From Isoetes taiwanensis (lineage: Eukaryota > Streptophyta > Lycopodiopsida > Isoetales > Isoetaceae), in assembly GCA_021234155.1 (NCBI GenBank), contig JAJEKV010000009.1:12592546-12656545 (forward strand): a stretch of DNA of 64,000 nucleotides. Reading direction: 5' to 3'. Below the pieces are notes generated by a model. The model was given only the letters and a program-made list of their open reading frames with translations, was not told the DNA's origin and did no database searches. The translations under genes were made by a program, and so were the position numbers. Position 1 is the stretch's first letter. Each line of letters starts with the position of its first letter. Shown here one piece after another: positions 1 to 64,000 of this stretch.

Positions 1-760
1 AAGATACGTCGCATGGATGTAAGTGCCTGCATTTTTTAACACAAAACTAGTGGGGGAAATATACATGCAATAGGCTCCAGGTTTTGAACAAGAAAACGAT
101 AAGGTATGGAGATTGTAAAGAGCAGTATATGGTTTAAAATAGTCACCTAAATTGTGGTACTTATATATAGATACTTTTCTTAAGGAGCAAGGGTTTATAA
201 AACTGAAGGATGACGGAAAGATTAATTTGTTTAACCAAGGAGAGGGGTATTGATTTATAGCATTATATGTTGATAACATTATGGTGGCAAGCAATGATGA
301 TATTCTTAACAAATGTAAGTCAATCTTTAAAGACATATTCAAGTTGAGTGATTTAGGGCCTCTGAAGGAGTTTCTAGACATTAAAGTGGCTAAGAATAGA
401 GAAAATAAAGTATTGGCTTTGTGTCAAGATCAAAACATAGATGGGATCTGAAGAGGTTTAGTATGGTTGCTTGCAAACCATTTAGTACATCAATGATTAT
501 AGAAGACAAAGTTTCTAGAATTTTGTGGCCAAGTATGGCAGTATAACAGGAAGAAAGATGGAGTACCATATCAAGAGCTCATTGGTTGCCTTTCGTATCT
601 TGCAAATTGTACTAGGCCTGACATAATGTTTTTAGTAAATGCACTTAGTAGATATTGTACAAACAGGGGAGAGGTCATTGGCTTGCAGCAAAAGGGATAT
701 TGAGATACTTAACACTAGAGTTGTCCTTAAATGGACCAAAACTGGTTCATTTGCACTGTT
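1..760 (+). pseudogene. Ty1/copia reverse transcriptase relic
   Basis: Broken plus-strand frames read as the copia reverse transcriptase. RAVYGLK is near 120, the catalytic box reads LYVDNIMVAS near 263-295 (the usual YVDD has its last Asp changed to Asn), FKLSDLGPLKEFLDIKVAK follows near 340-395, and the thumb-like segment LIGCLSYLANCTRPDIMF lies near 580-635. Stops and frameshifts separate these blocks, so it cannot make an active enzyme. The element enters from outside the window; RNase H and the 3' LTR are not visible. The family is clear from the order of motifs. Confidence 0.88.
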
Positions 761-1348
761 CACATTAAAATTCATATAGAATCAACCACTCAATTTTTCA
801 TAAGCCCTTCCTAGAAGTTGTCAGCTCACAAGAAAAATACTTAAAAGTCCATCAGCTCACATACTTGAAAGTTATGCTTAGGTGAATCCAAGGGGGTCTA
901 GTCAAAACTGTCTCATGTTTACATAAGGTAAAACTGTCTCGACAAAAAGACTTTTTTTATATTTTTCATTATTTTTGTATTTTTCTAGATGAGATAGAGA
1001 GTAAAACACAAAAACCACATCTCAATTCGAGTACTGTGAAGGGAGATAGGGCCATTTGAACATGGCAGAGTCAAAACTGTCTTCTATCTTTTGTGAACCA
1101 ATAATGGTTTCCAGAAGGCTGTTCCCAAATCAAATTAATAACTTTTACTTGAAAATGAATTTTAGCCTGAAGTTTAGAATATAAATAGTAGACAAGTTGC
1201 TTCATTCAAGAAAAATATTCATTGGCCTTCATTTGGAAGTTTTAGATTTTTCCTATAATTTTTAGTACAAGTAACTTTTAATTTAGTCTCTATTGAAGAA
1301 AAAATATTTAAGGTTGCTTGTTAAAAAATCATATATGAAAGTTAATAA
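761..1348. other. Spacer, nothing recognised
   Basis: AT-rich DNA with no coding pattern, repeat or RNA gene that I can support. Confidence 0.5.
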
Positions 1349-1535
1349 TAGAATAGAATAGAACAGAATAAACTTTTATCGTTCACGAAGACCAATTGGC
1401 CTATGGGACCCAAACAAAAAGAGAGCAACAAGCGTATCACTGTCAGGATTAAAAAACCCATGCCCTGAAGGGTTTTTGAGTGAAAAACCTTAGCAGTAAT
1501 AAGTATGCTGGTGTACAATTCAATTTTCTCCATCA
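1349..1535 (-). repeat. LINE 3' end with pentanucleotide tail
   Basis: Read on the minus strand, this is a 3'-terminal LINE fragment. A block containing GGGTTTTTTAATCC leads to TTTGGGTCCCATAGGCC, then a GATAAAA-type run and a (TATTC)n tail at 1349-1370. The same end recurs at 7229, 11041, 22375 and 37358. No reverse transcriptase is attached, which fits heavy 5' truncation. A short ORF across it is a by-product of the repeat, not a gene. Confidence 0.75.
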
Positions 1536-2626
1536 TACATGAAGAACGAGTTTATGATATTTGCTCATGAATTTTATAAACAACAAACCCTTAAGTTTTT
1601 TTTTTTCACACTAGAAAAAAGTCTCTTATTCAAACAATAAGGGAGCACAAAACGATTTGCACAACCTTCTGCCTTAAAAAAAACAAGGTTCCAAAAAAAA
1701 GTGAAAATTGCATGAGACCCACTTTAATATAATGCGACTTTAGATCTAGAAGTATTGGACCTTCTCTTATAAACAACAAGGTGAAGTTCTATGTCTATTT
1801 GCAACTGTAGTGTGTCTTACAATTTAAAAATGGAAAATTCCAATTATACCCCTCAAGTTTGTGAAAAGTCCAAAAATACCCTCCAAATGAAGATCATTTT
1901 TGGAAAAGTGGTAATAGACTTTTTGTTGCTCCTTAAATTCAAAAGTTGTCTTCACAAACATTATAGATTAGAGCAAGTTCTTCCGAACAACATCAAATTC
2001 ATCGAAATGGGATGGAAATTCACAAGTTATGCTCATTTATGTCATTTTTTATAGCACTTATTTAAAACACTATAACTTGAAAATTCCAACTCCATTTTAG
2101 ACGACTCTACTGCTATTGGATAGTCCTCATTTTCATCTACAAGTTTTATGAAGGGCACTTTTTTATTTGGTTGATCAGAAGAAAGTCATTGCCATTCAAG
2201 CTAAATACCTTGTTTCTAGGGGTATTTTGGAATAGTTGTAAACTTGAAAGGTATATTTAGAATTTTCCCTTTGAAAAAGGGATATGCCAACAACACGAAA
2301 CTACAAACTGGCCAATTCACAAAATCAACAAAGTAAGCTGCAATAGTAGTAGTTGTGTTTATGTCAAGACAAAATGCAAAAAATATTGTTCATCGGGGCG
2401 AGCCAACTCCCTTGCCGAGGAACCATGAAACCATGTTGTGCTGGTGCTACAAAATTTGACTCTAGGGATACTTTTTATCCTATTACAATCCCAAATGTTG
2501 TCGAAAATGGTACAAATGAAGATACAGGAAGGCTAGCCTTTTATGACACGCTCTTTTGTTTTTTTTTTTTTGGGGTCCTATAGTGAGCCACTTCAGAATT
2601 ATGGAGAAGAGGGAGAGGGAGGGGGC
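1536..2626. other. Spacer, nothing recognised
   Basis: AT-rich stretch with short chance ORFs only. No element ends or coding similarity seen. Confidence 0.45.
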
Positions 2627-2720
2627 ATATGACACACACCACACCAACATTGCTCTGTTGGAAGAGGAAGAGGAAGATTGGACATATGACATACATCACA
2701 CCAACATTGCTCTGCTGGGT
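2627..2720 (+). repeat. Short tandem duplication, about 58-bp unit
   Basis: Two copies of a 36-bp core starting CATATGACA and containing CACACCAACATTGCTCTG lie at 2627-2662 and 2685-2720, separated by a GGAAGAGGAAGAGGAAGA purine stretch. The copies differ at about three positions. Confidence 0.8.
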
Positions 2721-2729
2721 CCTATTCCC

Positions 2730-3439
2730 AACCAGCTTACATTGAATGTGACTTTGGGCAACCTTGAACTCAAGACAAAGAAATGTGGAAAATAAAATAC
2801 CTTTTTTGTTAATTAAATTGCATGGCGTACTTACTCGTGATCCCCACGAAATGGGCGTATTTCTATACTCTATTGTGGATAAGATTGTTGATCAAGATTG
2901 GTCCAGTTTTTTCATCCACTTCATTCAATGGTTAGATTGAGACAATAACCTTGTATTACACACTATTGGAAAATATGACATTTTACCATGGTCCACAATT
3001 GGACCATGAGTGGGTGACCTTCCTCTAACGCAAAGCACGATATACATACCATCTTATCTTATGAGCTCGAGAAAGTCCAAATGTTGGCTTCATCAAACAT
3101 GTTAAATCTATTGATAGCCATTTGTTAAATTTCCAACCTTAATCTATTGGTAGCCAAATGTTAATGGCAAGGTTGAGATTGATTCGAAATGTCACATGCC
3201 CAAGGCATGGCCAAGGTGGGTGCTTACGTTGCTATTGTTGCAATGTCAAGATCATGAACTCTTTCCTAACTATAGTATGGATCCTCGTTTTGAAGTTCAA
3301 AAGGATGCCAACTTCATTGCCAATAATCTCTTTTTTCAGATTTTCTTCCAAGGACCGTACAACACCATCAAATGTTCAATACAATATTGTATTGCCATAA
3401 AATATTAAACACATAAGTAATATACTAAAGCAAGTGACT
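2730..3439. other. Spacer downstream of the 7TM gene
   Basis: Lies at the 3' side of the minus-strand 7TM gene and should include its 3' UTR near 3380-3439. No other feature recognised. Confidence 0.4.
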
Positions 3440-4738
3440 TTATAGCATGTCCAAATCAAGCTCTAGGTTCACACGTTCTTCATCATCTTCCAAGGTAATG
3501 TAAGAGCTGGAAGAAGGTGGCCTCATCTTATAACCAACAAGGCAATAGAATGCAAGGGTCACCAATTCAACACCAAGGTAACGAGTCCATTCGAATTGAT
3601 AAGGCACAACAGAGCTGAGGGCAGATGCTAGAATTCTAGTACTATAGAGATAAACAGCCACAGCAATGTAATAGATTCTGAATTGGCTAAGCTTGGCCAG
3701 ATTTATTGCAGCCTTTCCATCGGTGCGTGATGCTTCGCGAAGATTTCTAATGGACCAAGCAATTGGCAATAGAACTCCAATGCAACACACTATATCAATT
3801 AGCAGAAATATATGCTTCCATTGTGTCCATGAGGCTTCTGCAGGTCCCATTTCCTCAAGTTCTACACTTGCTACATTTGCCAACACTTGAAGTGGTATCA
3901 CAACCATCAATACCTTTTTTTCTCTTCCTTGCAAATATGGCTTTAAATATGACCACCCTGCTCCTATCAAAATTAACACTGTAAATAACATTACCCCCTT
4001 CAATATCCCCATTAAATAAAATACCATGTCCCATCCATGCCCGGTTCCTGTTCTTTCTGTATATAACTCATCCTCTGATTCTGTCAACAGATTCAAGGCT
4101 TTTACAAAAACTAATATACCCATGAGTATATGAATTCTGTGAATGTTTTCTTTTCGTTTGACGCATGTGAATAACCATGCTCCTGTTGCTACAACATATA
4201 TAATGAAAAAGGAAAAATATAAAATTGGTAACTGAGTCTGGCCTATTGACAGATAGTCTTTCTTGTTACTCGACATTAAATTATATGTAGAAGTTGTTAC
4301 CTTCATCCCCAATTTAACTTGAGGATGGCAGTTGGCGAGAAATATAAAATATTCCCCTGCTTTTGGCACTGAATAGGTGTTATTGTAATTCTTTTCTTTG
4401 ATTTCATGCAGTGACACCAGATTAATTACAGAATTACTGTATAAAATACACTGACCTCGATTTTTTTCTGATTCATCCACTGCTTGCAAAAATTCCTCTG
4501 ATGTGCTCATGAAAAATCCTATAAGCGATAAATTCGTGCCTTCTGGGGCTTCTAACTGCAAATCAGATACACTCATCTCTAATTTCCCTTTGTCAGTGAA
4601 GCCAAAATTTTCAAACATGATTAGAGATCTGTCATCTCCGCTTATTACGCTTTGTCTGATCTTGGCATGGCAACTTACTAGACTTGATAACAGAACAAGG
4701 GCCCAAATCTGTAAAGAAATTCCTAACATCTTAGCCAT
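3440..4738 (-). CDS. Seven-transmembrane GOST/GPR107-family protein
   Basis: A 432-residue intronless reading frame with the full architecture of the lung seven-transmembrane receptor (GPR107/GPR108, GOST) family, whose plant members include Arabidopsis candidate GPCRs CAND6 and CAND7. Residues 1-25 form a signal peptide ending SCHA. Residues 26-168 are a lumenal/extracellular GOLD-like domain with two cysteines (C97, C137) and N-glycosylation sites such as NNT near 119. Seven hydrophobic segments follow at about 170-192, 202-219, 239-262, 276-292, 309-330, 353-375 and 385-404, then an acidic tail. Family members act in the Golgi/endosomal system; a true G-protein role is debated. The first ATG gives the signal peptide directly, so this start is preferred. 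Length matches the family. The Ser-rich, acidic C-terminus is ordinary. Confidence 0.93.
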   Translation of the reverse strand: MAKMLGISLQIWALVLLSSLVSCHAKIRQSVISGDDRSLIMFENFGFTDKGKLEMSVSDLQLEAPEGTNLSLIGFFMSTSEEFLQAVDESEKNRGQCILYSNSVINLVSLHEIKEKNYNNTYSVPKAGEYFIFLANCHPQVKLGMKVTTSTYNLMSSNKKDYLSIGQTQLPILYFSFFIIYVVATGAWLFTCVKRKENIHRIHILMGILVFVKALNLLTESEDELYTERTGTGHGWDMVFYLMGILKGVMLFTVLILIGAGWSYLKPYLQGREKKVLMVVIPLQVLANVASVELEEMGPAEASWTQWKHIFLLIDIVCCIGVLLPIAWSIRNLREASRTDGKAAINLAKLSQFRIYYIAVAVYLYSTRILASALSSVVPYQFEWTRYLGVELVTLAFYCLVGYKMRPPSSSSYITLEDDEERVNLELDLDML

Positions 4739-4810
4739 GCTAGGAAAGAAAAGGATCTCTTACCGGAGTGGAGGAATGGAAGGATTATGAAGGCCAAATA
4801 GAAGGCCATA

Positions 4811-4820
4811 GAATATAAGG
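4811..4820 (-). promoter_or_regulatory. Possible TATA-like element of the 7TM gene
   Basis: CCTTATATTC on the minus strand, about 75 bases upstream of the ATG at 4738. Spacing suits a plant core promoter with a short leader, but the match is imperfect. Confidence 0.3.
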
Positions 4821-4829
4821 CGCTTCATA

Positions 4830-5410
4830 TTCGGGGAAGAAGAGGATGAATATGTCAAACGTAAAACCGCAACCTCGGACTTGTTGGATGCCATGGCCCA
4901 TTTTGTCAAAAGGAAGAAGAATCGTTGGTTACTTATCCCCCAAAAGTCTAGGTATTCCTATTCAATAAACAACACTGCCTATGAAGGGGCCCATATTGGT
5001 TTATGCTTGTTGAACGGAACCCTAGAAATTTCCTTATCACCTCCTTCTAGACTAAATGGTCTTCGTATGTTCTTATGCAAATCTTGTATGTGAGAGGTCT
5101 CAATTAGAGTGCCCCCTCCTTAACAACCTGGCCCTCAAGTTTTAAGGCTGAGATCAGATCTCAGCCGTTGATTGCAAGAGTGTTACCCACATTAAAAAGT
5201 GCATAAACATCCTCATTTGTTATAATAGGGCAAAACACCCTCGTTCCAGGGTGTTATCCCTCTCATATTTGTGTTTGCCCTACTCAAAAACTGTGTTTAC
5301 TAACTTCTTTAAAATGAGGCCTGGACAGTGGTAACACATTAGTCCTCAAACATGTATGTCTCTAAGTAGGAGATCGCCCATAGACCCGTCCCATGGCCCG
5401 TTGTAGGGTG
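4830..5410. other. Upstream spacer with a small palindrome
   Basis: No gene recognised. A near-perfect inverted repeat, GGCTGAGATC and its complement around one base, lies at 5146-5166. Nearby phrases such as GGGTGTTA recur at 17100-17480, suggesting a shared, very degraded repeat. Confidence 0.4.
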
Positions 5411-5938
5411 CTTTATTGGAAATTGGAGAATTGGAAGTCAAGTCATTCATTTCCTCATCAAAGCCAATGGCTACCTGCTGATGGCATTAAACCGTGAAAA
5501 GAATCAACACCCAAAGATGCCTCTAACTATTCCATCGAAAGAAAGGCTTGAATAGATGGCTGCGAAAGACATGCTTGAATAGATGGCTGCGGACATCCAT
5601 ATCGGATTCTATCTTTGAATCATCTAGCACGTGGTCAGGATGGTCTTCAATGGGTGAATATTACCTTGAGATATATTTGTTCTCTGACTGTAGTCCTCCT
5701 ACGAGATTAGCTTGATGGTTATATTATCAAAAGATCGAATAATATTTGCTTTATTGGAAATTGGAGAATTGGAAGTCAAGCCATTTCCTCGTCAAAGCCA
5801 ATGGCTACCTGTTGATGGCATGAAACCTTGAAAAGAAACTAAATATCAACACCCAAAGATGCTTCTAACTATTCCACCTAAAGAAAGGTTTGAATAGATG
5901 GTTGCGGACTTCCTTATCGGATTCTATATTTGAACGAG
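5411..5938 (+). repeat. Direct duplication of a ~200-bp segment
   Basis: Copy 1 at about 5411-5618 and copy 2 at about 5749-5938 both begin GCTTTATTGGAAATTGGAG and end near GGATTCTAT with a TTTGAA. Copy 1 also has an internal duplication of about 28 bp (CTTGAATAGATGGCTGCG twice, 5547-5592). Neither copy codes for anything I recognise. Confidence 0.85.
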
Positions 5939-7228
5939 TTTCGAATTCTGATCTTACGGTTGTCATAGAATATTGGTCAAAAGAACTTGGAGTCTTTGAT
6001 CATGTGCTATTTGGTCAAGGAACTTGGAGGTTTTGATCATGTAAGAAGACCAATCCACCTAAACCAAAACTTTCATGACATTGCGTTGTTTATCCATAGG
6101 CAAAATTTTAAGAATAGAATAGAATTTATAAGGGGGAATAAAAAGCACTAGCTTCTTTTTATCCTAACATTTGCAAACAAACGACAATGGATCCTTCTAT
6201 GAGGGTTTGGGAAAGAAAGTTCGATTCTTCCTTTCTCTCATATTTTTTCATGCTCCAAACCCTTAAACACCACACCTATTCTACAAAATTTAAAATTTTA
6301 CCTACATATATGTACATGTATATGAATGCACTCCGCATGCTATTACTTAGGCATCAATATCATAGTGATGGAATGCTATAATCTGAGAGGATTACCTTAA
6401 ATTGGAACGTTCATGTGCTTCGGTGCTGCCACGTGGTGCACCAATCCATTGCGTAATGGTAATTGGCCTCAATATTATTGTCATTTTGTTGATTTTTTGT
6501 CTCTTTATGATATCTGCCAATTCCTCCCCAATTACCATATTGTGAGAGCAAGAAAATGGGTCTTCCAAATCTGCAACACATTTCTAGCCTACATTCGATC
6601 GAGGTTGCAAAATCGAATCCCCCTTTCCTTACTTCTATACTGACCTTAATGGCCATTTAAGATACTTTATTGACTGTATTTGGATTCAGTATCTTCAAAA
6701 TTAAATCTTATCATTAGTCTCCTTGCTGAAATAAGTACATAATGCCACATGTTCGTGTTTTAGGAGTATTTTCTTATGCTTATACAGTTAGATGAGATAT
6801 GTATGTCTTGTAATGTATACTTTTGATTAATAAACTCTTTTTTCATCCTTCAAAAAGGAATAAAAGAAAAGAAAATACTTTATTGACATTCGTATATTAC
6901 TTCTATTCTTTGGCCACTAATACACACTATAATCTATTTTAACATGCTTATGCTCAAAAAGTACTTGTTTTTTCCTTAGAATTTGATTGAAAAATACGCA
7001 TAAAGCAAGTTCACCTGCTTCGAAGTTACTTGAAATATATTCGATGGTATAAATATTTGTGAATATAACAAAAGATACTTCAACTTTTACCTTAGCATTC
7101 CATTCCACGCTTCCACAACTTCTCAGAGCACCATATGTGCATGACTTGGCATTATACATACTTGAGGTTCTAGATAAACGTCTGCAATTACTGAGCCCTC
7201 AGTAGTCATTATCTCCGCTTGTCTAGTA
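5939..7228. other. Spacer with a probable LINE tail
   Basis: No gene recognised. At 6800-6875 the sequence CTTGTAATGTATAC, TTAATAAACTC and CATCCTTCAAAAAGG resembles the poly-A-adjacent end of plant LINEs; a similar stretch is at 11340-11450. Confidence 0.35.
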
Positions 7229-7381
7229 TCATCATTACTGCAAAGGTTTTTCCCTTGAAAATCTTTCGAGGCATGGGTTTTTTAATCCTAGTAGTAATGA
7301 TTGTACTAGCCCATTGTATGGGTCCCATGACCTATTGGTCTCCGTGGACGTTAAAAAAACTATTCTATTCTATTCTATTCT
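7229..7381 (+). repeat. LINE 3' end with (TATTC)n tail
   Basis: Plus-strand copy of the LINE terminus seen at 1349-1535. It contains GGCATGGGTTTTTTAATCC, then GGGTCCCATGACC, GTCTCCGTGGACG and a tail of CTATTC repeats to 7381. Only the non-coding terminus is present. Confidence 0.75.
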
Positions 7382-10079
7382 TTTACGACCAAATAAAAAT
7401 GCAAATGATGTTTAACTTGTATAATAATAATAATGAATAAATGTATTTTTATCATCCATGGCGAGTCTCAAGCAATGGCCCATTCTCTCCTCAAGCCATA
7501 TCTATTGCCTTTGAAATGTCTCATGCTCACGCGAAACCTTCATTTCTGCATGGCATAGTCTACATGCTTATATGTTAATAAATAGAAAAATGTTCTTGCA
7601 TAATCATTATGTCTGGCTTCTACAGCCTTACAAACAATGGCATATACGCTCCCCTCCCTTTTTGAGATGACCATTGCCCCGTTAGCCTCTTTATCATCCT
7701 TGCTTATTTTATTGAATGTTATTTGAAGAAGATATAATTTTTTTTTTTGATATAATATGAACTTCTTGTGGTGAGAACCACAAGTGCAACTTCTATATTA
7801 AAGAAGTTTCTTCAAATTTGCATGGTATCAAAGGGTCCTCAAATATGATAGGATTCCAGTAGAGATCCATTATGGCAAATCTATCCAATTAAAGAAGCAT
7901 AGGCTCCCAAATTTTGAAGCTACATCTATAAGCAACTGGTTAAGAAATGGTTATTCGTCTTTTAGTGAACACTAAAGGAGATTCTATATTTGAAAATGTC
8001 TTACTAAAAGATCTTATTATGCAACAAAGGATAGCATGTGCAAGTCGTCATTTTGGCAGCTAAAGAATGTTAATTGGACCTTTATGAATATCTATGTGCT
8101 AAAGGCTTGCAGAAAGGGCACTAGTAAGAAGAAATATTGCGAGGGATAAGTCAACAGGGCGACCTAGTCGAGAATTAAATACTGGATGGTGATTGGAATG
8201 ACTGATATGTGGGGTCAAAATTCTGGAATTTAACAGATGGATGAAAAAGATATTGTTTGCAGTTATTGCTAGATAACACTGGTTTGCCTTCGTTTTAACA
8301 TCTAATGCCACATCTTGGTGCAATAATCAAAAGGTTCAGGAGAGGCATATGCTACTTGTTAAACAGATTTCACATGATCGACAACCTATCAACTTCGTCA
8401 TAAATGCTACATAAGAGGAATTGGATTTTTCTCACTCATATCATGCTCCTAAAAACCAGTTTTGAGAAGTATTCCTATTATTAAGAAAAGTGGTAATGTT
8501 CCATTTAACACATAGTGATTGGGAGAGATTGCCTTTTGAATCTCTTTTTGTAAACATCCAATGGGATTAATCTCCTTAGTATGGAAGCTTGACTTAAGAA
8601 GATCGGCCAACTAAAGATTTAATTAAAAGAATGAGGTAAAAACTAGAGCTAGATTAGGTATACAATATGATAAAGAAGGTAAAAATGATCAGTAGTATCA
8701 AGCAACTCCTGAAATACAAGTTAGAGAGTACAACTGTAGCTATAGAAGAGAAAAAAGCTAGAGGAGCCTTGCTATGTTTAAAGACTAAGTGGTCTACAAA
8801 GCCTGACCATGAAAACTAAGTTTTTAGCGAGCGCAAGGTTGGTAGAAAAGTAACGTATCATTGATAAAGTTTGATAAGCAGAATGTAGTAACTATTTCAA
8901 CAATTTTTTTCTTATGAACTCTCTCCAAGACATTAGTGTCATATATTCCTGCAATTCAAGTTCTTGAGCCTCCTTTCTCCAAACCTACAGGTTAATGAAC
9001 GCGCTCTGGGCCATGTCATCGAGAAGGCCGATAGTGTAAGTGATTTGGTCATCTGCCATATGCTCTGCTGCTGCCCTTGCCCTCTAGAGTTTTCTGGTGA
9101 GATTGTGGCTGAATTTAAAATCTGGATCAAGAGATCCCTGAATCTTAATCTTCCCATAATCTCTTACCCTCACCTGAAATTTTCAAATAATTCATGCACC
9201 ATGAACTTGTGATTCTCCAGTTCCACCTTTCTGGTGTAGGTTTTGGTGCAGTCACCGACTTGGCGCAATGCCATTGTCAAATGAGTTGATCATACCTAAA
9301 ATCCTTCAAACAATCAGAAGCTGCCAGTTCTTCACTTGGACCCGCATTAACGCATTCTATATTGGTCACTTGGATTCGCATTGACGCGTTCTATATTGCG
9401 GCAACCAAAGTGAGGACACATATAGGCTTTTAAGTTCTACCATGTCGGGGATTATCATCGTATACCCCTAATAACCAACTCCTAAATATAAATAACATTG
9501 ACAAGGTTTGAACCTATGATCAAATGTACATTTATTTTTGCATTACTAGGCCTATACCAACTCACCATACATCCGTTGGACAAAACTTTTGTCTTACATG
9601 CACACTTTGTAGGCAGGATTTAATCCCACCTTAGGAAGTCTAGGTCCTAGGGGCAACTCTAGGGCATGGCTTTTTAGCCTCACTATCCTAGTGCCATTTG
9701 CCATAGTCCCATTGATTTTTTATTACTTTGTTTAAGGTTTGTTTTAAGCTCTTGAGGCTTCCTCATCTACATCTCATCTCTCTCCATTAGCACCTCTGTT
9801 CTGGCACTCCAATCAGCAATTCTTATTTTTCCTCAGTTTGATACTTATAGCGCAAAGCAATGGCATCAAACAATGAAGGGGGCTGGGTAGTGAAAATGTA
9901 GCAATGGGCAGAAAGGATGGGGGGTGGACTTATGTAGAGAAGTGGAAAGTAGATAGTTAGAGGAAGTGTAGAATGGTCTCAGAATATGACTAATAAAGCA
10001 ATGGATACAGAGACAGCTGGACAAGAAACTGGACTAATATTTAAAAAAAATGAACCCTGAGGGCAGTTTTGGCCAGGAC
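7382..10079. other. Long spacer, mostly unreadable
   Basis: No intact gene. Around 8640-8850 the plus strand reads in pieces such as IKQLLKYKLESTTVAIEEKK, faintly like the region before the reverse transcriptase of LINEs, but stops interrupt it and I would not call it. 9300-9420 repeats a phrase containing CTTGGAYYCGCATTRACGC twice. Confidence 0.35.
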
Positions 10080-10995
10080 ATATACACTACTAGCAGCATA
10101 ACAAAATCTGCAAGGATGACAATTGGGAGATTCGGAATGGGTAACCACAAGCTTTAGATCGAGAGAGGCAGATGGCAGTGACCACAGATAGAAAGGAAAT
10201 ACAGAATGTGCAAACTGTGTGACCTAAAGGAAATTGAGAACGAAGGGCACGTATGGAATAAATGCCCTGCATATGAACAGATCAGAAGGGAAATTTTGAA
10301 AATACAATGGAAGATAGGAGTAAATAAAGGTACCAGGGATAGGGCCAAAGCAAAATGGATAGGGATAGCTATCAAACAAATTCTGACAGAGCATGAGAGC
10401 AGATATAAAGAATTGGAAAGGACGATCTGCATTACGGAGGTGAACCTTAAGGTCACAAAGGGCAAATAGGTAAGGGAGGGAATGGTTTTGGGTAAAAGCA
10501 TGCTACGGTGTACCACTTTTGGAACCCTCAAAAGTACCTACACTGGGTACTTTTAAAACTGGTACTTTCTGTTTTTTCTTTCCATTAAAATCAATCGAAA
10601 TTTTTTGAATTGAAGGTCAATAACACATCAATCTATAGTATTAGAGGATAACAATATTATTAGAGACTAAAATAAATGAATTAACTCTCAAACTTATTGT
10701 TTATTATGGCATTTATGCAAGTTCCCAGTACCCAGTGTTGGGTACTTTTCTGGGTAGTTTTGCATTCCCTAAAAAGTACTTTAGATGGTACACCCTAGCA
10801 TGCTTTCACCCTTTTTCCCCGTGCTGACTGCTTTTTATCATTCCTCTTCCAGACCTGAGACTGAAAACAGTCGCCCACTTCTTTTTATCTGTTTGTCAAA
10901 TAATATAAACTCTGTAAATGCGGGTGTTGGAAGCTGTGCTTGCACCTTGTAACCTAGTCATAGGGCCTCGGGAGCAAGATATGACGCCAATCAAT
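10080..10995 (+). pseudogene. LINE ORF2 C-terminus and 3' UTR
   Basis: The plus strand reads MCKLCDLKEIENEGHVWNKC followed by PAYEQIRREILK (10206-10310), the C-x2-C...H-x4-C zinc-binding tail (zf-RVT type) typical of plant LINE ORF2 proteins; the upstream piece NHKL-IERGRW near 10140-10180 fits the same family but has a stop. The coding end is near 10469. The 3' UTR continues to a (CAAT)n end at 10979-10994, and is interrupted by the element at 10505-10796. Confidence 0.75.
10505..10796. mobile_element. 292-bp MITE with 8-bp target duplication
   Basis: The ends read ACGGTGTACCA on the left and, in complement, AGGGTGTACCA on the right. Both sides are flanked by AGCATGCT (10497-10504 and 10797-10804). 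The 8-bp duplication suits a hAT-type MITE, although AGCATGCT is itself a palindrome, so a longer inverted repeat with a shorter duplication cannot be excluded. Inside are several GGGTACTTTT/AAAAGTACC motifs near both ends. It sits in the 3' UTR of the surrounding LINE, so it is younger than that insertion. Confidence 0.75.
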
Positions 10996-11040
10996 CAATC
11001 AATGGTAGGATTTAGCCGGACAGTAATACTCTGCGGGGTC

Positions 11041-11107
11041 TCTTTTTTTGGGTCCTAAAGGCCGATTTGTCTCCCTGGATGATAAAAATCTATTCTATTC
11101 TACTCTC
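11041..11107 (+). repeat. LINE 3' end with (TATTC)n tail
   Basis: TTTGGGTCCTAAAGGCC, GTCTCCCTGGATGATAAAAA and a short CTATTC tail match the LINE terminus at 7229-7381. It directly follows the end of a different LINE (10995). Confidence 0.7.
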
Positions 11108-12484
11108 TATTTATCTTTTACGCAAAATACATATACAGGATTCGACTTCGGTAGCGCTCAGTGTGGAACAATACGGTGGAACAATACGGTTCCTGTAGCA
11201 GTATTTTTGATGGCTTCGAAAGATATAAGTACTGCTCTATTAAAGTAAATGTTTCTTTTTTTGTTGCATGAAGTCTTGAGCATTGAATATTCTCTCTCAC
11301 TATACTAATCATTTAAGTGGATTCAGAAAGTGGTCCTTTATCTAATTTCATTGATTATTCATGTAAATTCTTTACTTTTCATATCTAATTAATAATTTTT
11401 TTTGCTTTCATCCTTAAAAAAAAGAAATAAAATAAAAGTCATTTGTCACAATAAATTAATATAATAATATAGTGTACTTTGCATGATAAAAAACATGACA
11501 AACAAGGCTAATCTCTAAAAACATGACAAACAAGGCTAATCTCTACTAAGGCTAATCTCTATTAGTGAACATAGTATAATTTCAACAAAAGTTAGTTTTT
11601 AGATAAAGCTGGAATCACATTAGAGCTAAACCCAATTAATTAAATATGTGGTAAGTTTAGGCGGGTGTTCAGCCCAAAAATGGTTATGGCTATCATGTTC
11701 TATCAGACTATCAGGTACCAACAATTCTAAAAATCTTCCATGTCATCTGTCATGCCAGCAACAAAAACTATGATAGCACCGAAGATTTTTTTTCAAAGCT
11801 TTCATCACCACTGATAATCTATCTGATCTCCACTTCTTCATAAGAAAAATCAATTTGTTGCAACTACCAATAGGGTCGGAATACCTTTCTGCTCATGTCT
11901 ATACCATCATAGTTACTCCAAATTTGATCGAAATCATAGTTCCATGATTGAAAACTCTCATGGAAATTACATGTTTATACGATTACATGTCGGACTGGCT
12001 TTCTGGTTATATGTAAGCCAAAAGCCGAAACCATAGTTTCACGATTTAAAGCTACGATGGACATGTTTAGGATTCCATACCATCTAATTGGAATAGCTGA
12101 AGCACAACATGATCCTAAGTCTGTTACAAAACTTCTGATCCAAGATGCAAGGTCGTTGATGCAAGGTTGCTGTGAAGATAGATTGGTGAAGATCGTTGAT
12201 AATTCATTAAACGATAATTTTAATTTTAATTTTGATTTTGATTTTTTGGTCTTAAGCAGGATGTCCTGGCGCCAGATTCCGCTAATGATGAAGGGTAAAA
12301 CTAAAGCTATTTCTTCAGGATTTCGTTCTAAATTTAATTCCGAAAATCTGGATTGTAGACAACTGGTTTGCAGTAAGAAAAAGGATTGAAAGTTTGCGTG
12401 GCCAGAATGCATTTATGAAGCTTCCAAGAAATTCTTTAAACAGCTTTTTAGAACAACTTCCAGGCAGCTTCCTAAAGGTTCGGT
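11108..12484. other. Spacer upstream of the first CML gene
   Basis: No gene recognised. A 28-bp tandem duplication containing ACATGACAAACAAGGC lies at 11489-11544, with a third partial copy to about 11560. ORFs at 11975-12412 on both strands show no recognisable domain. Confidence 0.4.
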
Positions 12485-12491
12485 TATATAA
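12485..12491 (+). promoter_or_regulatory. Probable TATA box of the first CML gene
   Basis: TATATAA about 70 bases before the ATG at 12560, a normal position for a plant core promoter with a short 5' leader. Confidence 0.55.
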
Positions 12492-12559
12492 TACAGTAAG
12501 ACAATTGCGATTTACAGGTAGTTATCTTTCCTTTTTTTTGTTGGGGTTCATTTGCTGCC

Positions 12560-13252
12560 ATGGAAATTTCTGAGGTTTCACCTTCTGAATTATTCCCTGT
12601 TTCCCTTTCTAAATCTTTCAGTTCCAATTCAATGAGGTCCACAAATAACAGCACTCTGAACCTCAAAGTTGAAACTCCAAAGGTGGATTTTCTTCTAGAA
12701 GACCATTGGCATTTTAACTCAGTTTTGAGCCCAAAAGGATCTCTTGAAAACATCATAGTTCCCAATGAAGAGGAGATGAAAGCCCAGCTTGAAGAAGAAA
12801 GGAAGGAGATGCAAAAAGTTTTCAATACTCTTGATTTAAATGGAGATGGTTTTATCAGCATTGAAGAGCTGCAGGAACTCATGGCAAAGCTGGACAGTCC
12901 TAGCTCTGCAGAGGAAATTGAGCTTATGCTAAAATCTGTGGATGAAAATGGTGATGGATTGGTTGATTTTGAGGAGTTCGTTTCTTTGCATAAAAGTCCA
13001 AAGAATGAAGAGGAGGAAGAGCAGGAGTTATATCAAGCTTTCCGCCTTTTCGACCGCAATAATGATGGATTCATCAGTGCTCAAGAGCTTCATACTGTGC
13101 TAACTAATTTAGGCTTTGTCCAGCAACACAAGGTAAAGGAATGTGAGCACATGATAAGAGGAGTGGATTCTGATGGAGATGGTTTGGTAAATTTCTCAGA
13201 GTTTAAGCTCATGATGTCTCCCAGGCAGTCTGCACCTATACCTTCATTCTAG
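12560..13252 (+). CDS. Calmodulin-like protein, four EF-hands, N-terminal extension
   Basis: A 230-residue intronless CML. Four canonical 12-residue calcium loops occupy residues 92-103 (DLNGDGFISIEE), 128-139 (DENGDGLVDFEE), 165-176 (DRNNDGFISAQE) and 203-214 (DSDGDGLVNFSE); each has Asp at position 1 and Glu at 12, so all four should bind calcium. A Ser-rich extension of about 80 residues precedes them and holds the motif DHWHFNSVLSP (48-58), which recurs in the other long CMLs here. No myristoylation or prenylation signal is visible. Such proteins are calcium sensors without enzymatic activity; the target is unknown. A TATA box lies 70 bp upstream. It is the intact relative of the duplicated pair at 20765 and 55120. 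Confidence 0.93.
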   Translation: MEISEVSPSELFPVSLSKSFSSNSMRSTNNSTLNLKVETPKVDFLLEDHWHFNSVLSPKGSLENIIVPNEEEMKAQLEEERKEMQKVFNTLDLNGDGFISIEELQELMAKLDSPSSAEEIELMLKSVDENGDGLVDFEEFVSLHKSPKNEEEEEQELYQAFRLFDRNNDGFISAQELHTVLTNLGFVQQHKVKECEHMIRGVDSDGDGLVNFSEFKLMMSPRQSAPIPSF

Positions 13253-13380
13253 AAAGTTTTTTAAGAAGGGCCATTTTAGGTAATAAATAATGAAGGGGAT
13301 CTATTTCCGAAATTGCAATAGTATTCCTAGGTGTTATATGTTGATGCCAAAAACATTTTATTGTAGACAATGATTTTCAT

Positions 13381-13489
13381 TGCCATAAATTTACATCTAT
13401 ATAAGAACTCCACTCTCCAAATCAGTTCTTACGACTTGCCATAAATTTACATCTATATAAGAACTCCACTCTCCAAATCAGTTCTTACT
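13381..13489 (+). repeat. 56-bp tandem duplication downstream of CML
   Basis: The unit starting TGCCATAAATTTACATC is present twice, at 13381-13436 and 13437-13489, almost without differences. It contains TATATAAG in each copy. It lies about 130 bp after the CML stop codon. Confidence 0.9.
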
Positions 13490-14274
13490 ACTATTATTAT
13501 ATCTGTGAAAATAACTGACAATTCTCATCTTCATGCAACATTTCTTGTCTTATCTTCTTTATTAAAATGGGAGAGTGTTGGTTTCTGTGCCAGAATGCCG
13601 CATATGCAGATGCATGCGTCGTTCCCTCTCGCCCCTACATGACTATTTTGGTCCTCTACGTCTTTCGTCTCTCCTACCTGTTGAAACTTTGAGCGAGAAG
13701 AGAGCGGCACCGGGCAGCGATGGCCCTAATCCTTCAGTTCTTGATAGCAGAAGGGTTTTCTTGCAATCTTTTTGTTATATTGCTTGACATTGTCCCTTTA
13801 GGACAACGACGTAACAAATAAAGGGCTTGGATTTATCAAACATTCTTGCTGAGCAGTGTAATACAGGGGATACAGATGAGCAACACATGCTGTGGAGAGG
13901 TGAGCAGCCAGAGGTGGGATCTTTTGCAGCTCTTGAAGAAGAGAAAGACTTTGATGCCACGTTGCCCAGGTCTGCTTTTATGTCGACATAAAATTTGTGC
14001 CACGACTTCAGGGGTAAGTTGGCCAATTATTTCAATGATGTCGATTCTTGCTTTCGCTGACGCAATTAATGTAGTCATGGGTGCAATTTGGAACCGTCAG
14101 CCTGTTAGAAGAAATCGCAGAAGAATCGAGCAAAGTAAAGCTAGATTGAAGAAAATAGCTAGCAAACTTCTCTTGGGGTCGGGGGACGTCAATCTCAATT
14201 CTGGGAAGAAGAACTTGATGCTAAAGCCAAACACCTCCTCAGGTATATTTCTTACTATTTCTATTCCTGCTTGA
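13490..14274 (+). other. Unidentified possible exon fragments
   Basis: Two plus-strand pieces look more gene-like than their surroundings but I do not recognise them. At 13857-14010 one frame reads NTGDTDEQHMLWRGEQPEVG and continues acidic, with a stop near its end; it is preceded by a pyrimidine tract and AG and followed by GGGTAAG. At 14010-14250 another frame is basic (RRNRRRIEQSKARLKKIASK). They could be remains of a spliced gene or of a captured fragment. Confidence 0.25.
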
Positions 14275-14852
14275 TCGACCTTCAGCTCAAATTATTAAGC
14301 ATTTGTTGTGAAATGCAGGACCTACAACTCTCCTTCTTGGCATTCGTCTGCAAATAGGAATATGTTTCAGCTCCAGTTTCTCATGAAAAGTCCGGCTTAA
14401 CAGTAAAGTATATTAACTGCCCCATTTTTTAGGTCCATGTTTTTCTTGCACGAAAGGTTAACCCTATTTCGGAAAACAGGGGCTTGAGAATGAACTCTGC
14501 ACATCAATTCTTCCACCATTATAAATCAGGTGCCACGGTGCTCAAAAAAGATAATAATGGTTTTTTTTCCAACTTGAGCTTAATTAAATGAGGATCCACA
14601 AGGATTTGTAGTTGGACACCCAAGAAAGCAATGCCCGATTCAAGGTAAAAATCTGCGCAGATCCCGGCACAGATCATTTTCTCTTTTCGGCTTCTTCATA
14701 TTCAACTATATTCTTACAGTTATGACAGCCTTCTTCTTGAAGAGTGGGAAGGATCTGGAATTTGCTCAACTCAAAAGCATACTAATGGAGTCATTAAAGT
14801 ATTTTCCACCAGCCCCACACCAATGCGATGGCAATCCTCAACTTTCAGTTTC
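14275..14852. other. Spacer, nothing recognised
   Basis: No coding pattern, repeats or element ends seen. Confidence 0.4.
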
Positions 14853-15257
14853 AGTACATCTATTCCTATCAAAGCTTTAAAATGTCCCTGCATGTTATAT
14901 ATTCATTGCAAAGGCTCCATTTTTGTATTGCAGAAGGCCTATTTTAGCTTCTATAGCATAGCAGCAGGAACACTCCAGATCTTCGAAATGATTCCTTCCT
15001 GGTGGGCACTAGAATTTAGTTTCTTAGCTCTCTAGCTCTTTGTACAAAAGTTTTCAATATAACTTAGCACCTTGCTATTGAACTGTTAAATCTTAACTTT
15101 GCACATTACATCTATATTCCTACTAAAACTTTAAAATGTCCCATAGGTTTAACATTTATTTGCACCTTATGTATTCATGGCAAAGGCTCCTTTTTCATAT
15201 TGCAGAAGGTCTGGTTTAGCTTCTATAGCATAGCAGCAGAATACTCCAAGCAGATCA
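14853..15257 (+). repeat. Direct duplication, ~130-150 bp units
   Basis: 14853-14984 and about 15108-15257 share ACATCTAT, CTTTAAAATGTCCC, ATTCATKGCAAAGGCTCC, TATTGCAGAAGG and TAGCTTCTATAGCATAGCAG in the same order, about 255 bp apart. The second copy is the landing site of the hAT element at 15266. Confidence 0.8.
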
Positions 15258-15265
15258 CCCCAGGT

Positions 15266-16489
15266 CAGTGTGGAAAATTCAACTTATTTATTGTCTTTTT
15301 GAAATTGAATGTGTCAATTGACACACTTCCAAATTTTTTGTGTCTCATTTGACGCATTGTGAACATCATTGACACACTTTTTTTTATGTTATCAAATGAA
15401 GAAAATAATTTGAAGTTCTACAACAAAAAGATTACAAAATGAATTTTGCTATGAAAGATAAGTTTATATAAATAAAAGGAAAATGAAAAATTCTATTGAA
15501 TATTAATTCTTCTTGTTTTACCTTGCTCATTGAGCCAAATGTTATAGATCTCATGCCAATCAACAACCTCATAAGAATTGCCTGACAAAGAAATTAATAA
15601 ATGAGCATCTAATGTGTCATTACATATTCTAGCTCTTTTTTTGCATCTTACTTCATTTGTCCTGGAGGTTCCACGTTCGCATGTGGCAGTGTTCATGGGA
15701 ATCACCATAATTGCTTGCCATAGCTTTATAAGTTCAGGATACAATATAGACCAATAACTTGTATCTCCATCACCATTACTTGCAATACAATACCTCCAAG
15801 CTGCTATCATATGTTTTTCTCCACATGAGACATTCATATTTTCAATAAATCCTTCACGTTCAATCCTACACTTCTCTACATACAGCACTTAGAAGTCATG
15901 TAGCAGTTCAATTCTCCTGTGGGTGAAGTGGAATAAGGCAAATCCAACTGGTTTTCTTGCATGCAGCTAGAATCTGGGCAAATCCGGTTGGCTTTTTGGA
16001 ATTCGACTGCATGCTTTTTAGAGAAGACATTTATTGAGGAGATTCGATTTATGCCTCTGTATAGTGAAATCCAAAAAAAAATCCATCGTAGGCCGTTTCT
16101 AGAAAAATCCGATGAGAGGAGAGGGCATTCCGATTGGGGAAACATTCTAACTAAATGAAATCGAAATGGGGAGAAAAAACGTTATTCTAAATAAGGGAAA
16201 TTTTATTATATGGCATAATTTTTTGAGCATAAATAACTTGAATTCAAATTTGGTAGCATTATTAAGTATACACATACATTAAGCCTTGTACAGACTTGGG
16301 GCTCTAATTTTTTTTGACACGCTTAATATTCTTAAGTGTGTCAAATGACATTTAAAATTTTTTAAAGTCTCTTTTGACGCATTTTATCAAATTATAAATT
16401 CTCTTTTGACACATTTTCTCTACGGAAGATGTCTTTTTGACACATTTTTTTGCTTTTGACACACTCTGGGGTGTCAAATTCCCACACTA
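15266..16489 (-). mobile_element. hAT transposon, 1224 bp, with 8-bp target duplication
   Basis: The ends are CAGTGTGG on the left and CCACACTA on the right, giving terminal inverted repeats [CT]AGTGTGG. The flanks are identical 8-bp direct repeats CCCCAGGT (15258-15265 and 16490-16497), the hallmark of hAT elements. Both subterminal regions (15305-15395 and 16315-16470) are packed with copies of TGTGTCAAWTGACACA-like and TTTTGACACATTTT motifs on both strands, as expected of hAT transposase binding sites. The interior keeps only the C-terminal part of a transposase on the minus strand, so the copy is non-autonomous by internal deletion. Confidence 0.9.
15493..15888 (-). pseudogene. hAT transposase C-terminal (dimerisation) fragment
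   Basis: A 131-residue open frame. Its second half matches the hAT family dimerisation region: LWQAIMVIPMNTATCERGTS corresponds to the conserved (I/L)P-x-S-x-x-x-E-R-x-F-S block, followed by TLDAHLLISLSGN and the terminal W-x-x-I-Y-N-I-W segment. The usual Phe-Ser after Glu-Arg-Gly is Thr-Ser here. The catalytic DDE and BED zinc-finger parts are missing. It lies entirely inside the 15266-16489 element, which settles the assignment. Confidence 0.8.
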
Positions 16490-16497
16490 CCCCAGGT

Positions 16498-17060
16498 CTC
16501 CAGGTCTTTGACAAATGTCCGGCATCGCCGGGCACACGTTTCTAGTTATATTTTACTAATTATAGTACCCAGCATTGCCGGGCTTTAGTAACAATCTGAA
16601 TGGGTGGTGTTTCATTATTGCATTGTCTGTTTATATGGTAGCTTTTGCGGAGATGATTTTTTGATCAAGCATCACTGCGTTTAGGAATATATGAATATGC
16701 AAATTTGTGTTGTGCAATCAAAGCAACAATCCAAAGTAGAACTATCTTTACGATCTACCATTTGAAACCAAATTGTCATATTGGAATAATAGAGATCGCT
16801 ATGTACGGTCCAGATCAAAGATTAAAGGGCAAATATGCCCATAAGATAACTCTCGTTGTCTTACGTAACTCCTCATATGAATATACATCCAAATCAAAGG
16901 GGGTTTCAGGGGGATTTTAATTTAAATGTGCTGGATACAATGGTTTGTGTTAATTAATGTTAATTGTACTGATGTGTTGGTCGTTATATTAAAAAAAAAT
17001 TTGGGCCCTTCGGGCCCTAACAAAGGCCTTCGGGCACTAAGGATGGCATAAATACATATA
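16498..17060 (+). repeat. Dispersed repeat related to 44640-45030
   Basis: 16795-17060 contains TATGTACGGTCCAGATC, AAAGGGCAAATATG, CAAAGGGGGTTTCAG, GGGATTTTAATTTAAA and GGGCCCTTCGGGCCC. The same phrases occur at 44640-44800 on the minus strand and 44925-45015 on the plus strand. The 3' part has CCTTCGGGC repeats around a palindrome. Function unknown. 16498-16720 has two GCCGGGC-containing phrases (16520 and 16570) and no gene. Confidence 0.65.
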
Positions 17061-18889
17061 ACAATTTTACAAACACTTATGCATGTAACAACGTTAAAAA
17101 TACTTGTGCATGTAATCCAATTACAGGACACTGCTAGGGGTTATATTAATGCTGAACCCCGACGTAGTAGAACTTTCTGTTGATACATGTTCACTATAGT
17201 CCATTCGGCGCAATCCGATATGGTGTAGATAATGCCCTGGCCCGAGGGTGTTATTGAAAAAAAAAATTTGAGGGCCATCAAAATGGCGAGGATGTGCGCG
17301 CGCCCTTAACACACTGCCCCGAGAGTTTTGGGCCATTCGATCACCATCAAAATTGATCTAAATCTACCATTTTCATCACAGCCTAGGGTGTTATAAAGTA
17401 GCAGTGTGTTATGGCTCCAGTAAACCACTGATCAAGATTGATGTTGGATCACTATAAACTTGAGGGGCAGTGTGTTAAAAATAGGATATGTAAGCGTCTA
17501 CTAGGCTTGGCTATCTGGTGATTTCCTAATATGTACCTTAAACAAAAACATAAAAAGCCTAGAAGGCAAACCCAAGATTTACAGAGCCATCAGATAAGAA
17601 TTCCTTGCATCTTTGGGTGTAGTGGCGAAGCTGTCAGCAACGAAAGTGCCCAAAAATCATTACAACAAAGTAAAAGCAAAAAGAAAAGGGAGGTAGAATA
17701 AATGTTTCAAAAATAGAAGATATTCTTCTTTGTTGCAAGCATAACATAAAATGGTTTCCCATATTCACAAAATCCAGAAGAAATGATCAAGTTTTACAAT
17801 ATTTAAGTTTGTTGTCAAAATAACCATGTTGCTGCTTACATAATTAGTGCCGATTGTATATGATGCTAATGTAGTTTACATTAGCAAAAGCTGCAGGACA
17901 TTCTTTGAAAAAGTTTCATGAGATCATACATTAATGTGCTAGTTAAATACAACACATCGAAATGTGAAAGAATCACTCTTGCTTAATTTAAGCCTATAGC
18001 AGTCTCAATTCACTTACACTAACTTCTGCCAGACTTGAGAAAGAGGCCATTTGCAACAAGAACTTAACATAGGCAGTAAATCCTTTGGCCCAGAAAGTGC
18101 AGCAGGAAGAACATGAGCCAGATAGTAAGAAATTGCTTTGCAAATCTGCAAAAAAATGAATCATTATGAGGGAGCAAACAAAGCAAACTAATGAATTAAA
18201 CCAATAAGCTTTATTCAATTCATACCGGCTCTCTGTATGTTTGTGTGAAAATCAAGAATTTGAGAATGGAAAAATCCGAGCTTGGTTTGACATATTATCT
18301 ACAAAGGTTTTTGAAAATTCACATGCTAATCATAAGTGTGAATGAATCCCATAAATTCCATACTTGGTAAAGAAGCTCATGTTGTTTCTGCTGGCGTTTA
18401 AATTTCGGCTGGCATTTCTTTAACACATGAACACACGCTTTCCCAAAGCTACGGTAATTGCCAAAACATCAACCAAAACATTTGTCCGCAGGAAGAGGTC
18501 CTGGAATATAACCGAAGTCCAAATACTGCAAGCCAAAGACAAGTAAAATGGCAAGCAAAGCAAGATATGACAACCCTTCAACAACTCCTAATAAGCCAAA
18601 CGGACCAGAAGAAAGTCCAGGCATAGTCTTTACCTTGGTAACTACAGATCAGCCAATTAATCTAAGCACATCCAAGCACGAGGGCCTCTTATAACTAGCT
18701 ATACCGGGCACAAGGGCCTCCAATCTCACGACCAACCACTGGCACACGGGGCACCAACTGACAACCATCCACGGGCACAAGGGTCACAAGCTCATAACCA
18801 ATACTTAGCACAAGGGACATGAGGGTCCTTTGCAATAAACATACGAGCTACACTACTAAAGTTGGGTGGGAAAATCAAAGCAAGCAAGC
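17061..18889. other. Spacer, nothing recognised
   Basis: Non-coding as far as I can read. 17110-17480 repeats phrases about GGGTGTTAT and ACACACTGCCCCGAG in both orientations, a weak sign of an old short element. 18650-18860 repeats GCACAAGGG-type phrases several times. Confidence 0.35.
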
Positions 18890-19421
18890 AGATGGACAAG
18901 GTGGCGTAGATGTGGACATCTCCACCAAAACGCCGCATGAGTCATAATGTTATACAACATGAGAGCCACACATTAGTTGCAATGCTAATGCTGCTTGAGT
19001 CATAATGCTTCTCAAAACACAATTTGAGCCACAAACCTCTCATAAAGTCATAATACCACACGCGAGCCACAATGCTAATGTCGTTCAATCCACAACACTC
19101 TACTAACATCTTGCACAGCAGAAAAGCCCAACCAAAGTAATGGATCAGAGGAAGCTACATCTAGGCATCTCCACAACATGAATCACAAATCACAATGCTA
19201 TTTGGATATCTCCACTAAAAATACAACATGGTCACGTCTGGGCATCTCCATTAAAGCACAACATGAGCCACACATTAGCCACAATGCTAATGTTGCTCAA
19301 GGCAATATGCTCTACTAAAAACACAACATGCGCCACAATGCTCTCATAAAATTACAGTGCCACAACGAGAGCCACACATGAGCCACAATACTAATGCTGC
19401 TCGAGCCACAAAGCTCCACTA
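18890..19421 (+). repeat. Degenerate tandem repeat region
   Basis: The phrase GAGCCACAATGCTAATG and variants (CACAACATGAGCCACACATT, TGCTCGAGCCACA) recur at irregular spacing, for example near 18965, 19075, 19265 and 19375. Copies are diverged and interleaved with CATCTCCA phrases. It ends where the long LTR copy begins. Confidence 0.6.
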
Positions 19422-19423
19422 AT

Positions 19424-20700
19424 ATGACTTTCCCCGAAAATATACGCCATAAATACGTATATTTCTAGACCTCGTCACCGTACAAGCCTACCATTATAGC
19501 CTTGTACACCATAGTAAGTGGAAAAGGGAGCATAGCTAAGTTATTTACATAACTTAGCTAACCTTAGGCTTAAGGCCATTTCCACATGGCCTTAACCTAT
19601 TGGGCACCCGCCACATGGAGGCACCCCATTGGAGCCACGTGGTAGTGATATGGAACCCTAACCTATAAGTATCCTAACCCTAACCCTAGGCCACTTTTTG
19701 GCTCCACCTACCTTGTGACCTGTTCTTCGCCCAGAACTCTGTTTCAAACACCGTTCGTTGCGGCATAGCTCCAAATTGACAGCCCCAAAACAGTACGCTC
19801 ATCAGAAGGAGGAGGAATCACTCGACTCATCATCAAGTCATGCAGACCCCGGGAGTTGGAGGAAGTTCATCCGGAGCAGGTATTCATAGTAGCTTCATAG
19901 ATAGATCACCTGGAACCTAGGATTCCAGATGAGCTAGTCTCTTATCTTGTTAGTAGAGCCTTCCTAGAACCCTCAGTCTAGGTTTGGAACCCTAATTAAT
20001 GAACTCTAATTGTAAGTTAGATGGATGTGATTAGAATTAGATGTATCTTCATTATTGATCATATTATGTTGATGTACGATGTTAGTTGATCTTATATTTG
20101 CACCCCTTGTGTATTGGGAAGGGGGGTAGAGACCTAGTGGCTATTATCTAGATGATGCTTCTAGTTTAGATCCTTAGTTCCTATTATTATGCGGCCTGTG
20201 CATAGGAACCCACCCAGCTACGGAGGCTATGGAATGACTTAGCACTATACAACGAGGCTAGTGGCAAAGTTGATGGGGGTCCCTGCTGAGCGTGGCTACT
20301 GGGGACCCATGGTGAGCTAGGTCTATAGTCGGTCACTTCGTGTGGGCCGGGTATTGGTCCGACACTTCCTGGGTCAATGGTGTCGCCCTGAATGCATCCC
20401 CTGATCCTCAGGAGTTGCAGGTGCTGACCTGATTCTCGTTTTGGGGAGTTCAATCAGGTACGAATCGTGTGCCGTCATGATTCTCTAGCCGCCCATGCAA
20501 CCAATAGACCTCGGGAAGGGGAGATGGAACCTTTCCTACCTCATCGGACTAGGGAGATACAACCCGGAGTAGTCTCGATGGGTGATACCATGAGACTACA
20601 TATCCGACAGGTTATAGTCACACCAGAGCCCAATCTAGCCAGTCTGCAAAGTATGCACAGGAGGGGCGGATATGGCATATTGATATCTTTGTTGGATCTA
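19424..20700 (+). mobile_element. Truncated copy of the long LTR family
   Basis: Begins TGACTTTCC-AAATATACG..AATACGTATATT and aligns in order with the solo LTR at 56318-60111: GTGTATTGGGAAGGGGGG near 20110 (56950 there), GTGCATA before CCCACC at 20198, CCTCATCGGACTAGGGAG at 20540 and AAAGTATGCACAGGAGGGG at 20649. It lacks the last part of the LTR, ending where the inverted segmental duplication starts. It holds CCTAACCCTAACCCTAGG at 19670-19690 and a perfect 12-bp hairpin at 19533-19560 (TAGCTAAGTTAT, loop TTAC). No internal retroelement sequence is attached. Confidence 0.75.
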
Positions 20701-20751
20701 TGGATGTATGGATGTGCTACCCTTCAAATATATTTCACTTTTCACTAGGTA

Positions 20752-21755
20752 TCTTCAACATCCATATTTCTTCTTTTCACTAGGTATCTTCCTCCTCTTC
20801 ATTATTTGAACTTTTATACAAACAGTAAAATTCCTCAAAATCAACTAAGCCATCCCCATTTTCGTCCACAGCTTTTAGCATAACCTGAATTTCGTCTGCA
20901 GGGCTAGGACAGTCTAACTTTGCCATGAGTTGCTGCAGCTCTTCAGTGCTGATAAAACCATCTCCATTCAAATCAAGAACGTTGAAAACTTTCTGCATCT
21001 CCTTGCTTTCTTCATCAAACTGAGCTTGCATTTCTTTTTCAACGGAAAGCATGATGTTTTCCAGGGACCCTTTTGGGCTCAGAACTGAATCAAAATGTCA
21101 GTGATCCTCTAGAAGAAAATCCGCCCCTAAAGTTTCTAGCTTGAGTTTCACTATGCTGTTATTCTGGATTTCGTTGATTATATAAGATAGAAACCAAAAT
21201 TCTTAGAAAATACTGAGAAGATGAAACGCACAAATATCTGCAAGCAATAGAGACCTGCAAGCAAGTGATGGCTACGTATTAAGCAAACTGCTTCGGTTCA
21301 GACTATAATCTAGAAAAAAAAAGTGAAAAGAATTAAAAAAAAAAAAGAGGAAGCTGCCTGAAGCTCCATATTGTACTGTTTTGTACTTCTATTTGCAAGT
21401 TCCGAGAAGCAGGCCACTGAATTATAGCCATACACCAAAAGATTTTTAGCCAATTTGTGGGACCGATATTTTGAGTTGTCTGTTTTGGCATGGCAACTCA
21501 GATTGTATGACTCAGAATTAAGAAGAGCTTATTATTTTAGCTGAGAAAAAAATCCAGAAGCACCGTTGTATCGAATCTGGCCCCAGCTCTATGGTTCATA
21601 CCAAACCAATATGTTAAATGTAGTGCACATTGCTGTTTGGTGACTTCTGTTGTGCATGCAAAGGTCCCTTTTTCTACAGCTTTTCCACGGGTAAAGCTAT
21701 CCTCACCCTCCATGATGGGCTATGCAATGGTTAAATTAACTTGTACAAATTCAGC
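20752..21755 (-). repeat. Segmental duplication, inverted copy A
   Basis: Read on the minus strand this stretch aligns with 54390-55835 from a GAATTTGTACA..AATTGAACCATTG-like start, through CATCATGGAGGGTGAGGATAG, GGGGCCAGATTCGATACAA and GCCTGCTTCTCGGAACTTGC, into the CML coding part and its 3' flank (GATACCTAGTGAAAA). Indels separate the copies. Copy A has lost about 411 bp covering EF-hands 3 and 4. Confidence 0.88.
20765..21160 (-). pseudogene. Truncated calmodulin-like gene, EF-hands 1-2 only
   Basis: From an ATG at 21052 the minus strand encodes 90 residues with two intact EF-hand loops (DLNGDGFISTEE and DENGDGLVDFEE), then NNEEEEDT and a stop at 20780. Upstream codons still align with the long CML at 12560 (GADFLLEDH...HFDSVLSPKGS), but the Trp codon of the W-x-F motif is TGA (21098-21100), as in the copy at 55120. 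Downstream, GAAGA joins directly to the 3' flank sequence GATACCTAG, so EF-hands 3 and 4 were removed by a deletion at 5-bp microhomology. The last 36 bp (ATGGATGTTGAAGATACC region) are duplicated. A two-EF-hand product is possible but a pseudogene is more likely. Confidence 0.85.
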
Positions 21756-23935
21756 ATTCTCATAGTTCTTCAGCATTCTCAACATAGAAGTAAGAAAGGC
21801 TATCCAGAATGTCTTTACCAATTTTGAATGATCATTGTCTATGGGCAAAGGTCTTAATTCACTATTTGATCACTCTAGATACCAATAAGAGAAATACATG
21901 TTAGCAGATTCAGATGTAATCTTAAAAAAGAAAAGATAAGCACTACCTAGACTTTGAAGTTTCATTACAGATATCTAGTCATACTCAAAAGCTCCCTCCA
22001 AGATCCAAACCTACAAAACATAGGCCCAAATCAATGCAATGAAAGATATACAACATGATTAACGAAGAAAGGCAAAATAAAACTCTAAACACGCCATTTT
22101 GGAATTGAAAGCTAGAAAAGAATGACATGCATTGCAGTAACCCATTCAAAACTCACCTGTATAGGTAGACAAATAGCCATAAACTACAGATTCAGCCTCC
22201 TCAGATTAACCTGATAGCGATTTTTAGGATGCCAACAGTAAGAGCCAATGCTTCTGGCCCGTGAATAATTAACAATGTTTTACATAATAATTCGCACAAA
22301 TAGACCTTGCTTAGGGGACTGAGGTTATAATCTCTTGATTATATGTATCATAGTATATTGCATAAGCAGATTTAATAAGATAAGATAAGATAAGATAAAT
22401 TTTTATCGTCCGCGGAAACAATATTTTAAAAAGGAAATTGGAACATGGCACCTATGACAATACCGCATGCCTTAGAGCTCCCAAAGACGCTCTTGAATTG
22501 GCCAGATTACATAGAAAGACTGCTCAGAAGTTTGAGGCTGCTGCAAGTTGGAAAAAATCAAACAAATTACAATTTGGAAGAATAAACCGGAGGAACTAAG
22601 CAACGATCAAGCTGGCATAGCCAGAATTAAGAAAAATATACAAACGTCGAAATAATCAATACCAACATAGATAAAATGGCTTGAAAGAAACAACTTCAAG
22701 AATAAGTCTGCAGAAAGCCCTATTGATCATTAAACTCAGTCGATCCAGCATTGGGTCAGATTTCATAACATTACCTGTAGCAAAATAGCCATTGAATCCT
22801 AGACCACATCATAATCGACCCTAGCAAACCCCTTAGATGCATCATAAATAATTGCTCGTGGGCATCTCCTATCTGCGAGCAAAGAAATAATCTTAGAAAG
22901 ACACTCGGCAAGCATATAAATAACAAATCTATCTCCGCTTCTAAACCTAGGCATTGGAACAGATGCATGCCATTATCCTACCCCGTCCTCCATCACACAT
23001 ATGCTGCAGCAGCGGAAGTCTCCGCTATTTCGATCTTCAACAAAAATATTACGGACTGCTACGATTTTTGGAAAACCAGAAAATATTTCCGGCGGCCAAA
23101 ACCCTCCAAATCCTATGAAATCGATTAAAAAAAAATCCAAAAATGTTTTTTGCCATGCCGGGGAATTCCAAATTAACAAGATGGATAATATGTATCCAAG
23201 ATACAAATTGAAAATTACATTACAAGCAGAGATTTCGAAACATCATATATATAGTTTGTCTACTGGCAACAAATTAGCTTATTACACCTTGCAACTTTGG
23301 TCTCCATCCTGTGGAATAACCCTTGCCCAGCACGGAAATCACAACTATGCAACCATACAACTTGATGAAACTTATTTCAAAGCTTTCGTCACATGGATGC
23401 ACATCACGAAGAGACCTGCAAATTATGCTTTACGAGGTATGTCCTTCTGTTTTTCTTTTAGGGGCTAAAATACAAGCAAAAGCAATTAAATTAATCATGA
23501 ACACAGTATTGCAGCTTGCTGTCTGCGTGAACACAGTATCACAGCTTGCCACTCAAGCATAATAATCTTCATCGCCACATTATCCCAATGTGCGCATGTT
23601 CCTGAATCTAGACTATCAGCTCGGCCTCCAATCGTTGGCCAAGATTCCACCCCAGAATCAGGGCTATGCACACATTCTTGTATACAGCTAGAGCTCAAAG
23701 CAAAGACCTTGACAAAATAATACTTTGGGATTGAGACCTTACTATATTGATGTAAATTCTATTAGGTCAAGATTTAATTGTTTTTGTTGCTCCATTCATT
23801 TATTGATATTGTATTATCCTCGTAATATATTAACTGTGATATGCAAATAAACTTTTGATAATACTGTGAAAATATAGTGTAACACCATTGTCTACTGAGA
23901 TTTTATTCTCATAGAAGGCTTGCTACATTGATTCA
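21756..23935. other. Spacer with one LINE tail
   Basis: No gene recognised; ORFs at 22973-23468 on both strands have no familiar domain. A local duplication of GAACACAGTATYRCAGCTTG lies at 23499-23550. Confidence 0.4.
22375..22425 (-). repeat. LINE 3' terminus with (TTATC)n tail
   Basis: On the minus strand TTTCCGCGGACGATAAAAAT is followed by TTATC repeats. This is the last ~25 bases of the LINE family at 1349 and 7229 but with a different tail pentamer. Confidence 0.6.
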
Positions 23936-23940
23936 TTATC

Positions 23941-24848
23941 TGATATGGGGGCATGCTAGGGGGAGTGGTCCAGAGAAGAAATGAACTAAGGCAATGGGGT
24001 GTTTGGAAAACAATGGTTAAGGCAATGGGGTAAATGGTTATAAGATATCATGAGCATGGGAGCAAGATATTTTGTATGACCATTAAAGCAAGAGAAAAAG
24101 GGAAATATTCTATTTCTAAAGATAAGGAAAAATATCTTTAAAGGGGCAAGATATTAACCTATAAGAAAGGGAAAAGTTACTATTTGTGCAACAAAAAGTG
24201 GAAACGGCCGAATAGCAGGTAACGATTTCTGGAGATCGAAATAGCAGGGACACAAATAGCTTTATCTGCACAAAAAGGCCCGATTGGGCTATAACTGAAG
24301 CCATCGGCCAGTTTAGGAACACAGCGGAGCTTCAGACTTGGTTTTCCGGCTGCTGCAGACAAAACCCGGCACTCTGATATACCTGTTTGTGATTCCGGTA
24401 GCAGCAACTTAGTTGATGGGTGCTTCATTTCAAATCCGACCTGCTTCTCTCAGTTTGAGACGAAGATCTGGCAAGGGGGGGGCTTCAGGATCTGCGGTGG
24501 TTGCAGGCTTTCCTGATAAGCCTGAGATTTTAGTCGAGTTCTAATCCTTGGTGGTTGGATTGAGCCTAACTGAACCCATTGTGATTGTAAGATTGGTTTG
24601 ATCCTGTGCAGAAGGGAAAATAGGCCTGGGTCAATTCCTTTCATCCCTTGGAAATTGTCTTAGTTCTTGTTCTGGATCCGGTTGGGTGGTGAACTGGATG
24701 CCCAAATCCATTGGTTGTGGAAACCTAGATGATTGGTTGTGGAAACTAAGTTGATTGTTCTTATCAAAGACTGTCTTCTTCTTATCTTGTCTATATAATT
24801 GTGGATCAAAGTAGTCACGTCTTTAAGCTTTTCCCTTAAAGCGTATCA
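23941..24848 (+). repeat. 5' LTR
   Basis: 908 bp, TG...CA. Almost the whole length aligns with 26034-26934. Relative to the 3' LTR it has several one-base insertions (for example CCGAATAGCAGG versus TAGAATAGCGG). Confidence 0.95.
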
Positions 24849-24850
24849 AG

Positions 24851-24862
24851 TGGTATCAGAGC
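24851..24862 (+). other. Primer-binding site for initiator Met tRNA
   Basis: TGGTATCAGAGC, two bases after the 5' LTR. This is the standard plant LTR-element sequence complementary to the 3' end of initiator-methionine tRNA. Confidence 0.95.
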
Positions 24863-25016
24863 GAGGTTACGATTCTTGTGGAATCTATGGGCTATGGGAA
24901 GCATCACTGAGACTTTGAATATTTCCTTTGGGTTTGAATCAAAGAATTTGGGTTTGAATCAAAGAAGATGGAACTAACAGGTTCAGGAGGGTGACTAAAG
25001 GAAGAAATAGATATCG

Positions 25017-25426
25017 ATGCAATATCTTATCTTATGCTTGCAAATGGATTTATCCATAACATATATCCAGATGCCATAACTGTTGCAGAAGATGTATCTG
25101 GCATGCCTACTTTATGCAGGCAAGTTTGGGAAGGTGGCATTGGACTTGACTATCGTTTGGCGTTTGGCCATGGGTAATTGGGTATTCCTGATGAATGGAT
25201 AGAATATTTGAAGCATAAGCCAGATGAAGCGTGGTCCGTGGGTGATATAACGACCACCTTGGCGAATTGGAGGAGTCTCTTATCTGATAAGTGGAATATC
25301 AGATTGCTCAAGAGCTACGTGGAGTAGCTAGGAATTGTAGGGGACAAAAGCTTTGTCTTTTTGCTGATAGATAAGGAGATATATCATGAGATGTCTGTGC
25401 TGCATGAAACTTCTTCTATCATCTAA
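25017..25426 (+). pseudogene. Captured starch-branching-enzyme fragment (downstream part)
   Basis: The frame starting [20 protein letters not shown] continues with [26 protein letters not shown], then IPDEWIEYLKHKPDEAWSVG and IVGDKSFVFLLIDKEIY. This is the catalytic (alpha/beta)8-barrel of plant 1,4-alpha-glucan branching enzyme (GH13), including the conserved AEDVSGMP block. Three stop codons (after GHG, VE and SII) make it non-functional. No intron interrupts roughly 130 residues, which suggests that a spliced message was captured. It lies between the PBS and the hairpin array of the LTR element. Confidence 0.9.
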
Positions 25427-25479
25427 CATAGCGTACCGTTAATGGCTGTAATGGAGCATGTAATGGAGTATGCCTACTA

Positions 25480-25640
25480 TGGAGATAGAGGATACTATCG
25501 ACTTTGAGATAGTCGTTTATTTAGCCATGGTAACTGGGAAGTTCAAAGATTCCTACTTTCCAATCTGCGTTGGTGGCTTGGAAAATATCAATTTGATGGT
25601 TTTCATTGGTATGTTGATTTTTTATGTGGAATAAGTATGG
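25480..25640 (+). pseudogene. Captured starch-branching-enzyme fragment (upstream part, out of order)
   Basis: Reads GDRGYYRL, a TGA where branching enzymes have Trp, then [19 protein letters not shown] and [15 protein letters not shown]. In branching enzymes this block (DSRLFNY-x-x-WEV...WW-x-x-EYKFDGFRFDG) comes before the AEDVSGMP block; here it follows it. The element therefore carries the two pieces in swapped order. Confidence 0.88.
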
Positions 25641-25709
25641 TGCATTAGATGTAAATTTTGAAGAATGGTAATTGTAGTTGTAGCAATAGGCCTGACAAAA
25701 TTTACATCA

Positions 25710-25902
25710 GTATCGCGGAGATACAATGAAGGGGTATCGTGAAGATACAATTAGGTAGTACCGTGGAGGTACGAAAAATACTAACGTATCGTGGAGATAC
25801 AATAGTTTAGTATCGTGGAGATACTATAAAATATTATCGCGGAGGTTCAAACGATAGTGATGTGCCACGGAGGTACAAGGATATATCGTACTGTGGAAGT
25901 AC
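25710..25902 (+). repeat. Array of eight 15-nt hairpins, ~24-bp period
   Basis: Eight units start at 25710, 25734, 25758, 25786, 25810, 25834, 25862 and 25888. Each has a 5-bp stem around a 5-base loop, typically GTATC-GTGGA-GATAC. Unit 3 has stem GTACC/GGTAC and unit 8 GTACT/AGTAC, so paired changes keep the stem; unit 7 (GTGCC/GGTAC) keeps it with one G-T pair; unit 6 (TTATC/GGTTC) is decayed. Loops stay purine-rich (GTGGA, GCGGA, GTGAA, ACGGA). The array lies in the sense strand just before the polypurine tract and 3' LTR. Confidence 0.92.
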
Positions 25903-25995
25903 GCGCATATCCGTAACTATTTCTTGAATTTGTAGAACCTTCAGACGTATGGGGCAATCGCCTTAAGAAGGGATGGGGCCCACTGGAACGTCTCT

Positions 25996-26017
25996 AGAAG
26001 ATCGCGGACGATCTTCT
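25996..26017 (+). other. 9-bp stem hairpin with CGGA loop before the 3' LTR
   Basis: AGAAGATCG, loop CGGA, then CGATCTTCT: a perfect 9-bp stem whose loop resembles those of the upstream hairpin array. It ends only 16 bases before the 3' LTR. Confidence 0.85.
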
Positions 26018-26019
26018 TT

Positions 26020-26033
26020 AAGAAGGGATGGAT
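26020..26033 (+). other. Polypurine tract
   Basis: AAGAAGGGATGGAT directly abuts the 3' LTR at 26034, the position of the plus-strand primer. A near-copy (TTAAGAAGGGATGGGG) lies at about 25962. Confidence 0.7.
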
Positions 26034-26934
26034 TGATATGGGGGCATGCTAGGGGGAGTGGTCCAGAGAAGAAATGAACTAAGGCAATGGGGTGTTTGGA
26101 AAACAATGGTTAAGGCAATGGGGTAAATGGTTATAAGATATCATGAGCATGGGAGCAAGATATTTTGTATGACCATTAAAGCAAGAGAAAAAGGGAAATA
26201 TTCTATTTCTAAAGATAAGGAAAAATATCTTTAAAGGGGCAAGATATTAACCTATAAGAAAGGGAAAAGTTACTATTTGTGCAACAAAAAGTGGAAACGT
26301 AGAATAGCGGTAACGATTTACGGAGATCGAAATAAGCGAGGGGACACAAATAGCTTTATCGCACAAAAAGGCCGATTGGGCTATAAAATCGAAGCCATCG
26401 GCCGGTTTAGGAACCATGTGAACTTCGGACTTAGTTTTCCGGTTTCTTTGCCGGACAAAACCCGGCACTCGATATACATTTGTGATTCCGTAGCAACAAC
26501 TTAGTTGATGGGTGCTTCATTTCAAATCCGACCTGCTTCTCTCGGTTTGAGGCGAAGATCGGCAAAAGGGGGCTTGGGATCTGCGGTGGTTGCGGGCTTT
26601 CCGTAAGCACGAGATTTTAGTCGAGTTCTAATCCTTGGTGGTTGGATTGAGCCTAATGAACCCATTGTGATTGTAAGATTGGTTTGATCCCATGCGAGAA
26701 GGAAAATAGGCCTGGGTCAATTCCTTTCATCCCTTGGAAATTGTCTTAGTTCTTGTTCTGGATCCGGTTGGGTGGTGAACTGGATGCCCAAATCCATTGG
26801 TTGTGGAAACCTAGATGATTGGTTGTGGAAACTAAGTTGATTGTTCTTATCAAAGACTGTCTTCTTCTTATCTTGTCTATATAATTGTGGATCAAAGTAG
26901 TCACGTCTTTAAGCTTTTCCCTTAAAGCGTATCA
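26034..26934 (+). repeat. 3' LTR
   Basis: 901 bp, aligned throughout with 23941-24848; ends AAAGCGTATCA followed by the TTATC target duplication. Confidence 0.95.
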
Positions 26935-26939
26935 TTATC

Positions 26940-27503
26940 CTTATAAGCAACTACTATAACGTCAAGGAAAGTTGGTATCTATTCTAGTTTATCAGCCAAT
27001 GAATGGCTGCCATGTGGCAACCATTCTATCCAAGAATGGCAAATGGATTTGCCATTCTCAGATGACCTGTTGCAGCCAGTTGCAGGGAAATTATACACAA
27101 TCAATTTCAGTCAGATTTACAGCAAATTTCACAGCAAATTATACACAGCAAATTATTTCTGTATTGCCATAAACTGCATTATTTCTGTAAGCAGTAAACA
27201 TGTTTCTGTATAAACATGTTTCCTCATTCTCATTCTCATTCTCATTCATATTGCATAAACTGAAAGCAGTATTGCCTTAAACGCTAAACTGTAAACTATT
27301 ATATTATGGACATGTTTCTGTATTTTTCTGATAACAAATCTAAGCAGGCTGCTGGCGAGTTACCAGACCAGCCAACCAACAAAGCTCCCTAAAAAAATTT
27401 CCCCAATTGTATTGCAGGAATATACAAGTGTACCTGCAATATCAAAATTAAAAGACATCATTATGATGAATTCAATGCAAATACTAAAACAAATATTCCC
27501 GTA
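26940..27503. other. Spacer with a (CATTCT)n microsatellite
   Basis: No gene recognised. CATTCT repeats at 27222-27246; ACAGCAAATT repeats near 27120-27150. The left edge is the downstream side of the recombinase-like gene and should hold its 3' UTR. Confidence 0.45.
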
Positions 27504-29764
27504 TCAATTATTTTTCGGATTGATATTGATAGTAAAAGAGCAATTGTTGTAAACAATTTTACTACGTTTTTCTGCCTCCACGCACATCTTCTCCAAGATA
27601 TCAGCATCAGGCCAGATCGTTTCATTTATTAGTTTATTGTGGCGATCACCCATTTGACTGTCTTCCTCTTCCAGAATTCGCTTACCTTCATAAACACTAG
27701 CTACTAAAATTAAATAACAAAATTACTAAGCATACAATATTATAAACTCAACTACTAAATTAAATGTACAGATAACTAATCGTACCTATTTTCTGAACAG
27801 CATTTATGCCAACGCCAACACTTGGACCAGCACTCACACAGCTGCCACGATCGGTGGCAGAATTTTGTACTAAAATAAAATGAAAAGTTAGTAAGTGTAC
27901 CATACAAAATAATACAATATACCAAACCGTACCTGTTCTAACATTGGTAATAGCGTTCATAGCAACAATGCCACTTGGATCAGCAGTCACACAACTGGTA
28001 GGATTAATGGCGGGATTTTGTACCTGTATTAATGCATCTTCATAGCGCATTGTGCCTCCGGCTATAACTTGACCATGGCAAAGAACAACTCTGACATCTC
28101 CACTTTGGTCATATCTTTTATATGCATCTATACTCTTATGGCCTGTTATTTCCATACCAATGTCTTCTGGAACGCCTGCAACCAAGTGATAGATGATGCC
28201 CTACAAGACTTATTGTCATAATCGCCACCTAATCCAGCATTTGTAGCCATTTGTTTAAGCCATTTCCTCATTGTTCCTTCAGAACAGTGATTTATACTAT
28301 ACCAAACATGAGAGATATGCCCGCTAATCGGTGTTGAAAACACATACCTGCCACCAAACTCGTCATCCAGCTCATAGAGCGCTAAATGGCTCTCAAGACA
28401 CTCCCAAGTATAAAGGACATCATTTTCCCTACATTTTATAGTAGCCCTAAAATCTTCCGCTTTGTAATGGTTCTTATCAACATGGTGATTCTTGTTAATA
28501 GTCTCGGAAAATGCAAAATGCTTACCAAAAGCATCTTCATCAAACCAAAACATAGCATCCCGTAACTTTGCTAACTCTTTTTCGCCTCGCACAAGAAATC
28601 TAGACATGCAATAGTATCCAAACCGTCTTTGCAAGCCATATCACCTGATGCGCTTCATGAGCCAAGATAACTGCTTCGTCAGCTGCACTAAGAATCTTGG
28701 ATTTCTTGCGCTGATTTACTTTTCCAGCCTTACCAGATCTTTGCATCGCTACTTCCAAATTGATTACAGCCTGTAAAAAGAAAGGATGGGTATGTCAAAT
28801 GCCATCTCTCTATTACTTGATTGAGCAGATCTACGGTTTCTCTCCATCCGGATCATAGGGATTGAAGCATAAAAATAAGGCCCGCAACCTGCACAATTCT
28901 ACAATTAGCAATACATACAAAAAATATAAATATAAAAAAAAAACATAATAAATAAAGAAATATACAAAGGACTTACGTTTCAGGAGGGAATAGAGTTCCA
29001 TCAAGATGTTGAATCTGCAAGATGAACGTCTCGAGCATGCCTGCAAACTCCTTCAAATCTAGACCTTCGATTGGAATATCGATACTAAACCCTTTAGCAG
29101 ACCTCCAAGCATCAAATTTGTGTCGTGCCCATCCGTCCTTCTCTTTAGAGTTATTTTCACCACCTTTTCCAATAAGCCTCTGGATTTCGTCATCAATTTC
29201 CAATAATAGACCACATTTTAAGATTGTTTTTGCATGCGGATGCTTCTTTCTTGTTGCAGGGGCTGCTTTTACTACAGGGGCTGCTGTAACTACTGAAGCA
29301 ACAGGTGGACAAGTACTAGGAGCAGGTGGACAAGTACTGGGCAAGGGCGGTGAATGCACTACTATCTCCTCCTCCCTAGCAAACGAATGTATCACTATCT
29401 CCTCATCCCTAGCAGTAGTCGAGAACTGTGAAAGATCAAGCGAAAAACTGGGAGTAGCATCACAAGAACTGCTCACAATATTGCTGCCAACAACAAACAT
29501 TCTTAGGCTGGCTATGGACATAATTAGAGCCACATGTAGAGGCGATTTGTCCAATATTAGAAATATTATTAACAACATTACATGGAATTTCTGTCAATGG
29601 CAGCAATGCACCTAAAAACTACAAAGAATTAATATACTGAACACAAAGTACCATATCAAATTTAAAGAATACTTACCTCTACCTCTACCGTGACCTCTAC
29701 CACGACATGCAATATCTCCATGACCAGTACGGCTTCCACGAGCTCCAGATTGTTGAAGCATATC
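27504..29764 (-). pseudogene. Spliced DUF3504/Crypton-like tyrosine recombinase gene, frameshifted
   Basis: Exons on the minus strand: 29764-29677 (MLQQSGARGSRTGH..., Arg-Gly rich), 29611-28977, 28888-~28824, 28770-27933, 27869-27786 and 27703-27504 (stop at 27504). Donors are mostly GTAAGT or GTACG and acceptors T-rich AG. Exon 2 carries GWARHKFDAWR...LDGTLFPPET, like the N-terminal core-binding part of DUF3504 proteins (ZMYM, KIAA1958, Crypton recombinases). Exon 4 carries Arg-I in FLVRGEKEL (codon 28589-28587), box II NKSCRASSITWL with Arg-II at 28202-28200 but Lys where His is usual, the third-box His in TGHKS (28140-28138) and the Tyr in AYKRYD (28113-28111). At least three frame changes (near 29500, 28640, 28183) argue for decay, or for sequence errors. 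Confidence 0.72.
27786..28022 (-). repeat. Duplicated exon-sized segment in the recombinase gene
   Basis: A 90-nt coding segment ending at 27933 (VQNPAINPTSCVTADPSG...) and the separate 84-nt exon 27869-27786 (VQNSATDRGSCVSAGPSV...) are clear relatives with the same splice phase on both sides. The final exon joins in the same phase and ends NNCSFTININPKNN. This is a tandem exon duplication that kept the frame. Confidence 0.75.
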
Positions 29765-29821
29765 CTGAAAATTTGTAACAGAAGGAAACAATAAAAAAAA
29801 CTTATATAGAGTCATACAAAA

Positions 29822-30250
29822 CCTACAAGAACTCGTATATGCAAGATCTTTGCCTTAAATAAATAGGAAATGTAGAAGCTACAGGAAAATAACTTACAAT
29901 TAAACGAGGTTCAGTCGAAAATCCACTCCAAAAACATGCAACCTTCAAGAACCAGCAAACTAAGAGCAGATTACAAAGCGATTTACCACGATTTACAGAT
30001 AAAGACTTACAAGTAAATGATTATACAGAGGAAAATGCACTCCAGAAGACAATGCTGCAATCTAGAATCCTTAAAGACAGCACGAACTCAGATCTTTAGG
30101 ATCTTGGATGAAGAAAAACGACTCTGATGAAGACAAATGCCTCAAATCCTCACAAACGATCTTCTACGCCATATATCGCCATAGCTGCACCATCTGCGCC
30201 ATGGCAGGATCTTCTTTAGCTGGGCGCCATTTCTGCGCTAAAAATCCCTC
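29822..30250 (-). other. Probable 5' leader exons of the recombinase gene
   Basis: Two introns are visible on the minus strand: GTAAGTCTTT (30010) to TTCTTGAAG (29943), and GTAAGTTATT (29897) to CTTGTAG (29823). The exon between them, 29942-29898, has no useful frame. Sequence upstream of 30011 has ATGGCGC-type codons and moderate GC, as expected near a transcription start. An in-frame extension from an ATG at 29815 into exon 29764 is also possible. Confidence 0.5.
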
Positions 30251-30409
30251 TCCGGCATGAAACTCCGCGTCTCTTCTTTCCTTGACGTCATGGAATGGCA
30301 AAAGGGAGCCCATTCCACATCACGTAATGGTCTTCGCTTTGAAGTTGTTTGTGCTCGCATGTACATTCATACATCTACTCAAGGCCTCCCCATTAACAGA
30401 AGTTGGGCT

Positions 30410-30640
30410 ACTTCTTAAGGGTCATTACACACCACTAATTACATTAGCTTAAATGTTAAAATTTTAAGATAATTGGATTCACACTTGGTTCAGTTATAAA
30501 TTTCCGTTAAAAAGCGGGATTAATTTTCAACCCAATAGGTTATGTTAAAAATTAGGTTAACCCATTCACATAAGATTTTCTTACGTTAACAGTTAACAAT
30601 CTGTTAAAACTTTTAACCATTGCTGTGCGAAACTTAGCCC
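30410..30640 (-). repeat. MITE-like repeat, copy 1
   Basis: Rich in GTTAAC and TTAACCTAA phrases. Its reverse complement shares GTGTGCRAA..., TGTTAAC, CATTCACA and GGTGTGYAA landmarks in order with 32850-33020. Ends are not sharply defined and no target duplication was found. Confidence 0.45.
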
Positions 30641-32849
30641 TACCGGCGGAGCAAAGTTAGGGCTGTTAAATTTTTGGAGCGCAGGTCACCAGATCTGGGA
30701 GGTCGCCAATAGCTCACATGTTTCCAACAGCTCGCAGGTTGCCAGTAGCAGGTACGTCCATGGCCTCTAAGATGAATTTTTCTTGCATTTTCTTTTGGCT
30801 TATTGCATTTTCTTTGAGCAAATAGTCATTCATTTTGTGTTTACAATTTTTTGTCTCCGTAAATCTTTGTTCTATATATATTTGTATGCTCATTGTTTCT
30901 CTCAGAGCATCTTTCTTCGATCAAAATTTTTCTTGCCTCTATCAGAGCATACGATGTATCTCTTCTGGATATTTTTTTTATGTCCAACGCTGTATGGGTA
31001 TTTACAGTCCTGGAGTATATTTGAGTCTTGTATTCACCTTTGTAGGAAGATGCCAAAATTTGAGTGTAAAATCATCCAGAACAGAAAAGGTTCAATGGGA
31101 ATTGCATGTGGAGTTTTTGTGTATATAGCCATCAATCATTTAATGGCCAAGGGAACAGATAAAGAGTTAGTCACTGCTCCGTACTTAAGGTTTTTGAACA
31201 TAGTGTTAGGAGCAATAGTCATGGCAATAGTCATGATTTGGGATTAAAGCAATAAAGTGGAACATACATTTGAACCCAAAATCTAGGCTTTATGTGACTC
31301 TTCAATTTCATTCCCCACGGATCTATCTGTACATACAAGATTTGTACATACAAGATTTGTACGTACACATCAAAGCTAGATAAATAAAGCATGTGATACG
31401 CATAGAAAAAGGGTAAGAAGGCACCATTTTTTAAGGTTTAAAGAATGCCTGCCATGAATGCCAACTCTGCAGGTTTAGATAGCTTTTGAAAGAAGATACT
31501 CTGCAGAATAGACTTGGATTCTCGTACTAGCAGACACCAGCGTATATTAGAGTGAGTATCCGAAAGAAAAACAAAAGTTCTTTTTTAGTAAGGGTTCAGA
31601 ACAACTTTATATTCTGTTTCATATATTCTAGAGCTAAAGCAATTGGTGCAAAATAGACTTCACAAAAAGGATACCTCGAGTATCTAGATATTATTCAAAA
31701 GCATATGTTTGCTTGCGATCTTCCTTTAGATTGTCCAGCTTTTGAGAGATCATCACCATCTTAGCTGCTAGATAGATCTTTATGAGTCTTTAATTCCTCT
31801 TGCAACTTCTAATTTTTCATTGTCATTGTTACAAAGCATAAATCAAAAGACTAATTTATGTGCATATACACGCGGAGCCGGTTCTTGGATTAACTATAAG
31901 CTTAGACATTGTATGGGACCTTCAATTCCTTCCAGGAAATTAATCTTCAATATCCAATTCCAATAGTCATCTCTGCAACCCCACCACTGCCCAGTCATTT
32001 CTGCCATTTCTACTGAGGGAAGCATATTTTTTTTTGCTGGATAATTTCTCCTGGTCCACAACTTCAGTAAATATGGGGATTGTGACAGAGGTAACCTTGT
32101 ATGATTACCTCTGTAAGTTTAAGAATCCATAGATTCTGAACTCATAGTAATAAGAGATGGTACATGGTTGTACCCAAATAATAGGATAGTAACATACAGG
32201 ATGGTAGATTTGACAAGGGTCCTTGAGAAAATGGATCAAATAGTAGGTTGATTGCTAATCAGACAAAACACGTCAATCCTGTAGAAACAAATGCACAAAG
32301 TTTTTCCTGATAACTACTTTTGCCTTGAGGTGAGTTGATGATTTCTTATGGAACTAGGGACAATTGTGTTGGACCAGGGGTAGGCTTGACAGTTTAGAAA
32401 CCAGGTGAACCTAACATGTTTGCATGAAATTTGTATTTCTAACAAGAATGGAAAAGATATTTTTACAAGGGCATAGCCAAACCCAATTGTAAACCAATTG
32501 TAAACTGTAAATTGAATTTTTGTTTAGTCTGATCAACATTTCTGGTACTAATCAGTATTCTTGATGTTGTTTTTAATAGGTATGAGGCAGTTGTCCGTGG
32601 CACTGAAGGTGAACTGTAGAAGCTAAGGTGAATTGCAATTTTTGGAGAAGGTAGCAAAATGATGTTCGCATTCTATTCTTGTTTGTTGGCCACAAAAATG
32701 GTGCTTTGATTCCTTCTTTAATTTTTTTTTTTTCTTTTTTTTTTTTCAAACATGGATGGGTGCATTTAAGAATGGGTGCGGAGGTAGAGAGTAGTACTGG
32801 AGAAGCCGTTCTGATAGCATAATTCCTAGCATTTCTGTTTACCTTAACA
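30641..32849. other. Spacer with one possible exon
   Basis: At 31039-31247 (+), after TTTGTAG, a frame reads MPKFECKIIQNRKGS then GIACGVFVYIAINHLMAKG. The CGVFVY phrase recalls the cysteine box of Ulp1/C48 peptidases found in some plant transposons, but the segment is short and no His or Asp box is visible. Otherwise nothing recognised; AT-rich with poly-T at 32720-32750. Confidence 0.25.
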
Positions 32850-33020
32850 GCTTTGTGTGCGAACGGGATTGTTAACAAATTCCGTTATGCTAAATGTTAA
32901 TTTAACTAAACCTTAACTGCTCATGTGTGAATGCATATTTTAAACATTATGTTAGGTTAAATGTTAACCTAACAGGAGGTGTGCAACGCCTATTATATTA
33001 GCATTAACTTAATATAATTT
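32850..33020 (+). repeat. MITE-like repeat, copy 2
   Basis: GTGTGCGAACGGGATTG, TGTTAAC, CATGTGTGAATG and GGTTAAATGTTAACC occur in the order seen, in reverse complement, at 30410-30640. Two copies in opposite orientation flank the 2.2-kb spacer; whether they are two MITEs or the arms of one larger element is unresolved. Confidence 0.45.
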
Positions 33021-33185
33021 TGGGGGGTTTAATTCTTAAATTTAAGATGCTGTAACCAATGGTATGTAAGGGGCCTAATTCAATTAGAAGCAAACAACTT
33101 CTTGTTTCCGTGATGTGCAGCTATTATTCGGATTACATGGTAGAATGCACATTACATCTGGATATTGTCAAGGGAGCAGAAAAGT

Positions 33186-33866
33186 CTACCATTGTTTGCT
33201 GAGATGAGGGGATGACATCATCAACTTGAATTCAAAAAAATTTATCAAGCCATCACCATCACAGTCTAGTTGTGCAATAATGTGCTCACATTGTTGGACA
33301 TTGGGACCATGCAAGAGGCCAAGGTTGGAAAGCAGAAGAGCCAACTCTTGAGCACTAATAAACCCATCTTTATTTAGGTCGAAAATGCCAAATGCCTGCA
33401 ATAGATCCTCTTCGTCTTCTGTGTCGTCCTCACAAAACAGAGAAGAAAATTCCTGGAACTCCACAAATCCATCGGAATTGGGGTCTAAAGTTTCCATCAA
33501 AATGGAAAGCTCTTCTTCGGAGGAGTATTGGTTTAGCTTTATGAGAAGGCTGCGTATTTCGGGAAGGCTGAGTCTGCCATCTCCGTTTTCATCCATTGCT
33601 GCAAAAACTTGGTGCGCTTCCTTTTGTTTGGCAGCGGGGCAAGGCCTTGGGCTGATCTCGGGAGAGGAATTCTCCCATTCCGATGTGCTTGGCGAAGGGG
33701 AAGAAGGCCGAAATACAGAGTGATAGTGCCAATTGTAAATAAAAAACTCAAACAAACGCAGCATGGCTTCCAAATTTCTGCTCTCATGTCTCATCTTCCA
33801 TATTATAGCGCCCGTTTCCCATTTCCTTGAAGGTGCCTCAAGACTTAAGTTAGCCTTTTCAGTCAC
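33186..33866 (-). CDS. Calmodulin-like protein with hydrophobic N-terminal extension
   Basis: A 226-residue frame with four complete EF-hand loops at 92-103 (DENGDGRLSLPE), 128-139 (DPNSDGFVEFQE), 163-174 (DLNKDGFISAQE) and 201-212 (DCDGDGLINFFE). The N-terminal part contains MLRLFEFFIYNWHYHSVFRP (35-54), an aromatic, hydrophobic stretch carrying the W-x-[FY]-x-x-V motif shared with the CMLs at 12560 and 37961. That motif could be a membrane- or partner-binding patch; this is inference. The true start could be Met1, Met25 or Met35: Met35 sits right before the conserved stretch, and the 24 residues after Met1 look unlike the relatives. No TATA box is obvious upstream. Confidence 0.9.
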   Translation of the reverse strand: MTEKANLSLEAPSRKWETGAIIWKMRHESRNLEAMLRLFEFFIYNWHYHSVFRPSSPSPSTSEWENSSPEISPRPCPAAKQKEAHQVFAAMDENGDGRLSLPEIRSLLIKLNQYSSEEELSILMETLDPNSDGFVEFQEFSSLFCEDDTEDEEDLLQAFGIFDLNKDGFISAQELALLLSNLGLLHGPNVQQCEHIIAQLDCDGDGLINFFEFKLMMSSPHLSKQW

Positions 33867-33869
33867 TCA

Positions 33870-36800
33870 ATGACTTCCTATTCCGATTTTGCATTTTTCG
33901 ATTGGCTTTTTCAAAAAAAACATGCACTTTGTCCCTACTTTCATTATTTTAGCCCCTTCAGATCAGATTATCGTGAGAATATGTCTACCTATAGGTAACT
34001 TCTATTCTTTTTTTAAAGGATTCTAGGTCAAAGATTAGTTGAAAAGTATGGTGCGAAAGAAAGGTGTAACTTCTCTCAACTGCTTTTGCATTGATATACA
34101 ATTGCATCTGTACCAACTAGGCAAGTGTGTGGATGTGAGGATGAAGATGTGGCCAATATTTATGTGGATGTGGTGAAACCCACCGGAAGCTGGCTTTCCA
34201 TTTGGAGATGGAGCTATTCATTTAGGACAGAAATTTTGCAATGATGACAACAAGAAAATATTGCATGTAATATATGCAAAACCATAATAGTATTCTCTTA
34301 AATAATTTTTCTCTATAATCAGTTGTTATTTATGAGGTATGAGGGCGCACCCTGTTATATCATTTTTTTCTATAATCAGTTATATCATTTTTCTCTATAA
34401 TTTGCCTTTTATGAGGGCGCATCTTTTAAGGCTTAGCTTCTCAGCTTTGTATTACCAATATCGATCTTGTTTCAGAAATAACCTTTCTATGTTTTCGAAA
34501 ACAAACGGGTGCGAGTATTTGTTTTGAACACGTGGATAGACATGATAACATGGTTCCATGTGTAGCAACTTAAACCTTACTATTTATAGCCGCCTAAAAA
34601 TATTTCAAAGCCCTATTGTTCTCGAGATATTTTCTTGTGGCAATCGCAACCTAGGAATATTCAACTAGGCAAGCGTATGGAAGTGAGGATGAAGATGTGG
34701 TCAATAGGTGGACGTAAGCCTTGGAAGAGCTTTTCACTTTGGAAAGCCACTCACTCAGAGATGACAAGTAAACATTGTCTGCATCTGTATTAGTTTTGTT
34801 TTACATCCTTCAGTGGGCAAGCCGTGCCGGTACCCACAACTACTATGCGAAAGATCTCTAGCTTTTGGTTTTCTAGTTTTCTTGAGAGTATATCATATGG
34901 AAGAGAGGAAATTTCGGCCTCCAAAATTTAGCAGGACCACTGTTACATTGAAAGCAGGCCATAGAAGCTTCCAAGCTCTTGAACCGACATGCTAGTCCGC
35001 AACAAACAATTTGGTGTTGCCATACCGATATGGGCAAAAGAAGACGTGGTTGTAGTTATATAAAATATGTTTATATATGGGTCCGAAGCAACTATATACC
35101 CGAACAATGGTGAGCTCGGTTTGGATAAAGACATACGCTTAAGGGTTTGGCCGCACTGTACAGAGCGGTTCACGATGGAGCGATAGATGACATTGGAACC
35201 CTAAAACATTAAATCGAATCTCAGCCCTCAGATTGGATGATGAAATTTAGATCTAGGGCTAGACTCAAAACAACCACACACTAAAACTTTGTGATAAAAC
35301 TTTATTATAAAAGAAGATAAATCTCTTATCTTTTATTACGCTTACAAGAAATTTATCGTGGCAGCCAAGGCCGCCATGAACATTTCTTCTTCCCTAACTT
35401 CCTTGTGCTTACCTGACTTCCCTGTGCTTAAAAACGTCAAGTCAGTAGAGAGGAATAGTAAAGAGGAATATTTATAGTAAAGTTTTTGCAAGTTAATTCA
35501 TTATTTTCTTTTATTTTTATATGCTCCTCCAAGGGGCTTCTTATTGTTGGTTTAAAAAAATTGGTTATACTTTTATGCGGTAACACGTTTTTAAAGATGT
35601 AGGTACATTTGACATAGTAAACCAATGCCTTGATTAGTTAGATATCAATTAGTTATTTTGATCAGAGATTAAAGTGCTACACTCTAGGGCTTGCATCTTG
35701 ATAGCTTTTAAACATTGCATACCAAGAAAATTAAAAGGAGGCGATCGGTTATAGGAATAATTATTCAAAGCATTTCATTGATTAACACCAATTTTTTTCT
35801 AACTTAACATATTTCTAATACTCTCAGAGGGCACGCCGCCTTCTGCGTGAAGCACACCATCAAAACAGGGCATCCAGACTGTCACCCTTTGTTACCTTTC
35901 CCCATCTCTTTATTTGTCTGTCTTCCGCCATATGTTTCTCCATTTGTTTGTTTGCTTGTATTCCGTATGCTATGTCATCTATTCGAATGTAATAAACACC
36001 TGTTGCAAATTACTGTCATATACTTTTAGTTTTATATAATGCATAAAATTTATTTCTTTTTCTGAAGTGGCGCCACTGTGACCGTCGCCCATGCTCTGTT
36101 TCTTGCTCTTGCTATTAAGCGTATGATTTGCATTGCTAAGCTGCAGTGGGGTAGCATTTGAGCCGATTTTCCCTCAAGGCATTAGGTGTCAAGGCAGACT
36201 TTGTAAAAGAACTCGGGTTTCCATTCCTTGGACCCCGATCTGCAAAACCTACTTAAATAAAACAGATTTAAACCGTGAGTCTACTCTTAAGAGCCGGTTC
36301 ACATGCAGTGAAGGCGCCATCACCGTCATGTAAAAAGGCTCACCCTTTTACATGGACTATCACCTGTCATCGCCGATTAGCACATGGCAAAACAGGGCCC
36401 CTCTCCGGCGATGGTTGCATGTGAACCCAACCTAAGCAGTATCTGCGTCATTGAATGAAATGCCTGCCATCGGCCTACTTGCCGCTTGCTTCGAATAGCC
36501 ATCGTCAGTCGCAATCCCATCGCTTGGCTTGCTGGCATCGCAACTCTCAAGCAAGTAGAAGGACCTGCAGGTGTATTTCTATACATATACAACACTTCTT
36601 TGTCCTCGCATGCCCGAGAAGAAATGAACCAAGTTAGAGCGAGCACGGAAAAAATCTAAAGGAAGGAAAAGCTGAGATATCGGATATTGCCGGCCAAGAG
36701 CGATTCAAGGTTGTTACTTCAGGAGCGATACAGGGTATCATAGGAGCAGAACAATGTCGTTCTCAAGCAGGGCCGATCTTAAATAAATCTGCTTAGCTGT

Positions 36801-37357
36801 ATTTCTTAAGAGGCCTTTGGTATTTCAATTTTTTCTTCAGCATGGATGTCTTCTTTTGCATTACGCAGGTTTACTCTGTTACTTGAAGTTTTGTCCAAGT
36901 TTTGAAGGTCTGACACCTTCTTAAATGAATTTTCTTTGTATCTTCATATCCGTATAAAGGCTTAGTTTCGGCAACTCGGCTTCTTCAGTCCATAAATTCA
37001 TCACCTCTCCACAAAATCTTGCACTGTCATACTCTCATGCATGTGTTTACCTTCAAAACTGTTCAAAGCCAGTGTTCTAATTTGTCCTTTTTATGCTCTG
37101 TTCTGTTTTCAGGAGCAGGAGGAACACAATAATGAGCTTTCTATTTTTTGGCCACAGAATAGAATCCACTGGCTTAGCTCTCCATAGCTTTCAATTTGAT
37201 AAAGCAAAGGCATCATGTTGCTGGATAGCTGGCTATGGCAGTGTGGCTATGGTGCTGCCAGCATATATAGGGTGGAGATCTCCTCGGTGATTTTGCGAAA
37301 ACGTGGCTTCTCAATAATGATTTAGATTGCGGCCGAGAAAAAATAACGCAATAGAAA
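33870..37357. other. Intergenic region between two CML genes
   Basis: No gene recognised. 34107-34200 and 34658-34745 are diverged direct copies (AACTAGGCAAG, GTGAGGATGAAGATGTGG). 34330-34430 repeats TGAGGGCGCA and TATCATTTTTYTCTATAAT. 36130-36650 is less AT-rich, with chance ORFs only. 37090-37300 has an ORF without recognisable domains. Confidence 0.4.
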
Positions 37358-37480
37358 AATTGAATTGAATTGAATTGATTTTTATCGTCCTTGGAGACTA
37401 ATTTGCCTATGGGACCCAAATAAAGAATACATCAAGCATACTATTGCTAGGATTAAAAAACCCCGCCTTAGAAAAAGGAA
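37358..37480 (-). repeat. LINE 3' end with (TTCAA)n tail
   Basis: On the minus strand GGGTTTTTTAATCCTAG, TTTGGGTCCCATAGGC and GGACGATAAAAATCAATTC are the LINE terminus of 1349 and 7229, here followed by AATTC repeats. Confidence 0.75.
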
Positions 37481-37806
37481 AAAAAAATCACAAACTGAAT
37501 TATATATATTCAAAAAATAAATTTCTGAGTAATATAGTGAATGCCCTATTAATTGATAGCCTTGATTTAGATATGGCAAAACGTTAGACATGCTTAACAC
37601 CAGATAGAGTGGATGTGGAGCCACAGCATTGGCTTTGCATTTTTCGTGTCAGCAGCACCTGCTCATGGATGTTGCCACTAGGGGGCGGGCCAAGGCCGAA
37701 CAACTACAAGTTTGATAGCTATACTATAACGACTTTGCTTTGGAAATAAAGTGGTGCAAGTGCACACATTTGTGGATTAGTTAGAGATAATACATATGAC
37801 GTGGCT
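37481..37806. other. Upstream region of the third CML gene
   Basis: No gene recognised between the LINE tail and the promoter elements at 37807-37903. Confidence 0.4.
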
Positions 37807-37814
37807 CCACGTGG
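37807..37814 (+). promoter_or_regulatory. G-box/ABRE-type element
   Basis: CCACGTGG, the palindromic G-box core used by bZIP and bHLH factors in light- and abscisic-acid-responsive plant promoters. It lies 84 bp upstream of the TATA box and about 150 bp before the CML start codon; GACGTGG at 37798 is a second ACGT core. Confidence 0.6.
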
Positions 37815-37897
37815 GCAAGCTTAAAATAGCAGAGCAGCCGACCTTCTTCAAGCTTCCTTGACTATTTCCGAACCGCCAAAACGGACTCGAAAATCAT

Positions 37898-37903
37898 TTA
37901 TAA
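37898..37903 (+). promoter_or_regulatory. Probable TATA box of the third CML gene
   Basis: TTATAA within CATTTATAAGG, about 60 bp upstream of the ATG at 37961, followed by a leader containing AATTG repeats. Confidence 0.6.
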
Positions 37904-37960
37904 GGCATTGCAAAATGTAGTTTGAGTGTGTGTGGAATTGAATTGAATTGGTTTTGAAGA

Positions 37961-38581
37961 ATGAATGGTAAGACAAGGAAGCGTTTGGAGGTGCAGATTC
38001 CGGAAGAAGCAGTAGTGCCATGGATGGATTACAATTGGCAATTCCGGTGCGTAATGACGCCTTCTCCTTCTCCTTTTGCAAATCGTTTGCGGCCCCGTTT
38101 TGGAGCGCAGGATTTTTACGCCCACGAAATTGAGACCCTTTTTACCTCTCTGGACCTCGACAGAGATGGACGGCTCAGCCAGTCCGAGGTCCGGCATCTA
38201 ACGGCCCAGCTTGGCCAGCAGATCTCCGACGACGAACTCCTCACTTTGATGCATATTCTAGACCCCCACGGTACTGGTTTTGTAGATTTAGCAGCTTTTA
38301 AATCCGTTTTGTTGCACCCCGATGGCTCTGAATCAGACGACGACGAAGAAGAGGAGAATTTGCTCCACACTTTTCGTATTTTTGATGGCAATAACGATGG
38401 GTTTATCAGTGCCCCTGATTTGGCCGCTGCCTTTTCTCGGCTTGGGTTTTTGCAAGGCCGGAGTTTGCAAGAATGCCAGAAAATAATTGAAAATGTTGAT
38501 TTGGACAAAGATGGAAAAATAAGCTTCTGGGAATTCAAGACTATGATGTCATTAAAAACTGCCAACGTGGCAAAAAGTTGA
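37961..38581 (+). CDS. Calmodulin-like protein with one degenerate EF-hand
   Basis: A 206-residue intronless CML. Loop 1 (65-76, DLDRDGRLSQSE), loop 3 (142-153, DGNNDGFISAPD) and loop 4 (180-191, DLDKDGKISFWE) look able to bind calcium, loop 3 with Asp instead of Glu at position 12. Loop 2 (101-112, DPHGTGFVDLAA) has Thr at position 5 and Ala at position 12 and should not bind calcium. The N-terminus has the family motif YNWQFRCVMTPSP (24-36). An acidic linker (SDDDEEEE, 125-132) separates the lobes. The coding sequence is visibly richer in G and C than the sister genes. Promoter elements (G-box, TATA) are well placed. It is likely a calcium sensor with altered stoichiometry. Confidence 0.92.
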   Translation: MNGKTRKRLEVQIPEEAVVPWMDYNWQFRCVMTPSPSPFANRLRPRFGAQDFYAHEIETLFTSLDLDRDGRLSQSEVRHLTAQLGQQISDDELLTLMHILDPHGTGFVDLAAFKSVLLHPDGSESDDDEEEENLLHTFRIFDGNNDGFISAPDLAAAFSRLGFLQGRSLQECQKIIENVDLDKDGKISFWEFKTMMSLKTANVAKS

Positions 38582-38584
38582 GGG

Positions 38585-39892
38585 CCTTTTGTAATCATTC
38601 TTAAATCGAAATAGGTAATGTTCTAATTATTTCGTTTGGTATTTGGGGAGGGTATCTTACCGATGGTTGGGCCTAGTTTTTGGCTGGGTATTGTATGGAA
38701 AATCGTAGAGAAAGCGTATTTTTTAGCTGATTTGAGCTGCTTGTTGGCAGAGAATTCCAAACATCGAGTGCTTGTTGGCTTGAGCATTGCAAAAATGGGC
38801 TAAGACATGGTTTGAGAATAGAAGGATAAGAAAGCATGCAGCATGGGCATGGATGGGAGGCTTGGATGGCGGATCTTCTGAATTGCCGGTTCCCATTTCC
38901 TTCCTTTCTTCTTGCTTGGATTCGATCTCAGAATTTGAAGAGATGCAGCCTCCTCATCTTCATATATCTATGAGCAATCGAAGAAGAACAGGTGAGAGAC
39001 AGAGGATGCACAACCCAGAAGCAGATATTAAATTCTCTGGATTCTTGTTGAGAGTTATTTGCATGCTCCGGAGATGGAGATTGAGAGTGTGGATACAGCG
39101 GTGATTATTGGGATTTTTAGCTGTTTTGATGAGGGGGATGAATGAAATCCATGGCCTGCCTAGATCGGAGCAGGCTTTGCATGTAGAAGGCACGCCGGCA
39201 GTGTCGTTGATTCCGGCAGGGTATGAGCGCTGCCAGCAGAAGGCAGGCCGGCAGTCTGCCTGGGTTTTTTTTTCTCTTCTAACCATGTATTGCGATTGGA
39301 CCATTGGAAGTGGCAGGCGATTTACAGACGAAAAATTTAAAGGCCCTTGATTTGGCATAGAACACAGAATATTCTAGCGACCAATGGTCAGAAATCAAAG
39401 ATGAAAAAAAAAACCGATAAAGAATGAATAATAACGAATAATATTAATCGAAATAGATTAAGACCAACAATTTCCTATATCTAGTAATAAATAGGACCTT
39501 TCACTAGGTTTTCTTTTCAAAATTTTACAAAAAAATACGGCACGGATACCTAGACTTGTTTTAGGCCTACCAAATGAACAATAAGAAGATATTTAATGCA
39601 CCACTTGCATTTAATTATCGTTATTTTTGAAAATACGCATGGTAATAAGGTTTGCAAAGGGACACACCTTTAATATGTAGAGGGTATGTAGTGAATGTAC
39701 GAAGGGATGCGCTTGGCAAAGTTTAAACTGCTAGTGATTCTTGTTGCCCTTTACCGCATTTTTGTGGCCATTATTTAGGGACTTAGTAAAGAATTATATA
39801 GATGTCTGTTAATGCATACAACTTAGATGATTATGAGCATGCTCCCATTGTTTTTTGTGAATTGAATCTTGCCGCACTTCTCCAATGCAATC
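38585..39892. other. Spacer, nothing recognised
   Basis: Holds the 3' flank of the CML. ORFs at 38787-39350 on both strands overlap each other and have no familiar domain. 39360-39890 is AT-rich with nothing seen. Confidence 0.4.
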
Positions 39893-41309
39893 TTTTTTTT
39901 TTGAAGAACGTGTTTTACTTCATATTATACACTCAAAATATTACAAAGTACTTCAAGAAGTAAGAAATGTCCCTGAAGCATCAATCACTTTTAGATGATC
40001 ACTCCATATTGGAATTTTAATACGATCAGGCCAATTGGAGATCTGAAAGCAATTATACAACTTCTTACGAATTTCTTGAAGCACCACCTGAGAAGAAATA
40101 CGCTTATTCTAGAATGGGACTCGCATGAAACCAACAAACCGCCCACTTAGACTTGCTTCTCATTCATCTCAGCAGATTTTCTACAATGGTGAATAGTGGG
40201 TAGCCGCACACATGCGAACTACCCATAAAAAATAAAGGGAAAATCCAATTATATCATTTGGACCCCAACAAAATACAATGTTAATAGAGAGGGCTAGTGT
40301 ACTGCTTAGAAAGCTTATCAAGGGATTAAAAACCCCGCCCTTTCGGGTTTTCGAGGAAAAACCCTAGTGATAAGCCTTCGGCAAGGGGCTTGGACAAACG
40401 GAAGGCATAAAAATCGCTCCCAAAACCCACGAATGAAAAAAGTCAAACGGATGCCGCCGCTAACCCGTACACGCACATCACCAACAAAACAACAAGACAA
40501 AACAAACCTCCCGAGTGGAGGGGATCGATTCTGTAGCGTGCCGCGATAAAAATACAATAACAAAGAAGGGGGAGGGTGGGTTCAAAGAGAATAAGGTATC
40601 TTCGAGAGAGAAGAGGAAGCGCCCGATGAGAAGTCGAAGCGTAAACGCCTAAAATAGCGAACTCCCAACCGGAATGGGCATGCGCCACCCCATGCATGCA
40701 AAACATGCATGCTTTCGTCCCATTCTAGAATGGCGATCCGATGTCTCGGATCGATGGGATTCTAGAATGGGACTTCGCGTGAAACCAACAAACCGCCCGA
40801 ATACCAAAGGACTTCCTTAACAAACTAGGATCGAGGGCGAAGGTCACGGGATGAAGGCTAAAGGCGAAAAGGACAAAGAAAGAAACGCCAAATTAAAACC
40901 GAGGCGGGACGAAGCCCCTCCCCTGCCTGGAAACAATTCAAAGAGAATAAGGTACTGCTGAGAGAGAAGAGGAAGCGCCGATGAGAAGTCGAAGCAGAAA
41001 CGCACCTAAAATAGCGAACTCCCAACCAGAATGGGCATGCGCCGCCCGCATGCATGCAAAACATGCATGCTCGTCCCATTCTAGAATGGCGATCCGATGT
41101 CTCGGATCGATGGGATCATAAAAGACCTTTCTTCGCCTTCGCTTCCATACACTCCATATTAGCCAAGACTTTGCCATGTGAAATGCAATCCTTTTAGAAG
41201 CAGTCCACTGATTTGGATAAATACCCAAAAGAAAGTGCTGACTATCCAAAGATACTCCAAAAAGAGAATGCAGCCAGGACCTAAGACTACTCAGCTCTGC
41301 ACCAAACAA
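39893..41309 (-). pseudogene. LINE ORF2 C-terminal debris with an internal duplication
   Basis: Minus-strand frames give SWLIWSVWKRRRRKVF (near 41150), the W-x-x-W-K-x-R-N-like stretch at the C-terminus of plant LINE ORF2 proteins, and KRISSQVVLQEIRKKLYNCF (near 40040-40105) followed by a stop and a poly-A-like end at 39893. Between them, 40313-40378 is the GGGATTAAAAACCCC-type terminus of another LINE copy. The order of landmarks shows a repeated module (see the duplication at 40111-41115), so this is nested and rearranged retroelement sequence rather than one element. Confidence 0.6.
40111..41115 (-). repeat. Tandem duplication within LINE debris
   Basis: Landmark ATTCTAGAATGGGAC then GAAACCAACAAACCGCCC occurs at 40111 and 40761. 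Landmark TTCAAAGAGAATAAGGTA through CCCATTCTAGAATGGCGATC and CGGATCGATGGGA occurs at 40584-40753 and 40933-41115. The order is therefore A-B-A-B, with unit lengths of about 650 and 355 bp. A palindromic GCATGCATGCAAAACATGCA block is in both B copies. Confidence 0.8.
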
Positions 41310-44300
41310 GGAAACATTTTCTTAAAATGTTAAAACTATATAAATATTTTAAAGAAAAGGTCGCGCAACAAAAGTCCAAATTAAATATTCTTTCAGACTG
41401 TTATATAATTCATCTATCCTTTTGAAGTTAGCTGCTTCCAAATATGAAGTGCCCACATGAATAGAAACTACATAGGGCCTAAGATAATAATGATTGGTGT
41501 TAACATCGTATTATAAGGGATTTGATATATTTCTATAGTGACAAAAACACTAAGTGAGGAGAACAGATGACAGTTATTCACAAGATAGATTTGCCAACAC
41601 ATTAGATCATGGCCTCACAAAAGATTGAAGGTCTCATGTTGCCATCTATTTTGTGAATAGGCTCACATTGTCGTTAGCATGAGAATGAATTGAATTGAAT
41701 TGAATTGTTTTTTATTGAATGAGAGGATCGTAATTCAACATCCTCAATTATAGCCATGTTTCAGACTTTGATGGGATCCTCAATTGAAGACAACAAACTC
41801 AAGCGGCAAGAAGAAATGACAAATCTAGAGAAGATGAGTGATTGTTTTAGGTCTAACTGAATCTCTTCCTTTCCGACCAACACAAAAAGCTAGTGTAACT
41901 CCTTCCAATTGGTTGACATCTCACAGGCATGATCATCTGTTTGATTTCAAGGGGCTGATGCCACATCACGCAAAGAGTTGTTCTTTTTTATTAGTATGAA
42001 ATTCTAGCAAGCTGCAAAGCATTTTATTCCAAACATGCACTAGTAACATAAATGGTTTATCACCATGTAACGATCATACAAATGCAAAAGCCCAATGGTT
42101 TTAGAAATTAATAACGTGCTACAAAGGAATCCTTCAAGCTTAAATAGACCAATAGGTTTGAAATAGCAATACAATGGAAGATTATATTGGTGCAACTTGC
42201 CTACCTATATACGAGCATATAAATCAATCTATATGTAACAAACCTGCAATAACTTGAATTGTCTTCCACCGTGCGACCCCTTCCAAGAGCTTCTCTACTT
42301 ATAACAATGGTCTCTACATAATGGCCATTGTTTCCTCTTCTAGCATTCCCAGTTATATGCATTCCTTTGCACTGAGCACATGATGGCAATAATGCCCTAC
42401 CACCTGCTGCTTCTTGAAAATTGAAAGCACAACAAATGACACATATTGCTGAGTGATGCTCAATTCACATAGATTAGTTAACCATATCCATATCAAAGTG
42501 GGTGTATGGCACCTATAGAAAACAAGGGGCTTTGATTTATAGAGCATCATAAAATCAAAATCCTAATGTCAACCTGAGAATAGATTGGATCCTGGTTATA
42601 ATACATTATGGCGACGTGTTCAAGAAGAATTAGAATGGTAGACATTAATGTTTGAATTGCTAAATATTAATGTACAGTACACTATATTAAAGTGTATATG
42701 TGAGATGATTTTAGCAATATACATAGAACAACTATTGGTTTGGAAGAGGTACTAAGTACACAATCCAAAAAAAAACCTTTCCAAATGGGCAAGTGCTTTT
42801 CTTTCACAATATCTAGCATAATAACAGGGGGTTTCTTTTGTGTTTTTTTGTATGCTTTTCAATATGGTTTTGCTATGATTTGGTTGATGTATTCGTTTGA
42901 TTGTACTAAATAGTATTTCTAGAGTGCATCCTTTTTTGGCCGTTGATTCTAAAAAGAAGGAGCGATCGTGTGGTCCTATGTATTTTTCCTCCTCTTTTTT
43001 GTTTTAAATAAAGGGCCTTTTTTATTTAATTTCTTACATTTCTGTGGCACTTCTGTTTAGGGTTTCGAGGACCTTTCATTAGGGTTTCGAGGCCCACAGT
43101 ATTATCTTTCATCTGTGACCGCACAGATAGTTCTCAGTTCATATAGTTTGATTTGGGGTGTTGGGGATGCAGCGTCTACATCAAAGTGAGTATGGTATGG
43201 CACAACGAGATCCAGCAGACGACTAATTATCCATCAGGTATGCTGGACCTGTCCAGAGCTCCATTTCTGTGCCATTTTGTATAGGTAGGATATGCTCTGA
43301 TCTGGTTTCAACGGTTCCTTCATCAGTTAAAAAGAAATGAAGATGGTATGCTTTCACATAACTGCCTTATCTTGTGGTTTGTTAAGTATTGTTCTGGCTA
43401 AAGGATATGGCAACAGCCATTCAAAATACCTAAGCTGCCCTATCTAAGCATAATGAGAGTAATTCATGGCATAAATCACTTTTGCCTTGTTACTTGCATG
43501 ATGCATCTTCTGGAACAGGCAGTACACTTCAAAGAAGCAAGACAAAAGTTGGGAAAAAAGCATTACATGGTATTCTTAATATGGCAAATACAATTTGATC
43601 CTCAATGCTTTTATAGATGCATCAGTCTCCTATAATATGAACATGTCATGGGATGTCGATTTATATCCAGGCTCAGGTTCTTTGAATGCAAAGATAGTAT
43701 CTGAAGCAACACAAAGCATGCAGCAACACAAGGCACGTTTCAATTCAACCAATTCATTTCTTAGGTTATATTCAATTTCTCTATTTTCCATTTGTATTGT
43801 GTGATATTATCTTGTATCCTTATCTGGCAGATGAGCATGAAGTTTTTGGGATGCTAATTTATTTATTTGCATGTTGGTATATTTTCTTGCCTCTAATTGT
43901 GTGGATCTTTTGGCATTTTTGTATGCAGGCCTTTTACATTGCCAAATGAACATTAATATCTAGCATAACATATTGGCCTTTTATATTGTCTATGTACATG
44001 GAATTTGCTTAGGACCTATGAAGTGGAGATTGGAAATAATCAAAGATGAACTCTATAGTTTGGCTGCTTGACGCACAGGAAACTGGCATCCACAACGTGA
44101 GAACTATGTTGTATTTAGAATGGCACATTGTACTTGGAATGGAATAGGTTGCAGTGTTCATATGAGTGGGGATATTTTTACAATTTGATCTACGTTTGAA
44201 GCTATAGAAGTTTTAACCAATTCAAATTTTGGATGAGAATACCCCATGTATTTTTCTTGCGAGTTCCTTGTAAAAGCTGTGTTTATTCTGAACTTGAAGT

Positions 44301-44639
44301 GCTCAAGTATTTACTTTGGTTCTGCTGTTTATGCCCATCCTCTATAACACCCCATGCAATGCAATGCAAATATTGATTGAGAATTGTACAAATATGATGA
44401 TCGCATATTCAACAAATCTTAATGCAATCCACTTATGGAGATGTTTGATTATTCTCCAATCTTAACGAGATCCCCTTGTGGAGATGTTTAATTATTCCCC
44501 ACCATATACGTAACCAAGATGGCAACATACGTAACCAAGATGGCATTTTTTAAACACATGGCAGGTGCCATGGCAAAGGACAGGGTTTAAGTGGCCTTCA
44601 CGGCTACATTGTTCTAGGCACAAACACTTATAGGCGTGT
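41310..44639. other. Spacer, one microsatellite and no recognisable gene
   Basis: GAATT repeats at 41685-41706 followed by TTTTTTATTG may be another LINE tail (minus strand). At 42235-42400 a minus-strand frame (CAQCKGMHITGNARRG...) ends at an AG/GT-like boundary and could be an exon remnant; I do not recognise it. AGGGTTTCGAGG is duplicated at 43059-43093. Otherwise AT-rich with nothing supported. Confidence 0.35.
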
Positions 44640-45030
44640 AACATAACATCCCTACACAATTCTTTAGGCCCCGAAGGGGCCAAAAAAATTGTAAATTAAT
44701 ACAGACCATTACATCCAATGTTTTTAAATTAAAATCCCACTGAGACCCCCTTTGGTTTGGTATTCACACGAGGGATGACGTAGGGCAACGAGAGCTCCAA
44801 AAATCATATTATACATGTACAAAATCAACATCATATAGTACATTGCCTCAAATCTTATAGTATTTCGCAAACTGTGTTATACAGTATACCAAAACATGTG
44901 CAGGCATACCCCACAAATGAGGATCTATATGTACGGTCTAGATCGAGGAATAAAGGGCATATATGCTCATCCAACCGCTCTCGATGCCCGGAGTCACCCC
45001 CGTGTGAATATGCACCCCGTGTGTCACAAT
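44640..45030. repeat. Dispersed repeat, two partial copies head to head
   Basis: 44640-44800 (minus) matches 16860-17060: GGCCCCTTCGGGGCC, GGGATTTTAATTTAAA, CCAAAGGGGGTCTCAG. 44925-45015 (plus) matches 16795-16890: TATGTACGGTCTAGATC, AAAGGGCATATATG, GTGTGAATATGCA. The two partial copies face opposite ways with about 120 bp between them. Confidence 0.6.
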
Positions 45031-45539
45031 ATAACATGAATTCAAAAAGATTCAACCTACTAAGTAAACAACCGAATTCCACTTTCCAAATGCAATTAAT
45101 GCAAATTTTATGCCTATTATATTGCATGAATGCCACAAACTTTGAAACTTTTGTTCCATATAAAATAATGAAAGGTTTTTGAGAACATTAATTTTTCTAA
45201 CAAATCTTTTTAGCGCAAGGAATAGATCCCTTTGTAACAAGATCTAAGTATCTGAAACCGTTTCGTTTCTTGTGCTGATAATGACTATACCTTTAGTGTA
45301 TACAAGTCTCCCCGACAACCTAAATAAAATTTACAGCTATTTATTCCATGCTTCCTTTTTCTGCACCAAAAACTGTAACAGAAACTCCTCAAACGTAAGG
45401 ATCTAAGCCATTGTTTGAATTTCTCTGCTTGGACATATTGAAAGTTCAAACTTCTTAGACTGAGGGTAATCAAAGTTGATGGTATTAACAACACGTCCAT
45501 ATGTAAAAGACATGTCATCAAACCATTTGAGTGGTAATA
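45031..45539. other. Spacer, nothing recognised
   Basis: No supported feature. Confidence 0.4.
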
Positions 45540-46600
45540 TTTCTGAATCACTAGAATCTTTCCACAATCTTACGTAGCTTGCCCTTTATGATAAGCTTTA
45601 AGTGGCATCCTTCTGTCCTCGGAAAAACTGAGCAATCTTAAAGATCTATACTTGGATGGGAATCAAATGACTTCTCTGCCAGCCAACATGAGTCATTTTA
45701 CTAGGCTAGCTTATCCACTCTTTCACTTAACAAGAATAAACTCAGTTTTGCCAGCATTGCAAGGGTTGCAATTCCCAACTACGGGCTTACTAGACATATC
45801 CCAAACATATTCCCTTCTAGCATTGAATTAGGCCTGAGTCACCATAGCTTAACAGGGTTGCAAATTGATTTTAGTAGTTTACAGCAGTTGGCAATCCTAG
45901 ACTTCAAAAACAACCTCATAACACTATATAGATTGCAAGGGCTTGGAAGCCTTGCAAGGCTTTCAAAACTGGTCCTTTCCACCAACAGGTTGCAAGGGAA
46001 TAGTAAGGATGGAGTTCTTCCCGTTTCTCTGGTGGATGTTATGATGGACAACAAAAAAATCCCCTTTCTCTGGTGGATGTTACGATGAACAAGAACAAAA
46101 TTACAGATTACCAGACTAAATGAGCAACTTCAGTATTTTGTCACAGCTGAATATGGAAAATAATGATTTCAACTATATGGCATTGCCATAGTTCCAAGGT
46201 TTGGCAATCTCACACTTAGTCACTGTGAATTAAGAGATTAAATTCCAATATGGCTTGCTGCTTTGCAATTGTGGGGTATTGGTACGTGGAGTTTATGAAT
46301 AATACTAGGCTTGGATAACTTATGATGCACAACAATTTGCTAAGTGGTGGCATTCCTTCTAGCCTTGCAAATATGAAATTCTAAATTCTATTAACATGTC
46401 CATCGAAAAATTATCAGGCCATATCCTAAAAGCACTGGAATTTAGAGATACAATTTGGGAAGATTTCAATGCGTCAAATAATAATCTTATTAAGAGGATC
46501 CCAATGGCCTGCCTTCAACAATCTAGAACTATGGGGTTACCCCTTGCCGCCCTATTCAGCTTAGATGCTATAGTCTGTAAATATGGGATCACATAAGATC
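45540..46600 (+). pseudogene. Leucine-rich-repeat receptor-like protein pseudogene
   Basis: Broken plus-strand frames carry plant LRR phrases: LSNLKDLYLDGNQMTSLPAN (near 45635-45690), LQQLAILDFKNNLI and LGSLARLSKLVLSTNRLQGN (45880-46000), IPSSLANMK (near 46355) and ISNASNNNLI-like text FNASNNNLIKRIPM (46465-46510). The typical LxxLxxLxLxxN-x-L pattern identifies an LRR ectodomain of the RLP/RLK type, and FNASNNNLxxRIP resembles the last repeats before the C-cap. Frequent stops and frameshifts and the lack of a transmembrane or kinase part mark it as dead. Confidence 0.75.
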
Positions 46601-46920
46601 CACAATTATAAGTCATGTCAAACTGTAGCAAGACCCAACTAGCGTCTGAAGCACAATTTAATTAAATATGGAAATTTCGTGTTTCCAATTTCCATTGAAA
46701 TTAGTTTCTTCCCTGTTTTCTCACACGTTTAGCAATTAAAATGGCACTATTTAATGAAGAAGCTGCCGTATATCCTTTAAAAACCGCTACATTTAGGATG
46801 ATTTTGCGCAAAAGAAAAGTATGGTGCCATTTACTAAGAAACTAGAAGAAAAAGCATGAAAAATGCAGCGTTAGAAATAAATTTAGGGAAATTATATGTA
46901 CAAAAATGCCAGTTAGACAG
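46601..46920. other. Spacer, nothing recognised
   Basis: No supported feature. Confidence 0.4.
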
Positions 46921-47032
46921 GCAAATAACGCAGTTGCGTCATTTGCTTTAATATAATCACTAAGCAAATGATGTAGTTGCGCCATTTGCTTCAAGGTAAT
47001 GACCAAGCAAATAGCGCAGCTGCGCTATTTGC
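46921..47032. repeat. Three 26-bp palindromes at an exact 43-bp period
   Basis: Units at 46921-46946, 46964-46989 and 47007-47032. Each starts GCAAAT and ends ATTTGC. The third is a perfect 26-bp palindrome centred on GCGCAGCTGCGC; the first (core ACGCAGTTGCGT) and second (core ATGTAGTTGCGC) are near-palindromes. The 17-bp spacers are AT-rich and share TAATMAYYAAGC-like text. No similar array was seen elsewhere in the window. Confidence 0.9.
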
Positions 47033-47139
47033 TTATAGGTAACAGAATTTTGACAAAAAAGTAGTACATCATATAAGATACAATGCCTTTTAATAGGCAT
47101 CACCGAAATGTTCATCAGAGACTTTTTCAAAGCCTGCTG

Positions 47140-49880
47140 AGCTAATTTTACTACAGTCAACTGTCTGTTCCTCATGATCAGCCTGTGAGTTACCACATGC
47201 ACCCGATGCCTCTCCTGCCCCTTGATTAGATCATGATGCCTTCGTCTCCACATCATCACTGGCATGTGAGGTCTCTGCTCCACCAGCACCTTTTAGTCTC
47301 AAAGGTGTGAAGGTGTCAATGGTCACTGGTGCAAGCAAGGGGTGTAAATTGTTGTCGATCCAACCTAGAATGCCTTATATGCATTTGATCTTTTCTATAT
47401 CATGCTCTTATGACACATTAATTATGCCAACATGAAGTGCATCCCTAGAAAAAGATCCAGAAGAGAAGAAATCTAGGACGATGTTACATGGAGGGCAAAG
47501 CTTATCAACGAGGTAGGACGATGTAGCAGGACCAATCTGTTTATGCACCAGATATTCTTCTTCCATACTCTGCTTACTATATTTGTATATGTCATGCAAA
47601 AGCTTCGGCCATATTGTCGCCCTCGCTTCCAATGGCCTCCTTCGGAATAGTAGGAACTGGAGGGGTCTTACGAGGATGATCACCATAGAACCTGAGATCC
47701 AGATCTTCATCAGGCTCTGTAGGCTAGGGAGAAATCTTGATTGCTAGAATGAGAGCTTGTGGTTCTTTTATTCCAGCACTGCCAGAAGGTCCATTTTCCT
47801 CTTCATAAATTCTGATAAATGCTCTGGACCTAGATTCTAGTCTTTCAAGGGCATTAATAAATAGAGTCTTATGCTCCGGCCTGACAAAACACAGAATTTA
47901 GTGTGTCTCTACATCTATCATCTCTGACAATGCATCAAAGAACTTGGCTATGGTCTCATTATTCCAAATTGGAGTAATCTGCCGCGCATCTAAACAGATC
48001 AAGCTGGCAGGCAAAACATATTGTCTGGAAGAATGCCACCGGCTATAACATACTCCAAAAAAAGTCTTGGCAAGTCCTTTTTTGTTTCTGGCTTAAGGAT
48101 TTTTTGAATTGTCTACCCAAGGAAAAGGGCATGTTACCATGGACTCTCTCTTTCAGTATTCCTTCTGACACCCACTTATGGTATATAACACCCTAAGCTA
48201 GAATGGCAGAATCAGCGAAGCCGTCAGATGCCTTCCTTAAGTCTTCAAACTTTCTGTACTTAACGTTGATTTGATCTAAGATGAAGTGCAGTATCTCCTT
48301 CTTCATGTAAACAATAATTCTCAAGTTCTATGATCTGGTCTTGAGAACATTCTCATCCTTATAATCTGCAGTGACTTTAACGTAGATATGATTGCCCTTT
48401 TCCTGCTGATGCTGGTCTTTCGCAATTCTGATACTGTTTTCGCAGGTGGTGTATCTGATCCGCATAAGGCTCCTTGAAAACCATCTTAGCCACAATGTCA
48501 TTTACATTCACGCTGAGCTAAAGAAGATCCAGGTCCGAAATTATCCCAGAACGAACTCTGCATATTCTATATATATAAATCTTTCTAAGTGTATATCTTT
48601 CTAAGTTCAATTCTGGAATCTTCTGTCCCCAGTTTCATGTACACAAGCTGAGAAGCAGAGACGGAATGGTTACCATGGTTTCCTACAAGCTTCAATTCCT
48701 GTGACCATGGCAGTAACTCCTTTGTGTCTGAATCAAAGGGCACGACATCTGCTGGAATGAACACAGAATGTGGATCTTCTGCAAATGACTTGCAGAGTTT
48801 TTTGACATGCTCGGGGTTGATCTCTTGCTCGGGGTTGATGACATGCTCGGGGTTGATGACAATATTAGGTGCTCTTTCTTCTAGATCTCATATGGACACT
48901 CTCCTTGTGTAAATGATGCCGAGTGGAAACATATGGCCGTGCTTTTGAATTTTCTCCAGCGTTTCCTATGCCAATTCCTCCTCTGCATCACGGTCCATTT
49001 TTAGCTTGGAGGGCACCTCGAGATTTGCCATATTTTGCAGCTTCCTTGCCTTGCCCTTTTCGTTTCCTTTTTTCATTTTGCTGGAATGCTCTTAGCTATT
49101 GAACCAACAATCCTGCCCTGTCCAGTAGCCTGTTTGGAGTGACTCATTATTCTTTCTAAACTCTGCCTCACTAGAGATCTGATTGGAGATTGATGTTGTT
49201 TCTCACGTACATTATCTGGAGCATTCTATACATTTTCGTCCTCTCCATTCTTAGGCATCTCTTGGTGGAACTGTTCATGAGCTATTGTTGGTCTTCCGAC
49301 TTTGGCTTGCCTAGCAACAGGTTTTCTCTTCACACCCTTTTTGAAACCTCCCCTTGAAGTCATCTGTTGTCCATGAATGCCGGCATATTGCGTGAGATCT
49401 TTGCTCTGACAATATAAGACACTGAGTTCTTTGATGTGTCCAGAGCTCCTCGCAGTATGCCGAATTCTCTAAGGATTTCCACTATGCCATTGATTTCTGC
49501 AAGCTCCCTAGAATCGCAGGAAGGCAACAATCAACCTTTTCTTTTTGCTGACAATATCTGGTCCTTGATGCTAGAATCCATCATTGTGGGGTCATATGTC
49601 CACCAATCCATACAGTAGATATCAATGCTAGCATTTATGTGATCCTCAATAGTGCACCCAAGAAAGCCAAGTCTCCCCTGTTTCTTGACTTCTCTCATAT
49701 TGATGATGATGCCCATCTGCATCACCGACTCGACCCCTGTCTCTCTAGCTTTGGACTTGACGAGGAGGCAAAGCTCCTGCCTCTTGTCTCCCTTTGCGGA
49801 GTCGATACCTTCTGTCAAAGCTATAGCTCTGACAATGAAGAGAATGAACAAAGCAACAAATTCTAAGTGAAGAGAATGAA
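47140..49880 (-). pseudogene. Decayed coding region of unknown family, ParB-like stretch
   Basis: Minus-strand frames stay open for 60-110 residues at several places (49851-49531, 47710-47408, 47289-46960) but are separated by stops, so the region looks like a dead large ORF. I do not recognise the family. Around 48880-48620 one frame reads INPEHVKKLCKSFAEDPHS...VPFDSD...LKLVGNHGNHSVSASQLVY, whose layout (short strand, helix, then G-N-H-x-x-x-x-A near a hydrophobic helix) recalls the ParB/sulfiredoxin fold; the GNHR Arg is absent. An 18-bp tandem repeat (TGCTCGGGGTTGATGACA) occurs three times at 48806-48860. Confidence 0.4.
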
Positions 49881-49929
49881 TAAAACAACAAATTTAGATG
49901 GCAAAGCACTAATATTTGAGGTTGATATC

Positions 49930-50835
49930 TTAAATAATATGTTCACATAAAATTTTCACCAAAAATTTATTATTATTATGATAGTCAAGTATATTCGGGA
50001 CCAAATCACCCACCAACTTACGTACGCTCTCCTTCAGGGACATGACGTCGTCGGGATCCGGGCCTCTCCAAGTCAGGCGATTCACGATGTCCTTGGGATC
50101 CCGAACCCTCTGGTGATTCATGTCGTCGTCGCCCTCTTGAACGCTATGAGTCCATTGTTTCACTACCTCTTGATCTGGGAAGTAATGAGAATGAGCATCT
50201 TTAACATGCTGCAACCAAAAAAATGTTTGGTACGTAGTGGATATATATTTACCTGTTGAAATCTCCCTCCAAGTTCCTTGCACCAGAAAAATCTGTTCCC
50301 GTCTCATGCCTAGAACAGGAGTCCATACTACGTCTACCGACCTCGATATTCTCGCGGGAACATGGAGGCCGATAATCAACACTATGTCGATGGGGCATAG
50401 GAATTGAAACGTCTGCGGGAGGCTGCCTAACCGGCGTCGGTGTCAAAGAGGCAAAATATCTTTTAATTTGTTCTCTCTCGGTAGGGAGACATGCTTGCGA
50501 GGAAGGCGGGGAGCAGCGGAGGAGCTGCAGAATCACAAATATCACGCAAAAAACAATCCATTTATTTATTATTTTTATAAAAGCTATCTTAATACCCAAA
50601 CCTGCTGCTGTAGTGACAGGTGGAGGTTGGCTACTTGGAACATCAGCACGATTGCCCCTACCTCGTGGAGTCCTCCTCCTATTTTCTCTAAACTCTTCCC
50701 TTTCCTCTACACAACAAATTAAAACTCCATGCATAAACCTACATATCTAATTAGAGGGTAAAGTGTATAAAAACTATATAAATACTTACCTTCGTCTTCG
50801 TCATTCTCCCTACGATTGCGATTACCTTTATTCAT
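49930..50835 (-). CDS. Spliced hypothetical gene, Arg/Gly-rich N-terminus
   Basis: From an ATG at 50835 the minus strand gives exon 1 to 50790 (MNKGNRNRRENDEDE), donor GTAAGT; exon 2 50706-50602 (EEREEFRENRRRTPRGRGNR...), donor GTTTGG; exon 3 from 50493 after a strong pyrimidine tract ending GCAAG, to 50253 (ACLPTEREQIKRYFASLTPT...DFN), donor GTAAAT; and a last exon from 50208 or 50198. The first three junctions keep one frame; the last gives only short continuations in phase, while the longest frame there (HVKDAHSHYFPDQEVVKQWT...) is out of phase, so the 3' end is unsettled. No domain recognised. Neighbouring decayed frames at 47140-49880 lie on the same strand and might be its downstream part. 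Confidence 0.45.
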
Positions 50836-51240
50836 CGCATGCGACGTCTAGTCAACGGTCACATGCCAGGTCACATGCTCGTTGGCGATTACATCGGCAA
50901 AGACGTCGACGACGCATGCATGCATTACAGAATCGTCACGCCGGACGTCGCGATGCGACACCGCGCCGCCAACAACCACACGGCATCCACCGCCGTCCAC
51001 CGGGCGCCGCGCCCACCGGGTGGCATGATTTGCCCGGTCGCCACTGGCATCCACGGCACCCACCCGCATCATCCACGGGCGCCGACGCCACCGGGCGTGA
51101 CAGATTTGCCCGATCCACGATGTCGACGCGATAAAGATGCATGTCGCGATGCGGCGTATCATGCGGCGGACGTCGCATGGTCACGTCAAATGTCACATCA
51201 CGTGACCCAGACGTCGCAACCCCACGTCGCTAAATGACCA
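50836..51240. other. CpG-rich block with repeated GACGTC motifs
   Basis: Sharply GC- and CpG-rich compared with everything around it, starting right at the ATG of the spliced minus-strand gene. GACGTCGC or close forms occur at least four times (for example 50845, 50945, 51168, 51213). Two phrases CCACCGGGYG...GATTTGCCCG repeat at about 51016 and 51090. The ends carry loosely inverted GCGACGTC...GGTCAC text, so it could be a promoter CpG island or a GC-rich non-autonomous transposon. Confidence 0.6.
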
Positions 51241-51489
51241 TTCTCTTGTTGTGTAGAAGTCACCATCTAGCAAATCTATATGGAGAGGTGATCGCTTGAA
51301 GCACAGTTTGACAGGGGCTTTGACTCATGGGCATGGTGGTCATGCCTATGGTCATTTTTCACTTGATTTATAGGAAGATGACTCAAATTTCCACATCGGT
51401 TCGCTTTTTAGGATATTGCATAACTTGGAATTGGTACAAGAGGACAAGGTAGGTGACTTATGTGGAAGCATGGAATAATTTAAGGGCTA
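51241..51489. other. Spacer, nothing recognised
   Basis: No supported feature. Confidence 0.4.
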
Positions 51490-52072
51490 AACTTAGCTAT
51501 TTGGCGATTTTTTAGCACATTTTCAAAAAAACTTGGCTAAAGTAAATGGAAAAAATTGGGAAAAAAATAATAATTTTAGCTTAACTTTTTTCGGGACTGC
51601 ACCAACCCTGGAGTTCTTTAGCCAAATGCTAGAAAGTAAGAGCGTGAAATTTTATAGTGTTTAGCTAAACCATAGAAACTTTTAGAATGAATTTTGGGCT
51701 AGTTTAGCTAACATCATTCTAATTTATATGAAATATATGACTAGTAGTTTAGTTTCTAGCATTATGAATTAATTTGAATCCTAGACTTTACTAGTTAGCA
51801 TTATTTTAGGATGTTTTCACAAAGAAAATGACTAAAATAAGTGGAATATATTGAAAAAAAAAATATAGTAATTTGGTTTACTATTTTCTGTTGGTCACAC
51901 CATAAAAAATTTTGGGATGATGTTTGGGTTAGTTTAGCTAAACGCTAGAAAGTATGAGAGGAAAAATGTATAGAGTTTAGCGAAACCACAGAAAGTTTTG
52001 GGATTAATATCGAGCAAGTTTAGCTAAAGTCGTTCTGGCTAATAAGAAATATGTGATTAGTAATTTATTCCC
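51490..52072 (+). repeat. Tandem duplication, ~290-300-bp units
   Basis: Two diverged copies, about 51490-51770 and 51795-52072, share TTTTCACAAAGAAAA/TTTTCAAAAAAAC, GACTAAAATAAGTGGAA-like text, TTTAGCTAAACGCTAGAAAG, TAGAGTTTAGC-AAACCA and TTTAGCTAA-GTCRTTCT in the same order. The motif TTTAGCTAAA recurs many times. Non-coding. Confidence 0.75.
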
Positions 52073-52104
52073 TGTGTGGAAGTAAGCTTACAAATTGCCA
52101 ATGG

Positions 52105-52479
52105 ATGCAAGCGGTCAAAGACATTAATCCAGTGAAGAATAAAGTAGCTTCTATAGCAGAATTATTGTTAAAGACATCAAGTACAACGAATCCTCGAGTA
52201 TTCAACCCTCTTCCCCGGAATCTCTACTTGCAACTTGAGGCCAAAAATAGATATGTATTTTCGTACTTATCTTATTTGACTTGGCTTAAGGTCTTTGATG
52301 AGATCCAAGTGGGCTTTGCCACATCCATGATGATATCGATGCTTTATTTGGAAATTTTTCAACCTTAGTGAGTTCACCATATGCTTTGACACTACCAGAG
52401 CTACTTTACTTGTTCAGCAAGTGCAATGCAAAATCTCCAATTCTATACGTCATTGATGAAGTCCCAAATTAGAAGGCTT
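52105..52479 (+). other. Unidentified ORF upstream of the copia relic
   Basis: An 87-residue frame (KDINPVKNKVASIAELLLKT...) at 52105-52368. The family is not recognised. It could be part of a gag region but lacks the CCHC knuckle. Confidence 0.2.
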
Positions 52480-53763
52480 TCATGAAGAGATTCATCCCTG
52501 ATAAGGGACAATGCCTGGTTGGTCATACTGAACCATTGAATCCGACGACGACGTCGGAGATTGGTTCTTTTATTTCTTATCAAATTCTTCCTATTCCATG
52601 CTCTATTCGAATGGGAGACAACAATAATCAAGCTGGCATTGGAATTGGTACAATGCGTCTCTCTTTATCTTCAGGCTCTTTCAATTCTATCAAAGATGTT
52701 TTACATGTCCCTTTTTTATACAAAAACTTCTGTCTGTCAGCAAAATTACAGATAATGGCCTACATATTTCCTTCAGCAAAGGCAGATGCTTCATTCAAAC
52801 TGTTGCTCACAAGGTGGTGCTCACAGATGTCAGATCTGGTAATCTCTATCGCTTACTTAATTCTTCTTCTTCTTGCATTTCTTCTCCAGAATGTGCCAAT
52901 CTTGCCACCACCCATTCGTCTGCTCTCACCTTATGGCATAATCGCCTTGGCCATATAGCTCCAGCCCGTCTCCACCTTCTTGCTTCCTCTGGCCATCTTC
53001 CCAAGATCCCGTCTTCCTCTCTGCCCTGTAACACATGTCTTTAGGCCGAAGTAACTCGCAACTCTTTTCCCATCTCGTGCCTCTCGCCGGATTGAACTTA
53101 TTCATGCTGACGTTTGTGGACCATTTAAGCATCCCACTCTTGGAGGAGCCAAATGTCTTCTGGTCTTTCTTGATGATCACATTCGCAAGTTATTCTCCTA
53201 TCTATTACAGGCTAAATCTGAAGTATTCTCTTATTTTGTTCTCTTCCATACCCAAATTGAACGTGCTACTTCTGAAAAAACTTGTCACTCTTCGCACTGA
53301 TGGCGGGGATGAATTCTGCTCCAATGTCTTCTCTCGCGACTGTGCACAACATGGGATTCAGCATGAATTGACCACGCCATATACTCCTGAACAGTGATGT
53401 GTTGCCCTCTCTAGTACTGAAGCAGAATATGTGGCATTGACTCATGCTTCTAAGGAAGCAATTTGGCTTCAACAAATGTGTCTTAAGCTGGGCATTATTT
53501 CCTCAACAGGTCTGCTGATCCATGTGGATAATCAAGGTGCGATTGCCATTGCACGCAATCCGGTTCTTCACCGACGCGTCAAACATATTGATATTCAATA
53601 TCATTTCATTTGCGAACACATTGAGACCTGCATTCTTCGTCTAAAATACTATCCTACAACAACAATGTCAGCTAATATCTTCACCAAGGCCTTGGCTCGT
53701 CTGAAAGATGACCAATTTCTCACTAGTGTTGGTCTACTGCCTCTATCTTCTTCATGCTCCTGA
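52480..53763 (+). pseudogene. Ty1/copia relic with the reverse transcriptase deleted
   Basis: In order: a protease-like part (IKDVLHVPFLYKNFCLSAK, 52695-52750), the gag-pre-integrase box LWHNRLGH (near 52930), integrase text TDGGDEFCSNVFSRDCAQHG ending TPYTPEQ (53298-53395), then directly the RNase H start ALSSTEAEYVAL (53407) and its end HVDNQGAIAIARNPVLHRRV...NIFTKAL (53520-53695). The whole reverse transcriptase, about 1.8 kb in intact elements, is missing at the 53396 junction. Frameshifts and a stop at the junction confirm that it is dead. GAGTGGGGGTC at 53762 looks like its polypurine tract, so the 3' LTR would begin near 53775. Confidence 0.88.
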
Positions 53764-54389
53764 GTGGGGGTCTTACAGGATATGATTTCAGTCACATGAA
53801 GACAGATGGACATGGGAAATCTTCAACTGCTTCTGCATGTCTCCTTCCAGAAATAGACATGATCGTTTAGGGCTTTGCTGCATAAAAGCCCAAGTGATCC
53901 CGTTGTTTCTTCATCGGCTGAAGACGATTCTCATCCAGCAATCTCTTTCTGGTTGTGTTCTCTTGTTGTCTCTTTCTGTTCATCTGCACATGCAGGTTGT
54001 AGTCTTCTCTTTTATCAATCAAATGTCTTTCTAGTTATCATTTGATTGTCTCCTTTCCACATAGATTTGGCTGGGCTTGTGGCCGTATTTGGTGGTGGCG
54101 ATGGCTTCCAGAGGTTAATGTTCTATTTTTTTCTTTTGGTTGGACAATGGTTGCAAGGCGAAATATGAAGCTGCATTTTGCACCATTGGAAGTGGCAGAC
54201 ATATTTCCAATAAAAAAATTTTTTGGTCGATCATGTGGCACAAATGAGGGCATATGGCACAAATAAGGGCATATTCTGCAGATCAATGGCCAGGAAGAAA
54301 AAATGAACATCTAGTGGAAAAGCAGTGTTTATTTGTATACGAATAAAATACCTTGAAAACTAAAACCCTTGCGTACATGAGCTGAATTT
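53764..54389. other. Possible copia LTR remnant and spacer
   Basis: Follows the copia polypurine-like tract; TCTTCTCTTTTATCAATCAA near 54005 resembles the transcribed end of a copia LTR, but no second copy is present to prove it. The rest has no recognised feature. Confidence 0.3.
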
Positions 54390-55835
54390 GTACAGTACAG
54401 TTAATTGAACCATTGGATAGGCCATCATGGAGGGTGAGGATAGCTTTACCCGTGGAAAAGCGGTAGAAAAAGGGCCACATTTAACATATTGGTTTTCTGG
54501 AGATTTATTTCTTCGTTTCATTTGCTAAGTTAGCCTAGATCGTTCGCGGTCGGTGGGTCTAAACCTACACATAGGCTCTCAGCTGGGGCCAGATTCGATA
54601 CAATGGTGCTTCCGGATTTTTTTCTCAGCTAAGTATAAAAATAAGGTCGTCTTAATTCTGAATCATACAATCTGAGTTGCCATGCCAAAACAGACAACTC
54701 AAAATATCGGCCCCACAACTTGGCTAAAAATCTTTCGATGGTGTATGGCTATAATTTTGTGGCCTGCTTCTCGGAACTTGCAAATACAAGTACAAAACAG
54801 TACAATATCAGGCAGCTTCGTCTTTTTTTTTATTCTTTTCACTTCTTTTTCTAGATTATTAGTCCGAAGCAGTCGGGGAAGCAGTTTGCTTAATACATAG
54901 CCATCTCTTGCTTGCGGGTCATCTATTGCTTGCAGATATTTGTGGGTTTCACCTTCTCAGAATTTTCTAAGAATTTTGGTTCTATCTTATATAATCAACG
55001 AAGTCCAGAATAACATCATAGTGAACCTCAAGCTAAAAACTTTAGGGGCGGATTTTCTTCTAGAGGATCACTGACATTTTGATTCAGTTCTGAGCCCAAA
55101 AGGGTCCCTGGAAAACAACATGCTTTCCGTTGAAAAAAAAATGCAAGCTCAGTTTGATGAAGAGAGGAAGGAGATGCAGAAAGTTTTCAACGTTCTTGAT
55201 TTGAATGGAGATGGTTTTATCAGCATTGAAGAGCTGCAGCAACTCATGGCAAAGTTAGACTGTCCTAGCCCTGCAGACGAAGTTCAGCTTATGCTAAAAG
55301 CTGTGGACGAAAATGGGGATGGCTTAGTTGATTTTGAGGAATTTTACTGTTTGTATAAAAGTTCAAACAATGAAGAGGAGGAAGAGCAGGAATTATATCA
55401 AGCTTTCCGTATTTTCGACCGCAATAATGATGGATTCATCTGTGCTCAAGAGCTTCATGCTGTGCTCTCTAATTTAGGATTTATTCAACAACACAAACAC
55501 AAGGTAAGAGAATGTGAGCACATGATAAGAAGGGTGGATTCTGATGGCGATGGTTTGGTAAATTTCACAGAATTTAAGCTCATGATGTCTCCAAGACAAT
55601 CTTCTCCACCCATACCTTCATTCTAAAACTTAGGATGATTGGTGCATCTAATCTTTGTCTTGGAAATGGGATGGTATTATTAGCACTAAAGCTTGTATAT
55701 TCTACAATTTTATTGCAGCGGCCCATTTCTTTTGTTCTACTCAGTGCCCCGTTTGTTTAAGATAATCAGTGCAAAAGTTAATATGGATGTTGAAGATACC
55801 TAGTGAAAAAAAGAAATATATTTTATCACAGATAA
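54390..55835 (+). repeat. Segmental duplication, inverted copy B
   Basis: The partner of 20752-21755, in opposite orientation about 33 kb away. It carries the complete four-EF-hand CML with 3' flank GATACCTAGTGAAAA at 55794. Near 54485-54590 its sequence differs by an insertion or replacement relative to copy A. Confidence 0.88.
55120..55626 (+). CDS. Calmodulin-like protein, short form, four EF-hands
   Basis: A 168-residue frame with four canonical loops: 27-38 (DLNGDGFISIEE), 63-74 (DENGDGLVDFEE), 100-111 (DRNNDGFICAQE) and 140-151 (DSDGDGLVNFTE). It is close to the C-terminal 160 residues of the CML at 12560. Upstream DNA still aligns with that gene's N-terminal extension, but the extension is closed by TGA at 55072-55074 where the relative has TGG (Trp50), and the ancestral ATG is lost. 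The first usable ATG is 55120, giving a calmodulin-sized protein. TATATAAT at 54988 lies inside former coding sequence and is placed to act as a TATA box; that is inference. It could be a shortened working gene or an expressed pseudogene; the clean EF-hands favour the former. Confidence 0.8.
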   Translation: MLSVEKKMQAQFDEERKEMQKVFNVLDLNGDGFISIEELQQLMAKLDCPSPADEVQLMLKAVDENGDGLVDFEEFYCLYKSSNNEEEEEQELYQAFRIFDRNNDGFICAQELHAVLSNLGFIQQHKHKVRECEHMIRRVDSDGDGLVNFTEFKLMMSPRQSSPPIPSF

Positions 55836-56165
55836 TCAGGGACAGTTATGGCACCATTTATATCAAATGACCAGCTACAGTTGTGGCACCAGTTAGCTCT
55901 ATCTAGATGCCCAATTACGACACCAAATAGATTTGTGTAGATACTCAGCTCTGCATAGATAATTACCTTATAAGGCAAGTAATCTAAAGTGACAAAGGCC
56001 TGAAATTCTTGATTTCTTTTTATTGTAAATAAACACCAAGGTTCATAAATTCGTGTACTGACATAGATTTGAAATATTAGCTTCATACATTTGTTCTTAA
56101 ATAGAAACATAGGAGCTTTTATTTAGTTACATATAAATCCAATAAACACAACTCATATACGCAAC
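55836..56165. other. Spacer, nothing recognised
   Basis: A short phrase GTTGTGGCACCA/GTTATGGCACCA and CAGATAATCAG recurs locally. No gene. Confidence 0.4.
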
Positions 56166-56317
56166 TCATATCTCTGATTGCGGCGCGGCACCTTATACAG
56201 GCAAGTTTCTTTTACTTTATGAATGTTTGAAAGATGTGCAATCTAGAATGCACCGCATATCTCTGATTGCGGACGCGACGCCTTATACAGGCAGGTTATC
56301 AACGTTTGAAAGATGTG
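56166..56317 (+). repeat. ~90-bp tandem repeat split by the LTR insertion
   Basis: Unit 1 (about 56168-56258) runs CATATCTCTGATTGCGG...GCCTTATACAGGCA-like text to TTTGAAAGATGTGCAATCTAGAA. Unit 2 begins at 56259 and stops at TTTGAAAGATGTG (56317), then resumes as CAACCTAGAACTC at 60117, just after the LTR. The uninterrupted first unit therefore shows what the target looked like before insertion. Confidence 0.88.
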
Positions 56318-57192
56318 TGTGACGTTCAAGTATAATATACGGCCCACCAAATACGTATATTATACTGCCACGTCACACGTACGTGTCACCATGACAAGTA
56401 CTTGAGAGTCGTAAAGAGTTGCGCCTAGGGAGCAATCTCGTATGTTGCACATGTATATTAAACATATGCAATTAAACCCCTTGCCAAGTGGCAATACCCC
56501 ATTTGGTCCCTTCTAACCTAACCCTAAAAGTTCATGTATAAGGAACCAAAAGGGAAACCCTAAACCTTTTCTATTTTCGCATTTTGGCTTCCCTAAGCCA
56601 TTCCGGCCAAGGCAAACTGCCATTCCGCATTGCCAGGTGCTGCTGAGCCGCCTTTGCACATTAGATTCATCAGGAGCAGCTGTCTTCAGCAAGAATGAAG
56701 GCATGAACGCGATTCGGGGAGCTGGAGCAAGCTAAGGATCAGGTAACCTGCGATTCTGTTGTGCAAAGCCACCTCTTGCCCGGCAATGAGCTAGGATAGT
56801 ATGTTAGAGCAGTCTTATCAGCCTTGTAGATCCTAAGATCATAAGCCCTAACAAAGGAACCTAACCATGTATGTTTAGGTAGATAGATTAGATGTTATTC
56901 TATGTTTCAGTTCTTTGATGATGATGATGTTCCATTCTATGCTCTCATGTGTATTGGGAAGGGGGGTAGAGACCCTGAAAGCCTCAGTAGTTGATGTATC
57001 TAGATAGCCTCATTAATTCCCAATTAATGCGGACTGTGCATAAGATCCCGCCTGGCTGTGAGTGGCGGGACTAGACCGGCAGATAAGGGGGACTTGTCCC
57101 ATTGCAGACTGATCCCTCTGGTCTGTAAAGCCTACCAGGGATCTTAGCGGGCTAGGCTTGATGGTTTGCCACTGCGTATGGGCAAGGCATGG

Positions 57193-59443
57193 AACAAGGT
57201 TTAAAATGAAACGCACTTATTTAAGAAGTGCGTTTGAAAGATTCCTTCTAAAAATTTACAAAATTCTAAAATACCCCTAAAAAGGACTCTTTTACTATCT
57301 TGTGTCTAAAGATTTATAAAACTGCTTATGAAAACAGACATTTTAGGAAGACTTAACATTAAGGAGAAGAACAACAAAGAAAAATATCTCATTTTAGAGG
57401 GGAAAAGGACCACTACGAAAGCCAAAGATTTATTATGGGGCAAATTCATATGATAAAATTAGACGCTTTTGTATCTTATCCCTTAGAACATTTATATTGG
57501 CTGTTATAGAAGACAAAAAATTTGTTATTTCACAACCATTTTGGCTAAACATCCTAATTGACCTTAAAAGACATTGGGAGACAGTTGAACAAACTGCTTG
57601 AATGAAAAATTATTGTTTTTGCATCATACGGTATTACAAATGGTAATACATCCATGAAATCATGCAGTTAATTGAAGTTCCAACTGACGATGCCATATAA
57701 ATTTATACCGAGGAAACAAAAGTTGAAGTAGTGAAGCTCTGTGATTACATGGCCTTTTTTGTTGTTCTCGGAGATGTATTTATCATGTTTTTGGGCTTGC
57801 ACAATACCAATCCACAATATAGTGATGTTGAGAAGATAGTCAAGCTCCTTGTCAATGTTGAGAGTCTTCAGCACAATTCCATCATCTCGTAGCGAGCATG
57901 CCATCGCACATTTCTCCACGAGAGAAGTATCTTGCTTTTTTTGTCCGCTTGCAAAAAATAGGTAAACTTTTTTGGGGTTGCTACTCCTCGCACCCCTATG
58001 GACAAACTACGTAGTTTCCTTCTTGTTGAACACATGTGTCTCCATAACATTTTGGGGTCCTTTGCCTTTAGTAGCAGTTTTTGAGCTGCCTAAAGTGAAG
58101 TTAGCATGTGTGTAGAGAAAAAAAAAAGTAAAAATAACAACGGGATTCGACTAATTTATGCTCTAACATTGCATTACAAGGTCAGAGAATTTAGAACTAT
58201 TTTAGAACTTTTTGAACTAAAAAACTAAGAAAACTGCATAAAATTATCCCTTAAGTGTGTTATTTCAACAGTATTAAGTTGCAAAAACCTTTGGGAGCAA
58301 GAAAGACCCCACAAGATTTTGCACGATATAAACTTATACTCCTGGACTACATATTTTATGTATATATATATATATATACATCTTAATATATATATATTTA
58401 ATATATATACGTTCACATATTTGTATATATAAAAAAAAAAACGGTATAAATTTATACCGCAGGAAGTCTCTCGGTATAGATTTATACCGCAAGACTTCTT
58501 TTTTTTTCGGATATATATATGTAAATATATATGTTATATATATTATATATTTATATAATATACATATATATATATCTTTGGTATAAATTTATACCGAAAA
58601 TTCTTCATGTATAAATTTATACGTTTGGTCCTCTTATTGATGATAAATTTATACGCTTGGGTCCTCTTTATGGTATAAATTTATACCGCTCGAGTCCTTT
58701 TGCTGTATAAATTTATACCGCTCGAGTTCTTTTGTTGTATAAATCTATACCGCTCAAGTCTTCTTGCGGTATAAATTTATACCGTGCAAACTCTCTAGCA
58801 TACTATGTCCACATATTACTATCTATTGAGGTATAAATTTATACCATCTTGAAATTTATTTGGAAGAAACTAAGGACTACAGAGAACAAATAAATTACAA
58901 AGTTTAAAAAAGTCCGATTGATACATACGCCGCCATCACAGTATACAAGTCTATAGCAAGTCGGAGGAGCAAATAAGAGCAAGTGTATAAAGCAAAGCGC
59001 AAGCATCTTCAACTTCAACTTCAGCGTGTGAGGCATACTTTAAGGTGACAATATTTGCTTCATTGAGGCAATATCAAAATGTGTTGCATTTTTGCAATTT
59101 TGTTCATAATTTTGTAGTGAATTCATAAACTTTGAACTAAATACGTTTTGGGCACTCTTAGCTTTTGTTGTTTTTTTTTTCAATGTCTATTTTGTTTTGT
59201 CCTTAAAAATATTACTATTTCTCAAACCAAACTAGGAGGCCAAAAAATGGTACCAAACAATTTTGAATGAAAGCTGAGTTCAAATTCCCCTCCAAAAATG
59301 GTGCCTAAAATATTCAAATTGTCACACTTGTCACAAATATACCAAGAAAAGGGCATTTTTTAAGGGAATTTTAGGGAATCTTTCAAAGATTCCTTTTGAA
59401 GTGCGTTTGCAGCAAATAAGTGCGTTTCATTTTAAACTTTGTT
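57193..59443. mobile_element. TIR DNA transposon (2251 bp) inserted in the solo LTR
   Basis: The left end reads AACAAGGTTTAAAATGAAAC and continues GCACTTATTT; the right end in complement reads AACAAAGTTTAAAATGAAAC and continues identically, a terminal inverted repeat of about 30 bp with one mismatch. A further inverted pair GTGCGTTT...GATTCCTT follows. ATGG flanks both sides (57189-57192, 59444-59447), a possible 4-bp target duplication. The interior has no recognisable transposase; a minus-strand frame at 57919-57668 (83 residues) is unassigned. It carries the palindrome array at 58443-58845 and long AT tracts at 58360-58570. Likely non-autonomous. Confidence 0.8.
58443..58845. repeat. Array of ten GGTATAAATTTATACC palindromes
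   Basis: Copies or near-copies of the 16-bp palindrome lie at 58443, 58473, 58580, 58608, 58641, 58672, 58704, 58736, 58768 and 58830; an eleventh is at 57694. Most neighbours are 29-33 bp apart, and the last gap is twice that. From 58672 to 58783 the whole 32-bp unit is repeated, with CGCTCGAGTYCTTTTG between palindromes. Several are flanked by C and G to give 18-bp palindromes. The array sits in the right half of the 57193-59443 transposon. Confidence 0.92.
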
Positions 59444-60454
59444 ATGGGCTCGACACCTCTGGGGTGATGCGTCACCTTCCATGGGGTTCAAGTCGTAGAC
59501 GGGCAGTGGCCCTCTAGCCGTCTGTGATGGGCATGCATGCCTCTGGAGGGAGTGATCTCCTCCTGCCTCATCGGGACTGGGGAGATGCAACCCAGGAGTA
59601 GCCCCCTTGGCTATGTACCCGGCTACGGTCGAGTCCCAAGATTTATCAGCCTATTCTGCAAAGTATGCACAGGAGGGGTGGATGGAGTGGAGTACCCAAC
59701 GGCCATGTTCTTATGCCAGCCCAATCCATTTGCCATGAATTCTGTCTGCATTGACTTCTGGAGACCCAAGCCGTCAATCAATCCCCCATGAGTCTGAGCC
59801 TTGGGTAGGATTCCCCTTATGTTGATGTTACTGATGTCATTGTTACATATGTTATGTTATGGTGAGCCACCCTTCGAGGTGGATATGTATGTTATTTGAT
59901 GCTATGTGCCCATGTTTGATGTGCTTCCGCAGCTAGGTAGGTCCCGAGGAGACGGGATGAATGACACATCCATTCTTCCCCATTGGATTCTTGACTGTTA
60001 GCAAGGATCTGATGTTAGGTGGACGGCCTCATATCAGCCAAGGCGTTGGCTAGAGGGATGAACTCCGGTTCTGTATGATGGGAGCATCGTATACGGGCAA
60101 GGGACGTCACAATGTGCAACCTAGAACTCTTTGTCGTTGAAAAGTAAAAAAGAAAGGAGTATGTTTTGAATCTAAAACCGCAAATGTGAAAAAAGATCTT
60201 GATGGAAAAGATCAGATATGCAATTTGGAACTGGAAATGCAAAAAAAGCTCAAGAACCTGAAAGTAATTCAATCTTCATTACTTTATCACAGGGGAATTA
60301 ATTTTGCCATTGTCAATACAGTGATGTGCTTTGTTACAAACATTTCTCCAGGTTGCCATAAGGTTGCCATACTTTTCTGCCTATGTTTCCAGGTTTTCAA
60401 TGAGATCAAGCCTATGTTTCCAGTGAGAAGAACATCTTGAGAGATATTGTTAAC

Positions 60455-62490
60455 TTAATGTAATGTAATGTAATGTAATGTATTAAATCACGCCCACTTA
60501 GGACCTTGAAGGTCATGGAGCGAAAAGTACTTTACAATTTCAACAACATAGAACGGTATGAATCAATATCTCTAATGAAATAACCTACTACTTTAGGATC
60601 CATGTCAAACAGGGATTGAAAATTAGAACAATGGATACTATGTTTGATTCTAATCTCTTGGTAAGCAGGGCAGCCAACAAATACATGGTTTTCATCTTCG
60701 ATCTGATTGTAATCACATAGAGTACAAAGTCTATCTTCCCTAGGAATCCCATACCATCTTCCCGTTTCCACACGTAGCTTGTGAGAGTTGATCCTGTATC
60801 TTGCAATCACTGTTTTAAACCTACTGGATATCGACCTTTAGATATTCTTGGTCCGAGTATATTACCATCCGGTTTTACTTGAAAAACATAAGAAATCATC
60901 CGCGAACCCTTATTAGCCCACAATTTCGCCACAGCCACTGTTTGTATGAGATCCCTGGCACCTATAGCAGTGCTTGGCCAATTTGCTTCAGTTATACCCC
61001 ATTTCTCTGCCCATTCAAGTACCTTGTGGTACCACCCACACTCTGCAGAAGTATTCAAAGCTATTTGAGGTAGCCTGGTAGCATCTAGACTTCGGACTCT
61101 ATTAATAAAGTTTATTGTTTGAAATAAGGCTTCCACCTCTAATGGAATCAGACCTGTCTCCGCTAACAGTAAAGCATATGGGATCTGGCATTTTATGCCC
61201 AATTCTTCCCGAATAAAAGCTTTTAACACTGCTTCAACCTGTGTCCACTGCTTGAGTGACAAATATGGCCCCCAAATTGGTGACCCATAAAGAATGATTG
61301 TTTGCACAAGCATTTTGAACAGCATCTTCTTTAGACCCCAATCTGTCAAAGAGGCCTTATGGCATTTAGCCAGCATACTATATAGGGCTGCCTTACCACC
61401 AGTCACTCGTCTCTTCAAGCATTCATGCCATTTATAATTGGCTGAAATTTCCAACCCTAGATATCTATAATGATCCACTATTTCTAGGGCCTCGTCTTTG
61501 TACAAAAAGGTAGGCATTAGAGGCAATTTGAGATCTCATTTCATCCCCATAAGAATCCTCCAATAGAATGGCTACCCTCTATAAACTGCAATTAATGCAG
61601 CACCAACAACTTCATTGCTTTTGTTTTTCCCCCATAACTTTTGATCCACTCGTCAAAATGCTGCGGCGTTTGTTGCATTTGATGCGAAATGAAAAGATCT
61701 TTCTAATGATATATGGTTATGATGTATTTCAATATGGTCATATGCGTTAACCTTAAAAAAATATGATTTTTTACTTATTTCTTGTACATTTATATCAAGA
61801 AAGGTATATGAATGGGTTATCATTAGATACATTTTGAGAAGACGAACCCATTGCTACAAAAAGTGTTTGAATCGGAGTTCTGGATCAAAAGTTATAATGA
61901 AAAAATGATACTACGGAAGTTAGTTGCAACAGGCTGCCACATAATACTGGAATGAGATACACTGGAACTCTTCTCTTATTGGACAGTTTAAAAAGCTGAC
62001 GTGGCATTTTAAGCATCCCTTAATGGGACAAAATGTGATCTCATATTTCCTCTAATGAGGCCTCTGCACAGTTCCAACCACCATAATTTTTGTTTTCTTT
62101 AAGTTTACTGACATCTGCTTTGCATCACAAAATGAAGCCAGGTGATGTAAGTGTACCTGTAATATGTCTGGAGTGTCGGCCAGTAGCACAATGTCATCAG
62201 CGTATAATAACAGCTGAAGTACATAATCTCCCAAATTAGTGCCAAACATGCATCTCTCCTACAACCAATCCTCAAGCTGATCTATATACATTCCGAAAAG
62301 GGTAGGCGACAGCGGACACCCCTGACGGACTCCTATAGTGCTCTGTATCTCTATGCTCAAGTCCAACGAGAGTTTTATGATTACTTCCTCATATAAGTTC
62401 GCTACAGCCCCCTTCCACGAAGGAGGTACACCTAAATAATCCATCCTGGTTCCTCGGAACTTTGTCAAATGCTTTTTAATAAGAAAACTT
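60455..62490 (-). pseudogene. 5'-truncated LINE with RT and zinc-knuckle tail
   Basis: On the minus strand: reverse transcriptase block GVRQGCPLSPTLFGMYID (near 62330), catalytic LLLYADDIVLLAD (near 62200), then after an inserted MITE the thumb and connection region (61526-60807, HYRYLGLEISANYKW, LYGSPIWGPYLSLKQW), and the terminal zinc-binding segment LCTLCDYNQIEDENHVFVGC (60740-60680). The 3' UTR ends in ATTAC repeats at 60455-60483. A frameshift near 60808 separates the last two frames. The fragment begins within the RT domain near 62490, a usual 5' truncation; endonuclease and ORF1 are absent. Confidence 0.88.
61515..62057. mobile_element. 543-bp MITE inside the LINE, 3-bp target duplication
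   Basis: The left end CATTAGAGGCAATTTGAGAT and the right end in complement CATTAGAGGAAATATGAGAT are terminal inverted repeats of about 27 bp. AGG flanks both sides (61512-61514 and 62058-62060). Removing the element and one AGG restores the LINE frame between its YADD region and the connection region, which proves an insertion. A 3-bp duplication and a CATTA end are reminiscent of CACTA-type elements. No coding capacity. Confidence 0.88.
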
Positions 62491-63244
62491 AAACAGTGGT
62501 CAATGAACTTTCTGCATTCTTATTGTCCCCACTAGCTTGTTATCCTGTTCTGCCATCCACAGATTGGATGAAGCCTTTGATTAGTATCAAGCCTGTCATT
62601 ATTGACACCATTATTATTGTGCTCTTTTCTAATCTGTATACCGTCATCAAACTCAGATGTAAAGAATAATATCATTCCAAGCACGATGTCCTGCACTGAT
62701 CATGATAGGCCATCTAGATAGCTGCACAAATCAGAACCATTACGCATATGTATATATACAAATATATATATGACCAAAAAAAGCATTCAGACAACATAGT
62801 ATGACCAGATAGTATTCTATTAAAACTCAAAAGAGTCCAAAAGTAGCGGATCTAGAATAACCTAACATATTTCTGCAGAATATTACACCCAGCAATGTTT
62901 AGAACATCATAACTAAAACAACCCATTGAATTGTTTGACATGTCTTAGACAATGTGATTTTGTGCCAATAGTCAAATGTTGCTTTGTCTCTTAAGCCTTC
63001 TTCCTTTTTGAAATCGTAATTCAGAAAAAGATAGATATAAACCTGAGCTCACTGACTCCTATATTTCCATGAAAATTTTGACGAGTCCTAATAGATATAA
63101 TTGATTAGTTGATTAATTGCGAAGCTTTTTTTGAAAAAGATGCATAACAGAAATACAACCTTACCTCCATATGGGAGGGTAGATAGTGCAGAGCCTGAGA
63201 AGCACACGACTTCAATAATTTTGATGCTTGGAGGCAACATCTAA
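62491..63244. other. Spacer, nothing recognised
   Basis: AT-rich, with TATATATA-type runs near 62745-62775. No gene or element end seen. Confidence 0.4.
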
Positions 63245-64000
63245 TGTGACGCTCCCCGAATCCATACGATGCTCCCATCATATAAATACAGGAAATTCCC
63301 CTCCCATGGCGAATCATTCACCACGGAAAGACCCTCCGTCTGACTCGGACCACTTGTGATGGCCAAGTGTTCGGGTGAAGGACACGGAGGTGTCATTCGT
63401 CCCACGCCTTCGATGGGAATCCTATATAGCGGAAGCATACATACATGTTAGCACCTAGCAACAATACTAATAAATAATATACCACCACGAAGGGTGGCCC
63501 ATCATCATCAATATAACCAACAACAGAATACCAACATAACAAAGGAAATACACCATAACTAAGGGCTCTACCTCAGACTCATGGGGGCGACTGACGGTCA
63601 GGGCCTCAAGATAACAGCAGACAGAGGTATAACATGGCGTTGGCTGGCATAAGACAATGGCTAGGGTAGTCCACTCCATCCGCCCCTCCTGTGCACACTT
63701 TGCAGATAGGCTGGATCATGCTATGACGTGCTTGTAGCCCTCCGAGACATAATCCCAAGGAATCACCCTTCGAGACTACTCCAGGTTACATCTCCCCGGT
63801 CCAATGAGGCAGGTCAGAGTGGCGTCTCCTCCCCGAGTATGACGGATCCCTGGGTGTGCTAGAGAACACGTGCCCCCTCAGTGACCCCCGCATCCGTACC
63901 CGACTTACTCTCCTAAATCTAAAGGTCAGCTCACCAACCCATTCGAGCCCAGGGCGGCCATATAGGCTCCCACCCTCCGGCCCAGAGAGTGTCAGACCCA
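63245..64000 (-). mobile_element. Long-LTR family, third copy, minus strand, cut by window end
   Basis: TGTGACGCTCCCCGAATCC at 63245 is the complement of the family's 3' end (compare GGGACGTCACA at 60111), and ATACGATGCTCCCATCATA matches TATGATGGGAGCATCGTAT at 60074. Further in, CCGCCCCTCCTGTGCACACT (63680) and CCTCATTGGACCGGGGAG in complement follow the order of the solo LTR. Whether it is a solo LTR or one end of a full element cannot be seen. Confidence 0.8.

Follow-up and report, generated by a model that had tools for sequence, protein, structure and literature searches.

One decayed copy of a multi-copy tyrosine recombinase (YR) DNA transposon, 3.36 kb in length, lies on the minus strand of the 64,000-nucleotide stretch of Isoetes taiwanensis DNA analyzed here (the window). 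We put at about 0.88 the probability that this element is a Crypton-like YR DNA transposon of a land plant, represented in the window by a dead copy. The observation cannot be put down to chance, because a search of its genome (1,658,258,908 bases in 1110 contigs) with the 164-amino acid window exon gave 150 scored matches among 1027 first-look candidates, the weakest with an E value of 8.7e-16; some loci contribute a second piece to this count. Roughly a dozen and a half relatives are close (more than about 50% identity), and most others are at about 30-46%. The sequences strongly support mobility by site-specific recombination: the YR homology, the common ends, the target motif, the empty sites and a head-to-tail junction can all be read directly.

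The window copy and its relatives

An earlier note, made from the letters of the window, had reported a Crypton-like recombinase gene with introns. The motifs that it named are present in minus-strand frames: GWARHKFDAWR...LFPPET at 28973-29593, VRGEKEL and NKSCRAS at 28146-28640, and TGHKS and AYKRYD at 27760-28200. The repeat unit (Table 1) is larger than the feature first reported (27504-30250). Its limits were mapped with ten copies fetched with their flanks. At the 3' side, similarity to the window copy ends at 26954-26962 in nine of the ten; at the 5' side it ends at 30316 in five of the ten, and manual refinement based on a shared CGTGATGTGGAATGG placed the window end at 30324. The putative roles of the Arg, Lys, Arg, His and Tyr residues, in the window and in the family, are assigned from YR motif spacing. 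The subterminal inverted repeat near the 3' end may be a recombinase binding site, and the two similar C-terminal stretches are probably a duplicated exon.

Table 1. Features of the window copy, in window coordinates
Feature	Coordinates	Strand	Remarks
Whole transposon copy	26959..30324	-	3366 nt including both terminal cores
Left core CGT	30322..30324	-	Context TTA-CGT-GATGTGG; core set by the empty sites of other copies
5' terminal palindrome	30276..30324	-	Collapsed to 49 nt here; up to 170 nt in other copies
Proposed exon 1, Arg/Gly-rich, ATG start	29677..29761	-	From sequence reading alone
Proposed exon 2, core-binding-like	28977..29611	-	Seems frameshifted; splice donor kept in relatives
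GT-AG intron	28889..28976	-	Position shared with relatives
Proposed exon 3 up to nucleophile Tyr, catalytic part	28111..28888	-	Broken frames
Candidate catalytic Arg	28587-28589		Exon 3
Candidate catalytic Lys	28209-28211		Exon 3
Candidate catalytic Arg	28200-28202		Exon 3
Candidate catalytic His	28138-28140		Exon 3
Candidate catalytic Tyr	28111-28113		Exon 3
Two similar C-terminal stretches	27796..28023	-	72% identical, spacing 153
Last coding frame	27504..27722	-	End ...CSFTININPKNN
3' subterminal inverted repeat	27028..27063	-	GAATGG/CCATTC motifs; sequence conserved among other copies
Right core CGT	26959..26961	-	Context CTTTCCTTGA-CGT

The proposal that introns interrupt the gene was supported for the GT-AG intron after ...PPET, which recurs after ...PP[DE][TS] at one position in both main groups of relatives. 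Both splice sites were located in seven of the nine loci examined, with GT at all eight donors and AG at all eight acceptors. The note had also suggested a search for paralogs in the source genome, and this search found relatives with long open frames, reaching 531 amino acids. Over the YR core, dN/dS was 0.052, 0.127, 0.183 and 0.214 in the four of eight pairs that could be estimated; dS was near 1.5 in two of these four, and the remaining pairs were saturated at synonymous sites. Compared with its relatives, the window copy has frame changes at ~28,830 to 28,790, near 28,640 and near 28,170. Reading by eye adds a stop soon past the start of exon 3, and apparently a further shift in exon 2 near 29,480. 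Because its reading frame is broken at several points relative to the other copies, the window copy is decayed, as the note had suspected, and dead.

Distant members of the family share a C-terminal motif resembling ISGN.IENIVIHVG / ISGGTFQNCSIVMP, present in the last coding frame of the window and at the C-termini of L044, L047, L049 and L050. The surroundings of the window copy have features of their own. The scaffold that holds it is 24.7 Mb long, and its neighbors are ordinary plant genes: the window contains a local cluster of four EF-hand (calmodulin-like) genes (12500-13252, 33186-33866, 37958-38581 and 55075-55626) and a gene for a GOST-type membrane protein (3440-4759). About 25 bp past the transposon 3' end starts a direct repeat (26093-26934 and 24000-24848) whose two units are about 850 bp long and share 93% identity; the end of this repeat occurs at many genomic places, often in pairs about 2 kb apart that resemble LTR pairs.

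Ends, target and empty sites

The copies read begin with YGT-GATGTGGAATGG at the left and finish with CTTTCCTTGA-CGT at the right. Twenty stretches beyond the ten fetched copies were picked by their similarity to the element ends, so the end motifs within these twenty are present by choice. The two bases before the left core lay outside the search sequence. Among 18 distinct left junctions, counted after dropping L013 and L029 (tandem) and L033 and L040 (repeated flanks), the base immediately before the core is A in 15 (chance 6.8e-6, against a background of 0.31), and the second base before it is G or T in 17.

Joined flanks were made for nine copies, among them L014, L015, L018, L023 and L024, and matching empty sites were found for three of the four insertions searched. 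The empty site of L026, in C148, matches 223 of 223 joined bases at 97% and reads ...GCATTACGTGATGAAAAG...; that of L025, ...CCTGATGTTAACAAAG..., matches at 84%, is located on the scaffold of L025 itself at a distance of 18 kb, and differs by an indel in the left flank near the joint. The full-length copy L019 sits in a dispersed repeat, for which 31 of 33 matches cross the junction; in the nine empty targets that were read, TTGA is followed by TGT in seven and by TAT in two. For the window copy, the genome gave 40 matches and no empty site, none of the matches running across the joint.

The insertion target is TGAYGT, which also terminates the element, and there is no other duplication. The right junction keeps CGT whereas the empty targets of L019 and L025 have TGT. 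The left junction retains the YGT of the target and the right junction brings the CGT of the element, which argues for conservative recombination within a short shared core. L026 by itself would be compatible with an 8-bp duplication, because its target shares ACGTGATG with the element, but the other empty-site cases exclude that reading.

These junctions bear on the idea that a DDE transposase moved the element with target duplication and that the YR gene is cargo. There is a fungal precedent in MarCry, a DDE-moved element with a YR as cargo, according to the part of the Crypton survey that treats it (PMC3212892). Direct repeats at both ends, and the 8-bp repeat that L026 would allow, fit such an origin, but the repeat is the same TGAYGT across different insertions and is partly owned by the element, the ends are not matching inverted repeats, and the right junction differs from the empty targets of L019 and L025 as just described. 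We consider cargo status extremely improbable, and retain the Crypton-like YR DNA transposon.

The extreme ends are not inverted repeats of each other, but CTTTCCTTGACGT at the 3' end has an inverted counterpart, ACGTCAAGGAAAG, located within the element at a distance of about 30 to 160 bp from the 5' end. A head-to-tail junction with a single core CGT is exact in L029 and occurs with mismatches in L013 and L042. Junctions of this type would be expected if a circle had integrated at an end already present, or from a dimer. Four short copies (L023-L026, 646-923 bp) retain both ends and are non-autonomous.

The earlier note had favored a resident or domesticated plant gene of Crypton origin, decaying in the window. 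The conserved introns, the purifying selection in four of eight pairs and the broken frames of the window copy would all suit such a gene, but introns and selection are equally expected of a living transposon, and 150 scored matches with shared sharp, fixed ends are not what a single locus without transposon ends would leave. The short non-autonomous copies with identical ends and the tandem junctions contradict domestication as well, and the empty sites count strongly against it, leaving it very improbable.

A model for movement of the Crypton-like transposon begins with an open copy elsewhere in the genome, which would give a spliced mRNA and then YR protein. By joining the two ends, the recombinase would release the element as a circle with CTTTCCTTGA-CGT-GATGTGGAATGG across its junction, and would then recombine this junction with a genomic TGA-YGT. 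After integration the left end would retain the YGT of the target and the right end would carry the CGT of the element, with no further duplication. We infer the circle, the activity of the enzyme and the service of the 5' palindrome as a binding or recombination site from the arrangement of these sequences.

Relationships of the recombinase

The assignment to Crypton-like tyrosine recombinases was borne out through the relatives, by their YR homology as well as by their ends and empty sites. In an alignment of ten family members, the Arg and the Lys-x-x-Arg are invariant in all ten rows, and the nucleophile Tyr is present in all nine rows that reach it; the His position holds His in six of nine rows and Gln in three. 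Gln replaces the His of the TGH box in the clade of L049, L050 and L051, which also has an in-frame insertion, probably an intron, between its TGQ box and the nucleophile Tyr.

Six of the ten aligned proteins match PF00589 (Phage_integrase) at E <= 0.1. When eight proteins were scored against the cut-off of 27.1 bits, L052 reached 31.5 bits and three others fell below it (25.4, 23.2 and 15.9 bits). Two of three family proteins match the phrog_1 integrase, at 4.5e-10 and 2.9e-8. The window exon alone matches no Pfam family. NCBIfam gave sub-threshold XerA matches only, a PDB profile search with the family alignment gave nothing at E <= 1, and none of 31 pattern matches in viral contigs proved by tblastn to be a relative. 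Ferritin matches from a single-protein PDB search (E 0.49 and worse) are due to chance.

The DUF3504 label of the earlier note, for which it proposed a check with the PF12012 profile, stands only as a distant relationship. At E <= 0.1 the profile matches two of the ten aligned proteins (best 0.045, below its cut-off), and the highest family score is 14.2 bits (L050) against a cut-off of 29.7; two other loci pass, at 33.4 and 31 bits. Family proteins align to one of these, L057, with about 24-29% identity over the main stretch (the best E was 3.5e-16 when the two loci were searched), and the distant link of the family to DUF3504 therefore stands. The passing loci (L056 and L057, at G000:C31 and C606) are intron-rich, contain stops in their matched frames and form a separate, more distant YR/DUF3504 lineage of the same genome. 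The Isoetes family thus shares sequence with these loci and a similar C-terminal layout with the DUF3504 proteins KIAA1958, ZMYM2-4, QRICH1 and WOC, but differs in scoring below the PF12012 cut-off, in keeping the nucleophile Tyr and in behaving as a mobile repeat.

The element might instead be the remnant of a YR retrotransposon of the DIRS, PAT or Ngaro type that has lost its reverse transcriptase. Dirs1-like elements have inverted repeats, their YR belongs to the same superfamily, and DIRS-type elements with a YR are reported from Viridiplantae in the portion of the literature drawn on here (PMC4157794). The 3.36 kb between the Isoetes ends, however, hold no visible split direct repeats, and no reverse transcriptase or DDE frame was recognized in the unit when the listed frames were read (the Pfam run covered the YR frames). 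The empty sites of long and short copies alike suit a YR DNA element, and we regard descent from a retrotransposon as highly unlikely.

A Crypton-like YR DNA transposon remains the preferred reading. Cryptons are defined by a YR, the lack of inverted terminal repeats and terminal direct repeats of 4 or 6 bp, in the relevant part of the 2011 survey by Kojima and Jurka (PMC3212892). As described there for CryptonF, S, A and I, they share with the Isoetes element a YR as the sole recognized enzyme, a recombination substrate formed by short direct repeats (4-6 bp) at the termini, derivatives that are non-autonomous, and a presumed circle. The differences are the host, since Table 1 of that survey lists fungi, animals, oomycetes and a diatom and no plants, and the large 5' palindrome, which is unmentioned in the parts of the survey used here. 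GCR1_C, the mark of CryptonF, is absent among the Pfam matches of the window exon and the family proteins, and the best Pfam match is PF00589 rather than DUF3504.

The 5' palindrome

Many copies have a 5' end that forms a palindrome about 100-170 nt long. At the natural junction in L029 the crossover lies within the stem, which extends from CTTTCCTTGACGT to ACGTCAAGGAAAG and folds at -51.1 kcal/mol versus -14.5 +/- 2.8 for shuffles (z -13.2); the palindrome of L014 alone gives a z of -16.5. The collapsed site of the window gives -1.9, and 10 of 200 shuffles fold as well. In other clades a palindrome occurs in the 5' region of six of 11 copies and is missing from five, compared with 0 of 55 shuffles and 0 of 11 downstream stretches. 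One arm is missing from some copies, as if a hairpin had been cut or deleted: L018 keeps the left arm, and L016 and L017 the right.

Attachment sites of integron cassettes (attC) offer a comparison, since recombination there occurs in one arm of a palindrome, at a core GTTRRRY. The Isoetes element resembles attC cassettes in that the crossover falls in one arm of the end palindrome, which the other end would complete in the circle, and in the variable length of the palindrome center. It differs in being eukaryotic, in encoding its own recombinase and in a core TGAYGT rather than GTTRRRY. By analogy, this land-plant lineage of YR DNA transposons might use a long 5' hairpin as its attachment site, with the palindrome completed at the circle junction, the crossover CGT within its stem, and recombination of a folded form, either cruciform or single-stranded. 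We consider this proposal unlikely as a whole, and action of the palindrome in folded form is speculative. In 15 copies the left and right arms are 0.744 identical within a copy versus 0.719 between copies, and the arms thus show little sign of joint change; between copies, left arms match left arms at 0.819 and right arms match right arms at 0.711. This comparison gives no help to an attC-like reading. Since the arms are not clearly co-changing, a duplex site with paired recombinase binding motifs is the plainer reading. If the folded-site proposal were nonetheless true, it would provide a eukaryotic parallel to integron cassette recombination.

Plant repeat tables give Crypton a row (PMC8729191, PMC6294377, PMC10722297) and a review names it among its classes (PMC11630846), in each case without a described element in the passages concerned. 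No description of a land-plant element of this kind was found in the open literature; subscription papers and Repbase were outside the scope of the search, and a prior description elsewhere is possible. As judged from its sequences, the Isoetes family represents a land-plant variant of the Crypton-like YR DNA transposons that is new and has well-defined limits. Being numerous and recently selected, it brings vascular plants into the range of the Crypton class, and its palindromic end adds a new structural element that needs explaining. Crypton integration becomes open to direct testing through the exact target, the empty sites, the short copies and the natural circle-like junction, and in plant genome annotation automatic Crypton labels can give way to a defined YR DNA element.
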